Source of the DNA: Petroclostridium xylanilyticum
GTDB lineage: Bacteria; Bacillota; Clostridia; SK-Y3
Assembly (NCBI RefSeq): GCF_002252565.1
Contig: NZ_NPML01000027.1
Location: forward strand, 1-64,000
Reading direction: 5' to 3'
DNA: 64,000 nt
In this document: positions 1-64,000 of the stretch, piece by piece
Layout of the letters: each line of letters starts with the position of its first letter
Position numbering within the stretch: position 1 is the stretch's first letter
Program-made: the position numbers and the translations under genes
The notes under the pieces: generated by a model
Databases searched by the model: none
The model's input: the letters and a program-made list of their open reading frames with translations, nothing else
What the model was told of the DNA's origin: nothing

Positions 1-2
1 GT

Positions 3-176
3 GATCCTTCAGTTGGAGATTTCACTTATTACTCTCCTTGGGGAAATTTGGCTATATTTTATAGAGATTTTGGTTATGCAAATGGACTTATTATATTGGG
101 TAAGATTAAATCTGGCATAGAAAAGCTTGCAAGTATTCGCGGTGATTTTACGGTTACAATTGAAAAAATTAACTAA
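3..176 (+). CDS. cyclophilin-like domain protein, C-terminal part
   Basis: An open frame enters from the left edge and ends at TAA 174-176, giving 57 residues. It contains the stretches SPWGNLAIFYRDFGYANG and LGKIKSGIEKLASIRGDF, which resemble the end of the small cyclophilin-like fold family (Cyclophil_like2) with its usual '...G(L/K)I..G...L..I.GDFTVTIE' finish. The true start lies outside the window, so length and signal peptide cannot be judged. Members of this family are beta-barrel proteins of uncertain function and are not proven prolyl isomerases. The call rests on pattern memory of the C-terminus only. Confidence 0.55.
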   Translation, partial: DPSVGDFTYYSPWGNLAIFYRDFGYANGLIILGKIKSGIEKLASIRGDFTVTIEKIN

Positions 177-179
177 ATT

Positions 180-327
180 CGTTGCTGCTTTCCTCTATGA
201 TTTCCATGTGCCTTATACGAAAAATCTTGCCGAACAGGGCATCCACATGGTCATTGCACGCAAGCATAGAAAGAAGAATATTAAAGATTTGTTTGAAATT
301 ACAAGTGTAAAGCCGGTAGTAAATTAG
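180..327 (+). other. short unassigned reading frame, possible gene remnant
   Basis: Directly after the cyclophilin-like stop, an open stretch ends at TAG near 327 and encodes FVAAFLYDFHVPYTKNLAEQ followed by a basic segment. It has no ribosome site or start codon of its own at a sensible place. The residue composition looks protein-like (aromatic residues, a basic tail), so it may be the tail of a deleted gene, but I recognise no family. The following 60 bases up to the cupin ribosome site look non-coding. Confidence 0.2.
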
Positions 328-386
328 GTGGAATGACATCCAATATTTCAGTAGAAAGAAAAATTTAATTTAAAGGAGAATAAAAC

Positions 387-806
387 ATGAACAAATCAAA
401 AAATTTAAGTGAAAGTGTAATGTTCCCGAAAGGTGAAAAAATTACGAATGACTATTTTATAGGGACAGCATGGCTTGAAATGCTGGTTTCTAATGACAGC
501 ATCTTTAATTGCCCGATATACAATGTAACTTTCGAGCCAGGCGCAAGAAATAATTGGCATAAACATCCAGGTGGGCAGATTCTGCTTGTTACAGGCGGCA
601 AAGGATATTATCAGGAAGAAGGCAAGCCTGTACAGGTGCTTCACGCAGGGGATGTAGTAAAGATCAATCCGGCTGTAAAACACTGGCATGGTGCTACACC
701 GGATAGCTGGTTTACACATATCGGAATAACAACAAATCCTCAAAAGGGAGACGCCGAATGGTTAGAACCCGTAACGGATGAAGAATATATGGATTGTTCA
801 GTCTAA
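387..806 (+). CDS. cupin-domain protein
   Basis: This encodes 139 residues starting at ATG after AAAGGAGAAT. It is a single small cupin barrel. Motif 1 is NNWHKHPGGQ, with His58, His60 and Gln64 as likely metal ligands, and a second-motif histidine lies in VKHWHG (His99). Related small cupins sit beside carboxymuconolactone-decarboxylase-like proteins and aldo/keto reductases in Clostridia and are thought to bind a metal and act on small carbonyl or aromatic compounds. No substrate can be assigned. The size is typical and there is no signal peptide. It is followed by a palindrome and a separate MerR promoter, so it is probably transcribed on its own or with genes to its left. Confidence 0.85.
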   Translation: MNKSKNLSESVMFPKGEKITNDYFIGTAWLEMLVSNDSIFNCPIYNVTFEPGARNNWHKHPGGQILLVTGGKGYYQEEGKPVQVLHAGDVVKINPAVKHWHGATPDSWFTHIGITTNPQKGDAEWLEPVTDEEYMDCSV

Positions 807-838
807 AATTAAAAATAAATCAAGGAAACAATCCATGA

Positions 839-890
839 AATTCGCCAAGTTTAAAATAGCGGAAATTTTGATTTTTAAACTTGGCGAATT
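839..890. repeat. perfect 18-bp inverted repeat with 16-nt loop
   Basis: The arms AATTCGCCAAGTTTAAAA (839-856) and TTTTAAACTTGGCGAATT (873-890) are exact reverse complements, 33 bases after the cupin stop. There is no clean T-run after the stem, so it is not a textbook terminator. It could still end or protect the cupin transcript, or be a small mobile repeat. The remaining gap up to 1020 holds nothing I can assign. Confidence 0.85.
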
Positions 891-1022
891 ATAACAATTT
901 AAAATAACATCAATTTTAGGGAAAAGCTGGATGACTCGCAGGGTGAATTGTCATTTAGCTTATCTTACGGATCGATGTAGTCGACTTGGAAAGTGAGTAA
1001 GGATTTCTCTTTTTCTGAGAGC

Positions 1023-1053
1023 TTGACTTGGAGCTAACTTCAAGTGTTATGAT
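1023..1053 (+). promoter_or_regulatory. MerR-type promoter with 19-bp spacer
   Basis: TTGACT (1023-1028) and TATGAT (1048-1053) are separated by 19 bp, the over-long spacing typical of promoters remodelled by MerR proteins. The spacer carries an imperfect dyad, ACTTGGAGCTAACTTCAAGT (1026-1045), as expected for the operator. It lies 25 bp before the merR-like start, which suggests autoregulation of the whole cluster. Confidence 0.7.
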
Positions 1054-1078
1054 ATCGGATGTCAGGAGGTGAAACTGT

Positions 1079-2436
<1,358 letters not shown>

Positions 2437-2478
2437 TAGGTAGAATAGAAAAGATGCTTGATTAGAAAGGGAAAGGAA

Positions 2479-4018
<1,540 letters not shown>

Positions 4019-4198
4019 CGGGTAGTTTTAACACATGCTGCCTTTTTTTATATAGGCTATAAATCGAATAAGGAATCCTCACTACGGAATTAGCGGAATA
4101 AGATGCTGCTGCTTTTTTTTATTAAGGAAATAGCTTGCGCAAAATTTCTGTGGATAAGTATTGGCAAAGGATATAGGATTTTGAGATAATAAATAATC

Positions 4199-4775
4199 AT
4201 GAAGACAAAAGGGATTATCAAACAAATATTTCAAGAACATTTTAATAGATTTTGGGAAGCTAAGAAAGAAAAGTTTCCAGAAAAAATGAGAGAACACTTA
4301 CTCAGTGAAGTCTTAAAAATGCTATATTGTGGAGATGTGACGTTAGGTTTTGTAGCATATATTTGCATGCAATGTTTTGAGAAGATTAAAGTAGGCTTTA
4401 GTTGAAAAAGTAGGTTTTGCAATAAGTGTGGGAAAAAATATATAAGTGGAAGAATTTATAGGGAAGCTGATGATGCACATACCGCCAAAGCATTTTAAGA
4501 TGGTGAGAAGATATGGTGTATATGCAGGAAGTATACAACAAAAAGTGAAGAAATGTTTTGGATTACTGAAGTATATCAAAAGTGGATTAAAAGGCAAACA
4601 ATACACATTAAAAGACTGGTGGGACACAAAAGACAGAGCATTAACATGGAGAGCATTGATGATAAACAATTTTTCAAAGGATCCATTGAAATGTAAAAAA
4701 TGTGGAGAAACTATGGATTTGTGGGAAATATGGCATTACAAATATGGATACATCTATGATTTTGTAAGAACATGA
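4199..4775 (+). pseudogene. IS91-family transposase remnant
   Basis: Two pieces of one transposase survive. The first (4199-4405) matches the N-terminal zinc-binding region, beginning IIKQIFQEHFNRFWEAKKEK, and stops at TGA exactly where a cysteine codon is expected. The same frame then continues KSRFCNKCGKKY. The second piece (about 4446-4775) matches the C-terminus: HIPPKHFKMVRRYGVYAG and a final zinc knuckle CKKCGETM. The central HUH/Y2 catalytic region is deleted. No element ends could be defined. The region is AT-rich like the flanks, and the gene is dead by stop codon, frameshift and deletion. Confidence 0.65.
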
Positions 4776-4791
4776 ATAGGATGGGATTATT

Positions 4792-5034
4792 ATGAGTAAA
4801 GCAAATCAAAATGAAGAGATAGTCTATGAAGAATTTGATGAAATTCCGTTTGGTGGAAATGAGCCAGATGAATTAATCATGTTCAAATGCAGGGCGTGTG
4901 GATATGAAGAATATGTACCTGATTTTGTAGCGTATGAAAGCTATATACCTGAGGAATTTGCTGAAAACGGAAGTCCAATTGTCCTATGTCCACATTGTGA
5001 GGGAGATATGATAATAAAATCGGATGAAGTTTAG
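4792..5034 (+). CDS. small zinc-ribbon protein
   Basis: This encodes 80 residues with an acidic N-terminus (EEIVYEEFDEIPFGGNEPDE) followed by two CxxC knuckles, FKCRACGYEEY and LCPHCEGDM, which should bind one zinc. It starts 16 bases after the transposase remnant and runs the same way, and small zinc-ribbon genes often travel with this kind of element. The start ATG 4792 follows a weak AGGATGGGATT. Its function is unknown; it could be nucleic-acid binding. Confidence 0.5.
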   Translation: MSKANQNEEIVYEEFDEIPFGGNEPDELIMFKCRACGYEEYVPDFVAYESYIPEEFAENGSPIVLCPHCEGDMIIKSDEV

Positions 5035-5260
5035 CCTCCATCCGATTTGTGGTTTTAAAGTTGCCCGTCAGGGCGAAATTTGTTCTCAGATGCTCGCCCA
5101 CGATTTTAAGGTGCTGGAGCTGCAAAGACTCAAGGGTGAGGCGCAGAAGATACCGCCCAAAATCCGGATTTTCTCCTTCATTATGCTGATATGCTTCCTG
5201 TTTACCTATCTCGCCATCATCGGCTATGAGATCATCAAGTCCCTCGGCGGGATGTTTTGA
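5024..5260 (+). pseudogene. C-terminal fragment of a membrane protein, possibly of the ICE secretion apparatus
   Basis: An open stretch ending at TGA 5258-5260 encodes a charged segment (FKVLELQRLKGEAQKI) and one strong membrane helix (IFSFIMLICFLFTYLAIIGY). The base composition becomes GC-richer than the transposon to its left at about 5040, which probably marks the breakpoint into the conjugative element. No proper start exists, since the nominal ATG lies inside the zinc-ribbon gene. It resembles the ends of inner-membrane subunits of secretion or conjugation machines, but no family is certain. Confidence 0.3.
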
Positions 5261-5263
5261 AAT

Positions 5264-5309
5264 GAAATAGGTTGAATTTATCCTATTTCTGTGTATAATA
5301 GAAATAGGA
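5264..5309 (+). promoter_or_regulatory. phd promoter with triple operator half-sites
   Basis: TTGAAT (5272-5277) and TATAAT (5294-5299) form a promoter with a 16-bp spacer. The -10 box is flanked by exact 10-bp inverted arms TCCTATTTCT (5281-5290) and AGAAATAGGA (5300-5309). A third half-site, GAAATAGG, lies at 5264-5271, overlapping the -35 side. This is a typical layout for autoregulation by a Phd/YefM dimer, modulated by its toxin. Confidence 0.7.
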
Positions 5310-5319
5310 GGTGTTTTGA

Positions 5320-5562
5320 ATGAATATTAACACAAACAGCCTTGTATCCATTACCGAGGCCAATCAGAATTTTTCCAAGGTGGCGCGCTTGGTTGATGAG
5401 AATGGTGTTGCGGTCATTTTGAAAAACAATGTGCCGCGTTATATTATCACAGAGTTCAGTGAATTTCAGGCTGAGGAAATGGCGGTTGACGAGGATGTGA
5501 AAAGTATAGCCCGCCGCCTGATCACAAAACACCGGGCGGCGTTTGAGGAACTGGCTAAATGA
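5320..5562 (+). CDS. phd: Phd/YefM-family antitoxin
   Basis: This encodes 80 residues preceded by GGAGGTG. The N-terminal half has the PhdYeFM fold: SITEANQNFSKVARLVDENG and AVILKNNVPRYIITEF. It binds the operator and dimerises. The C-terminal half (residues 50-80) is acidic then basic and should wrap around the toxin. It overlaps the toxin gene by 4 nt (ATGA), so the two are translationally coupled. It is a type II toxin-antitoxin antitoxin that stabilises the surrounding element. Confidence 0.88.
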   Translation: MNINTNSLVSITEANQNFSKVARLVDENGVAVILKNNVPRYIITEFSEFQAEEMAVDEDVKSIARRLITKHRAAFEELAK

Positions 5563-5933
5563 AAAGATTAAGCATCCCGCAAATCGTGATGATGCACAGC
5601 GCGTTGATCAAGGAAACCGGAGGATTGGACGGGATTCGTAACGAGAACCTGCTGGACTCGGCGGTCAACGCTCCATTTCAGACCTTTGGCGGTGAATATG
5701 TATATAAAACACTGGAGGCGAAGGCGGCGCGTTTGGGGTATTCTTTAGTAAAAAATCATCCCTTTGTTGATGGCAACAAGAGAATCGGAATGCTTGCCAT
5801 GCTGGTTTTTCTGGAGATCAATGGCATCGAGCTAACCTGTTCGGATCAGGATATTATTGAAACCGGTTTAAAGCTTGCCGCTGGGGAGATGGATGATAAG
5901 CAACTCTTGGAGTGGATTCTACGGCATAATTAA
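5559..5933 (+). CDS. doc: Doc-type toxin (Fic fold)
   Basis: This encodes 124 residues. The key motif HPFVDGNKRIGMLAM matches the Doc consensus HxFx(D/N)(A/G)NKR, where lysine replaces the glycine of AMPylating Fic proteins; Doc phosphorylates elongation factor Tu. The N-terminus IPQIVMMHSALIKETGGLDG and the element ENLLDSAVNAPFQTFGG are standard for the family. Length matches the family. It is intact and paired with the preceding antitoxin through a 4-nt overlap, and a hairpin terminator follows. Confidence 0.9.
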   Translation: MKRLSIPQIVMMHSALIKETGGLDGIRNENLLDSAVNAPFQTFGGEYVYKTLEAKAARLGYSLVKNHPFVDGNKRIGMLAMLVFLEINGIELTCSDQDIIETGLKLAAGEMDDKQLLEWILRHN

Positions 5934-5953
5934 AGAATGGGCATGGCGAAAAA

Positions 5954-5978
5954 GAGCGGATAACCTCCGTTCTTTTTT
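5954..5978 (+). terminator. rho-independent terminator after doc
   Basis: A 7-bp stem GAGCGGA (5954-5960) / TCCGTTC (5966-5972) with one G-U pair and a 5-nt loop is followed by six T residues. It closes the phd-doc transcript. Confidence 0.7.
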
Positions 5979-6002
5979 GTTGCGCTGAAAGGAGGTCTTC
6001 TG

Positions 6003-6155
6003 ATGAACGAACAGGATTTGAAACAAAAGCTGCTGCGCTTTCAAAACCCGCTGGAGGTTCCGGTGTCCTTTGGCGGCAAATCCCTGCCTCCGATGTGGAT
6101 GAACCTTTCTTGCATGGGCGCTTTATGGGACAGGGCTTGTGGTTTCCGCCTTTGA
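6003..6155 (+). CDS. small ORF at a deletion junction, unassigned
   Basis: ATG 6003 follows AAAGGAGGT and reads MNEQDLKQKLLRFQNPLEVP and so on for 50 residues. The strong ribosome site suggests a genuine gene start. The last ~15 codons are out-of-frame readings of the VirB6-like fragment that begins near 6100, so only the first ~35 residues belong to the original protein. I do not recognise the family. It is most likely an N-terminal scrap left by the deletion that removed most conjugation genes. Confidence 0.25.
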   Translation: MNEQDLKQKLLRFQNPLEVPVSFGGKSLPPMWMNLSCMGALWDRACGFRL

Positions 6156-6582
6156 ATGTGGCATTGAATACCAAAGCGGCAGGGGCAGCATCAAGGACAC
6201 AGCTTTAAATGCCATCAAGGGCTTTATGGCTGTCAGCTTGTTTACCATTGTGCCGGTGGAACTGTACAAGCTGGCGATTACCCTGCAGGGCGCCTTCACA
6301 TCCGGCATCACAGGACTTGCAGCGGCAGACAGCAGCATCAGCACCATGGCTGCCGCTGTCCTTGCCAGCATAGGCGATGTCTTAGTCAGTCCCATTATGG
6401 GGATATTCTGTTTGATCCTCATGGGCTATGCGGTAATTAAAGTGTTTTTTGCCAACCTCAAGAGAGGGGGAATTCTGCTCATCCAAATTGCCGTAGGCAG
6501 CCTGTATATGTCCGGAGAACACTTGCACTTTGAGGTACGAGTGAACGGTGAAAAGCAAAACCCAAGAAATTATCTGCCATAA
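6100..6582 (+). pseudogene. VirB6/TrbL-like membrane protein fragment fused to the end of an M23 peptidase
   Basis: From about 6100 the frame reads TFLAWALYGTGLVVSAFECG then DTALNAIKGFMAVSLFTIVP, characteristic of the multi-pass VirB6/TrbL-type channel protein of Firmicutes ICEs, with at least three membrane helices. After KRGGILLIQIAVGSLYMSG the sequence switches abruptly to EHLHFEVRVNGEKQNPRNYL, the invariant C-terminus of M23 (LytM) peptidases, whose zinc-ligand HLHFEV motif is retained. The VirB6 N-terminus, its C-terminus and the genes normally in between (VirB4 ATPase, peptidase body) are missing. The product, if made, would be non-functional. Confidence 0.55.
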
Positions 6583-6695
6583 GCAGGGTGAAAAACGATG
6601 CCGTGGATTAGAAAAATGGGTAGCTTCCAATGGCGAGACTTCCTGTTAAAATAAACCTATAGCCTTCGTAATTCTGTCTAAGTTTATTAAAAGTG

Positions 6696-6704
6696 TGGTA
6701 TAAT
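6696..6704 (+). promoter_or_regulatory. extended -10 promoter for fic
   Basis: TGGTATAAT is a perfect extended -10 box (TGnTATAAT, -10 at 6699-6704) 33 bases before the fic start, with no clear -35. A 40-base AT-rich stretch precedes it. Confidence 0.55.
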
Positions 6705-6736
6705 GAAACAAATATTGTAAAAAAGGAGGAATGCGC

Positions 6737-7534
6737 TTGGATCAATATAACCGGGCTGTTGAACTGTGGCAGTCATACAAAATTGCGTCCGCCGCTGATT
6801 TAGATAAATATCTTGACAGTTTCCGCATCCTGTTTGCGTTTCATTCCGGGAAAATAGAGAACGAGGAAATCACCTATCACGATACAAGAGAAATCTTTGA
6901 AAACGGCAGGGTTGTGGGCTACACCGGAAGTCCCCGTGCCCTGTTTGAACAGCAGAATCAAAAGCTGTGCTATGAGTTTTTGAAAGAAAAAATCGTGAAA
7001 AAGGAGCCTCTCAGCATCGAGCTGGTCAAGGAAATTCACAAGGTTCTCACCAGCGGAACTTACGATGAGCGCAGGTATATTGAAAATGAGGAGCGGCCGG
7101 GCGAATTTAAAAAGCACGATTATGTAACCGGCATCCATGAGGTGGGCTCCGCTGCGGAGGATGTGGAAAAGGACCTGACGGAACTGATTGCCGAAGTCAA
7201 CGCGTATGAGGGCAAAGATGTCTTAAAAGCCGCCGCCTATCTTCACGCCAGGTTTGAGTATATTCATCCCTTTGCAGACGGCAATGGGCGTGTCGGCAGG
7301 ACACTGATGAATTACTATCTCATGACCCATAACCACCCGCCCCTCATTGTCTATAACGAGGATAAGCGGATGTATTACGAGTGCCTGCAAAAGTATGATG
7401 AAGCCGAAGATTTAAATCCTCTTTATGAGTTTCTCAAATATGAAACCGAAAAGACATGGGAAAAGACGCTGGCTCTTGCCGAAGGTATGAAGCCGGACCG
7501 CAAAGGTTTGTCAGATTTTACCCAGAGTATGTAG
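6737..7534 (+). CDS. Fic/DOC family AMPylating protein
   Basis: This encodes 265 residues from TTG 6737. The in-frame ATG at 6731 is only one base from GGAGG, so TTG at proper spacing is the better start. The core motif HPFADGNGRVGR (about residue 175-186) has all catalytic residues of AMP-transferring Fic enzymes. Near the N-terminus, HSGKIENEEIT carries the S-x-x-x-E-N inhibitory signature of class II Fic proteins, so the protein is probably auto-inhibited by its own helix. Target proteins are unknown. It stands alone between its own promoter and a terminator. Confidence 0.9.
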   Translation: MDQYNRAVELWQSYKIASAADLDKYLDSFRILFAFHSGKIENEEITYHDTREIFENGRVVGYTGSPRALFEQQNQKLCYEFLKEKIVKKEPLSIELVKEIHKVLTSGTYDERRYIENEERPGEFKKHDYVTGIHEVGSAAEDVEKDLTELIAEVNAYEGKDVLKAAAYLHARFEYIHPFADGNGRVGRTLMNYYLMTHNHPPLIVYNEDKRMYYECLQKYDEAEDLNPLYEFLKYETEKTWEKTLALAEGMKPDRKGLSDFTQSM

Positions 7535-7558
7535 CCAACAGAATAATTTAGAAGCAAA

Positions 7559-7588
7559 AGTCATCTCGAAAAGGGATGGCTTTTTTTG
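7559..7588 (+). terminator. terminator after fic
   Basis: AGTCATCTC pairs with GGGATGGCT through G-U-containing pairs, followed by TTTTTTTG. It is a strong hairpin plus T-tract 25 bases after the fic stop. Confidence 0.7.
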
Positions 7589-7607
7589 TTTGCCAAGGAG
7601 GGAAGAA

Positions 7608-7685
7608 ATGATTTTCTCGCTGCGCATCAGGAGCAAACTCAAGGGCTTCATGATGCAAAGCCGGAGCCGGAATCTACCGGTATGA
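7608..7685 (+). CDS. very small ORF, uncertain
   Basis: ATG 7608 follows AAGGAGGGAAGA at good spacing and encodes 25 residues, MIFSLRIRSKLKGFMMQSRS then NLPV. The ribosome site is better than chance, but the peptide has no recognisable feature. It may be a leader or a scrap left by deletion before the DUF6103-like pair. Confidence 0.2.
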   Translation: MIFSLRIRSKLKGFMMQSRSRNLPV

Positions 7686-7711
7686 AAATGATTTATAGGA
7701 GGAAAAGAACG

Positions 7712-8086
7712 ATGAGAGAAACTGAACTGAAAATAATGTTCCCCACGGAGAAGCTGGATGCACTCCGTTTTTTTATGGGCAAAAAGGAGCTGACTGTTGA
7801 GCAGAAACTTAAAGATTACCTTGATAAAACCTATGAAAAAGTTGTCCCGGCACACGTTCGAGAATATGTGGAAAGTAAGCTAGACCAAGCATCGCTGCAA
7901 GAGGAAACGCTTGAACAGAGAGCTCAGGAGCAGCAGCCGGAGCCACAAAGGGAACGCCAGTCAAGACAAACCCGCCGCCAGCGTGAGCAGGCGGTGGCTG
8001 AATCAGCATCATTATCTTCGCAGGCCAGACAGCCGGAGCTGCCGGAAGAACCGGAAGAATCCCAAGGCATGAGCATGAGTATGTAA
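7712..8086 (+). CDS. DUF6103-like ICE protein with extended Q/E/R-rich tail
   Basis: This encodes 124 residues from ATG 7712, with AGGAGG at 7698-7703. The first ~55 residues (ETELKIMFPTEKLDALRFFM, then VPAHVREYVESK) are clearly paralogous to the next gene. The rest is a low-complexity tail rich in Gln, Glu, Arg and Ser. This small family sits just before the relaxase gene in Clostridia ICEs and may be an accessory DNA-binding (relaxosome) protein, but this is inference from position. The long tail is unusual compared with its 84-residue neighbour. Confidence 0.6.
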   Translation: MRETELKIMFPTEKLDALRFFMGKKELTVEQKLKDYLDKTYEKVVPAHVREYVESKLDQASLQEETLEQRAQEQQPEPQRERQSRQTRRQREQAVAESASLSSQARQPELPEEPEESQGMSMSM

Positions 8087-8107
8087 ATTTGAAAGGAGAG
8101 ATTCACA

Positions 8108-8362
8108 ATGAAACAAGCAACCCTTCAAATTAAATTTGATGAAGAAAAGTTGAATGCTATCAAGCAGTACATGGGCAAAAAGGATGCCGATCTTCAGACG
8201 GAGCTGGACGATGTGATGCAAAAGCTCTACGAAAAGCATGTCCCAGCGCCTGTCCGTGAGTACATTGAAAGCCGGGATTCCAGGGTGCAGGAAAAGCCGA
8301 AAAGACCGGCCCGGCCTTCCTCTACGGCTGCTGCCAATAATGACGTCAACACCACCGTGTAA
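8108..8362 (+). CDS. DUF6103-like ICE protein
   Basis: This encodes 84 residues with AAAGGAGAG before ATG 8108. It begins KQATLQIKFDEEKLNAIKQY, followed by a coiled segment and VPAPVREYIESRDSR, with a short disordered tail. It is the standard-length member of the pair and probably arose by tandem duplication with the upstream gene. Its place directly ahead of the relaxase suggests a role in processing the ICE origin of transfer. No catalytic motif is present. Confidence 0.62.
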   Translation: MKQATLQIKFDEEKLNAIKQYMGKKDADLQTELDDVMQKLYEKHVPAPVREYIESRDSRVQEKPKRPARPSSTAAANNDVNTTV

Positions 8363-8375
8363 ATAGCATACTAAA

Positions 8376-8394
8376 AGCCGCATATTTGGCGGCT
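8376..8394 (+). terminator. hairpin at the relaxase deletion point
   Basis: AGCCGC (8376-8381) pairs perfectly with GCGGCT (8389-8394) across a 7-nt loop. It resembles an intergenic terminator whose T-tract has been replaced by the truncated relaxase sequence, so the deletion breakpoint lies just after it. Confidence 0.4.
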
Positions 8395-9381
8395 GTGTGC
8401 CCTTTTCGTGCAGGGGTATGTGAGAATAAAAATATAGAGGAATTGATTGCCCGCCTTGCTGAAAAGCTTAAATATACTTCCGGCAAGAAGCAATACGGTT
8501 ATCTGAAGGCTCCCCTCAAGGCACTCGTTAATCAGATTGTCGATGAGCTTGCAAAGGATGAAAGAGTAACAGAGCTTTACAGCAGCTGGTACGAAATGCG
8601 TAATGAAGTTTTAAGCACCTATGTTGACAAGCTGCCGCCGCCTCTTCCGCTTTCACAGCAGAAAGAATTCAAGAGCATTAAAAACATGGTGATTGCCGAA
8701 GCGTTAAATATCGGCAGTCACCATTTCACTTTTGAGCCGGACGAGGAACAGAATATATCAATAGAAGATGATGGTGATATTACTGCTGCCACCACATATT
8801 TTGAGAAATCTGCAAAGCTCGGAAATGTCAACGCACAGTATATGCTCGGCAGGATTTATCTTGAATCGGACAGCGAGCATGAAAATGTAGAAAAGGCATT
8901 GCAGTGGCTGGGGAAAGCTGCGGACAACGGGAATGCTCCCGCACAGTATGCAATGGCGAAGCTGTACCTTACAGGAAACCATCTAGAGAAAGATGCCGTA
9001 AAGGCTGTGGAACTGTTCACCAAATCTGCAGAACAAGGCAATCAGTATGCGCAATATGCCCTCGGCAAACTGTATCTTTTGGGGCATGATGTCAGGCAGG
9101 ATAAGGAAACAGCGGTGCATTGGCTGTCGGCAGCTGCAGCACAGGGAAATATCTATGCCAAGTTTTTATTAGAACGCATGGATTCCTTCAAAGACCCATC
9201 CATACTCCTTGCAGCAACACGATTGATGCATCACTTGGGCAATATCTTTAGAGAGGAGTATCAGAAAGCTTTTGGCAATCCTCTCATCCAGGTTGACCGC
9301 AAGCTCCGCAAAAAACTCATAGAGAAAAAACTGGCTCAAGGTCACGCATATAACGACCATGCGCCACATCAAAGCTATTAG
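8395..9381 (+). pseudogene. C-terminal half of a MobP-type relaxase with Sel1-like repeats
   Basis: The frame is open for ~330 residues but lacks a real start; a TTG at 8386 lies inside the hairpin. Residues beginning KNIEELIARLAEKLKYTSGK and LPPPLPLSQQKEFKSIKNMV match the linker after the relaxase domain of Clostridia ICE relaxases. The C-terminal part then has three or four Sel1 repeats (for example YFEKSAKLGNVNAQYMLGRI and LFTKSAEQGNQYAQYALGKL). The N-terminal nicking domain with its tyrosine and histidine triad is absent. It cannot initiate transfer but may be expressed as a protein-interaction fragment. Confidence 0.6.
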
Positions 9382-9392
9382 GAGGAATTCCC

Positions 9393-9512
9393 ATGAAGAA
9401 GAACTACCTACAGAAAAAAGAAAAGATCCCCGTCTGTTATATATTCTCAAGACTGAAGCCACCTGTGAAAAGGGTGGCTTATTTTCGCAGGTCGGGCAAG
9501 CGGAAACACTGA
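9393..9512 (+). CDS. small basic ORF after the relaxase
   Basis: ATG 9393 follows AGGAGGAATTCCC and gives 39 residues, strongly basic, beginning MKKNYLQKKEKIPVCYIFSR and ending YFRRSGKRKH. The ribosome site is excellent. It overlaps a terminator-like hairpin (9457-9485), which argues against strong translation past it. No family is recognised. Confidence 0.3.
   Translation: MKKNYLQKKEKIPVCYIFSRLKPPVKRVAYFRRSGKRKH
9457..9485 (+). terminator. hairpin before the toprim gene
   Basis: AGCCACC (9457-9463) pairs with GGTGGCT (9473-9479), followed by TATTTT. It is a plausible attenuator or terminator between relaxase and toprim genes. Confidence 0.5.
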
Positions 9513-9526
9513 CGAGGAGGATCGCT

Positions 9527-11008
9527 ATGGCAGAGTACGTACATTTTACCGATGAGCAGAAACAGCGTGCAAACTCCGTTGACCTTGTGGACTTTCTCAG
9601 ACGGCAGGGAGAGCAGCTCATACGCTCCGGCAGGGAGTGGCGGTGGAAGCGTCATGATAGTGTGACAATCCGGGGCAACCGGTGGTTCCGCCACAGCGCC
9701 AGGCAAGGTGGTCTGGCCATTGATTTTGTGCAGGAATTTTATGGCCTCTCATTCCCTGATGCAGTGATACTGCTGCTGGGCGGCGAACAGGGTGTGGAAT
9801 TTAAGCAGACCAATAAAAATGACTCCCCGCCAAAGCGAAAGGAGTTTCTTCTGCCGGAGGCTGCCGATAATATGCGCCGGGTATATGCCTACCTCTTGAA
9901 GCAGCGATATATTGACCGGGACGTGCTTACTCATTTTGCTAGAGAGAAAAAAATATATGAGGATAAGGAATATCACAATGTTGTTTTTGCAGGCTATGAT
10001 GAAAACGGTACTGCCCGGCATGCACATAAAAGAGGAACCTATTCCAACGCTGCTGGTTACCGTGGAAATGTGGAAGGCTCAGATCCAAAATACAGCTTCA
10101 ATTACATCGGTACAAGTGATACCCTTTATGTGTTCGAAGCTCCCGTCGACATGCTGTCATTTATCACCCTGCATAAAAACGGCTGGCAGCAGCACAGCTA
10201 TGTAGCACTGGATGGTGTGGCTGAACATGCCATGCTGCATGTGCTGTCAAAAAATATGCACATTAAAAATGTGGTACTGTGCCTTGACCATGATCCTGCC
10301 GGTATAGAAGCTGCTGGCCGCCTTACGGAAATATTGCTTGAGAAAGGATATGCCAGTGTTTCATGTTTGCAGCCAGCATGCAAGGATTGGAATGAGGACC
10401 TGAAAGCGCAGCATGGCATAACACCGATTCCGGCAAAACCGCATCCGAAGCTTGAAGCCTGTAAAGAACTGTGCGGAGAGATTCATTACTTGTGCGACCA
10501 TATCAAATCCGTGAAAAATCCTCATGCAATGCTGATGGAGCTCTATGAAAAAGCAATACCCCTCATGCAGTCATCTAGGTCAACCGATGGACAAAAGGCT
10601 GTCCTGATGGAACAACTGCTAAGCATGACGGTATATGCGCTGTTTGTAGTGATGGCGCAATACCGGCAACTTGAAAAACCGATGAATTTTAAGCAACTGA
10701 CCGATGAACTCTGTCGCAGCTATCATCCGCACCAGGACCGGGGAAAGCTGAAAACCAAAGCAGAGGATATCCAGCAGGATGTCAATGCCATTAATGCTCA
10801 GCTCAAAACATCTGGAATCCGTACCCTTGAGGATAAGCAAAAATTAATCGCGTCGTATATGAGTCTTGCACTAAACTGCGTCAAGGTTCAAATTTTTATA
10901 TGTCTTGAAGAGCAGGAACAGAGAATAGAAGCTCTGCAAAAGCAGAATGAAGAGAGAGTCGATTATATGCAGGCTGTTTGCGAAGAATTTTTGCAGCCTG
11001 GTATTTAG
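9527..11008 (+). CDS. toprim-domain protein (DUF3991/primase-like)
   Basis: This encodes 493 residues from ATG 9527 after GAGGAGG. The N-terminal region resembles the DUF3991/CHC2-like fold (DLVDFLRRQGEQLIRSGREW, then RQGGLAIDFVQEFYG). A Toprim domain follows, with a glutamate in LYVFEAPVDMLSF and the D-x-D motif in VVLCLDHDPAGIEAAG. The C-terminal ~150 residues are helical. Such proteins are common in Firmicutes ICEs beside the relaxase and coupling protein and are thought to prime or process transferred strands. It appears intact, in contrast to its neighbours upstream. Confidence 0.8.
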   Translation: MAEYVHFTDEQKQRANSVDLVDFLRRQGEQLIRSGREWRWKRHDSVTIRGNRWFRHSARQGGLAIDFVQEFYGLSFPDAVILLLGGEQGVEFKQTNKNDSPPKRKEFLLPEAADNMRRVYAYLLKQRYIDRDVLTHFAREKKIYEDKEYHNVVFAGYDENGTARHAHKRGTYSNAAGYRGNVEGSDPKYSFNYIGTSDTLYVFEAPVDMLSFITLHKNGWQQHSYVALDGVAEHAMLHVLSKNMHIKNVVLCLDHDPAGIEAAGRLTEILLEKGYASVSCLQPACKDWNEDLKAQHGITPIPAKPHPKLEACKELCGEIHYLCDHIKSVKNPHAMLMELYEKAIPLMQSSRSTDGQKAVLMEQLLSMTVYALFVVMAQYRQLEKPMNFKQLTDELCRSYHPHQDRGKLKTKAEDIQQDVNAINAQLKTSGIRTLEDKQKLIASYMSLALNCVKVQIFICLEEQEQRIEALQKQNEERVDYMQAVCEEFLQPGI

Positions 11009-11032
11009 CAATATTATAACTGCAGATTTGAA

Positions 11033-11074
11033 GAAAGCCATGTGCGAATGAAAAATAATTGGTGCATGGCTTTC
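11033..11074 (+). terminator. hairpin between toprim and coupling-protein genes
   Basis: GAAAGCCATG (11033-11042) and CATGGCTTTC (11065-11074) are exact complements, followed by TTAATTT. The short T-run makes it a weak terminator or an RNA-stabilising hairpin. Confidence 0.5.
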
Positions 11075-11100
11075 TTAATTTGGAAGGAAGGAGGAAACCA

Positions 11101-12939
11101 ATGCAAGCATCACAGGTGGTTACTTTAATTATAGCTGCTGCAACTATGTTTGGAGTCATCGGTTTTATCGTTCTCCTGGCTCATTACTATACCTTGAATG
11201 GTATCAAGGCCAGGACGGTAGGTGACGGCCAGCATGGTACGGCAAGGTTTGCAACGAAGAATGAAATAAAGAAGACCTATGCCCATGTACCCTATGAGCC
11301 GGAACGGTGGCGCAAGGGCATCAACCTGCCTAAGGTGCAGGGTCTGGTTGTGGGATGCAAAACAGCTCCAGGCTCGGTCACCGCTCTTGTAGACCAGGGG
11401 GATGTGCATGCATTGATGATCGGTGCGGCTGGGGTCGGCAAGACCGCAAATTTCCTTTATCCTAATCTGGAATATGCTTGTGCTTCCGGGATGAGCTTTA
11501 TTACCACCGACACCAAGGGCGACCTTTACAGGAATTACGGATGCATCGCCAAGGATTACTATGGCTACAATGTGTCCGTCATTGACCTGAGAAACCCCAC
11601 CCGCAGCGACGGCAACAATATGCTGCACCTTGTGAACAAATATATGGATGAATACCTTGCCAATCCTGATAATCTCCCAGCAAAAGCCAGGGCGGAGAAA
11701 TATGCAAAGATTATTGCCAAAACCATTGTCAACTCCGGAGGACTGGATGCAGGCTCCTACGGCCAGAATGCATTTTTTTACGATGCAGCCGAGGGCTTGC
11801 TGACTGCCGTCATTTTATTGGTAGCGGAATACTGTCCAAACGAGAAACGCCATATCATATCGGTCTTTAAGCTCATACAGGATTTGCTGGCTCCCTCCGG
11901 CGTAAAGGGAAAAAACCAGTTCCAGCTGCTCATTGAAAAGCTCCCGTCAGAGCATAAGGCAAGATGGTTTGCAGGAGCGGCATTAAACACTGCAGAGCAG
12001 GCGATGCAAAGCGTCCTGTCGACAGCCCTTTCCCGGTTGAATGCATTCCTGGACTCAGAACTGGAGCAGATACTGTGCTTTGACACTGCCATTGATGCAG
12101 AGCGTTTTTGCAAAAGAAAGTCTGCCATCTTCCTTGTCATGCCGGAAGAAGACAACACAAAATATTTTCTAATCTCCCTTATTGTTCAGCAGCTGTACCG
12201 GGAAATACTGTCGGTGGCCGATGAGCAGGGCGGCAGGCTTCAAAACCGTGTCATGATGTACCTGGATGAGATTGGCACCATACCTAAAATTGAATGTGCA
12301 GAGATGATGTTTTCTGCTTCCCGTTCCCGCCGTGTTTCCATCGTGGCCATCATACAGAGCTTTGCGCAGCTTGAAAAGAACTACGGCAAGGAAGGAGCCG
12401 CCATCATCATCGACAACTGCCAGGACACCATCTTCGGAGGCTTTGCCCCAAACTCGGAATCAGCCGAGATACTCTCCAGAAGCCTTGGCAATAAGACAGT
12501 TTTATCAGGTTCGGTCACCCGGGGGAAGCATGATCCGTCCCAATCCCTGCAAATGATCCAGCGTCCCCTAATGACTCCTGACGAATTGAAGACCCTGCCT
12601 AAAGGCAGCTTCATTGTCGCAAAGACCGGCGCCTGTCCTATGAAAACCAGTTTAAAGCTGTTCATTGAATGGGGCATCCGGTTTGAAAAGGTGTATGAGC
12701 TGCAGGAAAAATCCGCCCGCAAGGTTGCCTATGCTGACAAAAAAGAGCTTGAAGAGGAAATTATAAAACGGCACATTGCATATGAAGATATAGAAGAACT
12801 GGAACCATACTCCACATCAGCTCAAGGCGGCATATCCCTTGCACCTGCTGAAGAGATTCAGGTGAAAGCATTGAAGTCCAGGCTGCAAGCAAAGATAAAA
12901 GCACAGCAGCAAATGGAGACGCCGCTGCGTACAGATTAG
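11101..12939 (+). CDS. VirD4/TraG-family conjugative coupling ATPase
   Basis: This encodes 612 residues after GGAAGGAGGAAACCA. One N-terminal membrane helix (VTLIIAAATMFGVIGFIVLL) anchors it. The ATPase domain has Walker A GAAGVGKTANF and Walker B VMMYLDEIGTIP. The segments RSRRVSIVAIIQSFAQLEKN and CQDTIFGGFAPNSESAEIL are typical of TraG/VirD4 proteins. It would bring the relaxase-DNA complex to the secretion channel. It appears full length although both the relaxase and the channel are broken. It is followed 10 bases later by the winged-helix gene, so the two share an operon. Confidence 0.93.
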   Translation: MQASQVVTLIIAAATMFGVIGFIVLLAHYYTLNGIKARTVGDGQHGTARFATKNEIKKTYAHVPYEPERWRKGINLPKVQGLVVGCKTAPGSVTALVDQGDVHALMIGAAGVGKTANFLYPNLEYACASGMSFITTDTKGDLYRNYGCIAKDYYGYNVSVIDLRNPTRSDGNNMLHLVNKYMDEYLANPDNLPAKARAEKYAKIIAKTIVNSGGLDAGSYGQNAFFYDAAEGLLTAVILLVAEYCPNEKRHIISVFKLIQDLLAPSGVKGKNQFQLLIEKLPSEHKARWFAGAALNTAEQAMQSVLSTALSRLNAFLDSELEQILCFDTAIDAERFCKRKSAIFLVMPEEDNTKYFLISLIVQQLYREILSVADEQGGRLQNRVMMYLDEIGTIPKIECAEMMFSASRSRRVSIVAIIQSFAQLEKNYGKEGAAIIIDNCQDTIFGGFAPNSESAEILSRSLGNKTVLSGSVTRGKHDPSQSLQMIQRPLMTPDELKTLPKGSFIVAKTGACPMKTSLKLFIEWGIRFEKVYELQEKSARKVAYADKKELEEEIIKRHIAYEDIEELEPYSTSAQGGISLAPAEEIQVKALKSRLQAKIKAQQQMETPLRTD

Positions 12940-12949
12940 GAGGTGCCTG

Positions 12950-13216
12950 ATGGGTTATTTTGAATCGCTTTATGCATCAGAGCTTCCCCATAGGGCTGTA
13001 ACTGTCTACATGTACCTTCGTGACAGGGCGGACAGGGACGGCAAATGCTATCCGGCGATCGGTACCATCGCCGAAGAACTGAAGTTGTCACGGAGCACCG
13101 TAAAAAGAGCCATCGCAGATCTTGAAAAGAGCGGTTATCTTCGCAAGGAGCAGCGGTGGCGTGAGAACGGGGGCAAGAGCAGCAACATGTATTTTTTAAA
13201 ATCAGGGATGGGGTAA
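12950..13216 (+). CDS. winged-helix DNA-binding protein (ICE accessory)
   Basis: This encodes 88 residues with TAGGAGGTG before ATG 12950. A classic helix-turn-helix is seen in AIGTIAEELKLSRSTVKRAI followed by the wing SGYLRKEQRWRENGG, and the N-terminus is HRAVTVYMYLRDRADRDGKC. Proteins like this follow the coupling protein in many Clostridia ICEs and resemble replication-initiator or transcription-factor wings. The frame stops early at TAA 13214-13216, but a +2 shifted frame stays open for 51 more codons with the composition of a normal C-terminal tail (see next entry), so the protein may be truncated. Confidence 0.72.
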   Translation: MGYFESLYASELPHRAVTVYMYLRDRADRDGKCYPAIGTIAEELKLSRSTVKRAIADLEKSGYLRKEQRWRENGGKSSNMYFLKSGMG

Positions 13217-13368
13217 CTCTGAAAAACCTTACTTTTACACCAAGGGGGCAGTCTGTTTATTTGGTGAACTGTGGTACGGTTCACCGTGAGCTATGCAGTG
13301 AACTGCCCACTCTAAGAAATATTCAACATCAGACAAAGAAACAAAATAGTTTAGCATCAACAGACTAG
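13213..13368 (+). pseudogene. out-of-frame C-terminal tail of the winged-helix gene
   Basis: From 13213 another frame reads VTLKNLTFTPRGQSVYLVNC and continues to ELPTLRNIQHQTKKQN and TAG 13366-13368. Its Q/N/T/K-rich ending resembles the tails of longer homologues. The switch lies in the GGGATGGGG run, so a single-base slip is the simplest cause. It also contains the inverted repeat GGTGAAC/GTTCACC (13263-13269/13279-13285). Confidence 0.35.
13263..13285. repeat. 7-bp inverted repeat with 9-nt spacer
   Basis: GGTGAAC (13263-13269) and GTTCACC (13279-13285) are exact complements, and a further GTGAACTG copy lies just downstream at 13298. It is probably a chance consequence of repeated codons in the tail, but a protein-binding role cannot be excluded. 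Confidence 0.3.
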
Positions 13369-13381
13369 AAAATGTAAAAAT

Positions 13382-13411
13382 AATATTTTAGTATAGACAT
13401 ACTAAAATATT
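13382..13411 (+). promoter_or_regulatory. perfect 13-bp palindrome before the type I RM operon
   Basis: AATATTTTAGTAT (13382-13394) and ATACTAAAATATT (13399-13411) are exact inverted arms with a 4-bp centre, 59 bases before the first RM gene. It overlaps the AT-rich region where the promoter must lie (TATGAT at 13412-13417 is a possible -10). It is most simply an operator for control of the restriction system, and no dedicated C-protein gene is seen. Confidence 0.6.
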
Positions 13412-13469
13412 TATGATACACTACTATCAATGGAAGAATTTACACATTTGGATAGAAAGGAGGAAAATC

Positions 13470-15053
13470 GTGAACCCATCAATAGATATTTTTATTAATT
13501 CGTTTGCTATGCGCGGTATTACCTCACGAGAGCAATTATTGAACGAAATGTTACGCGTCAAACTTACAGCGCGAGCCGTGAAATCACAGAAAAAATCTCT
13601 GCAAGATGGAGAGCAGCTTTTCGAATTAATGAAGCATTCTACCGAAAGTACAATCCTTGGATACTTTCCGGGCGACAGGGATTTCTTTTCTGCTATTTAT
13701 AAGGTTGCCCAAGAAATTGATCTTATTGAGTATACACTTAAACTATACCAAAATGACCGCTTCGGACAGATATTCTCTCCAGCTTATTTGACGGAATATG
13801 TCTGTAGCCTGATAGATGATGCAAAAGCCCAGTCGATACTTATTGCCGAAGCAGAAAAAAGCCTATCAGGTCTTAAAGGCTTTGTGGAGAAGCATCAGTC
13901 AAGCAATATAACCTTTACCACATCCAATGTACTTATGTTTATGCTGCTTAAGCTTGGATTTGAAGAATATAAGAACGTCAGTATTCTTAATCAGTCGATA
14001 TACCAGGAGCTGCTTATTGACGCACGTTTTGACTTTATCTATTCACTGCCTGATTTTGGCGGCAAGATTGAAGCCGTTAACCATAAATTCATGTCCTCAA
14101 GACCGGATATTGTAGCAACGCAGAATTTACTTGGGCACTTATCTGACAGGGGCACGCTGGTGACTGTGCTCCCTGCTAAGATTACATTTGCAAGCGGTTC
14201 TGAAGCAAAGCTGCGTGAGCATATCATGACCCACTATCAATTGGAGGGTATTTACAGTCTTCCCGAAGGTACTTTCAAGCCGTATACTGCCATAAAAACC
14301 TATATGCTTAAAATAGGTGCTGTAAAAAAGGAAAATGTGAGCGTGGGATATTTGGGTTATGATAATGGTCTTTATGTCGATAAAGTAAAGGTAGTGGGGA
14401 GCAAAGATTTTGCCGCTCATGAGGATTGGCGAATTGAACTCATACTTGAGGATGATGATGAGAATATCAGAAAGTATAAGACATCAACTCTTGAAAGAGT
14501 TAAACTTCATGAAGTTGCGGAGGTTTTCAGGGGAAAATCAATCCTCAAAAAAGATGTTAAGCCTGGGAAAATCATGGTACTGAATATTTCAAACATTACC
14601 GATACCGGCATTGATTATTCCAATATGGACAGTATTGATGAAGAAGAACGAAAAATTAAGAGATATGAACTGATAGATGGAGACATAGTCTTATCTTGTA
14701 GGGGGTCGGCAATTAAAACGGGTGTATACCGTAAACAAAAAAGTATCGTTATCGCCTCGGCTAATGTTATCGTTATTAGACCCAATAATAGGATTTTAAG
14801 CGATTATCTTAAGATATTCTTTGAGAGTCCTGTCGGAATAGCACTTATTAAAAGCTTTCAACGGGGGACAACCATTGTCAATATAAATCACACTGACATT
14901 ATGGAAATGGAAATACCACTCTTAAGTATAGAAGAGCAGAAAGAGCTGGTAACTCATTACGAAGCTGAAAGCGCTCTTTATCGAGAAACTATCAGCAAGG
15001 CTGTGGAACGCTTTGCTGCTGAAAAAGAAAAAATCTATGAGAGATTGCTCTAA
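13470..15053 (+). CDS. degenerate N6-methyltransferase fused to an HsdS-like target-recognition domain
   Basis: This encodes 527 residues with a GTG start at 13470 after AAAGGAGGA. The N-terminal ~330 residues follow the layout of N6 DNA methylases: a FSPAYL motif (102-107) like the F(T/S)P of HsdM, and a motif-IV position reading DARFDFIYSLPDFGG (about 185-198). The catalytic NPP(F/Y) is replaced by SLPDF. No DPxCGxG SAM motif is seen. The C-terminal ~190 residues (from LERVKLHEVAEVFRGKSI) form one type I target-recognition domain ending in a coiled coil. It is therefore probably not a methyltransferase but an accessory specificity or regulatory subunit. It leads the operon, 17 bases before hsdM. 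Confidence 0.65.
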   Translation: MNPSIDIFINSFAMRGITSREQLLNEMLRVKLTARAVKSQKKSLQDGEQLFELMKHSTESTILGYFPGDRDFFSAIYKVAQEIDLIEYTLKLYQNDRFGQIFSPAYLTEYVCSLIDDAKAQSILIAEAEKSLSGLKGFVEKHQSSNITFTTSNVLMFMLLKLGFEEYKNVSILNQSIYQELLIDARFDFIYSLPDFGGKIEAVNHKFMSSRPDIVATQNLLGHLSDRGTLVTVLPAKITFASGSEAKLREHIMTHYQLEGIYSLPEGTFKPYTAIKTYMLKIGAVKKENVSVGYLGYDNGLYVDKVKVVGSKDFAAHEDWRIELILEDDDENIRKYKTSTLERVKLHEVAEVFRGKSILKKDVKPGKIMVLNISNITDTGIDYSNMDSIDEEERKIKRYELIDGDIVLSCRGSAIKTGVYRKQKSIVIASANVIVIRPNNRILSDYLKIFFESPVGIALIKSFQRGTTIVNINHTDIMEMEIPLLSIEEQKELVTHYEAESALYRETISKAVERFAAEKEKIYERLL

Positions 15054-15070
15054 GATGAGGAGGATGAATA

Positions 15071-16573
15071 ATGGCAACGGTAAATTTGGGGTTTGAAAAT
15101 AATCTATGGGAAATGGCGGATAAACTGCGTGGTAACATTGAGGCTTCGGAATACAAGCATGTAGTACTGGGACTAATTTTTCTTAAATACATCTCCGATG
15201 CTTTTGAGGAGAGATATAACGAGCTGGTTGCAGAGGGCGAAGGATTTGAGGAAGATATAGATGCTTATACCGAAGAGAATGTTTTTTTCGTACCGAAGGA
15301 AGCCCGTTGGGAGTACATAAAATCCAATGCCAAGCAGCCTACTATCGGACAGATTATCGACGAAGCAATGATAGCTATTGAAAAGGAAAACGCCTCCCTT
15401 AAAGGGGTGTTGCCTAAAAACTATGCCCGCCCGGAAATTGATAAAACAAAGCTTGGCGAGCTTATCGACTTGTTTTCCTTTAAGGTTGGTGATAAGGAGG
15501 CGAGAGCCAAAGATGTGCTCGGCAGGGTGTATGAATACTTCCTTGGGAAGTTCGGTTCGTCGGAAGGCGAATTTTACACCCCGCCATCCATTGTAAAATT
15601 GCTTGTTGAAATGATTGAGCCGTATAAAGGCAGGGTTTATGACCCGTGCTGCGGGTCCGGCGGCATGTTTGTGCAGAGCCAGAGATTTGTTGAAGAACAC
15701 AGCGGAAGAAAGGACGACATCCATATCTTTGGACAGGAATACACTGCTACCACCTGGCGGCTTTGCAAAATGAACCTTGCGATCAGGGGTATTGACGGAA
15801 ACCTTGGCGAGCGGGATGCGGATACCTTTTCCAATGATCTCCACAAGATGCTGAAGGCGGACTATATACTTGCTAATCCACCCTTTAACATCAAGGACTG
15901 GGGAGCTAACAGGCTTGCCGATGATGTCCGCTGGAAGTATGGTATGCCCCCTGCGGGAAACGCCAACTATGCCTGGATACAGCATATTATTTCCAAGCTT
16001 TCGCCAAATGGTGTAGCGGGCTTTGTCATGGCAAACGGCGCTATGTCTACCAATACAACCAGTGAAGCCGAGATAAGGAAGAATATTATCGAAGACAAAC
16101 TTGTGGACTGCATCATCACTCTGCCGCCCAACCTCTTCTATAATGTAACCATTCCCGCCTGCCTGTGGTTCTTGACAAAGAATAAGAAATCGGCAGGCCG
16201 GGACCGCAGCAACGAAATCCTCTTTATTGATGCCCGCAAGATGGGCACGATGGTTGACCGCAAGCACAGGGAACTTGACTATGAGACGGAGATAAAATAT
16301 ATTGCCGATACCTACCACAAGTGGAAAAAGGGCGAAGGTTACGAGGACATCAAAGGATTCTGCAAGTCTGCCACACTGGATGAAGTGCGTTCCCATGAGT
16401 ATATTCTCACTCCCGGCAGGTATGTTGGCATTGAAGAACGGGTTGATGACGGGGAGCCTTTTGATGAAAAAATGGCCAGGCTTACCGGTGAACTTGCCGA
16501 AATGTTTGCCAAGCGTAAATCTCTGGAGGAGGAAATCCGTAAAAGACTGGGGGCGATTGGGTATGAGTTTTGA
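15071..16573 (+). CDS. hsdM: type I restriction-modification DNA methyltransferase subunit
   Basis: This encodes 500 residues after GATGAGGAGGATGAATA. HsdM N-terminal helical domain: [20 protein letters not shown]. Catalytic domain: [20 protein letters not shown] motif [10 protein letters not shown] (191-200) and catalytic NPPF at 269-272 ([15 protein letters not shown]). All essential residues are present. It transfers a methyl group to adenine N6 and forms the M2S1 core with HsdS and the R2M2S1 nuclease with HsdR. Its end overlaps the next gene by 11 bases. Confidence 0.95.
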
Positions 16574-17591
16574 AAATAATTCGGAAATATTAATTTACCA
16601 AACTGAAGATGGGAAAACCAAAATCGAGGTGAAAATGGAAAATGAGACAGTGTGGCTTTCCTTGAATCAGATGGCAGAGTTATTTCAACGTGATAAGTCT
16701 GTTATTTCACGCCATATCAAAAATGTATTTAGCGAAGGAGAACTTAAAGAAAAAGAAGTTGTTGCATATTTTGCAACAACTGCAGCGGACGGAAAAACCT
16801 ATAATGTAGAGTACTTTAACTTGGATGTCATAATTTCTGTTGGCTATCGTGTTAAATCCCACAGGGGCACTCAGTTCAGAATCTGGGCAACCCAAAGACT
16901 TAAGGAATACATAATCAAAGGCTTTACTATGAATGATGACCTGCTGAAAAAAGCAGGCGGCGGTAATTATTTTGAGGAATTGTTGGAGCGTATCCGGGAT
17001 ATTCGCTCAAGTGAAAAAGTCTTTTATCGTAAGATTTTAGATATTTATGCCACCAGTATTGATTATTCACCGGATGCGGCCATTTCACAGCAGTTTTTTC
17101 AAACGGTCCAGAACAAAATGCACTGGGCGGCCCATGGGCATACTGCGGCAGAAATAGTTTATCTGAGAGCTGATAGTACAAAGCCTTTTATGGGAATGAC
17201 CAACTTTACCGGTTCTAAGCCTACCAGGTCAGAATCCCAGATTGCCAAAAACTATCTTACAGAGGATGAACTGGCTGTACTAAACCGCATCGTCAATGCT
17301 TATATCGAATTTGCCGAGCTTCAGGCAATCCGCAGAAAACCCATGTACATGGCCGACTGGATAGAAAAATTGGACGATTTCCTTAAAATGAGCGACAGTG
17401 AGATCCTTACGCACGCAGGCAAAATCAGCCACCAACAGGCTACTCAAAAGGCAATAGAAGAGTATGAGAAGTATAGGGAACGGACCAAAAATGAGCTTTC
17501 AGAGGTGGAAAAGCACTTTTTAGAAAGTATAGACAAGACCGCAAAGAAGCTGAAAGGGAAAAAGGACAGCACCGGAGGCGATCGGGTATGA
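16563..17591 (+). CDS. RhuM-family protein embedded in the RM operon
   Basis: This encodes 342 residues from ATG 16563, overlapping hsdM. The N-terminal wing-like domain reads [20 protein letters not shown] and [13 protein letters not shown], and the RhuM core has [20 protein letters not shown] and [20 protein letters not shown]. RhuM proteins are often found inside type I RM operons and near defence genes; their biochemical role is unknown. Some carry a Fic-like or Bro-type fold, and the first 100 residues here look like a DNA-binding Bro/KilA-like module. The 4-nt overlap with hsdS indicates co-translation. Confidence 0.85.
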
Positions 17592-18817
17592 GTTTTAGTG
17601 GGTGGAGAAAAACAAAAGTAGATGAAGTTGCGGAGGCTATTTTTAGTGGTGGTACGCCTAATACAAAGATAGAAGAATATTGGAATGGTGAATATAATTG
17701 GTTGTCTTCTGGTGAAACGCGGAATGCCTATATAAAACAAACAGAAAAAACAATTACTTCAGAAGGGGTAAATAATTCTTCAACAAGATTAGCTTTAAAA
17801 GATGATGTTGTTATTGCTTCAGCTGGTCAAGGGTACACTCGGGGACAAGTATCGTATTGTATGATTGATACATATATAAATCAATCAATAATTGCAATCA
17901 GGGCAAAGAAAGATGAACTACTTCCCAAATATTTATTTTTTAATTTGAGGAATAGGTATGAAGAATTAAGACAGATATCAGATGGAAATAGCATTAGGGG
18001 TAGCATTACTACTAAGCATATAAAAGCATTGGATATATTTATTCCTCCACTCCCCGAACAAAAGGCAATTGCCGCCACACTGTCTGTCCTTGACGACCTT
18101 ATCGAGCTTAACAACCAAATCAACAAAACCCTTGAGGAAATGGCGCAGGCAATCTTCAAGTCCTGGTTTGTAGATTTTGAGCCGTTTAAGGACGGGGAGT
18201 TTGAGGAAAGCGAACTGGGGTTAATACCAAAGGGGTGGAGAGTAGCTGCATTAGATGAAATAGCCACTTACCTAAACGGGCTTGCTATGCAAAAATATCC
18301 TCCAAGCAAAAATGAAAGAGGACTTCCTGTGTTGAAAATAAAGGAGCTTCGTCAGGGTTTTACTGATGGGAATAGCGATATTTGCTCTGAAAGTATCGAC
18401 AATTCTTATATAATTAATGACGGAGATATTATTTTTTCCTGGTCTGGAAGTCTTTTGGTTGATATTTGGTGCGGTGGTCGATGTGGCTTAAACCAGCACC
18501 TGTTTAAGGTCACATCCGCATCTTATAATAAATGGTTTTACTATATGTGGACGCGTTATCATTTAGAAAGATTTATTGCGATTGCCAAGGACAAGGCAAC
18601 AACCATGGGACATATACAGAGAAAACATCTTTCGGAGGCAAAAGTTTTAATACCGGAACCAAACACTCTCGCTTTTATGGATTCTGTTATGCAACCGATA
18701 ATTGACTTAGTTATTGCCAATAAAGTTGAGAATAAAACCTTATCTACTATTCGCGACACCCTCCTCCCAAAATTGATGAGCGGTGAGATAAGAGTACCGG
18801 TGGGGGAGGTTGTGTGA
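17588..18817 (+). CDS. hsdS: type I restriction specificity subunit
   Basis: This encodes 409 residues with two target-recognition domains separated by conserved helices. TRD1 starts at WRKTKVDEVAEAIFSGGTPN and TRD2 at GWRVAALDEIATYLNGLAMQ. The central conserved region reads LPEQKAIAATLSVLDDLIEL then NNQINKTLEEMAQAIFKSWF. The C-terminal helix ends RDTLLPKLMSGEIRV. It determines the bipartite recognition site. It is intact and of normal length. The codon use of TRD1 is more AT-rich than the rest, as expected for exchanged recognition domains. Confidence 0.93.
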   Translation: MSFSGWRKTKVDEVAEAIFSGGTPNTKIEEYWNGEYNWLSSGETRNAYIKQTEKTITSEGVNNSSTRLALKDDVVIASAGQGYTRGQVSYCMIDTYINQSIIAIRAKKDELLPKYLFFNLRNRYEELRQISDGNSIRGSITTKHIKALDIFIPPLPEQKAIAATLSVLDDLIELNNQINKTLEEMAQAIFKSWFVDFEPFKDGEFEESELGLIPKGWRVAALDEIATYLNGLAMQKYPPSKNERGLPVLKIKELRQGFTDGNSDICSESIDNSYIINDGDIIFSWSGSLLVDIWCGGRCGLNQHLFKVTSASYNKWFYYMWTRYHLERFIAIAKDKATTMGHIQRKHLSEAKVLIPEPNTLAFMDSVMQPIIDLVIANKVENKTLSTIRDTLLPKLMSGEIRVPVGEVV

Positions 18818-18818
18818 G

Positions 18819-19037
18819 ATGGATTGGAATTTAGTATTCAACGGTGCAATGGCGGTTGTTGCTGTAGGTGGGGGTATTGGAAGTATTATTGGAGCAATTT
18901 CATCAAATAAAAGTAAGAAGCTTGCTGAGCAAGCAGCGAAAAACGCTGATGATTACCACAAAACTGTAACAGAATATGTTAAGCAATTACTTGAAAAGCA
19001 GAAAATACAACAAAATGTTGAAAAAAAGAAACATTAA
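18819..19037 (+). CDS. small single-pass membrane protein in the RM operon
   Basis: This encodes 72 residues from ATG 18819, 9 bases after GGGGGAGG that lies within the hsdS end. One hydrophobic glycine-rich helix (AVVAVGGGIGSIIGAI) follows a short N-terminus, then comes a charged coiled coil (KKLAEQAAKNADDYHK onward) with a very basic end. The small size, membrane helix and place between hsdS and hsdR are unusual for a restriction system. It has a holin-like or sensor-like appearance, but no family is recognised. Confidence 0.6.
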   Translation: MDWNLVFNGAMAVVAVGGGIGSIIGAISSNKSKKLAEQAAKNADDYHKTVTEYVKQLLEKQKIQQNVEKKKH

Positions 19038-19045
19038 AACAGGAA

Positions 19046-19231
19046 ATGATTAAGCAGATATCTCTATCAGGGTTTGCAAAAACTCAGGAAATAGCGGATA
19101 AAGTCAGAGTTTCAAAAGAGGAAGCATTTGAATTATTACGAGAGCTGTTACTGGTTGATGGCAAGATTTCCTGCGGAGGAAGAGCCACAGAAGATAATAT
19201 GGACAATGTTATATGGCTTAAGAAGAAATAG
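19046..19231 (+). CDS. small winged-helix-like protein in the RM operon
   Basis: This encodes 61 residues starting [20 protein letters not shown], then [20 protein letters not shown], which looks like a compact winged helix-turn-helix with a CGG turn. It lies a few bases after the membrane-protein gene and 13 bases before hsdR, in the same direction. It may regulate the operon or contact HsdR, and there is no direct evidence for either. Confidence 0.5.
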
Positions 19232-19244
19232 AGGGAGGTGCCTT

Positions 19245-22200
19245 ATGTCAAATCATAATGTATATGAAGATGAGTTGGAGCAGGCGGCTTTGGAATGGTT
19301 TGAGGAACTCACCTACGAAATTGCCTTTGCTCCTAACTTATCCCCCGGTGGGGATTATCCTGAACGTTCTGATTATTCCGATGTAATCCTGGAGGAACGT
19401 CTGAAGGACGCATTAAAGCGCATAAACCCGGATTTGCCCCAGGAGGCTCTTGACGACGCCCTGCATCAAATCCTTGTGCCGCTTAATCCTGCACTAATAG
19501 ACAACAATCATCTTTTTCAGAAGATGGTCACCGATGGGGTGAATGCTACCTTTAGGGCCAGTGACGGCAGAATAGTCAGCAAGCAGGTCAAGGTTTTTGA
19601 CTTCGAGAAAGTAGAGAATAATGATTTTTTGGCTGTTAACCAATTTACTGTGATTGAGAATAGGATTGAAAAGCGTCCTGATGTGGTAGTATTTGTCAAC
19701 GGCATTCCCCTTGTTGTCATCGAGCTTAAGAACCTGGCCAATGAGGATGTAGAAATATCCGACGCCTTTAATCAGATCCAAAACTATATTAGCACGATCC
19801 CGTCCCTCTTTACTTACAATTCCTTTGTAGTTATATCTGACGGGGTAAATGCACGGGCAGGCACAATAACTGCTGATGAAGACAGGTTCATGATGTGGCG
19901 GACTATTGACGGAGACGAGATTGCACCTGTAGGCCGCCCGCAGCTTGAAGTCTTAATCAAAGGAATGTTTGAAAAGGAACGTCTGCTTGATCTTATTAAG
20001 AACTTTATATTGTTCCAGACTGACGGAAAAGATACTTACAAAATTCTGGCAGGTTACCATCAATATCATGCTGTCAATAAAGCAGTTGAAAGCACTATAA
20101 GAGCTGCAATTACTGAGGGAGACCGCAAAGCCGGCGTTGTTTGGCATACCCAGGGCAGCGGCAAAAGTCTTTCTATGGTTTTCTATGTGGGCAAGCTTGT
20201 TCTGGCGAAAGAACTTAATAACCCGACAATTGTAGTGATTACCGACCGTAACGACCTTGACGACCAGCTATTTTCCACATTTGCAAAATCAAAAGACTTA
20301 TTACGCCAGGAACCGGTGCAGGCTCAGGACAGAGCAGATCTTCGCAGACTCCTTGCGAGAGAATCGGGAGGTATTATCTTTACGACCATACATAAATTCG
20401 CTCCTGATGAAAAAGGTGATAGTGTGCCTGTTCTTACAGACCGGGAAAACGTAATTGTTATTGCTGATGAAGCCCATCGAAGTCAGTACGGATTCGGAGC
20501 GGAAATTGTCAAGGGTGATACTGAAGCTGAGGTCAAATACGGCTATGCCAAATATATGCGTGATGCCCTTCCTAAAGCATCTTATATCGGCTTTACCGGA
20601 ACGCCAATATCCCTTGCGGACAAGGATACCAGAGCTGTATTTGGCGACTATATCGATATTTATGATATGACCAGGGCAGTAGAGGACGGAACGACAGTAC
20701 GTATTTTCTATGAAAGCCGGATTGCGAAGCTGGAGCTGCCGGATGAACTCAAGCCCGTTATTGACAGCGAATACGAAGAAATCACTGAATACCAGGAGTA
20801 TACCCAAAAAGAAAAGCTCAAGTCCAAATGGTCAAGGCTTGAGGCTATTGTCGGCGCCGAGCAGCGTGTTAAAGCGATTGCCAAAGACATTGTGGAGCAT
20901 TTTGAAAAGCGTCTCGCAGCCCAGGAGACAGAAGTGGGCAAAGGTATGATCGTAACCATGTCTCGGCGGATTGCGGTTGACCTTTATAAAGCGATTGTAG
21001 AACTGCGCCCGGAATGGCACTCTGACGATGTGGAAAAAGGCGTTATTAAGGTGGTCATGACCGGAAGTTCATCAGACCCTAAAGAATGGCAGCCTTTCAT
21101 CGGTACAAAGGCTACCCGAGACAGAATCGCCAAGCGCATGAAGGATAACAAGGACGAGCTGAAGTTAGTCATTGTGCGTGACATGTGGCTGACCGGTTTT
21201 GATGTTCCGAGCATGCACACCATGTATATTGACAAACCTATGCAAGGACATAACCTTATGCAGGCAATCGCCCGCGTCAACCGGGTATTTAGGGAAAAGC
21301 AGGGCGGCTTGATCGTAGATTATATCGGCATTGCCGAAAACCTCAAAAATGCTCTTAATGATTATACCGAGAGCGACAGGGAAAAGACAGGTGTTGATAC
21401 TGAACTGGCAGCAGCAGTGCTTCTTGAGAAGTATGAATTGATTAAGGAATTGCTCCATGGTCATGATTATCAGAAATTCTTTATCGGCTCTGCTTCCGAC
21501 AGGATGGCCGCCATTGTTGAAACCATCGACTACATTATCGGGCTACGAGAAGAACGCAAAAACGAATATCTTAAGCTGGTCAGCGAACTTTCAAGGGCCT
21601 ACTCGCTTTGTGCTACTACCGATATTGCTGAAAAATTAAATCTTGAGGTAGGTTTCCATAAAGCAGTTAAATCCGGGATTATTAAGCTCATTCCCGAAAA
21701 CTCTAAAAAGAAAACTGCTGCGGAGATTGAAGCCCAGCTTAACCAGCTTATATCCAAATCTATTGCCAGCAATGAGGTTATCGATGTTTTGGATGCTGTT
21801 GGGCTTAATAAGCCTAATATTGCTATACTGTCCGACGAGTTCCTGGAGGAAGTGCGCAACATGAAACAGCGCAACCTTGCCGTCGAGCTTCTCAACAGAT
21901 TGCTTAAAGGCAAGATAAAGACTTTTTCCAGGCGAAATCTCGTTCAGTCCAGGAAGTTCTCGGAGCTTTTAGAGAATGCCATCAGGAAGTACCAGAACCG
22001 CACCATTGAAACCACACAGATTATTTTGGAACTTATACAACTTGCCAAAGAAATCAATGAAGCTCATAAACGTGGAGAAAATACCGGTCTTACTGAAGAT
22101 GAGCTGGCGTTTTACGATGCGCTTGCCGAAAATGAGTCTGCCAAAGAAATTATGGGCGACGATATCCTCAAGCAGATAGCAAGGGATTTGACTGAGGCAA

Positions 22201-22442
22201 TACGTAAAAATCTCAGCATTGATTGGTCTATTCGTGCCAGCGTGCAAGCCAAAATGAAGATGGTTATCAAGAGGCTGCTCAAGCACTACGGTTATCCGCC
22301 GGACAAAACCCCTAAGGCTGTAGAAATAGTAATGGAGCAGGCCAAGCTCATGTGCCAAAACGAGAGTGCAGGGGTTAGGTATCAGTACCAGCTTGTTAAA
22401 GAAGAATTACCGAAAGTAGCGGAGGAAAGGGAGAATATATGA
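19245..22442 (+). CDS. hsdR: type I restriction endonuclease/translocase subunit
   Basis: This encodes 1065 residues from ATG 19245 with GAGGGAGGTG at 19231-19240. The N-terminal nuclease shows Asp146 in [10 protein letters not shown] and Glu160-x-Lys162 in VVIELKN (PD-(D/E)xK). The SF2 translocase has Walker [17 protein letters not shown] box [12 protein letters not shown], motif III FTGTPIS and motif [15 protein letters not shown]. The C-terminal ~250 residues are the helical HsdM-docking region. Length and motifs are normal, so the system should be able to restrict incoming DNA. The stop overlaps the next frame (ATGA). Confidence 0.96.
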
Positions 22443-22760
22443 TTATGACGGGTATAAAATACGATATCTAAGAAACCCTCGGCGCTTTTTCCGAGGGGTC
22501 AAAAGGATGAACTAAAGGAAGACGGCAAAGAGGGGTTTACTCTGTTTACCGGCCTTCATGAGGGCGGGCATCTATGCTTGCATCTAGGTGTATATGCAGA
22601 ATACAATGAACAGTTGTCATTTTTCGATATGCCTGAAATAAAGCCCGTAGTATGCTGCAGGAAAGAACATATCGAAAGCTTTAGCAGAAAAAAGAGTTTT
22701 CGAACAGCAGAGGAATGGAGAGAGCATTACGCTGATTATTTTGCATCAGTTCGATATTAG
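22439..22760 (+). pseudogene. broken ICE accessory gene after hsdR
   Basis: ATG 22439 overlaps the hsdR stop and reads [10 protein letters not shown] then TAA. The same frame continues ETLGAFSEGSK and then needs a one-base shift in the AAAAGG run to reach DELKEDGKEGFTLFTGLHEG, followed by VYAEYNEQLSFFDMPEIKPV and a C-terminus AEEWREHYADYFASVRY. The pieces form one coherent ~105-residue acidic protein with one nonsense and one frameshift mutation. I do not recognise a named family; its position suggests a hypothetical ICE protein rather than part of the RM system. Confidence 0.45.
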
Positions 22761-22790
22761 GCAGTTGTCGTATAGAATAAACAAAACAAA

Positions 22791-22838
22791 AACACCCCGT
22801 ACATCTTTAAAACAAATGATGTTCGGGGTGTTATTTTT
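22791..22838. terminator. bidirectional terminator between the RM operon and immA
   Basis: AACACCCCGTACATC (22791-22805) pairs with GATGTTCGGGGTGTT (22818-22832) with one mismatch. T-runs follow on the plus strand (ATTTTTTC) and, via AAACAAAACAAAA, on the minus strand. It separates convergent transcripts. Confidence 0.85.
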
Positions 22839-23340
22839 TCAGGAAATCTCCTGTCGAATTTAATGGAGCTTCAAGCCTGTAGCCTCTGTTTTTCAATATC
22901 TGAAATTTAAAATCCATTAATTCCGGTGGTACATAAAGTTCCCTTGCGGCTCTAAAAAAATTCATTTCCGCATCATTTATCAGTTTAATAACCTCATCAT
23001 CAGGCAAGAGGACTTTAGCGGCGAAAATGTTTGCTTCCCTTTCCGGCTTTGAAGACATATCATAGCTGATAAGCTCCTGGGCCTGGGGATTCATTATGGC
23101 CAAGTATCTGTGGAAGCGGTCATGGCCAATTTCGTGAGCACATACTAATCGTTTGGCAGGACTGTCCAATTTATTGTTAATGCAGATATATCGGCTTCGC
23201 CTTGTGTATATGTAAATCCCTTTAAGCTTGCCGAGCGGCCTGTAGAGAACATTAATATTAAGACAATCGGCAATTTCAAAGGGGTTTCTGGTTTTATGCT
23301 TTTGAATCAACCTCTCGACTTTTCGTAAAATAAATTCCAT
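22831..23340 (-). CDS. ImmA/IrrE-family metallopeptidase
   Basis: This encodes 169 residues, with the start at 23340 (minus strand) chosen because GGGGTG precedes it. The zinc site is AHEIGHDRFH (HExxH) with the third ligand in the following DMSSKPEREANIFAAKVLLP segment. In ICEBs1 and many prophages ImmA cleaves the XRE-family immunity repressor to induce the element. The gene lies 17 bases downstream of the repressor-like frame on the minus strand, so the two are co-transcribed. It overlaps the bidirectional terminator at its end. Confidence 0.87.
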   Translation of the reverse strand: MEFILRKVERLIQKHKTRNPFEIADCLNINVLYRPLGKLKGIYIYTRRSRYICINNKLDSPAKRLVCAHEIGHDRFHRYLAIMNPQAQELISYDMSSKPEREANIFAAKVLLPDDEVIKLINDAEMNFFRAARELYVPPELMDFKFQILKNRGYRLEAPLNSTGDFLKK

Positions 23341-23356
23341 ACTTTTCACCCCGCAG

Positions 23357-23805
23357 CTAATCAGTTGGTGTATTTTTGCTGCCTTTATTTTTACGGACAC
23401 CATACTTTTTGGCTTTTTTCTTTGAGTCAAAGTATATTTCGGTTAATACCTCAAAAAGCGCATCTTTATCTTCATCTGATAATTCTCCGCCGGCAAATAA
23501 ACATTTTGTAGTTTCAATGAATTTTTTTGCTTCGCTTTTCCCCTCAACTTATCTTCTGCTTTAGCTTTCTCAAGAAATATTTCTTCCTTAGTCATTGTAA
23601 TGCTTTCACTGTCGTCTGTCAGGAAATCTGAAGATACGTTAAAGAAATCGGCGATTTTATCAATTAGCTCTGCCTCCCGTGGAAATCGCTCACCGTTTTC
23701 ATAATAGACCAAAGCCCGTCTGGTAATCCCGAGCTGCTCTGCAAAGTCTTTCTGAGAAATGCCTGCCCTTTTACGTAATAATCTAATTTTTTCGCCAAAC
23801 TGCAT
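23357..23805 (-). pseudogene. XRE-family repressor with a poly-A frameshift (ImmR-like)
   Basis: Start 23805 (minus). The N-terminal helix-turn-helix is intact: MQFGEKIRLLRKRAGISQKD and FAEQLGITRRALVYYENGER. After KAKAEDKLRGKAK the frame runs into QKNSLKLQN and stops at 23443. Across a run of seven A residues (plus-strand T 23522-23528) a one-base shift restores FIETTKCLFAGGELSDEDKD then ALFEVLTEIYFDSKKKAKKY, ending TAG at 23357. The DNA-binding domain can still be made, but the C-terminal part, probably needed for ImmA control, is out of frame. Phase variation or a sequencing slip is also possible. Confidence 0.7.
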
Positions 23806-23824
23806 TTGATAAAACACCTCATCC

Positions 23825-23846
23825 TTTACAAGCAGTACATTGTAAA
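23825..23846. promoter_or_regulatory. 7-bp inverted repeat, probable XRE operator
   Basis: TTTACAA (23825-23831) and TTGTAAA (23840-23846) are separated by 8 nt, 20 bases upstream of the repressor start and before the divergent sigma-like gene. This is the expected place for an autoregulatory operator between divergent promoters. Confidence 0.5.
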
Positions 23847-23945
23847 ATACAGGTATTCGGAAAAGGAAATTATCGAAATCCGGTATCCTTGATTTCCTCT
23901 GTTTTGCTAAGGCCCGCAAACAAAGCAAAACGGAGGGAAGGAAAG

Positions 23946-24350
23946 ATGAAAGAATACAAAATAAGAGTAAAAAGTGAAATTGTTACTGTAAGCAAGGAAA
24001 TATATACTGCCTATTACAAAATGAGAAGACGTGAAAGGTACATAGAGGAAATCAGCATAAAGAACAATCTTTCTTATGACCAATTAGTCGAGCTGGACTA
24101 TCCTATCGAGCAGAAAATGTGTGATCCGCAACTTCTTGTAGAAGACGTTATTATTGAAAAAATCATGCTTGAGAAATTAATGCTGGCGCTTGAAGAATTG
24201 ACAGAGCATGAGCGGTTAATAATTAATGAACTGTTCTTTAATGGCAAAAGCGAAAGAGAGCTGGCAGATATAATGATGCTGCCAAGAACAACTTTGCAGT
24301 CTCGCAAAAACAGCGTTATCAGCAAACTTAAAAAAATTATGAAAAAATAA
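23946..24350 (+). CDS. sigma-70 region 4-like regulator
   Basis: This encodes 134 residues after GGAGGGAAGGAAAG. It starts KEYKIRVKSEIVTVSKEIYT. The C-terminal half is a region-4 helix-turn-helix: ELTEHERLIINELFFNGKSE then RELADIMMLPRTTLQSRKNS. Region 2 is absent, so it is not a complete sigma factor. Such proteins lie divergent from XRE/ImmA pairs in Clostridia ICEs and are thought to activate ICE genes. It is intact, and a hairpin terminator follows 15 bases after the stop. Confidence 0.8.
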   Translation: MKEYKIRVKSEIVTVSKEIYTAYYKMRRRERYIEEISIKNNLSYDQLVELDYPIEQKMCDPQLLVEDVIIEKIMLEKLMLALEELTEHERLIINELFFNGKSERELADIMMLPRTTLQSRKNSVISKLKKIMKK

Positions 24351-24365
24351 AAATTTATTTCGTCC

Positions 24366-24407
24366 ACCCCTTCATTTTTTCGGCTTAAAAAGTGAAGGGG
24401 TATTTTT
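24366..24407 (+). terminator. terminator after the sigma-like gene
   Basis: ACCCCTTCA (24366-24374) pairs with TGAAGGGGT (24393-24401), followed by ATTTTTTAT. The loop is 18 nt. Confidence 0.7.
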
Positions 24408-24410
24408 TAT

Positions 24411-24800
24411 CCCTTATTGCTCTTTGAAAAATTGTCGGCAAAGGCTCGCTTGCGAGCCTTATAGCCGTCCATATCCAACAGCTCAAATACGTTAGCTGTT
24501 CAGCCGCTGAAACGGAAAGCGACATTGGTAAACACGCCAAGACAGCCTGCGGGCATTTTTTGCCCGCCAAAACGATGGCATCAAAGGCTATGAGCGATAA
24601 ATGTTTGACCATAAAACAATCTGTGGTGGATTGTTTCGCCAGGACCTGAACAGCCTACAATGATACTCCTGCATAGTCGAGGTTGAGTCCCAGAGTGCAG
24701 CCCGGAGGTTCTCGGGGAGGTGGAATTCCTGTGATGCCTGCTGACCACAGGCAGTTTGAGCTGTTGCCCCGGTGCTTGGGAAGCAGCGGCAAATAGAGCA
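24411..24800 (+). other. structured, apparently non-coding stretch before the recombinase genes
   Basis: No convincing gene lies here. Several short hairpins cluster: AAGGCTCGC/GCGAGCCTT around 24444-24463, AACAGCT/AGCTGTT near 24478-24500, and GCGGGC/GCCCGC around the T-run near 24549-24567. They are followed by a GC-rich section 24640-24800. The density of perfect stems is higher than in neighbouring DNA. It could be a regulatory RNA, a long untranslated leader, or protein-binding sites linked to ICE excision or transfer; the sequence alone does not decide. Confidence 0.4.
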
Positions 24801-24804
24801 CAGG

Positions 24805-24936
24805 ATGAAGAATGATAACAAGCTTAACCGCTTTGATATCAGAAACTATGCAGCGGAACTCAAAATCCGCTGCATCCTTGTGGTATTAAAGCGAAATGTA
24901 AAGGGGGATAAAAAACCATGTCACAGACTCAAATAA
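24805..24936 (+). CDS. small ICE protein upstream of the SHOCT gene
   Basis: This encodes 43 residues beginning MKNDNKLNRFDIRNYAAELK and then IRCILVVLKRN with a basic end; the last 19 bases overlap the next gene. Short proteins with an 'R-NYAAEL' segment occur at this place in related elements, but this is from memory and the ribosome site is weak. Confidence 0.4.
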   Translation: MKNDNKLNRFDIRNYAAELKIRCILVVLKRNVKGDKKPCHRLK

Positions 24937-25079
24937 CCAACGAAATCAAGTATAAAATAGCGCTTTCGCTGCTGAACAGCCTGCTTGAAAAAGGGCTTAT
25001 TACTCTTTCTGAATTGAAAGAAATTGACAGATTAAATCGGAATTCATTCACTCCAGCCCTGGCGGAGGTATATGTGTAA
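24918..25079 (+). CDS. SHOCT-like small protein before the recombinase
   Basis: This encodes 53 residues after AAGGGGGATAAAAAACC. The sequence TNEIKYKIALSLLNSLLEKG and LITLSELKEIDRLNRNSF fits the short helical SHOCT module (L-x-x-L-x-x-G-x-I-T-x-x-E), an oligomerisation or docking motif. It regularly precedes large serine recombinase genes in Clostridia ICEs and may assist excision. It is 83 bases before the recombinase start and in the same direction. Confidence 0.65.
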   Translation: MSQTQITNEIKYKIALSLLNSLLEKGLITLSELKEIDRLNRNSFTPALAEVYV

Positions 25080-25162
25080 AAATACTTGATATGGCTGGAT
25101 TTGTGTGGTACTGTGTGTTGCTGATAAAGCATCATGTACTGAAAAGTGAAAGGAGGAAGCGT

Positions 25163-25363
25163 ATGCCAAAAGTAAGAGTCATCAAGCCAATCAATTGCAT
25201 GGAAGCAGAAGCTGAAGCTCCGAAACTGCGGGTGTGTGCATACTGCCGGGTCAGCTCGGACCACACCGGACAGCTGCAATCCTTTTCAGCACAGGTGGAG
25301 TACTACACCCGGCTGATAGAAAGCAACAATGCCTGGACTTTTGCGGGAATTTATGCGGACGAA
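25163..25363 (+). CDS. large serine recombinase, exon 1 (5' of the group II intron)
   Basis: These are the first 67 codons of the integrase, from ATG 25163 after AAAGGAGG. The resolvase domain begins LRVCAYCRVSSDHTGQLQSF, containing the nucleophilic serine, and is followed by SAQVEYYTRLIE. The coding frame is interrupted after GIYADE by GTGCG, the group II intron 5' consensus, and resumes at 27768 with GISGTSTKNRTGF. Joining the two exons restores the invariant YADEGISGT motif and a 538-residue protein, so function depends on RNA splicing. Confidence 0.88.
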
Positions 25364-25631
25364 GTGCGCCCAGACTAGGGCTTTGTTTAAAGTAGAATTT
25401 ATGGAACTACACTGCAAGATAACGCAGTAGTCAACCTATCTTACTGCAAGGGGAAACCCGATACAGGAACATAGCATGATAGGAAAGCGACAAGTTGGCT
25501 TAGGACAAAAGCCACGACTTATGTTGCAATGACAAGTGGATATGAGGATAAGATTGTATTTATCGAATGTGAGGTCTAAGCTGCCATTGCGTAGGGTCTA
25601 AGGAAATGTCCTGTTACCTTAGCTGTAACAT

Positions 25632-25656
25632 CTATATGTACCTTCGTCGCATATAG
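25632..25656 (+). other. EBS1 hairpin of the intron
   Basis: CTATATG (25632-25638) and CATATAG (25650-25656) form a perfect stem. The 11-nt loop contains TTCGTC (25643-25648), the exact complement of the exon's last six bases GACGAA. This is the expected exon-binding site 1, and it supports both the intron call and its insertion point. Confidence 0.7.
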
Positions 25657-25890
25657 AGTTATCAATAAATTACAGAGCAGGCACGAGAACGTGTTATAAC
25701 AGACTGAAAGCATATCCGACAATCCACATTTCCAAGAAACAAAGCTAAACTGGGGATTACCTAAGCAAGTTTCACTTGTATGGTAACAGAGTTTCCATAG
25801 TAGTCCGAGATGAGTAAGGCTCATTACGTGGCGAAGGGAAACAGTTAATAAATTTCAAAATTAGAAAGTTGAAAGGCAGGAGAATCCTGA

Positions 25891-27666
25891 ATGAAACCAA
25901 CAGCTGAAATTTTGGAGCGTATCAATAAAAATTCAAATGAACACAAAGATGGAGTATATACTCGCTTATACCGTTATCTTTTAAGGGAAGATATTTATTA
26001 CAGTGCATACCAAAAATTATATTCCAATAAAGGAGCATCAACTGAAGGTATTGATCATGATACTGCTGATGGATCTGGAAAGAAATATGTAGACAGTTCA
26101 ATAGAATAATTAAGCAATAATACTTATAAACCCAAGCCGGTACGCAGAGAATATATCAAGAAATCCAATGGGAAAATGCGACCTTTAGGAATACCGTCAT
26201 TTAGAGATAAGCTATTACAAGAAGTTATGCGTAGATTTTTAGAAGCTATTTATGAACCGATTTTTAGTGATTTTTCACATGGATTTAGACCTAATAGAAG
26301 TTGTCACACTGCATTAAAGCAGACACTTCCATATTTCAAAGGTGCAAGATGGTTTATAGAAGGAGATATAAAAGGCTGTTTTGATAATATTGACCATGAT
26401 AAGCTTATTGAAATATTACAAAGAAAAATTAAAGACAGTAAGTTTATAAACATTATTCGTAGTTTTCTAAAGGCAGGATATATAGAGGATTTCAGATATA
26501 ACCAATCATATTCTGGAACACCTCAAGGAGGGATTTTATCCCCAATACTTGCCAATATTTATCTGAATGAATTGGATAATAAAATCATGGAGATTAAACA
26601 AAACTTCGATAAGCCGGCAACAAGGTGTGTAAATCCAACATACGATGAGATTAGAGGGAAAAGATATTGGTTACAGCAGAAACTTAAAAATGCTACTGAT
26701 GAAGAAAAACCGGTTCTGATTTCAAGAAATAAGAAATATAGTAAGAAACTTTTGAAATTACCCTATAAATCACAAACGGATAAAAATATAGCTTTTGTAA
26801 GATATGCTGATGACTTTTTAATAGCAGTAAGAGGAAATAAAGAAGATTGCATTAAAATTAAAGAACAATTAAGAGAATTTCTAAATGATGAATTAAAGCT
26901 TACCTTAAGTGATGAAAAGACTTTGATTACTCACAGTAGTGAAAAAGGTAGGTGCTTAGGATATGACATTTCAGTTAGACGTAATCAACAAATATCAACT
27001 AATTCATTAGGACACAAGAAACGTCAGCGGAATGGCACTGTAGAATTATTAGTTCCTTTAGAGAAGATAGAAAAGTTTATGTTTGATAAAGTTATCATTA
27101 GACAGAGCAAAGCTAAAAAGTTTCACCCGATACACAGAAAAGGATGGCTATATCTCCCAGACCAAGAAATCTTGGAAAGATACAATGCTGAAATTCGTGG
27201 AATACTCAATTATTACCACCTAGCCAACAATTATAATAAACTTAATTATTTTCAATACTTGATGGAATATAGCTGCCTTGCAACTTTAGCAGGAAAGCAT
27301 AATTCTTCAATAAGTAAAGTAATTGACAAATATAAAAGCGGCAAAGGTTGGGCAATAAAATATAAAACAGAAAAAGGTAAAACACGAGAAAAGAGAATTG
27401 TAAAACTTCAAGATTGCAAAGGGTTCTGTGATGATAATATTGTTAGACACATTTATTCTGTAAATACCAATGCTACTATTAGAGCAAGACTGCAAGCAGG
27501 AGTTCGCGAGCATTGCGGTAGCAGGGGCAAGTCTAATTATGAGGTTCACCATGTTTCAAGTGTAAAGGGACTAGAAGGCAATAAGCTTTGGGAGCAGATA
27601 ATGAAAATCAAAAATAGAAAAACATTAGTGGTATGCGAGGATTGCCATAAGGCAATACATAGTTAA
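25891..27666 (+). pseudogene. ltrA: group II intron reverse transcriptase/maturase with one in-frame stop
   Basis: It starts MKPTAEILERINKNSNEHKD. At 26107-26109 a TAA interrupts ...SSIE*LSNNTYKPKPVRR, where relatives have lysine (AAA to TAA). The same frame then continues to the end. The reverse transcriptase shows GKMRPLGIPSFRDKLLQEVM, TPQGGILSPILANIYL and the catalytic FVRYADDFLIAV. The maturase X domain follows. The C-terminus is an HNH endonuclease with EVHHVSS and VVCEDCHKAIH. All else looks intact, so the single stop is the only visible defect; a downstream restart (M26176) would lack the RT-0 region. Loss of maturase would impair splicing unless another copy acts in trans. Confidence 0.88.
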
Positions 27667-27702
27667 TTTGAATTTTAAAATGATATGGTAATTATTAACG
27701 GA

Positions 27703-27767
27703 GAGCCGTATACGTCGAGAGGTGTACGTACGGTTCGGTGGCGAGGGATTTTGTGCCCTTAGCCTAT
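27703..27767 (+). ncRNA. group II intron domains V and VI
   Basis: Domain V spans 27703-27736 (34 nt): GAGCCGTATACG pairs with TACGTACGGTTC around a TCGAGAGGTG turn, and includes the catalytic AGC triad. Domain VI follows (GGCGAGGG ... CCCTTAGCC), with an unpaired A near the 3' end as the branch-point candidate. The intron ends in AT. Confidence 0.8.
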
Positions 27768-29183
27768 GGGATATCCGGCACCAGCACAAAAAACAGGACA
27801 GGATTCAATAAATTGATTGAAGACTGCATGGCAGGCAAGATTGACCTGGTGCTGACAAAATCCATCAGCCGTTTTGCACGAAACACCCTTGACTGCATTC
27901 AATACATACGGAAACTGAAAGAAAAAAACATCGGCGTGTTCTTCGAAAAAGAGAACGTCAACACCCTGGACAGCACCGGAGAATTTCTCATCACCATCCT
28001 CGGAAGCCTGGCCCAGGAAGAAAGCCGTTCCTTAAGCACCAACACAAGGTGGGGCGTTGTCCGCCGATTTGAAAAAGGACAGGTTATGGTCAATCATAAT
28101 AAGTTTTTAGGTTATACAAAGAATGAGGCCGGAGAGCTGGTGATAGTGCCGGAGGAAGCAGAAATTGTAAGGCTGATTTTCAGGCTGTATTTAGAGGGAC
28201 TAAGCATCACCCAAATAAAAAAATACCTGGAGGAAAACGGCATTAAAACCGTTACCGGAAAAAATCAATGGTCTACAACTACCATTAACAACATGCTCTC
28301 CAATGAGAAGTACATGGGAGATGCCTTGCTGCAAAAAAGCTACACCGTAGACTATCTCACAAAGAAAAGAGTTAAAAACAATGGAATTGTCCCACAATAT
28401 TATGTGGAGGACAGCCATCCGGCCATCATTTCCAAAGACTTGTTTCACCGGATACAGGAAGAAAAAGCACGCCGGGCCAACCTTAAAAAATCTGCCGATA
28501 AAAGAGTCAAAACCGACAGCGGGAAATACAGCTCAATATATGCTCTCACCGAATTGTTGACATGCGGGGAGTGCGGCAAGCCTTATAGACGGGCATCCTG
28601 GACAGCATACAGTGAGAAAAGGATTGTCTGGCGGTGCTTAAACAGGCTGGAGTACGGGAAAAAACACTGCCAAAAGTCTCCGACCATTGATGAAGATGTT
28701 TTGCATAGAGCCATTATGGATGCATTCAACTCGCTTATACAGGATAAGGGAGATTTTATGGACACTATACAGTCCAACATTCAGCTGGTGATGGGCAACC
28801 GAGCCAAGCAGATGGACATAGCAAAAATTGAGGAGAGGATCTCGGAATTAAAAAAAGAGATGATAGGCTTCGTAGAGGAAAATGCAAGATGTGGAGCAGA
28901 TAATACAGACTTTGATGAGCACTATGCCAAAATCTCCGCCGAGTTAAAAGAGCTTCAGAAGATAAAAACGCAGTATACCGAGCAACAAGCCAGGCAAGAC
29001 AGCTTCCAGCGAAGAATCGAGGATATGAAGAAGTTCCTGAACGCCGCAGAATGTAAATTATCAAATTTTGACAACCAGCTTGTCAGGCAGCTTATACAAA
29101 GCATCAAGGTCATGTCAAAGGAGAAGATTATCATAAAATTTAAATCGGGTTTGGAGATGGAGCAGGAGCTGAGCAAAAAATAA
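27768..29183 (+). CDS. large serine recombinase, exon 2
   Basis: This encodes the remaining 471 residues of the integrase. The resolvase domain continues GISGTSTKNRTGFNKLIEDC and DLVLTKSISRFARNTLDCIQ. The recombinase domain has NEKYMGDALLQKSYTVDYLT. The zinc ribbon is LLTCGECGKPYRR with later cysteines (WRCLNR, KKHCQK). A C-terminal coiled coil follows (ISELKKEMIGFVEENARCGA onward). It catalyses site-specific integration and excision of the ICE. It is complete apart from the intron. In this ICE type the recombinase lies at one end, so an attachment site is expected shortly downstream, but no duplicated core could be identified within the window. Confidence 0.9.
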   Translation, partial: GISGTSTKNRTGFNKLIEDCMAGKIDLVLTKSISRFARNTLDCIQYIRKLKEKNIGVFFEKENVNTLDSTGEFLITILGSLAQEESRSLSTNTRWGVVRRFEKGQVMVNHNKFLGYTKNEAGELVIVPEEAEIVRLIFRLYLEGLSITQIKKYLEENGIKTVTGKNQWSTTTINNMLSNEKYMGDALLQKSYTVDYLTKKRVKNNGIVPQYYVEDSHPAIISKDLFHRIQEEKARRANLKKSADKRVKTDSGKYSSIYALTELLTCGECGKPYRRASWTAYSEKRIVWRCLNRLEYGKKHCQKSPTIDEDVLHRAIMDAFNSLIQDKGDFMDTIQSNIQLVMGNRAKQMDIAKIEERISELKKEMIGFVEENARCGADNTDFDEHYAKISAELKELQKIKTQYTEQQARQDSFQRRIEDMKKFLNAAECKLSNFDNQLVRQLIQSIKVMSKEKIIIKFKSGLEMEQELSKK

Positions 29184-29192
29184 AAGCAGTTT

Positions 29193-29240
29193 CTTTACGA
29201 ATTTGCTAAAATGATATATAATATTAGCAAGTTCGTAAAG
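29193..29240 (+). promoter_or_regulatory. palindromic promoter of the ABC-3C operon
   Basis: The arms CTTTACGAATTTGCTAA (29193-29209) and TTAGCAAGTTCGTAAAG (29224-29240) are inverted with one mismatch. TATAAT at 29217-29222 lies in the 14-nt centre, and TTTACG (29194-29199) in the left arm can serve as -35 with a 17-bp spacer. A regulator bound here would block the promoter. The same 16-14-16 design is found before abiEi (31906-31951). Confidence 0.68.
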
Positions 29241-29253
29241 AGGGGTGAGTTTT

Positions 29254-30009
29254 GTGAGCAATTCTAGAAAAACTTATTCAGCTAATGAACAGCTGTTATT
29301 GTACACGCAAGTCGAGGGAATTTGTCCGATTTGCACAAAGCCTTTGTACTATGAAAAAAACGGCCAGATTCATAAAAAGTATGAAATAGCTCATATATAC
29401 CCTCTAAACCCTACTCCAAAGGAAGTTGAACTTTTAAAAAATGAAAAGCGGCTTAGCATCGATGTAAACAGCTTGGATAATGTTATACCGCTTTGTCCTG
29501 ATTGCCATGAGAAATTTGACAAGCCACGCACTATTGAAGAGTACCGCATGCTGTATAAAATAAAGGAATCTCTCATACAAAAAAGCAAGATTATGAATAC
29601 ATATTCTTATTTTAATATTGAAGATGAAATAAGAGTTGTATTGCAAAAATTAAATTTGGAGAGCGGTGAACTGGCTAAGCTGGAGTATACCGCTTTAAAG
29701 GTGGAGCAAAAATCAGACAATACTCTTCCTTTGCTGCTGAAAAAGCAAATTATTAATGATGTTACGGAATACTTCAAGTTTATTCAAAGCATTTTTGTAG
29801 AAATTGACAAAGAATGCCCAGAAAAATTCAATACTTTGGCAATGCAGATAAAGGGCTTTTATTATAAGTGCAGGCAGACTACACAGAGCCAAGAAGATAT
29901 TTACCATAGCATTGTTGCTTGGATACATAATAAAACGGGGAAATACTCTTTAAGGGCATGTGAAATCATTGTATCTTTTTTTATTCAAGACTGCGAGGTG
30001 TTCTCATGA
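29254..30009 (+). CDS. HNH-nuclease effector of an ABC-three-component defence system
   Basis: This encodes 251 residues. GTG 29254 is 8 bases after GAGGGG and fits better than GTG 29245. The HNH domain is CPICTKPLYYEKNGQ ... KYEIAHIYPLNP ... NVIPLCPDCHEKFDKP, with both zinc knuckles and the catalytic histidine (AHIYP). The C-terminal ~150 residues are the helical partner-binding region. In ABC-3C systems such an effector is held by a small middle component and an ABC/SMC-like ATPase that probably senses invading DNA. It overlaps the next gene by 4 nt. Confidence 0.75.
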   Translation: MSNSRKTYSANEQLLLYTQVEGICPICTKPLYYEKNGQIHKKYEIAHIYPLNPTPKEVELLKNEKRLSIDVNSLDNVIPLCPDCHEKFDKPRTIEEYRMLYKIKESLIQKSKIMNTYSYFNIEDEIRVVLQKLNLESGELAKLEYTALKVEQKSDNTLPLLLKKQIINDVTEYFKFIQSIFVEIDKECPEKFNTLAMQIKGFYYKCRQTTQSQEDIYHSIVAWIHNKTGKYSLRACEIIVSFFIQDCEVFS

Positions 30010-30245
30010 TTGTTCCAAACAAAATTACACCTTATAAAAAAAGTATTATAGGCAAAATTCCTATTGTACTTGAGATGCTTAAGCAATGTGCGAAAAGTCC
30101 GACGGAATTATGGGAGGATACTCAAAATCAATTCGAAGATATAAACGAATTTATATTAACGCTTGATGTCGCATTTGTACTTGGCGCTATAGAATATTTG
30201 AAAGGTAATCGGGTGATTAAATATGTTAAGACAGATAATATGTGA
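30006..30245 (+). CDS. ABC-3C middle component
   Basis: This encodes 79 residues beginning MIVPNKITPYKKSIIGKIPI and including NEFILTLDVAFVLGAIEYLK, the compact winged-helix-like pattern of small ABC-3C middle components (it resembles type 6). It has no catalytic motif. It overlaps the effector gene by 4 nt and the ATPase gene by 23 nt, so the three are translationally coupled. Its role is inferred to be bridging effector and ATPase. Confidence 0.7.
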   Translation: MIVPNKITPYKKSIIGKIPIVLEMLKQCAKSPTELWEDTQNQFEDINEFILTLDVAFVLGAIEYLKGNRVIKYVKTDNM

Positions 30246-31836
30246 TAAGTTTAGAGAACCAATACTTACATTTAAGGCTGGCTTGAATGCAGTAATTGGT
30301 GATGAAGTGGCCTCAAATTCCATTGGTAAATCCTCCATACTGATGATTATTGATTTTGTCTTTGGCGGAGATAGCTATATAAAAGCAAATAAAGATGCCG
30401 TAGAAAATCTCGGACACCATGAGTTTAAATTTTCATTTGTTTTTGGTGAAGAAGAGCTATTTTTTTCAAGAGGTACTAAAGATTACAAATACACAACAAT
30501 TTGCGATGGCAATTATAATCCTGTTAAAACTATAAAGACTGATGAATATACAGCCATGCTAAAGGAAAAATATCAGATTACACTAAAAGATATATCTTTT
30601 AGAAATATAGTTGGCCGGTATACCAGAGTATATGGAAAAGAAAACTTAAATGAGAAAAAGCCGCTGCAATATTTTGATAAAGAACCAAAAAAAGAATCTA
30701 TACTGGCATTAATTAAGCTTTTTGACAAATACCAGAGCATTAAGGAATATGAGCTGCAAATTGATAAATTAACAGAAGAAAAGAATGTTTTGATGAAAGC
30801 TATTAAAAACGAATTTATTCCAAAGGTAACAAAGGCTATTTTTAATCAGAATGAAAAGAAAATTGCTGAGCTGACTGCTCAATTGGAAAAGGTGAAGAAG
30901 GATATCATCGGTGTATCAGTCGATATTGACGCTTTGCTGACAAAGGACATATTAGAGCTAAAATCTGAGAAAAGCCAGCTTGTTAGGCAGTATAATATAT
31001 ATGAAAACAGATTGAAAAGGACAAAACATAATATAAATCAAGAAAAATTAAATATCGATCCGGAACTTGCTAGGTTAGCTGAATTTTTCCCAAGCATAAA
31101 TTTGGAAAAGATCAAAGAAATCGATGGGTTTCATAATTCTTTAACAGGAATTTTAAAGGAAGAATTAAAAAAATCTGAATTGGAGCTGACCAAACAGATT
31201 AAATGTATTTTAAGCGATATAGAAAAAGTAGACAGAAAAATTGAAGAAAAGTTAAATATAAAAAATGCACCAAAATATACCTATGAGAAAGTTATTGATC
31301 TTTCTGCGCAAATACAGCAATTGAACGATGAAAACAGCTTTTATACAAAAAGAAAATCACTTGAAGATGCTCTAGCATCAGCTAAAAGTGATTTGGCAGA
31401 AATAAGGAGCAGCATTGTTGCTGATATCTGCAGTCAGATTAACAACAGAATGAATGAAATAAATAAGCTTATTTATCCGGATAACCGCAGAGCACCTACC
31501 CTGAGTATTGATGGGGAGAACTATATTTTTGCTACTTTTGGCGATACAGGTACAGGCACGGCCTATGCCAATTTAATTACTTTTGACTTGGCATTATTAG
31601 ATCTAACCTGCTTACCTATAGTCATACATGACTTGCCTCTGCTAAAAAATATACAAAATGAGGCAATAGAAAATATTATAAAAATATATGTAGCTCATAA
31701 GAAGCAAATATTTATTGCTATAGATAAAATCCATACTTATAATGAAGAAACTGCTGAAACTTTGGAAAAAAATAAGTTTTTGAGTTTATCGAAGGACAAA
31801 ACCTTGTTTGTTTTAAATTGGAAAAGCGATAGTTAA
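30223..31836 (+). CDS. DUF2326 coiled-coil ABC-type ATPase of the ABC-3C system
   Basis: This encodes 537 residues. The N-terminal half-ATPase has Walker A VIGDEVASNSIGKSSIL and FVFGGDSYIK. A long coiled coil covers about residues 170-420, broken by a hinge. The C-terminal half has the signature-like GDTGTGTAYANLITFDLALL and Walker B-like LPIVIHDLPLLKN, as in SMC/Rad50-related proteins of the DUF2326 family. It is likely the DNA-sensing or switching component. It is the last gene of the operon, followed by ~130 bases of AT-rich DNA before the AbiE promoter. Confidence 0.78.
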   Translation: MLRQIICDKFREPILTFKAGLNAVIGDEVASNSIGKSSILMIIDFVFGGDSYIKANKDAVENLGHHEFKFSFVFGEEELFFSRGTKDYKYTTICDGNYNPVKTIKTDEYTAMLKEKYQITLKDISFRNIVGRYTRVYGKENLNEKKPLQYFDKEPKKESILALIKLFDKYQSIKEYELQIDKLTEEKNVLMKAIKNEFIPKVTKAIFNQNEKKIAELTAQLEKVKKDIIGVSVDIDALLTKDILELKSEKSQLVRQYNIYENRLKRTKHNINQEKLNIDPELARLAEFFPSINLEKIKEIDGFHNSLTGILKEELKKSELELTKQIKCILSDIEKVDRKIEEKLNIKNAPKYTYEKVIDLSAQIQQLNDENSFYTKRKSLEDALASAKSDLAEIRSSIVADICSQINNRMNEINKLIYPDNRRAPTLSIDGENYIFATFGDTGTGTAYANLITFDLALLDLTCLPIVIHDLPLLKNIQNEAIENIIKIYVAHKKQIFIAIDKIHTYNEETAETLEKNKFLSLSKDKTLFVLNWKSDS

Positions 31837-31905
31837 GTGATTATTAAAATAGGCATTTATGCAATAATAAAAGTTGATTACTGTTTATATAAATTAAAGA
31901 AGCGA

Positions 31906-31951
31906 TTTGCAAAAATGCTAAAACGAAGTTTGATATTAGCAGTTTCGTAAA
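31906..31951 (+). promoter_or_regulatory. palindromic promoter of abiE, same design as the ABC-3C promoter
   Basis: The left arm TTTGCAAAAATGCTAA (31906-31921) and right arm TTAGCAGTTTCGTAAA (31936-31951) match as an inverted repeat at 13 of 16 positions, with a 14-nt centre. Right arms of the two promoters differ by only a few bases (TTAGCAAGTTCGTAAA versus this one). TTTGCA (31906-31911) and TTGATA (31930-31935) are plausible -35/-10 boxes at 18 bp. Confidence 0.6.
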
Positions 31952-31965
31952 GAGAGGAAAATAAA

Positions 31966-32559
31966 ATGGATTATTCTGCTAAACTTCATAATTTAATTAA
32001 AAAGCATAATGGCGTCATTTCTACAAGGTTTGTAACTGAGGCAGGTATTCCAAGAACCTATCTTTCTGAATTTGTAAGGAAAGGAGTATTAGAGCGTTTA
32101 GAGCGTGGAATTTATATTGCTCGCGACTGCTACGATGATGAAATGTACCGTTTTCAGATGAGGTTCAAGCAAGCAATTTTTTCTCATGAAACAGCACTGT
32201 ATTTTCACAATCTTACAGATAGAGATCCGCTTGTATATTCAGTAACCGTAAAGACGGGAATGAATACAAAGAGTCTGCGAAATAGCGGAGCTAAAGTATA
32301 TTCTATAAAACCGGAGTTGTATGAACTGGGTTCTACAACAGCAGCAACACCTTATAATCGTGTAGTGAGAACTTATGATATGGAGCGAACAATTTGCGAT
32401 ATTATCAGAAGCCGGAGTCAAATGGATATTGAAATTTTAACTGACGCTTTAAAAAGATATACAACACGCAAAGATAAGAACCTTCCACAGCTTATGCGTT
32501 ATGCAGATAAATTCAGGATCACTAATGTTTTGCGAAAATACCTGGAGGTGCTGCTATGA
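31966..32559 (+). CDS. abiEi: AbiEi-family antitoxin
   Basis: This encodes 197 residues after AGAGAGGAAAATAAA. The N-terminal winged helix (AbiEi_4) is DYSAKLHNLIKKHNGVISTR and FVTEAGIPRTYLSEFVRKGV, followed by LERLERGIYIARD. The C-terminal domain contains FSHETALYFHNLTDRDP and RTYDMERTICDIIRSRSQMD. AbiEi proteins repress their own operon by binding inverted repeats in the promoter and counter the AbiEii toxin. It overlaps abiEii by 4 nt. Confidence 0.9.
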   Translation: MDYSAKLHNLIKKHNGVISTRFVTEAGIPRTYLSEFVRKGVLERLERGIYIARDCYDDEMYRFQMRFKQAIFSHETALYFHNLTDRDPLVYSVTVKTGMNTKSLRNSGAKVYSIKPELYELGSTTAATPYNRVVRTYDMERTICDIIRSRSQMDIEILTDALKRYTTRKDKNLPQLMRYADKFRITNVLRKYLEVLL

Positions 32560-33395
32560 AATCATCAACGCAGCTAAAAGCATTGATTCGCAATTTGGCA
32601 AAAAAGAAGAACATTAATGCTCAGATTTTGATGCGAAACTATATGTTTGAAAGACTGTTGGAACGAATCTCCTTATCAAAATATCGTTCCAACTTTGTGT
32701 TAAAAGGAGGAATGCTTGTTGCTGCCATGGTGGGGCTTGATACCCGTTCAACTATGGATATGGATGCAACTATCAAAGGCTATCCTCTTTCAGAAGAAAC
32801 TATTAAAGAAGTTTTTGAAAATATCCTGGCAGTGTCGATTGATGATGGTACACAGATGAGGATTAAGGGTATTGAGTCAATTCGTGACGAAGCAGATTAC
32901 AATGGCTTGCGAGTGTCCTTAGAAGCCCTGTTTGACGGGATTCGTACCCCTTTAAAGATTGATATAACGGTAGGAGATAAAATAACACCCAGAGAAACAT
33001 TATATAGATTTAACCTCATGTTCGAAGAACGCCAGATCGATATTTTTGCTTATAACCTTGAAACAGTGCTTGCAGAAAAATTGGAAACGATTATTTCCCG
33101 CGGCACAACCAACACTCGCATGAGGGATTTCTACGATATATACATATTGCAAAAAATGCATTCAGAAATCTTGGATAAGGAACTGCTTGCGAAAGCTCTT
33201 GTGTCAACCTCAATAAACCGTGGCACATATGGTGTTCTGGCAGAGGGCCAAACTATTATAAATGAAGTTTCAAAAGATATTTTCATGCAAAAGTTATGGG
33301 AGAATTATCGCAAGAAATACAGCTATGCAGAAGATATTCGCTGGGATGAAGTTATAGTAGCGGTTAATGAAATTTGGCAAGTCGCAAAGGTTTAG
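32556..33395 (+). CDS. abiEii: AbiEii-family nucleotidyltransferase toxin
   Basis: This encodes 279 residues. The nucleotidyltransferase core is FVLKGGMLVAAMVGLDTRST, with catalytic aspartates in MDMDATIKG (Asp68, Asp70). A third acidic site is in LKIDITVGD, and lysine motif AEKLETIISRGTTNTRMRDFYD is conserved. AbiEii acts as a bacteriostatic toxin during phage infection; family members transfer nucleotides to tRNA. It appears intact and full length. An 87-base gap with no clear promoter separates it from the STAND NTPase gene, so read-through is possible. Confidence 0.92.
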   Translation: MKSSTQLKALIRNLAKKKNINAQILMRNYMFERLLERISLSKYRSNFVLKGGMLVAAMVGLDTRSTMDMDATIKGYPLSEETIKEVFENILAVSIDDGTQMRIKGIESIRDEADYNGLRVSLEALFDGIRTPLKIDITVGDKITPRETLYRFNLMFEERQIDIFAYNLETVLAEKLETIISRGTTNTRMRDFYDIYILQKMHSEILDKELLAKALVSTSINRGTYGVLAEGQTIINEVSKDIFMQKLWENYRKKYSYAEDIRWDEVIVAVNEIWQVAKV

Positions 33396-33482
33396 AGTAT
33401 TAACTCATAATCAGGAAGGCCGAAAAGTTTATATGGAATAAAAACAAGATTAGAAGAGTATTGCGAAGGCAGGAGGAATACA

Positions 33483-36400
33483 ATGTCCGAAATAGGTAAA
33501 CGAGGTAGCTCTCGACGAAAAGGAGATGAATACCAAGACCTTACTGCTCTGCGGCTGGCCTTGGAAGCCTATATTGAGCGTAAGCACTTCGAGATGTATC
33601 TGGAATATGAAAAATCTGGCAACCTTGATGACATCGTCCTCTTTCAGGGATCTGATATCTTTGCCCATCAAGTGAAGTATGCTGTTAACTCGCTCGAAAA
33701 CTACGAAATGGTTGACTTCCTTAATCCAGATAGTCCAGTAAGCATTAAGAAATTTGCTGCGAGCTGGCAATTTTTAAAACAGCGGTTCCCTGATCGCAGG
33801 CTTACTGTATGTTTATGTTCAAACAGGGGTTTGGATAGCACTCTCTTTGATATTGTGAATCCGGATGGGACATTTAAACAAGAGGTAATCGAAGACCGCA
33901 AACGTGGTAATGCTAAAAAATTGAGATCGGATCTGGCATCGGCCTCAGGTCTTAATGCAGACTCATTCGCGGCATTCTTGGCAGACTTCAAGTTTGTACT
34001 GCGACAGCCGACTCTGTCGGAGCTGGAGCAATATATTCGAACGGTTCTTCTCGACAAGGAATTGGGGCTATCTGATGACACGGTCTTCTTAGACCTAAAG
34101 GAAACCATTAAGAACAACGCAATTTTCTCTCGAGAGGAAATTACCGCCCAATCTATTGACAGCCTCCTAGAGCGACTCCAGAGCAAGTTGCTCATTCCCC
34201 AGGTATTCCCCGTCAACCAAGACCACTTCGTGGAACAAAAGTCCCTTTCAGAGCAACTAGACAGGGTGTTGCCAAATATTAATGGAGGATATCTGATTGT
34301 TACCGGACTTCCTGGCAGCGGGAAATCAACATCGCTGACTATGTACTTCGATGCGCTTAGTAGTTCTACGTATGAAGTGTTCAGATACTACTGTTTCGTA
34401 GGAGTCAATGATAACGCCCAAAGAATGCGTGTTCAGGCCGAAAGCCTCCGTGCCAACCTTCTAAGTGAGTTCCACCGGAGATATCCGGATGTACTCAAAA
34501 GACGTTTTGATTACAGCGAACGTAACTTCCTCGAATGCCTGACAACACTGGCCAGGTTCTTTGTAGATCATGGTCGCAGATTTGTTATTCTCCTTGATGG
34601 ATTGGATCACGCTGAACGACTTGAGCCGGAAATCAGAGAAACGGTGATCTCGGCATTGCCCTCAAGTGTCCCTGAGGGTGTCACTATAGTTGTTGGTACA
34701 CAGGAATTACATAAGTGGCCATACTTTCTTAAGCGAGCGAGAGAGTGCCCGGATAGCCATATCAAGATGCCGCTATTCTCAGAAGCCGAGACGAGAGACT
34801 ATCTGGAAAATAAGCGGGGTATTTCAGGCCTGACACATGTTGACATTGCAGAGATTCACAAGAGGTGTGAAGGCCTACCTCTATATTTGCGGTATGCGGC
34901 TGAAATCCTCATTTCAAGTGAGTCATTGACGGAGGCCATTGCTTCTCTAACTCCGGCCTCGGGTGGAGATATTCGGAATTACTACGGACTACTCTGGGAC
35001 GAGTTTGAGAGATTTGGTATGGGGGAGGCAAAGCACCTTTGTGCAGCTATGGCTTGTATGCGCTTTAGTGTGCACAGGGATGAACTCTATAAGATCGCGG
35101 CACTTAATCGCCCAGCATTTGAAGATGCCTACAAATGCATCTGCCACTTGCTCCGCGATTCTGACGGCAGATTGACTGTGTTCCACAACAGCTTCCGTGA
35201 GTTCGTGATTAGTCAGGTTTCTGACGGCTGGATTAAAGAAATAAGAAATAATATCTGTACCTTCTTAAAGGATAACAAGGATTCCCCTCGCTGGTTTGGC
35301 CACGTTTTTAAATACTGCTATGATGCAGAAGATTACACATATGTCCTTGATGAAGTAAATGAAGAATTCGTTGATCGTGCTTTACTGCATTGCCGTCCAT
35401 CTGCAGAAATTATGGATGCAATACACTGGGCTGTTGAAGCAGCATTCAATCGGCAAGATATCGTTCAACTGAGTCGTCTTGGGGCATTGAAGTATAGAAC
35501 AGGTGAGCGCCTTGAGTATAATCTCAATCGAGCCATACTTGCAGATGCTCTTCTCGCTCTGGGGCGAGAACAAGACGTAATCACTTTTGCGTATTCGCCA
35601 GAGGCGAATCATTGGCTTGTGGAGAGTCGCACCTCGCTTGCAGTCATGTATAGGTTGGCCGAAGCTGGGAAATTTGAGCTTGGACGGCGTCTCTTTGATG
35701 TTTTCACAAACGAGTTTCGAGGTATTCGTTCTGACAATGCAGATGACAAACGGTCGCAAGTAGTTGGCATAGCACGATGCTTAGGTATTTATAAGGATAA
35801 TCAGGCGCGTCCGTTGCGATGGCTTGCTCAATTCAACTTCTCCCTCGGAATTCTGGAGCAACAGGACTTATATTCCCCAAGCTATAGTCCACACTTAGAT
35901 GCCTACATCGATACACTTGTTAAATTTGGCTTTTCGGAAAAGTGGAAGCGGCTAAAGCGTGTGAAAAGAGTATTCCCAAGCAGCTTGGTGCGGTATCTGT
36001 TGATCCGTGCTCTTGCTCGCTATAACCTAATCGAGGAGCTACGTACTGCCGTGTCTGAGTATTGGGAACAGGAGCAGCCTTCTGGTAATGTCGAGCTTGC
36101 TTTTTATGCCGCCAAGGCGGGCATGCCGGCTTCGATAGTGACTGCGATTGCAGGCACTATCGAAGCCCCAAAGACGGTGGCACCAGACTACGTTTCCCCA
36201 AGCAATCCGATGTTCAGACACTATGTATACACTTTCATTGTTGTTGCTTATGAGGGTAACGAGGAAGCCTATGCAAGCCTCTTCGCCACGGTCGGCACAG
36301 CTCGAACACTTTGGAACGCGGCTCTTAGACATTTGCTCGTGGCCTGCCACTGCATCGGGCAGTCGTTTCGAGGTACTGATCATGATTGGTATGAAGAAGC

Positions 36401-39400
36401 GCGGCAGAGTATAAACATTCTTGTTCAGGCCGAACAGGGGGATGACGAAAGAATTTTTGAGTCGATTGAGCTTATTAGAGAAGTACTACAGCTATCTATC
36501 AGCCTTCTAACTGAGCAGGTACAGAAGTACTTTCCTGAGCGTCTGAGCGAATGGGTCATATGCTTGGGTTCCCTACGTGACTCTATACTATGGAACACAC
36601 ATTTCGGAATAGGGGAATCCCGTCAAGATTATGGTTTTGAGCTTCGGATTTGGGAAACCCTTGCGAGAATTCCGCAAGTGGGCACCAGGCTCGCTCCAAT
36701 TTTGAGAAGTTGTGCCGAAACCTATGAGAAGTCAACCCTGCTTAAAGGTGGTTCCCGTTCGGATCATTTCATTTGGCTTTCAGCGATTATGGCTAAGTGT
36801 GGTATGCGTGATGATGCCGAAAAGTGGCTCCGCTATGGCATACGCTCATCGCAAATATATGGGTATCACAAGGATATCACCCTTTTACACTTGATCGACA
36901 TCCTTAATCTCGTCAATCAGCGTCAGCCTAAGTTGGCACTTGAACGGTGTGCTCGCGTGCTGTCAATGGTGGACTGGATGCCACATCTTACGGATGGCAG
37001 GGAGACCAAGTGGTTTCCCCAGAAAGCTTTCGCGGCCGTTTTAAAAGTCAATCGGCAGGCCGCGTTTGATTTGCTAACTCATTTCTCACGATCTATAGCA
37101 AGATGGAAGATGCAGGATTGCCTTGAGGAATACATTCTTAGTATGGAAGAGGGCGACCCCGAGTACCTCTGGTGTCTCACGGAGCTCTTTGCCAATCACT
37201 TTAGCGAAGATGGTAGGCATTGTAATCAAATTATGGAAACCAGGCAGCACATCGTCGATTTGGTGCACGAATCCTGTTCAGTAGAAATCTACAATGAATT
37301 CGAAAACCGCTTCCGACGCTTCATACTAACGGAGATCACACCTAGGCACTGGCCCGAAGACCTGAAGAAAGAGCTCGGCATCCCTGGTAGCACTAATGTT
37401 AAGAATGACAATGCTGACTCATGGGCTAAGCCGCCATCAGAGTTCAAACTGGATGGTGAAAGCATAACCATTGAAGGCATAGCTGAGAAATGTCGGGTAT
37501 CATTTACTGAGTTTCTGAAGACGCTTGACAAGCTGAAGAACCAGAATGAGCATTTTTACGAACGGGATCTAGTAAATACCTCTTTAAGACATCACATAAC
37601 GACTGCCAAGACATTAGAAGACCTCATATCGATCAAGGAATATGCTGAGTCTGAAGGTCGTTGGCAGGATGCAACTGTAATTGAACAATTAGCTGAACGT
37701 TTTGTGGAATTCGGAGATCATGCTAACGCCATATCGTGCTTCGGGATAGCATACGCTTGCTATGGAAGCTGGTCCCGTTGGCGAGATAACAGAAAATATC
37801 TGGCGGCAGTAGCGGCAAGGGACAGACAAACTGCGAAGAAGTTTGTCCTAAAGGAATGCTATGAATCAACATGCGGTTCCGGTGGTGGCTATGATACACC
37901 GCCTATTGCGGCTTCTGGACTGGATGTGCTGGATGAACCTCAAATGCTTGAGGATGTATTCAATGACTTCCTGACGCATTGTGAAAGCATGTTTGCGCAA
38001 TTGCCTGAGAATGATAACTATGCATGGCTGAAAGAGTACAAGGAACCGTCCGCCGATGCCAACCAGCTCATTCTTAATTTTGTTGTGGACGAGTTGTCGA
38101 CTTCTGAGATTGATCACGGCGAGAGATTGATCAGGGCAGTGACGAAGTTGGCGATTGCCAGACCCGATGAGGCAATACCTGTGCTTATTACCAGGATGGT
38201 ATCAGCTTCCGGAAGGATTCTGCGTCGTTTGCTGACGGTATTTTACTGTCTTGCTACCCATTGTCCCCAGCTCTTGGTGCCGCACCAGCAGGTGTTCGCC
38301 CAAATTCTTGAGAGGGAGGACTTTTTCTGCCGTCAAACAGTTCTGCGTATTCTTCGCCGTGTGGACGAAGCTTCTCCTCTTGAAGCTTCCGTTAACAGTT
38401 CTGTCCAGCGTATCGATAGGAATTACTCAGATGCCATATATTATTCGTCATATATACTTCCGTCTTGTTCTACTCCTGAATTCAAGCATTTTCTAAAACG
38501 AAACACCCTGTTTGATTTTTCCAAGCAGGTAGAGTTGATGGAGAAAATTCTTCAAGTACCTCCGGGGAGTCTTGTGGCTGCCATTGAAGAACGACTGATT
38601 GCCCAAAAATGGTCGATAGATGATGAGAGAGACCGTGTAAAAGATGACTGGTACGGCCATGTACATCCGCAGGGCTGGCCTGTTGTCTGGATTACAACCG
38701 AATTTCAGGAACTTGTTACAGAGACTCTTTGGGGCATACTGGACGAAGTGGCTATAAAGCTGAAGATGAGCAAAGAACAGATTAACTGGCTCTGGCAGAC
38801 AATCCAGCCTGCCGATCCGGAATATGTTTTCTGTGGTTTAATGCCGCGCCCTCTAGACATCGAGCCACTTAATGTCCATGACAAAGAGGCCTGGTTCAGC
38901 GAGCTGGACGCGTTCAAATCTCTGGAAATTGGAGATACAAGAATCCAGGGTGATGATGGAGAATGGATAACAATATTTGAGAAGCGGAGAATGGCTAAGG
39001 AAGAAACGTACAATGTTCCATATAGACAAGAGATCTCCCTGCAAGGATTTCTGATCCCTCAACAGGTGTACGGTGGATCCTATAGGTTAGATGAACTTGA
39101 ATTATGGACCGAGAGAATCCTCCCAAATTCCTCAATGTCTGTCACAATTAAACAGACTCAGACAGAACTATCTGGTAGAGGACACAGAGTCTTGGAAAAG
39201 TCAGACGAATGTATCCCGATTATCGCTGAGCACGAGAATCCTTTAACTTTTTTGGGGTACTTAAATGTGTGTACTCTGACCTCTTTCATCATAAAGGAAT
39301 TCAATCTGTCGTTTGAAGGGTTGAATCTTCTCAGAAATGGCGAAGTTGTTGCCAAGTATGAGGCATGGCAGGAAGGCTACCAGGATGAGTGTTACACACG

Positions 39401-39587
39401 GGAGAAACTGTCACTTGGCTTTAGACTTCGGGTGCGCCAAGACTTCTTAACCGAGATTTGTCGTTGTTATCGCAAATTACTGTGTATTTGTATTGATGAA
39501 AAACGGGAGTATTACGAGTCTATTTACCGTCCAGAACCTAATGATAGTCGATATTCAAGACGATATGTATTGTATTATTTGAGCTAA
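33483..39587 (+). CDS. giant STAND NTPase with N-terminal nuclease domain (Avs-like)
   Basis: This encodes 2034 residues after GGCAGGAGGAATACA. Residues 1-~200 look like a Cap4/DUF4297-type PD-(D/E)xK nuclease: G14-D15-x-Y17-Q18, Asp49-Asp50 (GNLDDIVLF) and Gln63-x-Lys65 (AHQVKYA). A STAND/NACHT-like NTPase follows, with Walker A VTGLPGSGKSTS (Lys281) and Walker B RRFVILLDGLDHAERL (367-380). A winged-helix-like section follows to ~600. The remaining ~1400 residues are alpha-helical repeats, the usual ligand-sensing array of Avs proteins. Avs proteins bind phage proteins such as terminase or portal, then tetramerise and activate the nuclease. The frame is unbroken over 6.1 kb despite decay all around, suggesting selection. 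Confidence 0.8.
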   Translation: MSEIGKRGSSRRKGDEYQDLTALRLALEAYIERKHFEMYLEYEKSGNLDDIVLFQGSDIFAHQVKYAVNSLENYEMVDFLNPDSPVSIKKFAASWQFLKQRFPDRRLTVCLCSNRGLDSTLFDIVNPDGTFKQEVIEDRKRGNAKKLRSDLASASGLNADSFAAFLADFKFVLRQPTLSELEQYIRTVLLDKELGLSDDTVFLDLKETIKNNAIFSREEITAQSIDSLLERLQSKLLIPQVFPVNQDHFVEQKSLSEQLDRVLPNINGGYLIVTGLPGSGKSTSLTMYFDALSSSTYEVFRYYCFVGVNDNAQRMRVQAESLRANLLSEFHRRYPDVLKRRFDYSERNFLECLTTLARFFVDHGRRFVILLDGLDHAERLEPEIRETVISALPSSVPEGVTIVVGTQELHKWPYFLKRARECPDSHIKMPLFSEAETRDYLENKRGISGLTHVDIAEIHKRCEGLPLYLRYAAEILISSESLTEAIASLTPASGGDIRNYYGLLWDEFERFGMGEAKHLCAAMACMRFSVHRDELYKIAALNRPAFEDAYKCICHLLRDSDGRLTVFHNSFREFVISQVSDGWIKEIRNNICTFLKDNKDSPRWFGHVFKYCYDAEDYTYVLDEVNEEFVDRALLHCRPSAEIMDAIHWAVEAAFNRQDIVQLSRLGALKYRTGERLEYNLNRAILADALLALGREQDVITFAYSPEANHWLVESRTSLAVMYRLAEAGKFELGRRLFDVFTNEFRGIRSDNADDKRSQVVGIARCLGIYKDNQARPLRWLAQFNFSLGILEQQDLYSPSYSPHLDAYIDTLVKFGFSEKWKRLKRVKRVFPSSLVRYLLIRALARYNLIEELRTAVSEYWEQEQPSGNVELAFYAAKAGMPASIVTAIAGTIEAPKTVAPDYVSPSNPMFRHYVYTFIVVAYEGNEEAYASLFATVGTARTLWNAALRHLLVACHCIGQSFRGTDHDWYEEARQSINILVQAEQGDDERIFESIELIREVLQLSISLLTEQVQKYFPERLSEWVICLGSLRDSILWNTHFGIGESRQDYGFELRIWETLARIPQVGTRLAPILRSCAETYEKSTLLKGGSRSDHFIWLSAIMAKCGMRDDAEKWLRYGIRSSQIYGYHKDITLLHLIDILNLVNQRQPKLALERCARVLSMVDWMPHLTDGRETKWFPQKAFAAVLKVNRQAAFDLLTHFSRSIARWKMQDCLEEYILSMEEGDPEYLWCLTELFANHFSEDGRHCNQIMETRQHIVDLVHESCSVEIYNEFENRFRRFILTEITPRHWPEDLKKELGIPGSTNVKNDNADSWAKPPSEFKLDGESITIEGIAEKCRVSFTEFLKTLDKLKNQNEHFYERDLVNTSLRHHITTAKTLEDLISIKEYAESEGRWQDATVIEQLAERFVEFGDHANAISCFGIAYACYGSWSRWRDNRKYLAAVAARDRQTAKKFVLKECYESTCGSGGGYDTPPIAASGLDVLDEPQMLEDVFNDFLTHCESMFAQLPENDNYAWLKEYKEPSADANQLILNFVVDELSTSEIDHGERLIRAVTKLAIARPDEAIPVLITRMVSASGRILRRLLTVFYCLATHCPQLLVPHQQVFAQILEREDFFCRQTVLRILRRVDEASPLEASVNSSVQRIDRNYSDAIYYSSYILPSCSTPEFKHFLKRNTLFDFSKQVELMEKILQVPPGSLVAAIEERLIAQKWSIDDERDRVKDDWYGHVHPQGWPVVWITTEFQELVTETLWGILDEVAIKLKMSKEQINWLWQTIQPADPEYVFCGLMPRPLDIEPLNVHDKEAWFSELDAFKSLEIGDTRIQGDDGEWITIFEKRRMAKEETYNVPYRQEISLQGFLIPQQVYGGSYRLDELELWTERILPNSSMSVTIKQTQTELSGRGHRVLEKSDECIPIIAEHENPLTFLGYLNVCTLTSFIIKEFNLSFEGLNLLRNGEVVAKYEAWQEGYQDECYTREKLSLGFRLRVRQDFLTEICRCYRKLLCICIDEKREYYESIYRPEPNDSRYSRRYVLYYLS

Positions 39588-40131
39588 GTGCCATGATACC
39601 AGCAGTAACAAGTACCCAATTTACCATCTATAGTTTTTAAAAAAGCGGAATTCTTACAAAGAGCCGAGATGTGTTGGTATCTCATAGTTGTTTTGATGAT
39701 AAGTTGGGATGACTGTAAGTTATTTTTTTGAGACACTTACCATCTTTTTTGGTGTATTTTACTGAGCAATTTATCTATTCCATACCATCAAGGCACGTTG
39801 AGTGCGTGGTCTTGATGCAAAATGTAAAAAACAAATAAGCACCTGAAAAACGGCTTGAATACAGGGTTTTCCGGTGATTTGCCATCTACAGAAAGTGTGT
39901 CAGCGGATGGTGGAGATACAGGGAAGTGCTGTATTTTTGTTTTGACTGTATGTGGAAACACATCCACAGCCTCTCGGGGCGGCATTTGGCGGGCGGGGTT
40001 GTGTTGACGGAAAAGACGGGATTTGAAATGATTTGACTCGTTCGCGGGAACATGTCCATAACTTGAATCTTTTTATGCTTTAGCAAAATCAATATGATCT
40101 GCAGAAATGCAATTTAATTCATATTTTGCCA
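39588..40131. other. non-coding gap after the STAND NTPase
   Basis: I see no gene here. An imperfect hairpin lies at 39787-39817 (CATCAAG/CTTGATG with partly paired GCACG/TGCGTG inside). The last ~150 bases are GC-rich, then AT-rich before the BlaI promoter. Composition shifts near 39840 and 40070 hint at joined segments, so an island boundary may lie here. Confidence 0.4.
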
Positions 40132-40173
40132 TTGACATATTGGGTCGAACGCGATAGACTTTAATTAGGTCTA
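40132..40173 (+). promoter_or_regulatory. promoter/operator of the blaI-like gene
   Basis: TTGACA (40132-40137) and TAGACT (40155-40160) have a 17-bp spacer. TAGAC (40155-40159) and GTCTA (40169-40173) form an inverted repeat around an AT-rich centre covering the -10 and start region, the position where BlaI/MecI-type repressors bind. Confidence 0.65.
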
Positions 40174-40200
40174 TTAAAATAAACCCAAGGAGGTAACTAT

Positions 40201-40560
40201 ATGGAAAAATATAAGCTGTTTGATGCGGAGTATAAATTTGTAAGTATAATCTGGGATAATGAACCGATCAATTCCACTGAGCTTGTAAAGTTATGCGCGG
40301 ATAAACTCGGCTGGAAAAAGTCTACCACTTACACCGTATTAAAAAAGCTCTGTGAACGCGGTATCCTGCAAAACAGGGATGCGACTGTTACTGCATTGGT
40401 TAAGCGTGAAGATGTACAGAGATATGAAAGCAGAGCTGTGTTGGAAAAAACATTTGACGGGTCGCTGCCGAAATTTCTGACTGCCTTCCTAAGTGGCCGC
40501 AAGCTTTCTGAACAGGAGGCCGAGGAACTGAAGCGGATTATAGAGGAGGCGGTGAAATGA
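40201..40560 (+). CDS. BlaI/MecI-family repressor
   Basis: This encodes 119 residues after AAGGAGGTAACTAT. The winged helix reads AEYKFVSIIWDNEPINSTEL and LGWKKSTTYTVLKKLCERGI; the C-terminal dimerisation domain ends ELKRIIEEAVK. It represses its own operon and is inactivated when the partner M56 peptidase signals. The 4-nt overlap with the peptidase gene supports a BlaI/BlaR1-like pair. No beta-lactamase gene is present nearby, so the regulon is probably envelope-stress genes downstream. Confidence 0.9.
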   Translation: MEKYKLFDAEYKFVSIIWDNEPINSTELVKLCADKLGWKKSTTYTVLKKLCERGILQNRDATVTALVKREDVQRYESRAVLEKTFDGSLPKFLTAFLSGRKLSEQEAEELKRIIEEAVK

Positions 40561-42746
40561 GCTTGCTGCAAGATTTATTTATAACTATTGTGAACATGAG
40601 TATCACTGCATCATGTGTAGCTATTGGCGTTATTCTTGTCCGCCTATTGTTAAAAAAAGCACCAAAGGTCTTTTCCTATATTCTTTGGGTTCCTGTGCTT
40701 TTCCGTCTTGCATGCCCATTTTCTTTTGATTCAGCTTTTAGCTTTTTCAATCTGATAAACCCGAATGTGAAGCAAGGAAGCGGAATATCTGAGTTTGTAC
40801 CGCAGAATATAGGGTTGATGCAGACGCCTGTGATTCGGTCCGGTATTGGCAGCATTGACAGCGCGGTGAATGCTTCTCTGCCTCCGGCCATTCCGGTGGC
40901 AAGCGTGAATCCCATAGAGATATGGATGTCCGTTTTAAGCTTTATCTGGATTTCCGGGGTTGTTGCACTGCTTATTTACAGCATCGTTTCTTATGTAAAA
41001 ATCAAAAGAAAACTTCAGACTGCGACTCGCGTGGAGGCCAATGTCTTTGAAACCGATGCTATCGGCACAGCCTTCGTATGTGGCTTTATACACCCGAAAA
41101 TCTATGTGCCTGCAAATATTGGGGATGCGAACCTGTCCTACATACTGGAACACGAGCGCACACATATCCGCAGGAAGGATTATCTGATAAAGCCGCTTGC
41201 TTTTCTTGCGCTCATCCTTCACTGGTTCAATCCGCTTATGTGGCTGTGTTTTGCGCTCATGAGCCGGGACATGGAGATGTCCTGCGATGAGAGCGTGCTA
41301 AATAGGCTGGGCGAGGGCGCAAAGGGCGGCTATTCAGGGTCGCTTTTGTCACTGGCGGTGAAAAGAAAAGGACTTTTGGCGGCGAATCCTTTAGCCTTCG
41401 GCGAGAGCCATGTAAAGGCTAGAATAAAAAATGTACTCAATTTTAAGAAACCAGCATTTTGGGTCATAATGATTGCAGTTGTAGCTGTTTGCATAGCTGT
41501 AGTTGCTTTTGTTGCAGACCCTAAACATGAGCAAATTGCTCCTGATTTGTATCTTGGTTACCCAATCCAGACATTAATGGATAACAAAACCCCCTATGTG
41601 GGAAACAACTATAAAGTTATTAAGCTTATTGATGCAATGCCTCTGACTAAAGGTATTGTACGCGATACTGTAGAGCTTCAGACGGCTAATTTGCCTTATG
41701 GAATAATGATTTATTATGAAATGAACGACGCTTCAGTCATTAAAATACGTGACGCTATAAGTGGTGATGCATTTTATCGGAATTCTATAGTGCTCTTTAG
41801 TTTAATTGACAATGTGGATATTATTAGCTGTAAAATTATAGATAAAACCGGTGATTATGACGAGGTGTCATATATCTTTACCCTTACGAGGGCAGAGGCA
41901 GAAAAACTTATTGGTGAAGATGTTCGACATTTTGCATACAATGCGGATACAATTAGAAGACTTATCGATATTATAAACAATATTTCATTGGGGGAAAATC
42001 ACAATGATATTGCAAGACTTATAGAGGAAAATCTCGCCGCGATAATGTCCTCGCCACAGGAGGCATCGAATCCGTATGCCTATATCAATATACATAAAAA
42101 AGAATATGAAAACATTTTGAAGATGGGCAAAGAAGCTCTCCCATACCTTATTGAAATACTTGAAAAAGAAGATAAAGGACTCCGGGGCAACATTGCCATG
42201 TTCCTTTGCCAAGATATTGTAAAGGGATTACTAAAAGGAAGCAAGGATATAAGTCCGGAAATCGAGAAATCAATCAAAGAAGCTCAAATGTCTGTCGATA
42301 AATGGAATGCTTTAATGGGGAATATACCGAAAGAAATCATGCCGGAGTTTACGAAAGAAGAGGTGGCTAAAGCCCGTGCGGTTGTGGAGGAATACTATCG
42401 GGCTGTTGCTGCAAAGGACGTCGAGGCAATACTTGCAACATTATACCCGAGGGAAGGCCTCACGCTTGAGCGGGTAAAAAGCGGCAACGTAATATTATTT
42501 GGTAAGGAAAAACGCACACTTTTAAGCATTGATTATGATTCCCAGGACAGTATGCGAAAAAACTACATGCCTGGTGGGAAATATGTTGAACAGGAAAACA
42601 TTATTGTTTTTAAGGTGAGCTTCAATGTAGATTATCCCGAAAATGAAACGGGACCGTGGAATGAGGGTATCTATAAAAACTGGAGCATGATACTGATCCG
42701 GGACAATAAGAACAGCCCATGGCTTATTTATGACCAGGGCTATTAA
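40557..42746 (+). CDS. M56 sensor peptidase with DUF4825/DUF4829-like extracytoplasmic part
   Basis: This encodes 729 residues. Membrane helices: near residues 5-25, 35-50, 120-145 and 300-325. Between helices three and four the cytosolic gluzincin site is LEHERTHIRRKDYLIKPLAF (HExxH form HERTH) with downstream MSRDMEMSCDESVL. After the last helix, the ~400-residue outer region has a DUF4825-like segment (YLGYPIQTLMDNKTPYVGNN) and a C-terminal NTF2-like DUF4829 segment (ARAVVEEYYRAVAAKDVEAI). There is no penicillin-binding domain, so the signal is not obviously a beta-lactam. It probably cleaves the adjacent BlaI-like repressor. Confidence 0.87.
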   Translation: MSLLQDLFITIVNMSITASCVAIGVILVRLLLKKAPKVFSYILWVPVLFRLACPFSFDSAFSFFNLINPNVKQGSGISEFVPQNIGLMQTPVIRSGIGSIDSAVNASLPPAIPVASVNPIEIWMSVLSFIWISGVVALLIYSIVSYVKIKRKLQTATRVEANVFETDAIGTAFVCGFIHPKIYVPANIGDANLSYILEHERTHIRRKDYLIKPLAFLALILHWFNPLMWLCFALMSRDMEMSCDESVLNRLGEGAKGGYSGSLLSLAVKRKGLLAANPLAFGESHVKARIKNVLNFKKPAFWVIMIAVVAVCIAVVAFVADPKHEQIAPDLYLGYPIQTLMDNKTPYVGNNYKVIKLIDAMPLTKGIVRDTVELQTANLPYGIMIYYEMNDASVIKIRDAISGDAFYRNSIVLFSLIDNVDIISCKIIDKTGDYDEVSYIFTLTRAEAEKLIGEDVRHFAYNADTIRRLIDIINNISLGENHNDIARLIEENLAAIMSSPQEASNPYAYINIHKKEYENILKMGKEALPYLIEILEKEDKGLRGNIAMFLCQDIVKGLLKGSKDISPEIEKSIKEAQMSVDKWNALMGNIPKEIMPEFTKEEVAKARAVVEEYYRAVAAKDVEAILATLYPREGLTLERVKSGNVILFGKEKRTLLSIDYDSQDSMRKNYMPGGKYVEQENIIVFKVSFNVDYPENETGPWNEGIYKNWSMILIRDNKNSPWLIYDQGY

Positions 42747-42759
42747 TTGAGGTGATAAA

Positions 42760-43301
42760 ATGCTTCCAATATATCTGGCGATGCTTGACGGCGAAGAGGA
42801 TAAAAATAAATTTGAATTGCTTTATGTTACATACAGGAGCTTATGTTCTACGTCGCCAACCGCATCCTAAACGATGAGCGGCTCGCGGAAGACGCTGTAC
42901 ATCAGGCATTTTTGAAAATTCTTGAGAATTTCGATAAAGTGGGGGAAATTTCCTGTCACAAAATCAAGAGCTACGTTGTTACTATGGTTAGAAACAACGC
43001 CATCAATATGTATAATCGGCGAAAAAGATATGCCGCAATTCCTCTAGAAGAACTGAAATTCAGTATTGCGGAAGAAAAACAAGAACAAACAGGCGATTTG
43101 GATTATCTTGCAGAAGCTATATTGAAGCTGCCTGTTATATATAAAGATGTGCTGACACTGAAATATGTTCAAGAGTTTTCAAATGAGGAAATAGCAAAGA
43201 TGTTGGATATATCTGAGGCGACGGTCAGAAAACGGCTTGAGCGTGCAAAACGCAGGCTTGAGGAAATTCTGGAAAGGGAGGAGAGCGCCGATGTCAATTA
43301 G
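42760..43301 (+). pseudogene. ECF sigma factor with an N-terminal frameshift
   Basis: ATG 42760 follows GAGGTG and starts MLPIYLAMLDGEEDKNKFEL then LYVTYRSL. At the sequence AGCTTATG one base seems missing, and the gene continues in another frame as MFYVANRILNDERLAEDAVH (region 2) through HKIKSYVVTMVRNNAINMYN to region 4, EFSNEEIAKMLDISEATVRK. An internal ATG at 42843 with AGGAG five bases ahead could start a 152-residue protein lacking the first region-2 helix. Whether this is functional is unclear. Its end overlaps the DUF4367 gene by 11 bases, typical for sigma/anti-sigma pairs. Confidence 0.65.
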
Positions 43302-43986
43302 TTTTACGGACGATATACTTAAAGAAGCCGTTATTAAAGCGGACATATATGAGATAGAAGCCCTGCCTACAGACGATGAAATAGAGCATGAGTTCTCAAA
43401 TGAGTTTGAACGAAAGATGAAAAAGCTTATATGCCGAAGCAAAACAAGAAGCCCGGTTGGAGGAATGGCTTTTTTGCGCAGACGGGCGGTTGCTTTGATT
43501 GCCGCAATAATTATCCTGTTTGCGTCCGCAATGAGCGTATCGGCTGTGCGTGCTGCGGTGTTTGAATTCATAACCGAGGTGTACGAAAAATTCACCCATA
43601 TATTCTTTGATGAAAGCCGGTCATCTCAGGATGCGGCCGATGGATTTGCCATATATGAACCGGCCTATATACCGGAAGGCTTTGAACTGGTCAATAAAAA
43701 AACAGACGGCCTTGTTCTGCTAGAATATGAAAAGGGAGACGAATTTATATCCTACAGCCAGCAGCGCCTTGAGAATGTATCAATGAACATAAATACAGAA
43801 GGCGTAAAACTGGAAGAACTTGAGTTTAAAGGTTTACCGGCCAAGTATTATTCGAATCAAGGAGTGCAAAACCTGCTATGGCACGATGATAAGTATACGT
43901 ATATGGTATCGTCAACATTAGATCGAGACACCGTGTTTAAGATCGCAGAAAGCGTTGAAATTACAGGCACGGACTTAAGTCCATAA
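43291..43986 (+). CDS. DUF4367 membrane protein, probable anti-sigma factor
   Basis: This encodes 231 residues from ATG 43291 after AAGGGAGGAGAGC. The cytosolic N-terminus (~75 residues, acidic then basic) would bind the sigma factor. One membrane helix lies at RRAVALIAAIIILFASAMSV. The outer part contains YIPEGFELVNKKTDGLVLLE and YKYTYM-like strands ending TVFKIAESVEI, typical of DUF4367. The gene order sigma then membrane protein fits an anti-sigma role, as in related clostridial systems. It is followed by a long hairpin that includes the next gene's ribosome site. Confidence 0.8.
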   Translation: MSISFTDDILKEAVIKADIYEIEALPTDDEIEHEFSNEFERKMKKLICRSKTRSPVGGMAFLRRRAVALIAAIIILFASAMSVSAVRAAVFEFITEVYEKFTHIFFDESRSSQDAADGFAIYEPAYIPEGFELVNKKTDGLVLLEYEKGDEFISYSQQRLENVSMNINTEGVKLEELEFKGLPAKYYSNQGVQNLLWHDDKYTYMVSSTLDRDTVFKIAESVEITGTDLSP

Positions 43987-44028
43987 AGTTCAGAAAATTT
44001 TTCTAAAAAATTTATTATTTCCTGTCAC

Positions 44029-44083
44029 AAAAGCCTCTTTTGATTTGTTTTATTTATTGAAAACAAAATCAAAGGAGGCTTTA
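44029..44083 (+). promoter_or_regulatory. long hairpin hiding the ribosome site of the next gene
   Basis: AAAGCCTCTTTTGATTTGTTTT (about 44030-44051) pairs with AAAACAAAATCAAAGGAGGC and TTT (about 44060-44082) with few bulges. AAAGGAGG of the downstream gene lies in the 3' arm. It could act as a terminator for the upstream operon on either strand or as a translation-controlling leader. Confidence 0.6.
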
Positions 44084-44085
44084 AC

Positions 44086-44517
44086 ATGCTTAGGAAAAAA
44101 CTTTTATCTGCCGCATTGAGTACTTTGCTTGCCATTTCTGCATTAACATCGACAGCATTGGCTGCAGAAGAAACTAGCGCAACGCAGGAGTCAGTGGTGT
44201 CCATTCAGTATGTTTACATCAACTAGGCAAGCACCTCGCTGACTATTTCATCAAGCGGAACGGCCACTGTATACGGGTATGTGCAAAAAACACCGGCCGG
44301 AAAAAGCATTTATCTTACATCTACTTTGCAGCGCTATTCTAACGGATCATGGTCAAACGTGAAAAGCTGGTCGAAATCTTCAACATCTTTGTCGACATCT
44401 ATATTGGAAACATATCAGGTGACCAGTGGGACTTACAGGGTTGAGACATATTACTATGTATCTGGCGACAGTGGCTATGAATCTGGTACGATTTACAGCA
44501 AGACCGTAACTTATTAA
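44086..44517 (+). pseudogene. secreted DUF6147-like protein with an amber stop
   Basis: ATG 44086 opens a clear signal peptide, MLRKKLLSAALSTLLAISAL with TALAAEE cleavage. TAG at 44224-44226 interrupts ...VVSIQYVYIN*ASTSLTISSS. The same frame then runs on to TAA 44517 with GTATVYGYVQKTPAGKSIYL and a beta-rich Ser/Thr/Tyr-rich body. It is a small secreted beta-sandwich protein of unknown role. With the stop, only the signal peptide and 15 residues would be made unless the amber codon is read through. Confidence 0.65.
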
Positions 44518-44616
44518 AATAAGACATTTATTCCTTAAACTGACATTACCAAAATAATGAAATGAAAGTTTTTTGAAAGTAAATGTGAAAAGTTACGAAA
44601 AGGAGGATTTTAAATT

Positions 44617-45690
44617 ATGCAAATGCAAAGTAAAAAATGTATAAAAAGAAGATTTTTTTGCAGATTGATATGTATATGTTTACTTATCAGTTCTATAATC
44701 ATAACTGCGACTCCTGTATATGCAAACACATCTGAAAGTGAAAGTAATAATAGTTTTGGCACTGCTAATTCATTAACACTTGGCACTGAAATGAATGGGA
44801 AAATATCTTCTACAAGTGACATTGATTATTTCAGTTTTAGTGTTTCCAATGGACAAGTTATAAATGTAAATTTAGCTGATATCCCATCAGGCTGTGATTA
44901 TGATATTAAACTGTACAACAACAGTCAAACAGAAGTTGGAAGTTCAACAAAAGGTGGGAATGCCAATGAATATATAAAACACACAGCCTCATCAAGTGGA
45001 ACTTATTATGTCAAGGTATATAGTTATTCCGGTTCAAGTACTTCTTACAGTTACGCTTTGTGTGTAATGAAAGGAGATATTACAACATCTAACACAAATT
45101 CTTCGTACAACAGAAATAATGCAAAATGGTATGCAGAGACTTATGCAGCATGGCCTGGGAATACAAATTATACCAATTATGCAAGTATGGGTGGAGATTG
45201 CACAAACTTTGCTTCTCAGGTTGTTAACTATGGCGGAATGAGTATGCAAGGTTCACCTAATCCAGGGTATAATTCATCTTGGTACTGGTATAGTGATAGT
45301 AGCAGGTCTTATTCTTGGACGTCAGCAAATTGGTTTAGGAAGCATTGGGCTAATTATAATAATGATGGATATAATAGGGCATATAGATTTAAAATATACA
45401 CGGTTGATACTGCGATAGATAATTTTAGTACTATATATTCTGAATTGTGGCCAGGAGATATAGTACAACACGTTGACAGAGGTAATGGTCAGTCATATCA
45501 TTCACAAGTAATACATAAGTATGGCTATAATAGTTCAAATGGTGTTAATGACTTATTTTATGCACAACATTCAACAAGTTCTTCGGGATTTTATAAAGAT
45601 GGTTCTTTATATGATTATCTTGTAAATAAAAGAAATAGAGGGGAAGGAAGTGATTGGTTTATAACTATTCAAATTAAAAGTGGTTCGTAA
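44617..45690 (+). CDS. secreted amidase-domain protein with PPC domain
   Basis: This encodes 357 residues after AAAAGGAGGATTTTAAATT. Signal peptide: basic KKCIKRRFF then LICICLLISSIIITATPVYA. Residues ~38-150 form a pre-peptidase C-terminal (PPC) beta-sandwich (TSDIDYFSFSVSNGQVINVN, SGTYYVKVYSYSG). Residues ~165-350 are an Amidase_6-type domain with GGDCTNFASQVVNYGG carrying the candidate catalytic cysteine and later HSQVIHKYGYN histidine. It is probably an exported cell-wall or peptide amidase. It is strongly AT-rich, unlike the upstream sensor operon. It lies in tandem with another small exported protein. Confidence 0.8.
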   Translation: MQMQSKKCIKRRFFCRLICICLLISSIIITATPVYANTSESESNNSFGTANSLTLGTEMNGKISSTSDIDYFSFSVSNGQVINVNLADIPSGCDYDIKLYNNSQTEVGSSTKGGNANEYIKHTASSSGTYYVKVYSYSGSSTSYSYALCVMKGDITTSNTNSSYNRNNAKWYAETYAAWPGNTNYTNYASMGGDCTNFASQVVNYGGMSMQGSPNPGYNSSWYWYSDSSRSYSWTSANWFRKHWANYNNDGYNRAYRFKIYTVDTAIDNFSTIYSELWPGDIVQHVDRGNGQSYHSQVIHKYGYNSSNGVNDLFYAQHSTSSSGFYKDGSLYDYLVNKRNRGEGSDWFITIQIKSGS

Positions 45691-45731
45691 TCAATAATTA
45701 ATATAAAATATTTATGAAAGGAGTTTTTTAT

Positions 45732-46214
45732 ATGACACGTAAAAGGAGAATATTTACAATAGTTTTTACAACGATAATAGCTATTATGATAGGAGTTTTA
45801 GGAGCTATGGCATCAGGAGTATCAAAGAATGATTTACAAAAAATTTATAATAAACTTAGAGAGGAATTCAAGCAAGAAGAAAAAGAATTTTTTGAATCCG
45901 AAAATCCATCAATAGAAAAAGGTAAAGAATTAAAACAAAAAGCTATAGAATTGGGAAAAATGGAAGCAGAACTATATCCTAAAAGTTCGGAAGATGTATT
46001 GGCTGAGAGAATTCGCATTTCAAAATCTGCTATAGAGGATAAGATTGTAGTTTACAGTGCAAATGATCCTAGACAAGCTGAAAAGTTAAAAAAGGCAAGG
46101 GAGATACTTAATAAACTTGAAAAAATTGAAAACGATTTAAAAGAAAAGAAAAGGTCGATTGAAGAATTACAAAAGGAATTCGAAGCTGTAAGCAAAATAA
46201 AAATTACCGAATAA
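45732..46214 (+). CDS. exported coiled-coil protein
   Basis: This encodes 160 residues from ATG 45732 after GAAAGGAGTTTTTTAT. The N-terminus is basic (TRKRR), followed by one hydrophobic helix (IFTIVFTTIIAIMIGVLGAM) that could be a signal peptide or anchor. The rest is a highly charged coiled coil (NKLREEFKQEEKEFFESE, then KKAREILNKLEKIENDLKEK). No enzymatic motif is present. It follows the amidase gene by 41 bases in the same direction and precedes a strong terminator, so it may be a partner or chaperone of the amidase. Confidence 0.65.
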   Translation: MTRKRRIFTIVFTTIIAIMIGVLGAMASGVSKNDLQKIYNKLREEFKQEEKEFFESENPSIEKGKELKQKAIELGKMEAELYPKSSEDVLAERIRISKSAIEDKIVVYSANDPRQAEKLKKAREILNKLEKIENDLKEKKRSIEELQKEFEAVSKIKITE

Positions 46215-46300
46215 AATAATGAAAAACCAGCTTTAATACCACTGATAATTGAAGATAAAGATTTTCAAAAACAATAGATTTTAATTTTGATATTATTGGC

Positions 46301-46334
46301 ATCCCCCAGAGGTTTTTTCTGGGGGATATTTTAT
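46301..46334 (+). terminator. terminator after the exported-protein genes
   Basis: ATCCCCCAGA (46301-46310) pairs exactly with TCTGGGGGAT (46318-46327), followed by ATTTTATT. It closes the 44617-46214 transcript. Confidence 0.85.
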
Positions 46335-46335
46335 T

Positions 46336-46870
46336 ATGGGACTACCTCCAAAAAAGTTGTTCCAATAAAAAAACTCCGTTTTACGGGTGGATAATTATTT
46401 CGCAATATTAAGAGTAAATAATTGTCACAAAATACTCCTCCATATTGTTTTTATTGATAGAGAGAAATGTCGGGGGGGTTATTTTTAATAAAAAATACTA
46501 CTTCAAGGTATTTTGAGACATTACTGCTTTGAATGAAAGAAAGCTTCAAGGTTTTTCTTCTCTTCAATATATTTCGATAAAACGCAACATTGTTAGTTGA
46601 ATAGAAAGGCGGTAATCACGTTGCACTGCATATCACAAAAAGTAAAGACAGAAGAATTCTTGATAAACAGCAAAAAGAAAATTCGGCATGACAACACCTG
46701 CCGGACTAATTTACATGTGTTGATCTGTGAAGCGGGTGCTGCCGTGTAGGTTGGAGCTGACGAGGTTGATGTTGTATGGCCTGGACTTCATACAATATCA
46801 AGCGGTTCTCTGCCAATATACATTAGGCAAAAGCTATACGCCGGAAAAGATTCCATCCCCGTATAAAAAA
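46336..46870. other. AT-rich gap leading into prophage scraps
   Basis: No complete gene is seen. The first ~250 bases are AT-rich with an imperfect AAAATAC/GTATTTT hairpin near 46491-46513. From about 46620 composition rises and short open pieces appear (for example ADEVDVVWPGLHTISSGSLP near 46760-46820), interrupted by stops. They are probably fragments of prophage genes, but none can be assigned. Confidence 0.35.
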
Positions 46871-46879
46871 GCAATACAG

Positions 46880-47250
46880 CGCAAAAAGAGACGACGACCC
46901 TACTGGCAGGGCGCTGCTTGATAAAATAGTTTTTGCGGCCGAGTTTTAGGACACTTGCCGACAGCGCGCTGAAAACGCTGGTGCCGGAGCTGTTCGGCGT
47001 GGAACTGCCAAGCTTTGAAACGATGACGGCTGGCAGGTATTTTGACGAATTGGATCCGCAGGATTCCGAAACCATCCGCTATGCCTGCGCAGACAGCGAT
47101 TATACACTTCGGCTGTATTATCTGTTCAATCAGTGGTTTGACCGGTATCTGCGGAAGCACCGATTCATTGTTGAAAAGCTTGAATCGCCCGCCGCCGTTT
47201 ATGTCGGCTTGATGAAGTACAATGGATTGCTGGTGGATGAAGAGAGGATG
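46880..47250 (+). pseudogene. fragment of a phage family-A DNA polymerase (exonuclease region)
   Basis: One frame reads RDDDPTGRALLDKIVFAAEF then TAG; a one-base shift in the TTTT near 46942 continues RTLADSALKTLVPELFGVEL, DELDPQDSETIRYACADSDY and FDRYLRKHRFIVEKLESPAA to KYNGLLVDEERM. This matches the 3'-5' exonuclease domain of phage DNA polymerase A. Both ends are missing: the start fades near 46870, and at about 47250 the sequence switches into a primase. The polymerase domain itself is absent. Confidence 0.55.
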
Positions 47251-47251
47251 C

Positions 47252-48584
47252 GGATATTACCCGTATCAATGCGCAGTTTGTGGAGTGCGACAGCCTGAGT
47301 TTTGAAGAGCAGCTTGCCGCAATTGAAGCGTTTCCAGTTGAGCCGTCGCTGATTGTCAGGACGAAAAAGTCGCTGCACACATACTGGCTGATGAAGGACG
47401 CGAAGGTTGAAAATTTCCGCAGGGTGCAAAAACGACTGATTGCAAAATTCAACGGCGATCCGGCCTGTATAAACGAAAGCCGGGTGCTCCGCCTGCCGGG
47501 GTTTTACCACTGCAAGGAAGAGCCGGTCATGGTGGAATGCATCAAATTCAGCCCAGAACTGCGCTATACGCAGGCGGAGCTGGAGGCGGCATTGTCTGAA
47601 ATCCGGGAAGAGACGAAGCCCGGAACACCGGTTCCGAAAGGAACGCGAAAAGGGCTTGAGATGGTTGGCAGGCGATGCCTGTTCATACATCACTGCAGGG
47701 ACAATGCAAAAACACTCTCTGAACATGACTGGTATGCGATGATTGCAAACCTTGCGGTTTTTGAGGGCGGAGACCGGCTGATCCACGCCTTGTCGAAGCC
47801 ATACCCTAAGTACAGCCATAAGGAAACGCAGGACAAGATCAATCATTTTCTGGAGAGCGGCACCAAACCCATAACATGCAGAACAATTGCGGAAAAGGGC
47901 TTTCAGTGCCCCAAGCTGGAGGACAACTCCTGCGGATGCAAGGCTCCTGCCGCTCTGTGCTACAAGCCGCTTTCCGTGGAGGAATTGCGCGTTTTTCTTT
48001 CAGAGCAGCCGGTTGCAAAATCGGCGGTGGATAATGTGCAGACCGCGCAGGAGTTTGTCAGGGATTTTTTATACAATACGGATCCGGTTGTTGCCGGGAC
48101 GTTTATTGAATACGAAATGAAGGAGCATTTCGGTCTTAAGGCAGCAGCGGTGAAATCCCTTTCTGCGCTCCAGCGGGACATATGCAGGAAATACCGCGAG
48201 AGCAAGGAAACAAAGCGCGAAACCATGGGCGAAGAGCTGCCGGACTGGTACGAGCCCTCCGAGCGCGGCGGCCTGCGCTTTATCCCGGGGCTGCTGGCAA
48301 ACCATATGGCCAAAAACGTCAATGCCTTTTACGGAGCGGAGAGCTATTACATCTATGAAAACGGCGTATACAAAGCGGCTTCCGATCTGCAGGCGGCGGC
48401 CAGGGTGCGCGGGCATCTCATTGAGCGGTACGCCACCATGTCTGCGATCAACGACACCGAGGGCCAGTGGCGGATGCTTATTTACAAGCCAATCCGGGAA
48501 ATCAACTGCAACCCGTTTATCATCAACCTCAAAAACGGGCTGTACAACGTGCTGGACGGCAATCTCAAGGCGCATACCCGGTAA
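47252..48584 (+). pseudogene. internal fragment of a phage primase/helicase-type protein
   Basis: The frame is open for ~440 codons, ITRINAQFVECDSLSFEEQL at the left edge to NLKAHTR at the stop. SLIVRTKKSLHTYWLMKDAK resembles the catalytic strand region of RepB-type primases. A cysteine cluster (CPKLEDNSCGCKAPAALC) and the C-terminal RFIPGLLANHMAKNVNAFYG and AESYYIYENGVYKA are typical of the start of a D5/DUF5906 helicase module. The polymerase fragment is fused on the left, and the ATPase core is cut off on the right, where it joins a methyltransferase piece. It has no ribosome site, so it is unlikely to be functional. Confidence 0.55.
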
Positions 48585-49213
48585 TTAAAAACCTATGCAG
48601 ACATGCAAATATTGTGTGCTGGAACCTGGGCGATCTATACGCGACCGGTTCCCAGTTCATTGAGTCTACCAGCGTATACAGCGTAAATATGTTTCTGGAC
48701 AACGGCTATCGCCCTATATGGATCCGCATATGGAAGAAGCAGGGGCAGAACTTCGGCGTCGGACCTTATCACCTTGTTTCAAACAAGCCGGTTCAGCAGT
48801 ATGAGTATATTTCGGCATTCAGCAAAAACGGCGAGGCTGAGGAATACAACGATCAGGAGTATGTGTGGCTTTCGGCATTTGCCGGGCATAGTTATAAATT
48901 TGTAAAGCGGCTGGCCAAGGAGGAGCGAAAGAAATGGGGATATGCAGGCATATGGGAGATGACGACAGTCCGGGCAAACAAGGAGCATCCTGCCATGTTC
49001 CCTGTGGAGCTTCCATGGCGCTGTATCAAAATGCACAGCGACAAGGGCGGCATTGTGCTGGAGCCGTTTTCCGGAAGCGGCACAACCATTATTGCCGCCG
49101 AGCAGACCGAGCGCAAGTGCTATGCGATGGAGCTGTCACCTATTTACTGCGATTTGGCGGTTAAACGCTGGGAGGACTTTACCGGCGAAAGAGCTGTCAG
49201 AATGGAGGGTTAA
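48585..49213 (+). pseudogene. C-terminal fragment of a phage DNA methyltransferase
   Basis: The sequence begins VIKNLCRHANIVCWNLGDLY right after the primase stop and ends at TAA near 49213. It contains KEHPAMFPVELPWRCIKMHS and the SAM-binding EPFSGSGTTIIAAEQTERKC. In this N4/N6 (beta-class) arrangement the catalytic (D/S)PP(Y/W) comes first, and it lies in the deleted part. The open frame extends back into the primase region only by chance. The methyltransferase is inactive as it stands. Confidence 0.6.
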
Positions 49214-49218
49214 GATTA

Positions 49219-50472
49219 ATGGAGATACAGAGAATACCCGCAGAAAAGTTGAAGGCGGCAAAATATAACTCGCGGAAGGATTTAAAGCCGGGCGATGCGG
49301 AATATGAAAAGCTTCGCCGCTCTATCGAAGAGTTCGGCTATGTAGAACCGGTTATATGGAACAAGTGCACCGAAAACATTGTCGGCGGACACCAGCGGTA
49401 TAAGGTGCTTACAGCCTTAGGGTACAAGGAAATCGACTGTGTTGTGGTTGATCTGGACGAACAGCGTGAAAAAGAGCTCAATGTGGCGCTCAATAAAATC
49501 AGCGGCGAATTTGATATCCCGCTTTTGACCGATTTGCTTAAGGACTTGAATGATGACGGCTTTGACGTATCGCTTACCGGTTTTGATGCTGCGGAGATCG
49601 ACGAGCTGTTCCGCGATAAAACTGCCGCCAACGTCAAAGAAGACAATTTCGATGCTGAAAAGGCGGTATCGGAGATTGAAACGCCGGTTACACAAAGGGG
49701 CGATGTATAGCTGTTAGGCAAGCATCGTTTGATGTGCGGCGACAGCACCTTGCTTTCGGATGTGCAAAAGCTGATGGACGGCAAAAAAGCGCGGTTCGTT
49801 TTCACCGATCCGCCCTGGAACGTGGATTACGGTTCGGATGCCAGGCATCCAAGCTGGAAGCCGAGGCAAATCTTAAACGACAGTATGGGCACCGAGGAAT
49901 TCGGCGCTTTTTTATTGCGCGCTTTTAACTGCATACGTGAGGTTTCAGAAGCAGGATGCATGACCTATGTGGTGATGTCGGCGCAGGAATGGGACAGCTT
50001 GATGAACGTCATGCGGGAGGCAGGATATCACTGGTCAAGCACGATTATATGGAAAAAGGACAGCCTCGTGCTTTCCCGCAAGGACTATCACACCCAGTAT
50101 GAGCCGATCTGGTACGGCTGGCTTGAGGGGACGCGCCTTTGTCCGCTGAAAGACCGCAAACAGTCGGATGTGTGGGAGATACCCCGCCCGAAAGTATCGG
50201 AGGAACACCCGACCATGAAGCCTGTTTCACTTGTGGCAAAGGCCATGCTTAACAGTTCCCATACGGGAGATTTGGCGCTTGATTTATTCGGAGGATCCGG
50301 CACAACAATGATTGCCGCGCAGCAGACCGGGCGGATTTGCTTCATGATGGAGCTTGACCCAAAGTACTGCGATGTGATAGTAAAGCGCTATGTTTCCCAG
50401 TTTGGGGATAACTCGGTTTGCTTATTGCGCGGGGATGAAATAATTCCATACCCGGAAACACAGATCGCTTGA
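49219..50472 (+). pseudogene. ParB-domain DNA methyltransferase with one amber stop
   Basis: It starts MEIQRIPAEKLKAAKYNSRK. The ParB/sulfiredoxin-like domain has PVIWNKCTENIVGGHQRYKV. At TAG 49708-49710 the sequence ...TQRGDV*LLGKHRLMCGDST shows a stop exactly where tryptophan (TGG) is conserved. The same frame then gives the catalytic FTDPPWNVDYG and the SAM motif DLFGGSGTTMIAAQQTGR. All other parts are intact over 417 codons. It is a typical phage orphan methyltransferase that could mark the phage genome. The downstream half may be separately translated from an internal start, but no good ribosome site is seen. Confidence 0.8.
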
Positions 50473-50513
50473 AAATGTCCTTGCTTTTCCCTCAAAACAG
50501 AGCGTTAATGTAC

Positions 50514-50541
50514 CCCACCAAAAAGAAAGGTGGGATTTTTT
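50514..50541 (+). terminator. terminator after the methyltransferase
   Basis: CCCACC (50514-50519) pairs with GGTGGG (50529-50534), followed by ATTTTTTA, 42 bases after the methyltransferase stop. Confidence 0.8.
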
Positions 50542-50587
50542 ATGGGCATCAGAAACAATACAGCTTTTTCGGAGGGAGGTGAACGGA

Positions 50588-51295
50588 ATGAGGAATAACA
50601 GCTTCCGCTTTTTACAGAAGGTTGCCGGTCAGGAGAGAAAAGTTATCGCTGCGGTAATTGCTGAAGCCCTTGGATGCCAGGTGCGTTATGCCGGAGCGCC
50701 GGGATTTGCCTACGAAGCAGGCGATGGGAGCCCTAGCAGCAGTTGGTCGGTAGACAGGGACAGTATGGTTCATTCGCCGGAAATTGACCTTGATGAAATC
50801 AAAAGCATCTGACCGGTGATCGATGCGTTGAATATCGCGGGTTTATTCGCAGAGGGAGACATGACAATTAAACTTTCCGCAGACAGCTTCAGCGAGGCAA
50901 GCCTCGAAAACCTTAAAAACCTGCTGGCCAGCAAAGAAACGCTGATAAAGAAAGTGCTGTCGATTGACCGGGAGCTTTCCGTGTCGGCTGAAAACAACGA
51001 AATCATTTTCCCGTTCTGGAACGCAACCCTAAATGCCGACGAGGTACAGACGTATGTCACGCTGGCAAGGCAGATGGCAGAACAGGCAAAGACGCAGAAG
51101 CGCGTGCTGCGTACGGAAAAAGCGGCGGACAATGAAAAATACGCCTTCCGCTGCTTCCTGCTCCGGTTGGGGTTTATCGGGGATGAGTTTAGAACTGAGC
51201 GCAGGATATTGCTTTCAAGGCTGTCCGGAAACGGGGCTTTCAGGAACAGTGAAGCAAGACGGCATAGTTTAAGGGCGGTGGATGAAAATGAATGA
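50588..51295 (+). pseudogene. phage protein of the amidoligase gene cluster with an in-frame TGA
   Basis: Start ATG 50588 follows GGAGGGAGGTGAACG. The frame reads MRNNSFRFLQKVAGQERKVI, stops at TGA 50810-50812 after DLDEIKSI, then continues in the same frame PVIDALNIAGLFAEGDMTIK to a C-terminus ending LLSRLSGNGAFRNSEARRHS. The C-terminal ~60 residues (ADNEKYAFRCFLLRLGFIGD then EFRTERRILLSRLSGN) closely resemble the tail of the amidoligase gene at 51991 (KFAMRTYLNRIGLIGDEFKN), suggesting a shared tail domain. An arginine codon (CGA) turned into TGA is the simplest explanation. Function is unknown. Confidence 0.6.
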
Positions 51296-51623
51296 TTTTC
51301 ATAACACCGCCTTCTTTGTCAGGCATCCGTTCAGGATTGAGGATTTACAGAAGCCTCATCTGTATGAGCAGAGAAAATCTTTTGTGGTTGTGAAAACGAT
51401 CGAGCTTTCTAAGATTGACTATGAGAATTTCATTGCCGATCTCTGCGTTGATCGCTGGTTTATCGAGGAAAACAAACGGCTTTGCTGCATTGACGATGAA
51501 GGCGTATGGCACTGTTTACTTGTACGGCATTGCGGGCAGCCGGACGGAGTGTTGGTAATGCCCGACGGCATGGATTATCCGAAATATGCCGCATATTATC
51601 CGGGAGAGGATGATGTAAAATGA
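51282..51623 (+). CDS. small phage protein of the amidoligase cluster
   Basis: This encodes 113 residues (or 111 from ATG 51288), overlapping the previous frame by 14 bases. It begins MKMNDFHNTAFFVRHPFRIE and contains KIDYENFIADLCVDRWFIEE and LCCIDDEGVWHCLLVRHCGQ. It has a compact alpha/beta look and several cysteines and histidines, but no known family. It recurs next to amidoligases in Clostridia prophages. Overlap with the next gene (ATGA) shows tight coupling. Confidence 0.6.
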   Translation: MKMNDFHNTAFFVRHPFRIEDLQKPHLYEQRKSFVVVKTIELSKIDYENFIADLCVDRWFIEENKRLCCIDDEGVWHCLLVRHCGQPDGVLVMPDGMDYPKYAAYYPGEDDVK

Positions 51624-51850
51624 GTGTAAGAGGCTTCCCTTCAAAAGAAACCGTCCTCCGGATTAAGAAGCAGTATCCGCCGGGGACACGCGTCGAGGTT
51701 ATCTGTATGGATGATCCATACTCCATGCTAAAACCGGGAGAAAAAGGCACCGTTTCCTTTGTGGATGATATCGGAACCATACATATAAAGTGGGAGTGCG
51801 GTTCTTCTCTTGGCGCGGCTTATGGTAAGGATGTGATCAGGAGGCTGTAA
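51620..51850 (+). CDS. DUF4314 protein
   Basis: This encodes 76 residues. The family pattern KKQYPPGTRVEVICMDDPYS then LKPGEKGTVSFVDDIGTIHI and KWECGSSLGAAYGKDVIR is the small SH3-like beta-barrel DUF4314, usual in phage and ICE accessory operons near amidoligases. No catalytic residues are present. It overlaps the previous gene by 4 nt and is intact. Confidence 0.8.
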   Translation: MSVRGFPSKETVLRIKKQYPPGTRVEVICMDDPYSMLKPGEKGTVSFVDDIGTIHIKWECGSSLGAAYGKDVIRRL

Positions 51851-51920
51851 ATGTACACAAATTAAGACGTGAAAGATTGTCCAAAATCCGGCGGAAACTC
51901 ATTAAAAATTGCCTTGCTAT

Positions 51921-51971
51921 CCTGTGTTTTCCATGGCCTAATGTACACTGCCAAAGGGCAGAAAACACAGG
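51921..51971. repeat. 11-bp inverted repeat upstream of the amidoligase gene
   Basis: CCTGTGTTTTC (51921-51931) and GAAAACACAGG (51961-51971) are exact complements with a 29-nt loop, ending 19 bases before the amidoligase start. It may be a control hairpin or a remnant between genes. Confidence 0.55.
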
Positions 51972-51990
51972 GAAAGCGAGGAAAAGCACA

Positions 51991-52890
51991 ATGCTTGAAA
52001 CGAGATTCGGAATCGAGGTTGAATTCACAGGGATTACAAGGGCGCAGGCGGCAAAAACCGCCGCGGAGTTTTTGGGCGGGAGGATCGAAAGCGGAAACGA
52101 TTATTACAACACGCATAAAGTTATCGCGCCGGACGGACGGGTCTGGAAATTCATGAGCGACGGCAGCATCCGGACGCAGAAAAAGGAACGCGGCCGGATT
52201 GCAGAGGCAGGCAGGGAATACAGTGTGGAGATGGTAAGTCCCATACTGACCTACCGCGAGGACATTGAAATCCTGCAGGAACTGATCAGAAGGCTTCGCC
52301 GGGCAGGCGGTTTTGCAAACGCCAGCTGCGGCATCCACGTCCATATAGACGGAGCAAGCCATACGCCGCGAAGCATCCGCAATTTTATCAACATCATTGC
52401 CAGCAAAAATGACCTGCTCTACAAGGCACTGCAGATTGAGCCGGACAGGATGCGGTTCTGCAAGAAAATGGACGCGGCGCTGGTGGAAAAATTAAACCGC
52501 AGAAAACCCAAGACCATGGCGACCATTGAGAGCATCTGGTATGAAGGCTATGAGGGAAGCCGCAGGCAACATTATCACAGCAGTAGGTACAACTTTTTGA
52601 ACCTGCATAGCTTTTTCAACGGCAACGGAACGATTGAACTAAGAGGTTTCAACAGCGAGCTGCATGCCGGGAAAATAAGGAGCTACATAGTTCTTGCCCT
52701 GGCCCTCAACCATCAGGTGCTGACGCAAAAATGCGCTTCCAGCAAGAAGCCGCAGGTTGAAAACGAAAAATTCGCCATGCGGACATACCTTAACCGCATA
52801 GGGCTTATCGGCGACGAATTCAAAAACTGCCGGGAGCACCTTTGCAAGGCGCTAAGCGGCAACGCGGCATGGCGGTTTCGGGCGGCATAG
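51991..52890 (+). CDS. amidoligase (COOH-NH2 ligase, Amidoligase_2)
   Basis: This encodes 299 residues from ATG 51991 after GCGAGGAAAAGCACA; the frame is open further upstream without a ribosome site. Glutamine-synthetase-like fold: metal-binding strand MLETRFGIEVEFTGIT, SDGSIRTQ, YSVEMVSPILTYREDIEILQ, then FANASCGIHVHIDGA with the conserved His-x-His, and NGTIELRGFNSELHAGKIRS with conserved Glu and Arg. It is predicted to form amide bonds between a carboxylate and an amine on a peptide or protein, using ATP. It is paired with a gamma-glutamylcyclotransferase-like gene, as in phage peptide-tagging modules. Confidence 0.88.
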   Translation: MLETRFGIEVEFTGITRAQAAKTAAEFLGGRIESGNDYYNTHKVIAPDGRVWKFMSDGSIRTQKKERGRIAEAGREYSVEMVSPILTYREDIEILQELIRRLRRAGGFANASCGIHVHIDGASHTPRSIRNFINIIASKNDLLYKALQIEPDRMRFCKKMDAALVEKLNRRKPKTMATIESIWYEGYEGSRRQHYHSSRYNFLNLHSFFNGNGTIELRGFNSELHAGKIRSYIVLALALNHQVLTQKCASSKKPQVENEKFAMRTYLNRIGLIGDEFKNCREHLCKALSGNAAWRFRAA

Positions 52891-52955
52891 ATGAATGCGC
52901 TTCGCGGGGCGGACAGCCGCCCCTTGCCTGCGGCAAACACAAGGAGGAAGATACG

Positions 52956-53423
52956 ATGAACAAGGAAAAAGGGACAATTTATTTGGCATACGGAAGCAAC
53001 CTGAATTTGAAACAGATGGCATACCGTTGTCCTACTGCAAAAATATTAGGTAGCGCGAAACTGACTGGTTATCGGCTCTTATTCCGCGGAGGAAACGGCG
53101 CAGCGGTGGCGACGATAGAAAAGCAAAAAGGCGAAAGCGTTCCGGTATTGCTTTGGAAAATTACACCGTATGATGAGGAAGCGCTGGATCGGTATGAAGG
53201 ATATCCGCACTTGTACCGGAAAGAAACGGTTAAGGTACGGTTCAAGGGACAGTGGGTATCGGCCATGGCATATATCATGAATGACGGCAGGCCTTTAGGA
53301 GCGCCGAGCCGTTATTACTACGAGGTAATCCGGCAGGGATATATGGACGCGAGCTTTGACATCTCCGTTCTCAATAAAGCGGTGCGGGATTCAACGGCGC
53401 AGGCAGAGAGGTCAGAGGTATAG
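52956..53423 (+). CDS. gamma-glutamylcyclotransferase-like (AIG2/GGCT) protein
   Basis: This encodes 155 residues after AAGGAGGAAGATACG. The signature IYLAYGSNLNLKQMAYRCP is the substrate-binding YGSN loop. GYRLLFRGGNGAAVATIEKQ and DEEALDRYEGYPHLYRKETV supply the catalytic glutamate region. GGCT enzymes release gamma-glutamyl groups by cyclising them to 5-oxoproline. Next to an amidoligase it is thought to remove or edit the same gamma-amide bonds. It is intact and the last gene before a terminator. Confidence 0.87.
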   Translation: MNKEKGTIYLAYGSNLNLKQMAYRCPTAKILGSAKLTGYRLLFRGGNGAAVATIEKQKGESVPVLLWKITPYDEEALDRYEGYPHLYRKETVKVRFKGQWVSAMAYIMNDGRPLGAPSRYYYEVIRQGYMDASFDISVLNKAVRDSTAQAERSEV

Positions 53424-53473
53424 AAAAAAGACGCTGGCAGCGTAAATAACTTCATAGAAATCCACTTGGTAAG

Positions 53474-53501
53474 AAGGAGCTTCGCAAGAGGTTCCTTTTT
53501 T
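53474..53501 (+). terminator. terminator before the terminase gene
   Basis: AAGGAGCTTC (53474-53483) pairs with GAGGTTCCTT (53488-53497) using G-U pairs around a GCAA loop, followed by TTTTC. Confidence 0.65.
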
Positions 53502-53517
53502 CTTACTCACTTAAAGC

Positions 53518-55155
53518 GTGTTCATCTTTTCAGGGAAGGAGGCGGCAAAGCTGCGGAAGTTAAAGCGATATAAACCTACGCGATTTATGGCGGAAGGATC
53601 CCAATACGACAAGGAAGCGGCGGATGCTGCCGTTACCTTTATAAACTGCCTGAAGCATACCAAGGGCGAATGGTACGGGATGCCATTCGAGCTGATTGAC
53701 TGGCAGGAGCAGATCGTCCGCGACGTATTCGGGATTTTGAAGCCAAACGGATACCGGCAGTTTAACACCGCCTATGTGGAAATTCCGAAGAAACAAGGTA
53801 AATCGGAGCTTGCGGCGGCAATTGCCTTATACCTGACCTGCGGGGATTTTGAGCATGGCGGCGAGGTGTACGGCTGCGCATCCGACCGTCAGCAGGCGTC
53901 CATCGTTTTCGACGTGGCGGTGGACATGGTGGAGCAATGTCCCGCATTGAAATCGCGGATTAAACCGATGCTGTCGCAGAAGCGTTTGGTATACAGGCCG
54001 CTTGGAAGCTTCTATCAGGTGCTTTCGGCGGAAGCCTACACGAAACATGGACTTAATGTCCATGGCGTGGTATTTGACGAACTTCACGCCCAGCCGAACC
54101 GCGATCTGTATGACGTGATGCTTCACGGTTCCGGCGACGCGAGAAAACAGCCGCTGTTTTTCCTGATCACGACTGCGGGCACCGACAGGAATTCCATCTG
54201 CTGGGAGGTGCATCAAAAGGCTGAGGACATCCTGCAGGGACGCAAGATAGATCCGACTTTCTACCCGGTTATTTACAGTGCAGCCGATACCGACGACTGG
54301 ACGAGCGAAAAGGTATGGAAAAAGGTTAATCCTTCGCTGGGCATTACTGTGGATATTGAAAAACTGAGGGTGGCTTTTGAAAACTCTAAACAGAATCCCG
54401 CGGAGGAGAACTTATTCCGTCAGCTTCGCCTGAACCAGTGGGTCAAGCAATCGGTGCGCTGGATGCCGATGGACAAATGGGACAGGTGCGCATTCCCTGT
54501 CGATGCGGAAAGCTTGCGCGGACGCATTTGCTATGGCGGCCTTGACCTGTCGAGTACTACCGATATTACAGCCTTTGTGCTGGTGTTTCCGCCGCTGGAT
54601 GAATCGGATAAATATCAGATCCTGCCTTTCTTCTGGATACCGGAGGACAATATTGACCAGCGCGTGCGGAGGGACCATGTGCCGTATGACATATGGGAAC
54701 GGCAGGGGTTTTTATACACGACCGAAGGCAACGTGGTTCATTACGGCTTCATTGAGAGCTTTATTGAGGAACTCGGTATGAAATATAACATTAGAGAAAT
54801 TGCCTTTGACCGCTGGGGCGCGGTGCAAATGACACAAAACCTTGAGGCATTGGGTTTTACTGTTGTGCCGTTCGGTCAGGGGTTCAAGGACATGTCGCCT
54901 CCTACTAAAGAGCTTATGAAGCTGACTTTGGAGGAGCGCATTGCCCATGGCGGATATCCGGTACTGCGCTGGATGATGGACAATATCTTTGTCAAAACCG
55001 ACCCGGCCGGAAATATAAAGCCTGATAAAGAAAAGTCCACCGAGAGAATAGACGGTGCGGTTGCGCTCATTATGGCGCTTGACCGCGCACTTCGCCATGG
55101 AGGAGATGATCGCAATGGCTCAATCTACGATGAAAGGGGGTTGCTGATTATATGA
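53518..55155 (+). CDS. terL: phage terminase large subunit
   Basis: This encodes 545 residues from GTG 53518. ATPase domain: QFNTAYVEIPKKQGKSELAA (Walker A-like), YGCASDRQQASIVFDVA, and Walker B GVVFDELHAQPNRDL. The motor coupling motif is FFLITTAGTD. Nuclease domain: YGGLDLSSTTDITAFVLVFP with the first catalytic aspartate, and IREIAFDRWGAVQMTQNL and STERIDGAVALIMALD further on. Terminase_1 family. A small terminase and HNH gene normally just upstream are absent here, so packaging initiation may be lost. A 4-nt overlap leads into the portal gene. Confidence 0.93.
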   Translation: MFIFSGKEAAKLRKLKRYKPTRFMAEGSQYDKEAADAAVTFINCLKHTKGEWYGMPFELIDWQEQIVRDVFGILKPNGYRQFNTAYVEIPKKQGKSELAAAIALYLTCGDFEHGGEVYGCASDRQQASIVFDVAVDMVEQCPALKSRIKPMLSQKRLVYRPLGSFYQVLSAEAYTKHGLNVHGVVFDELHAQPNRDLYDVMLHGSGDARKQPLFFLITTAGTDRNSICWEVHQKAEDILQGRKIDPTFYPVIYSAADTDDWTSEKVWKKVNPSLGITVDIEKLRVAFENSKQNPAEENLFRQLRLNQWVKQSVRWMPMDKWDRCAFPVDAESLRGRICYGGLDLSSTTDITAFVLVFPPLDESDKYQILPFFWIPEDNIDQRVRRDHVPYDIWERQGFLYTTEGNVVHYGFIESFIEELGMKYNIREIAFDRWGAVQMTQNLEALGFTVVPFGQGFKDMSPPTKELMKLTLEERIAHGGYPVLRWMMDNIFVKTDPAGNIKPDKEKSTERIDGAVALIMALDRALRHGGDDRNGSIYDERGLLII

Positions 55156-56417
55156 GAATATTTTCCCGCCTGTTCAAAGCAATGGATAAGCCGAAAAACA
55201 GCCTGTTCGGCAATGCATACAGCTTTTTCTTCGGTGGCACCAGCAGCGGCAAGACGGTCAATGAGCGGACAGCCATGCAGACAACGGCAGTGTATGCCTG
55301 TGTAAGGATACTTGCGGAGGCCATCGCAGGGCTTCCGCTGCATGTGTACCGGTATAAGGAAGACGGAGGCAAAGAGAAAGCGCTCACTCACCCGCTGTAT
55401 TACCTGCTCCATGACGAGCCAAACCCAGAGATGACTTCATTCGTGTTCCGCGAGGCACTGATGAGTCATCTTCTTTTATGGGGAAATGCCTACGCCCAGA
55501 TTATCAGGGACGGCACAGGCCGGGTGCTGGCTCTTTATCCCCTTTTGCCAAACAAGATGACGGTGGACAGGGCTCCAAACGGAGAACTGTATTACATCTA
55601 CCGGCGGGACAGCAAGGAGAGCAGGACGGATCCGAAAGCGGGACTGGTATACCTGCGAAGCGAGGAGGTACTGCACATCCCAGGACTCGGCTTTGACGGG
55701 CTGATTGGCTACTCCCCTATTGCCATGGCCAAGAATGCAATAGGCATGGCCATTGCCTGCGAAGAGTATGGCGCGTCCTTCTTTGCAAACGGCGCAAACC
55801 CGGGCGGAGTTCTGGAACATCCGGGCGTGCTCAAGGACCCGGCAAAGGTGCGTGAAAGTTGGAACGCCGTCTATCAGGGAAGTGCCAACGTCCACCGCAT
55901 TGCTGTTCTTGAAGAGGGCATGAAGTTTCAGCAGATCGGTATCCCGCCCGAACAGGCACAGTTTCTGGAGACAAGGAAGTTCCAGATAAACGAGATCGCC
56001 CGGATATTCCGCGTGCCTCCCCATATGGTAGGCGACCTTGAAAAGTCAAGCTTTTCAAACATCGAGCAGCAGTCGCTGGAGTTTGTCAAATATACGCTCG
56101 ACCCGTGGGTGATGCGCTGGGAGCAGGCTATCCAAAAGGCGCTGCTTTTACCGTCGGAGAAGCGGACATATTTTGTCAAGTTCAATGTGGACGGTCTTTT
56201 GCGCGGAGATTATGCCAGCCGCATGAATGGCTATGCCACTGCAAGGCAGAACGGCTGGATGTCGGCCAACGATATCCGTGAGCTTGAGAATATGAACCGC
56301 ATTCCTGCGGAGCTGGGCGGCGACCTGTATCTCATCAACGGCAATATGACCAAGCTTCAGGACGCTGGCGCATTTGCAGGCAAATCTAATGCAGAAACGG
56401 AGGGATCAAAAAGATGA
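55152..56417 (+). CDS. phage portal protein (HK97 family)
   Basis: This encodes 421 residues beginning MRIFSRLFKAMDKPKNSLFG. The conserved portal core is AVYACVRILAEAIAGLPLHV, HPLYYLLHDEPNPEMTSFVF and LLWGNAYAQIIRDGTGRVLA, then EEVLHIPGLGFDGLIGYSPI and the wing/crown region RIFRVPPHMVGDLEKSSFSN. It forms the dodecameric vertex through which DNA enters. It is full length and uninterrupted, and overlaps the protease gene by 4 nt. Confidence 0.95.
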   Translation: MRIFSRLFKAMDKPKNSLFGNAYSFFFGGTSSGKTVNERTAMQTTAVYACVRILAEAIAGLPLHVYRYKEDGGKEKALTHPLYYLLHDEPNPEMTSFVFREALMSHLLLWGNAYAQIIRDGTGRVLALYPLLPNKMTVDRAPNGELYYIYRRDSKESRTDPKAGLVYLRSEEVLHIPGLGFDGLIGYSPIAMAKNAIGMAIACEEYGASFFANGANPGGVLEHPGVLKDPAKVRESWNAVYQGSANVHRIAVLEEGMKFQQIGIPPEQAQFLETRKFQINEIARIFRVPPHMVGDLEKSSFSNIEQQSLEFVKYTLDPWVMRWEQAIQKALLLPSEKRTYFVKFNVDGLLRGDYASRMNGYATARQNGWMSANDIRELENMNRIPAELGGDLYLINGNMTKLQDAGAFAGKSNAETEGSKR

Positions 56418-57163
56418 GCAAATCATCCAAACCAAGCCCAACTCGCCGCTTTTGGAACTGGGTGCAAAACGAAGACGGCAGCCGCACCCTGTACCTCGAC
56501 GGACCCATAGCCGAGGAAAGCTGGCTGGGAGACGAGGTGACTCCCAAACAATTCAAGTCAGAACTGCTTTCCGGAGAAGGTGACATTACGATCTGGATTA
56601 ACAGTCCGGGCGGCGACATATTTGCGGCCAATCAGATTTACAACATGCTGATGGATTACAAAGGCAAAGTCACCGTAAAGATTGACGGTATCGCTGCCAG
56701 CGCCGCGTCGGTCATTGCTATGGCCGGAGGCGACGTGTTCATGTCGTCGGTGAGCATGATGATGATCCATAATCCAATGACTATAGCTATCGGCGATACG
56801 GAAGAGATGGAAAAGGCCATCGCCATGCTGGAAGAAATAAAGGAATCCATCATCAACGCCTATGAACTGAAAACAGGGCTTTCCCGGGCAAAAATATCGC
56901 ACCTCATGGATGCGGAAAGCTGGTTTAACGCAAGAAAAGCGGTGGAACTGGGCTTTGCCGACGGCATCCTGTTTATGGAGGACGAATCGTCTCCCGCTGA
57001 TTTCGAAGTATCGGAAGGAATGATTTTCAGCAGGCAAGCGGTGACAAATTCCATCCTGCAAAAACTTATACCTAAAGAAAAACCAATAGGAACCCCGATT
57101 GATGTCGCCAAAGCCACTCCAGCAGAGTGGCTTGAAAAGCGGCTTAATTTGCTGAAACCATAA
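56414..57163 (+). CDS. ClpP-type prohead protease
   Basis: This encodes 249 residues. Crotonase/ClpP fold: ITIWINSPGGDIFAANQIYN, KIDGIAASAASVIAMAGGDV containing the nucleophilic serine, MSSVSMMMIHNPMTIAIGDT with the catalytic histidine, and a downstream aspartate in SHLMDAESWFNA. It cleaves the capsid scaffold delta domain during head maturation. Its place between portal and capsid is standard for HK97-like phages. It appears active. Confidence 0.93.
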   Translation: MSKSSKPSPTRRFWNWVQNEDGSRTLYLDGPIAEESWLGDEVTPKQFKSELLSGEGDITIWINSPGGDIFAANQIYNMLMDYKGKVTVKIDGIAASAASVIAMAGGDVFMSSVSMMMIHNPMTIAIGDTEEMEKAIAMLEEIKESIINAYELKTGLSRAKISHLMDAESWFNARKAVELGFADGILFMEDESSPADFEVSEGMIFSRQAVTNSILQKLIPKEKPIGTPIDVAKATPAEWLEKRLNLLKP

Positions 57164-57183
57164 ATTTAAAGGAGGATTTAACA

Positions 57184-58578
57184 ATGAGCAAAATATTGGA
57201 ACTGCGTGAAAAACGTGCGAAAGCATGGGAAACCGCCAAAGCTTTCCTCGACAGCAAACGCGGAAGCGACGGGCTGCTTTCACCGGAGGACACCGCAACC
57301 TATGAGAAAATGGAAGCTGACGTTGTGGTGCTCGGCAAAGAAATAGAACGTCTTGAACGTCAGGCGGTCATCGATTTGGAACTATCAAAGCCGCTGAATG
57401 CCCCCATCACAGACAAGCCTGCTTCCATACCGGGCAATAATGAAAAAACCGGACGCGCAAGCGATGAATACCGACAGTCTTTCTGGAACATGATGCGCGG
57501 CAGACGCAAATATGACGTGCAGGACGCACTGCAGATCGGAGAAGACACTGAAGGCGGATACCTTGTCCCCGACGAGTTTGAGCGTACTCTTGTGGAAGTG
57601 CTGGAAGAGGAAAACATCTTCCGCCAGATTGCCAATGTAATTATAACGTCCAGCGGCGACAAGAAAATTCCGGTGGTGGCAAGCAAGGGCACTGCATCCT
57701 GGGTAGATGAAGAAGGCCAGATCCCGGAGAGCGACGACTCCTTTGCGCAGGTATCCATTGGAGCCTACAAGCTGGCGACAATGATCAAGGTGTCTGAGGA
57801 ACTTTTAAATGACAGCGTATTCAATCTGGAGCAGTATATTGCCAAAGAGTTCGCCCGCCGCATCGGAGCAAAGGAGGAGGAAGCTTTCTTTGTCGGCGAC
57901 GGTTCCGGCAAGCCTACAGGAATCTTGGCAAATAACGGCGGCGGCGAGGTCGGAGTGACCGCGGCAAGCGCGACAGCCATTACTCTTGACGAGATAATGG
58001 ACTTGTTCTATAGCCTTAAGTCTCCCTACCGCAGGAACGCGGTATTTATCATGAACGATTCGACAGTCAAGACTATCAGGAAGCTTAAGGACAACAACGG
58101 CCAATACCTCTGGCAGCATTCCGTTACCGCCGGAACACCGGATACAATCCTCAACCGGCCTGTCAAGACGTCGGCATATATGCCTGCCATTGCCGCCGGA
58201 GCTAAGACGATAGTATTCGGCGACTTTTCCTACTACTGGGTGGCAGACCGCCAGGGCAGGGTCTTCAAGCGGCTCAACGAGCTGTATGCCGCTACCGGAC
58301 AGGTGGGCTTCATGGCAACACAGCGCGTGGACGGCAAACTGGTGCTGGCCGAGGCGACGCTTTATGCTGATGACGGAGCGGCTGAAGTAGTCAAGGAATT
58401 TCAAAGCGGTACCTTATCTCTCGGCGTTGCAGACATAGGTGTTGCCGCAGCCGAGGTTTTGACGGGAGCTACCCTTGACGACAACAAGGTGCTGATTTCT
58501 GCCAGCGAGGACGGAGGTGCTCCGGTGGCAATCGGCTTCAGAGCCAAAAAAGCCAACGGCAAGTACAGGTATTTCTGA
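57184..58578 (+). CDS. HK97-type major capsid protein fused in frame to a major tail protein
   Basis: This encodes 464 residues after AAAGGAGGATTTAACA. Residues 1-~110 are the coiled delta/scaffold region (LELREKRAKAWETAKAFLDS). The capsid body follows: EGGYLVPDEFERTLVEVLEE, KKIPVVASKGTASWVDEEGQ, NGQYLWQHSVTAGTPDTILN. At about residue 391-395 (LVLAEATLYADDGAAE, near 58358) it changes to a phi13-type major tail protein: SGTLSLGVADIGVAAAEVLT to KKANGKYRYF, then TGA. Head-tail connector and tail-terminator genes that should lie between are missing. The chimera would probably not assemble normally. Confidence 0.75.
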   Translation: MSKILELREKRAKAWETAKAFLDSKRGSDGLLSPEDTATYEKMEADVVVLGKEIERLERQAVIDLELSKPLNAPITDKPASIPGNNEKTGRASDEYRQSFWNMMRGRRKYDVQDALQIGEDTEGGYLVPDEFERTLVEVLEEENIFRQIANVIITSSGDKKIPVVASKGTASWVDEEGQIPESDDSFAQVSIGAYKLATMIKVSEELLNDSVFNLEQYIAKEFARRIGAKEEEAFFVGDGSGKPTGILANNGGGEVGVTAASATAITLDEIMDLFYSLKSPYRRNAVFIMNDSTVKTIRKLKDNNGQYLWQHSVTAGTPDTILNRPVKTSAYMPAIAAGAKTIVFGDFSYYWVADRQGRVFKRLNELYAATGQVGFMATQRVDGKLVLAEATLYADDGAAEVVKEFQSGTLSLGVADIGVAAAEVLTGATLDDNKVLISASEDGGAPVAIGFRAKKANGKYRYF

Positions 58579-58821
58579 CTGTACCGGGTAAAATTCGGCA
58601 TCCCTGCGACAAACCTGCAGACGAAGGGTGACAGCATCACTTTTTCAACGCCAACCATAGAAGGAACAGTCATGCGGCGCAACAAGCCGGACGGCCAGGG
58701 CAAGCATCCGTGGAAGGCGGAGGTCAGCGAGGACGATCCCGGCGTATTGCCTGCCACTATTACCGGCTGGTATACGCAGGTATATGAACCTGTCTTTGCT
58801 GTAGGAGGAGGCGGTGAATAA
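58579..58821 (+). pseudogene. remaining C-terminus of the major tail protein after an in-frame TGA
   Basis: The same frame continues beyond TGA 58576-58578 (KYRYF*LYRVKFGIP, where TGG is conserved) with PATNLQTKGDSITFSTPTIE and AEVSEDDPGVLPATITGWYT to TAA 58819-58821. This is the conserved tail of phi13-family major tail proteins. The stop therefore removes the last ~80 residues. Its TAA overlaps the next ATG by one base. Confidence 0.7.
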
Positions 58822-59210
58822 TGCAGGATGCTGATAGACGCGCAAGCATCAGCATCGGCAGCGAGGAGTATCAGCTTATTCTAACCACCAGAGCGACAAA
58901 GGAAATCGCTAAAAGGTACGGCGGACTTGAAAATCTCGGCACCAAGCTGATGAAGACAGAAAACTCCGAGATGGCGCTGGATGAAGTAGTGTGGCTGATT
59001 ACGCTGTTAGCCAACCAAAGCATCCTGATACACAATCTAAAAAACGAGGATAAGCGGGAACTTCTGACCGAGGAGGCGGTGGAGCTTCTTACTTCTCCGC
59101 TGGAGCTGGCGGCATACAAGAACGCAATTATGGAAGCGATGTTCAAAGGCACGAAAAGAAACGTTCAAAGTGAGGATGATTCAAAAACACACAGGCCGGG
59201 TGAGCGATGA
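58821..59210 (+). CDS. phage tail assembly chaperone-like protein
   Basis: This encodes 129 residues with GTAGGAGGAGGCGGTG before ATG 58821. It begins DADRRASISIGSEEYQLILT and includes TRATKEIAKRYGGLENLGTK, typical of the small helical protein between major tail protein and tape measure in phi13-like phages (gpG-like). It would coat the tape measure during tail assembly. The last 41 bases overlap the next frame, as in phages that make a frameshifted longer form. Confidence 0.65.
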   Translation: MQDADRRASISIGSEEYQLILTTRATKEIAKRYGGLENLGTKLMKTENSEMALDEVVWLITLLANQSILIHNLKNEDKRELLTEEAVELLTSPLELAAYKNAIMEAMFKGTKRNVQSEDDSKTHRPGER

Positions 59211-59391
59211 GGAATTGTTCACTCGGCTTTTGTATTACGGCACTGTCCAGCTTCACAGCTCAGAGGAGGAAGTATGGCTAATGCCTATCGGATACCTGCT
59301 GGATTTGTGGGAGTGCCACAAGCAGTTCTTAGGTATTTCCAAACCGAAACGGGAGCTGACCATCGATGATGTGATCCCCTATGGAATATAA
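59170..59391 (+). CDS. downstream half of the tail chaperone pair (possible frameshift product)
   Basis: This encodes 73 residues if started at GTG 59170; ATG 59176 is the alternative. It reads VSDEELFTRLLYYGTVQLHS and EEEVWLMPIGYLLDLWECHK and ends IDDVIPYGI. It lies in the +1 frame relative to the chaperone and overlaps its end, with an A-rich stretch TCAAAAACA in the overlap. It has a weak ribosome site. In many siphophages the second frame is reached by ribosomal frameshifting; here that is plausible but unproven. Confidence 0.55.
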   Translation: MRMIQKHTGRVSDEELFTRLLYYGTVQLHSSEEEVWLMPIGYLLDLWECHKQFLGISKPKRELTIDDVIPYGI

Positions 59392-59440
59392 ACAGCAAAA
59401 AGCAGGGAATTTATCCAATCCCTGCTTTACAAAGCTGCTG

Positions 59441-59845
59441 TTATTCCATTTGCAAAAACTCTGCCGCTGTTACGATCTTTGGGTTTGTGATGCCGGATTC
59501 AAGAAAATCCCTGTCGCCGGTTACAAGTACGTCGGCTTTTGCCGCAACGGCTGCCCGGAGAATTGGCCTGTCGGATACGTCCCTGACAAGAGTTTCATCG
59601 GACACGTCAACAGCAGGAGTCGGAACAACTTCAAGGACGGTAAGCGCAAGCGCCAAAAAGCGTTCAAGCGCCTGGATTTTGTGAGGGAATTTCCGGTTGT
59701 ATACCCGGCGAAGCTCATCGATGTTTTGATCGCAGACCATACCGTGGTTGGGGTGTGTAACGGCTTTGACGTACGCCTGATATGGCGTTCCTTCACTGCT
59801 CAAGGATGCGGAGATCAGGATATTGGTGTCGATCAATACTCTCAT
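59441..59845 (-). CDS. PIN-domain toxin
   Basis: This encodes 134 residues on the minus strand. It begins MRVLIDTNILISASLSSEGT with the first catalytic aspartate (IDTN). The middle carries an acidic DVSDETLVRDVSDRPILRAA, and the C-terminal site reads ADVLVTGDRDFLESG with conserved aspartates. These residues coordinate Mg2+ for RNA cleavage. The antitoxin gene overlaps by 4 nt. The pair is inserted antisense between tail chaperone and tape measure genes, a position typical of phage morons. Confidence 0.85.
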   Translation of the reverse strand: MRVLIDTNILISASLSSEGTPYQAYVKAVTHPNHGMVCDQNIDELRRVYNRKFPHKIQALERFLALALTVLEVVPTPAVDVSDETLVRDVSDRPILRAAVAAKADVLVTGDRDFLESGITNPKIVTAAEFLQME

Positions 59846-60114
59846 AGTCCTTCAATCTCCGCGCGGACGTCCTTTACCAGATCCATAACGTCGTCATCAC
59901 TGCGGATCCCGGCTTTTTCCGCCTCGCCCTCCATTTCTTTCTGCAGCATTTTCATGGCATAAACAGCAGAGTTCATAAGGATGACACGGTCTTCCTCGCA
60001 GATGAGAGTGACACGGTCTCCGGTGGAAAGGCGAAGTTTGGAGCGGATATCTTTTGGCAGCGTGATCTGGCCTTTGGCCATTACCTTTGCATTATCAACT
60101 ATAGGAACGCTCAT
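59842..60114 (-). CDS. AbrB/MazE-type antitoxin
   Basis: This encodes 90 residues on the minus strand from ATG 60114, preceded by AAAGGAGGTTTC. The swapped-hairpin DNA-binding domain is NAKVMAKGQITLPKDIRSKL then RLSTGDRVTLICEEDRVILM. The C-terminal helical part binds the PIN toxin. It should repress its own promoter; the palindrome TACTATTAGTA at 60166-60176 is a candidate operator. Confidence 0.85.
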   Translation of the reverse strand: MSVPIVDNAKVMAKGQITLPKDIRSKLRLSTGDRVTLICEEDRVILMNSAVYAMKMLQKEMEGEAEKAGIRSDDDVMDLVKDVRAEIEGL

Positions 60115-60165
60115 GCTGAAACCTCCTTTATTGGATTTGAAAAGCAGGGAAATCCCTACTTTTCC

Positions 60166-60176
60166 TACTATTAGTA
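60166..60176 (-). promoter_or_regulatory. palindrome in the AbrB-PIN promoter region
   Basis: TACTATTAGTA is a perfect 11-nt palindrome, overlapping a minus-strand TATACT -10 candidate (plus 60173-60178). It lies 52 bases upstream of the antitoxin start. Confidence 0.45.
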
Positions 60177-60247
60177 TATGCCAAACCGCGTTGAAATACA
60201 ATAGCCTTTAATAATTTTTATAAATTTTGCAGGAAGGAGGCGGTTTT

Positions 60248-61738
60248 GTGGCAGACGATTTTGGCCTGAAGATCGGCATTGAAGGCGAAAAGGAATTTAA
60301 AAACGCCATTCGGGAAATCAACCAAAGCTTCAAGGTGCTGGGCAGCGAAATGAACCTTGTCGCATCCCAGTTTGACAAACAGGATAAGTCAGTTGAAGCT
60401 GTTACTGTGCGAAACAGGGTACTAAGCAAAGAGATCGATGCGCAGAAAGAAAAAATCGCCACCTTGGAGAAAGCGCTTGCCAATGCCGCCTCCTCTTTCG
60501 GGGAAACCGACCGGCGTACTCAGTCCTGGCAGATACAGCTTAACAATGCCAAGGCTGAACTTAACAAAATGGAGCGAGAGCTGGAGCAGAGCAACAAAGC
60601 GCTGGACAATGCAGGCGATGAGTTCAACGAAGCGGAAAAACAGGCCGGCGAATTTGGCGATGAAATCAAAAAAGCCGCCGATCAGGCAGACGACGCTGGA
60701 GGGCGTTTTGAAAAATTAGGCGGCGTTTTGAAAGGAATCGGCGGGGCTATAGTGGATAATCTACCTGTCATTATCGACGCGGCAGTGCAGATTGTCATGA
60801 CGCTATTGCAGGCTTTAATCGACGCTTTGCCGCAGATAACCGACGGCGCGCTGCAGCTTGTAATGGCTTTGGTGCAGGGCATTATCGACAACCTTCCCGC
60901 TTTGGTGGAGGCAGCCGTTCAAATGATTGTGACGCTGGCGGCAGGAATCGGAGATGCGCTGCCGGAGCTGATACCTGCAATCGTCGAAGCCGTCATCCTT
61001 ATCTGCGAGACGCTCATAAACAACATGGATCAGATCCTTGAAGCGGCCTTTGCCATTATTGAAGGGCTGGCGCAGGGTCTTGTAAATGCCCTGCCAAAGC
61101 TTATCGAGGCCCTGCCGAGGATTATTGCGTCCATCGTTGATTTTATGACGAACAACCTGCCGAAGATCATAGAACTGGGAATTACGCTGATTGTTCAGCT
61201 TGCGGTCGGCCTGATTAAAGCCATTCCTGAGCTTGTGAAGTCATTGCCTCAGATTGTTGCGGCTATCATTGAAGGCTTGGGTAAAGCGGTCGTTTCGGTA
61301 GTTGAGATCGGCAAGAACATCGTTCGGGGCATATGGGAGAAGGCATCAAGAGCCTTGGAAGCTGGCTGTGGGAAAAGGTCAGCAGTTTCTTCTCCGGAAT
61401 TTGTGGACGGCGTGAAGAACTTCCTTGGCATCCACTCCCTGTCTACCGTTTTTGAAGGCATCGGCGGCAATATGGCGCAGGGCATCGGCGAAGGTTTCGA
61501 CAAGGCCATGGCAAAAGTGGCGGACGATATGCAAAATGCGGTACCGACGGACTTCAATATATCGCCCGACCTCAACATAAGCGGACGCAGCGGATCCGGC
61601 GGCTTAAGTTCCGGCCCGATGGTTTTAGTTCAGCAGATGATTGTAAGAAGCGAGGACGATATCCGAAGGATTTCACAGGAACTGTATAAACTTATCCAGA
61701 CCGGCTCAAGGGCGCAGGGCCGGTTCAGTACGGCATAA
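60248..61738 (+). CDS. short tape-measure protein with two compensating frameshifts
   Basis: This encodes 496 residues, GTG 60248 after AAGGAGGCGGTTTT. N-terminus: DDFGLKIGIEGEKEFKNAIR and a coiled coil to ~150. Then come amphipathic/hydrophobic 11-mer-like repeats (DNLPVIIDAAVQIVMTLLQA, DALPQITDGALQLVMALVQG). C-terminus: GVKNFLGIHSLSTVFEGIGG. Most relatives are larger, so an internal deletion is likely. Residues read from about 61337 to 61402 (KASRALEAGCGKRSAVSSPE) are out of frame; the alternative frame gives the expected EGIKSLGSWLWEKVSSFFSG. Two indels together restore the reading frame. Confidence 0.78.
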   Translation: MADDFGLKIGIEGEKEFKNAIREINQSFKVLGSEMNLVASQFDKQDKSVEAVTVRNRVLSKEIDAQKEKIATLEKALANAASSFGETDRRTQSWQIQLNNAKAELNKMERELEQSNKALDNAGDEFNEAEKQAGEFGDEIKKAADQADDAGGRFEKLGGVLKGIGGAIVDNLPVIIDAAVQIVMTLLQALIDALPQITDGALQLVMALVQGIIDNLPALVEAAVQMIVTLAAGIGDALPELIPAIVEAVILICETLINNMDQILEAAFAIIEGLAQGLVNALPKLIEALPRIIASIVDFMTNNLPKIIELGITLIVQLAVGLIKAIPELVKSLPQIVAAIIEGLGKAVVSVVEIGKNIVRGIWEKASRALEAGCGKRSAVSSPEFVDGVKNFLGIHSLSTVFEGIGGNMAQGIGEGFDKAMAKVADDMQNAVPTDFNISPDLNISGRSGSGGLSSGPMVLVQQMIVRSEDDIRRISQELYKLIQTGSRAQGRFSTA

Positions 61739-61750
61739 AGGAGGGGGCAC

Positions 61751-62524
61751 ATGGGGTTTATATATAACGGCATATCATCGCAAAGCATGAAAATACGGGC
61801 AAGGCTTATCGGATGGCTGGTATCCCCCTCCCTCCGCAATTCTTTTGAAACGGTACCGGGCAAGGCGGGTGTTGCCGATTTCGGCTGCGATTTTTCCGAG
61901 CGCGCTATTACCCTAAGCTGCAGTGTGCTTCCCCAGCGAAGCTTTGCTGATCTGGTTTCGGTGCTGGACAACGTATCCGAATGGCTGAATCCCGCAAACG
62001 GGCTGAAGCAGCTCATACTCGACGATGTGCCTGACAGGTATTTTCAGGCGCGGCTTTCGGAAACGGTGGACTGCGAGCGGCTGCTTCGGACTGCGGGAAG
62101 CTTTGATCTTCGATTTATCTGCCCCGATCCATATGCATATGCGATTGAGGATGAAGTGTTTGTTCTTTCCCAAACGGGGACTTGCGAAGTGGAACGCCTG
62201 ACAGGCAATGCGGATTCCGAGCCGGTGTATCTTCTCAAAGGCATAATCTCAGCGTCGGCTTCAAGCTATATATCGATTATTACCAACGGCGAAGAGCTGC
62301 GCGTCATCGGCGCGCTGGCGGAGGGCGAGACACTTGTTATTGATACCGGCATGGTGACAGCCAAGGTTACGGATGCTGCCGGAAACACCCTGCGAAACGG
62401 CCTGCTCTGCCTTCGGGGGCTGAACTTTCCGGTATTACGCAAGGGCTCAAACAGCATTGAAATTGCAGCCGTAGACGCGACGTTCACGGAACTGAAAATA
62501 CAGGCGAAAAGCAGATGGAGGTGA
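61751..62524 (+). CDS. distal tail protein (Sipho_tail/Dit)
   Basis: This encodes 257 residues after AAAGGAGGGGGCAC. It begins MGFIYNGISSQSMKIRARLI; the N-terminal belt domain includes PGKAGVADFGCDFSERAITL and LDNVSEWLNPANGLKQLILD, then DRYFQARLSETVDCERLLRT, and a C-terminal galectin-like domain ends GSNSIEIAAVDATFTELKIQ. It forms the hexameric hub linking the tail tube to the tip. It is intact and of normal size. Confidence 0.88.
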   Translation: MGFIYNGISSQSMKIRARLIGWLVSPSLRNSFETVPGKAGVADFGCDFSERAITLSCSVLPQRSFADLVSVLDNVSEWLNPANGLKQLILDDVPDRYFQARLSETVDCERLLRTAGSFDLRFICPDPYAYAIEDEVFVLSQTGTCEVERLTGNADSEPVYLLKGIISASASSYISIITNGEELRVIGALAEGETLVIDTGMVTAKVTDAAGNTLRNGLLCLRGLNFPVLRKGSNSIEIAAVDATFTELKIQAKSRWR

Positions 62525-64000
62525 TGAAGGTGGCGATCAAGTCAATTTTAACAAATCAGGAGGATTTCACCGGCGAGTTCCCGATAACTTCGAGGACATC
62601 CGCTTTATGGCGTTTCAACGAAAGCGCCCCGGACGGCAATCTGCGGCTGGCAGATTCGTCGGGACATGGCAGGCATTTTACCGTTTCCGGCTGGTCAGGC
62701 ACCACCGCCTCTCTTGTAAAGGGCAGACTCGGACGTTATTTCCGGCAGAACATCAATAATCCTGCCACCGAAAAGACCCACCTTATAGCCACGAACGACG
62801 GCAGCTTTTTCAGCAGTTTGGGAGAAAAAATCGTTGTAGGAGGATGGATTAACCCTACCACGTATTCGGTGGGACAGACTTATATTCCAATATTCAATAC
62901 CCGCCAAGGACACGGCCAGCCGATTTTCTATGTATCGCTGTATCAGGGAAGGTTCAGGCTGATGCTTTGCAACTCCTCCGGCAACCTTATTTATGACCAG
63001 AGCGAAACGGCCACCATCACCATGAAAAACGGCGGCTGGTATTTTATCGCCTCCATTATCGAAGTAAACAGCAAAAAGGTGCAGAACATCATCTGCGACC
63101 GCAGCGACGGCGCAACATGGGTGTCGCCTCTGCGCACCTTCACAGGCGAACTGAACCGTCAATGCACCGCCAATATTATTATGGGCATGCACGCAAATAC
63201 CTACTACTATGCCGGAGGCTTTGACGACTGGTTTTTGGAAACAGACTCACAACTTATGGCAGACGATTTGCTGGAGTATTTTAAGGCATCTCTTTATGCT
63301 AACGGCGGAGATACAAGCGCGGATGTGGACGCTTTGACCGAACCGGGCGCAGTTACGCTTAAAGCAACCGGCGGCGTGTATCCTGAAAGCGGCGTGTTAT
63401 ATACAAAAGCTGTACCATGCGCTTTGTCCGGCAACGGGCGTGTGGCGGTGACCAGCGAATATGCCGCAGGTGTGACGTCAGTTTCCTTGATAGAGACCAG
63501 TACGAGCGACGACCTTGCGGAATGGTCGGCATGGCAGGCGGTGGGAACCAGCGGAGAACTGCAATCGCCTAACCGCCAATACATTAGGTTTCGGGTGACC
63601 CTTGTCACCGCCGACACGTCAAAAACGCCGAAACTCCTGGAAATTCAGCTTCATGATATTCCCAAAGCGCCTTACGAAAAGTTAGGCTTTGCCCGTCCTG
63701 TAGTTCTAGACGAAAATGGCTTATGGGAGGCTGTTCTTGAAAATGCCTTTGACATTATCGTAACCGGCGAGGTAAACGGCGCGGATACGCTGGAGTTCAA
63801 GCTGCCGTTCCATGATCCGAAAAGAGGCGCGCTGGAAAACGAAAAGCAGGTTCAGATCGTAAACGATATCTACCGGATCCGCACCCTGACAGACAACAAG
63901 AGCGAAGACGGGCGCATTATCACGCAGGTTTACGCCGAAGCGGCGTTTTACGACCTGTCCTTCAGCGGGGAAAAAGAACCGGCGGACTTCAATGCCGATA
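62524..64000 (+). CDS. tail-tip protein with LamG-like and endopeptidase-tail domains, partial
   Basis: The frame is open from ATG 62524 to the window edge (492 codons). It starts MKVAIKSILTNQEDFTGEFP. Residues ~30-260 look like a concanavalin/LamG-type lectin domain (RTSALWRFNESAPDGNLRLA, NGGWYFIASIIEVNSKKVQN). From ~390 onward ENAFDIIVTGEVNGADTLEF and VQIVNDIYRIRTLTDNKSED match the start of the prophage endopeptidase-tail (Tal/gp44-like) fold. Such proteins bind the cell surface and help pierce it. The lectin domain ahead of the tail hub is a little unusual. The end lies outside the window. Confidence 0.8.
   Translation, partial: MKVAIKSILTNQEDFTGEFPITSRTSALWRFNESAPDGNLRLADSSGHGRHFTVSGWSGTTASLVKGRLGRYFRQNINNPATEKTHLIATNDGSFFSSLGEKIVVGGWINPTTYSVGQTYIPIFNTRQGHGQPIFYVSLYQGRFRLMLCNSSGNLIYDQSETATITMKNGGWYFIASIIEVNSKKVQNIICDRSDGATWVSPLRTFTGELNRQCTANIIMGMHANTYYYAGGFDDWFLETDSQLMADDLLEYFKASLYANGGDTSADVDALTEPGAVTLKATGGVYPESGVLYTKAVPCALSGNGRVAVTSEYAAGVTSVSLIETSTSDDLAEWSAWQAVGTSGELQSPNRQYIRFRVTLVTADTSKTPKLLEIQLHDIPKAPYEKLGFARPVVLDENGLWEAVLENAFDIIVTGEVNGADTLEFKLPFHDPKRGALENEKQVQIVNDIYRIRTLTDNKSEDGRIITQVYAEAAFYDLSFSGEKEPADFNAD

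Follow-up and report, generated by a model that had tools for sequence, protein, structure and literature searches.

A catalytically dead methyltransferase fused to one recognition domain, a probable autoregulator at the head of type I restriction-modification operons

The first gene of a type I restriction-modification (RM) operon in Petroclostridium xylanilyticum encodes a protein, here called the leader, which, judged from its sequence, is a catalytically dead methyltransferase keeping one DNA-reading domain. We consider it likely that this fusion of a dead methyltransferase (M) domain and a target-recognition domain (TRD) acts as a homodimer which binds its own promoter and autoregulates the RM operon, probably by repression. 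Comparison of related loci shows loss of the catalytic motifs, purifying selection on the TRD, a palindrome in the promoter, association of this palindrome with the leader rather than with hsdM or hsdR, and half-sites that differ with the TRD. The operon lies within a window of 64,000 nucleotides (contig NZ_NPML01000027.1), and its features are listed in Table 1.

Table 1. Features of the leader-led RM operon and its promoter, in window coordinates
Feature	Position	Strand	Description
Putative operator, TTTAGTAT-AGAC-ATACTAAA	13387..13406		Perfect 16-letter palindrome; 12-bp arms when extended, ATATTTTAGTAT...ATACTAAAATAT
Likely operon promoter, TAGACA - 17 nt - TACACT	13394..13422	+	-35 box inside the palindrome
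Leader gene	13470..15053	+	527-aa pseudo-methyltransferase-TRD fusion; GTG start; AAAGGAGG just upstream
Leader residues 1-300	13470..14369	+	Helical N-terminal part and degenerate N6-MTase fold
Leader residues 340-495	14487..14954	+	Single TRD, more strongly conserved than the rest of the protein; homologue of the Esub1 TRD of known structure (PDB 8vsq/8vsr)
Leader residues 496-527	14955..15050	+	Portion of the 40-residue C-terminal helix (487-526)
hsdM	15071..16573	+	Intact (Pfam, alignment)
rhuM-like gene (Virulence_RhuM)	16572..17591	+	Accessory, inconstant among relatives (Pfam)
hsdS	17588..18817	+	Two TRDs; differs between relatives (Pfam)
hsdR	19128..22442	+	ORF start at 19128, TTG; homology to relatives from about residue 33, near 19224

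The leader protein and its operon

The leader gene lies in an ORF (13413..15053) which includes the GTG at 13470, 6 nt past AAAGGAGG. The coordinates and HsdM-like character given to it in the initial annotation were right: the AlphaFold model (pLDDT 87.6, pTM 0.82) resembles HsdM chains over residues 1-327 with Z scores of 22-26, indicating that an HsdM-like fold is present, in a fold search confined to the re-ranking of Foldseek matches. Residues 331-527 match 8vsq (Z 25) and form the TRD, and single-chain M-TRD enzymes such as M.TaqI and CamA cover both parts of the leader (Z about 21). In Pfam searches the N6_Mtase match of the leader is weak (33.8 bits, residues 87-286), against 359 bits for the downstream hsdM, and the Methylase_S match is clear (48.2 bits, residues 341-494), in agreement with the single HsdS-type TRD that had been recognised at the end of the protein. 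HsdS carries two TRDs and two conserved helices per chain; the leader has one Methylase_S match and one long C-terminal helix, spanning residues 487-526 in the AlphaFold model, which may be a dimer or spacer helix comparable to the conserved helices of HsdS. A Pfam search of the whole protein at E values up to 1 gave no HTH domain, the matches being limited to Methylase_S, N6_Mtase and a weak one to Pepsin-I3.

The loss of both catalytic motifs, also claimed at the outset, holds in alignment to the neighbouring HsdM. Motif IV, [DNS]PP[FYW] in HsdM and ANPPF in this neighbour, is SLPDF in the leader (residues 192-196), and the SAM-binding motif I (F/DxGxG) has been removed in the clade of the window by a 9-residue deletion, after which comes ILIAEAEK. 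An intact but displaced catalytic motif was not seen in this alignment.

The order of genes after the leader is hsdM, rhuM, hsdS and hsdR. The complete HsdM and two-domain HsdS that had been placed behind the leader are indeed there, with the correction that rhuM separates them. Between hsdS and the region of hsdR homology is a gap of about 400 bp (18818-19223) which contains a small hydrophobic ORF and has no blastn match in five close relatives. The RM operon is apparently cargo of a conjugative element (8386-13216 and 22831-24350), with genes for a MobL-like/Sel1 protein, a DUF3991-Toprim protein, a T4SS coupling protein and an HTH_36 protein upstream, and for an IrrE/ImmA-like M78 peptidase with an HTH_3 regulator and a sigma-region-4-like gene downstream.

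Conservation of the leader among RM operons

Relatives of the leader, with identities of 19-98%, are mostly first in type I RM loci, and leader-led type I operons come from several families within the phylum and from plasmids of Lactococcus, Salimicrobium and Lactobacillus. The gene is kept as a leader in related RM operons, where leader followed by hsdM is the usual order although accessory genes change. Accessory genes exchanged in or beside these operons encode RhuM, SEFIR/TIR, PIN, DUF3800 and Abi proteins (window 16572-17591; L017:5287-6765; L009:11049-11981; L025:13564-15060; L026:15680-16483).

The [DNS]PP[FYW] motif is absent from all 24 aligned leaders, in which motif IV is replaced by SLPDF, SLPTF, ASPAF, CLPTF, TLPHF, SDLPF, MSIPF, MDFPF, SVPNF, SDIPR, MDAPF and other variants. 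A 'long' group of leaders, of about 600-650 aa, has kept a motif I-like loop, and a 'short' group, to which the leader of the window belongs, has lost it. On a Levilactobacillus plasmid (L074:5402-8929) two separate proteins take the leader place of a type I operon. One, of 184 aa, resembles a half-HsdS and gave no significant match in Pfam, and the other is a methyltransferase of 457 aa whose DPPY is intact; not every leader is therefore dead, and this pair is possibly a living counterpart of the fused dead leader.

The ORFs of the leaders are undamaged and conserved, and many residues remain invariant among copies as little as 35% identical. Across eight divergent leaders, mean pairwise identity is 61% in the TRD versus 42-43% in the helical and M parts, which shows purifying selection on the leader TRD. 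In five near relatives, HsdM (89-99%), HsdR (94-98%) and leader (83-98%) are close to those of the window, whereas HsdS is just 33-62% identical; the leader TRD does not show the diversification between related systems that is characteristic of HsdS. A TRD which stays fixed while the HsdS of the same operons changes must read a fixed target. These data bear on the earlier suggestion that the leader supplies an alternative specificity half, joining HsdM (or HsdS) through its TRD and so adding a further methylation/restriction motif or forming a three-part motif. Its TRD and C-terminal helix are of the HsdS type, and PacII M1M2S, found in the fold search, is an M-S assembly with two different M chains. 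However, conservation of the leader TRD beside a variable HsdS, the dead M domain of all 24 aligned relatives and a palindrome in the leader promoter that occurs without mismatch only once in the genome make such a subunit unlikely.

A palindrome in the leader promoter

The -35 box of the leader operon is TTGACA in most relatives and lies inside the palindrome in most copies; in L081 and L082 the palindrome is upstream of, and separate from, the clearest -35 box. Allowing up to one mismatch, TTTAGTAT-N4-ATACTAAA is found 45-105 nt before the start of 21 leader copies (the window, L004-L009, L017-L020, L022, L023, L037, L078-L082, L087 and L153). This set covers all intact short-type leaders with visible upstream DNA, the exceptions being L083, which has the right half-site only, and two TTTGGTAT variants. 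Leaders L085, L086 and L089 sit behind other genes and were left out of the promoter comparison. No convincing palindrome was found at L073 and L088, two distant 'long' relatives, and those of several other long relatives are weak; the weaker palindromes of L026, L073, L084, L088 and L091 were left out of the argument. Across 11 representatives whose proteins share about half of their residues at most (34% being the lowest identity between any two proteins of a slightly larger class), none of the 16 arm positions varies (2.0 bits each). The mean in the flanks, taken as the 30 nt ahead of the palindrome and the 50 nt behind it, is 0.42-0.44 bits.

A palindrome is also missing upstream of L021 (8000-12122), despite a leader 43% identical to that of the window; in this decayed operon hsdM and hsdR are frameshifted and the N-terminus of the leader is lost. 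Such decay, together with the lost catalytic motifs, is what would be expected if the leader were a relic, a decaying methyltransferase retained by hitch-hiking. That reading is scarcely credible in the face of intact ORFs with residues invariant among divergent leaders, a conserved promoter site and purifying selection that is already visible.

The 3.86-Mb genome of the organism contains a single exact copy of the palindrome, the putative operator itself. Matches with at most two mismatches are not in excess of a reversed control pattern (8 vs 13), and a palindrome regulon in this genome was rejected on these numbers. Exact palindromes are present in 8 of 391 genomes of the class; seven are directly upstream of a leader and the eighth is within an unrelated membrane-protein ORF. 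The reversed control was found in 7 class genomes, so a bare exact match is weak and it is the location upstream of a leader that counts. Perfect 8/8 inverted arms were observed in 17 of 25 leader-led upstream regions versus 2 of 26 controls, with a Mann-Whitney p of 3.7e-6 which is indicative only, since the loci share ancestry and the group test overstates significance. Shuffling locus by locus gave p values of 0.005-0.9; AT-rich promoters yield short palindromes by chance.

The palindrome was absent upstream of 26 related hsdM genes (about 51-74% identical) that have no leader. A palindrome-only scan of IMG/VR viral contigs gave 56 with an exact site, a yield which, as estimated from the control rate in the class genomes, does not go beyond chance, and phage decoy sites were rejected as an explanation. 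One of the 56 is a leader locus, L153, in which the palindrome is 45 nt upstream of a leader 37% identical to that of the window and 73% identical to that of L022; here HsdR is only 31% identical and a divergent hsdM/hsdS pair lies on the opposite strand. Both the leaderless controls and L153 argue that the palindrome travels with the leader, not with HsdM or HsdR, and a site for either of these proteins was rejected on the same grounds.

Initially it had also been proposed that the leader blocks or tunes methylation. A regulatory role stands, but the promoter palindrome indicates an effect on transcription of the operon rather than on motif methylation. A post-translational brake, in which the dead M-TRD protein competes with HsdM for HsdS/HsdR or caps the complex and the palindrome belongs to another regulator, would suit the HsdM fold and co-transcription of the leader; it is very improbable, as the palindrome accompanies the leader into different RM families, and the leader is the one gene constantly found next to it. 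Two further origins of the palindrome were rejected. Promoter constraint alone does not explain a left arm with no -35 or -10 role, nor the palindromes set apart from the -35 box in L081 and L082. An operator of the adjoining HTH_36 gene (12950-13216) is at odds with upstream genes and sequence that vary among relatives while the palindrome is constant.

Half-sites change with the recognition domain

Among relatives, other TRDs go with other palindromes. L090, with a TRD 51% identical to that of the window, has TTTGGTAT-TACA-ATACCAAA, and L024 (35% identical, on a contig that stops ahead of the TRD) has TTTGGTAT-GCGA-ATACCAAA. In L024 a SymE/MazE-like gene of 64 aa (1026-1220, minus strand) lies between palindrome and leader. 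The Lactococcus leaders (TRD 35% identical) have AACTTAGTAT-N5-ATACTAAGTT immediately ahead of the start; in one of them, L075, TTAGTAT-N5-ATACTAA is present twice, the second copy about 170 nt farther up. L092 has TATTATGTAT-N4-ATACATAATA, a palindrome with 12-bp arms centred on the -35 box. At eight TRD positions the TTTAGTAT class has an invariant residue and L090 a different one, and the preferred candidates among them for determining specificity would be R398N, R465Q and N473S (window to L090).

Proposed control of the operon

Single-TRD half-HsdS proteins of type I enzymes pair and read palindromic bipartite sites. The anatomy of the leader, with one TRD and a 40-residue C-terminal helix, likewise predicts a homodimer on a bipartite palindrome, and the promoter holds one. 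From these sequence features we infer that the leader dimerises, that it binds DNA and that it represses transcription instead of activating it. The leader would thus be a dedicated transcriptional autoregulator that arose from a catalytically dead type I-like half consisting of M domain, TRD and C-terminal helix. The C-terminal helix would join two copies, as in half-HsdS proteins, and bring their identical TRDs opposite each other to read the bipartite palindrome; the M domain would be retained to clamp DNA, its enzymatic function having been given up. The predicted target is TTTAGTAT-N4-ATACTAAA in the promoter of its own operon, with the -35 box inside; binding would block RNA polymerase, and negative feedback would keep leader-hsdM-rhuM-hsdS-hsdR at a low level. 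A point against a repressor is that the keeping of a large M domain is not accounted for by the sequence.

Repression is favoured by the overlap of palindrome and -35 box. An activator, or a dual regulator resembling C proteins, would use the same site with an opposite or concentration-dependent outcome, and is consistent with the palindromes upstream of the -35 box in L081 and L082 and with Lactococcus copies that have one site upstream and one downstream of the promoter. Because the -35 box of most members is inside the palindrome, an arrangement that favours occlusion, this outcome seems rather unlikely.

The initial annotation had also raised the idea of a separate sensor, and for an autorepressing leader such sensing might feed into the promoter switch. 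The leader dimer could, for instance, double as a phage alarm, anti-restriction proteins pulling it off the promoter and thereby raising RM expression, which we regard as a tentative and somewhat improbable extension. The alarm would depend on mimicry, by the leader, of the M-S surface of the restriction enzyme, and its triggers might be DNA mimics like Ocr and ArdA or proteins that bind TRDs, as Prx does with Esub1. SAM or SAH might modulate this switch in the 'long' relatives, where motif I is retained.

Comparison with known systems

The closest solved structure is that of Esub1, which was co-crystallised with Prx (PDB 8vsq/8vsr) and is homologous to leader residues 331-525, covering TRD and C-helix (E 9e-49, profile A1). 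The Esub1 chain has 206 aa and no M domain, in contrast to the leader, and its function is unstated in the entry. We take Esub1 to be the Streptococcus protein SpyM3_0890 and Prx to be the streptococcal phage protein paratox, and both are reportedly described under these names. With Prx taken as phage paratox, its co-crystallisation with Esub1 makes a phage-sensing role worth testing. Neither Esub1 nor 8vsq gave a match in the literature searched.

HsdM/HsdS, M.TaqI and CamA share with the leader the combination of M fold and TRD fold, and M.TaqI and CamA match both of its parts; the leader differs in that the catalytic motif and SAM loop are gone and its one TRD is fixed, not variable. By position the leader resembles RM controllers and repressors, being first in the operon with a conserved palindromic putative operator in its own promoter. 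RptR of gammaproteobacteria is a 9-kDa, all-helical dimer and first-gene autorepressor of type I RM operons, with which it is strongly associated, and reads palindromic sites, TAGCTA repeats at the -10 box (PMC12255303). The leader is like RptR in its place in the operon and in the palindromic sites of its own promoter. However, RptR has neither methyltransferase nor TRD, whereas the leader, at 527 aa with M and TRD folds and the putative operator TTTAGTAT-N4-ATACTAAA, has neither the small size (about 9 kDa), the all-helical structure nor the TAGCTA repeats. EcoRII, SsoII and Ecl18kI are methyltransferases fused to repressor domains (reviewed in PMC12707154). In these, too, a methyltransferase polypeptide regulates its own RM promoter, but the systems are type II, the methyltransferase is active and the operator is bound by a separate fused repressor domain. 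C (controller) proteins are products of small genes that head and control RM operons, and one is encoded ahead of the type I hsd locus in Mycoplasma gallisepticum (PMC12707154); they are HTH proteins without M and TRD domains, and Pfam gave no HTH in the leader. RptR, C proteins and methyltransferase-HTH repressors would thus be functional analogues, none of which has the architecture of the leader, and no report of a dead methyltransferase-TRD protein as a regulator was found in the literature searched, coverage of which was partial.

Significance

Little is known of how transcription of type I RM systems is controlled; the cases named in the literature consulted are the C protein of Mycoplasma gallisepticum and the gammaproteobacterial RptR. 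As an autoregulator of an RM operon the leader would be of a known kind with an unusual protein architecture. Reading it as a regulator offers a predicted operator together with a set of predicted specificity residues, and may link the leader to anti-restriction proteins of phages. If correct, it would explain a family now annotated merely as 'N-6 DNA methylase', and would warn methylome studies against assigning a motif to leader genes. The use of one half of a restriction enzyme as a promoter switch would then represent a new route to a transcription factor.
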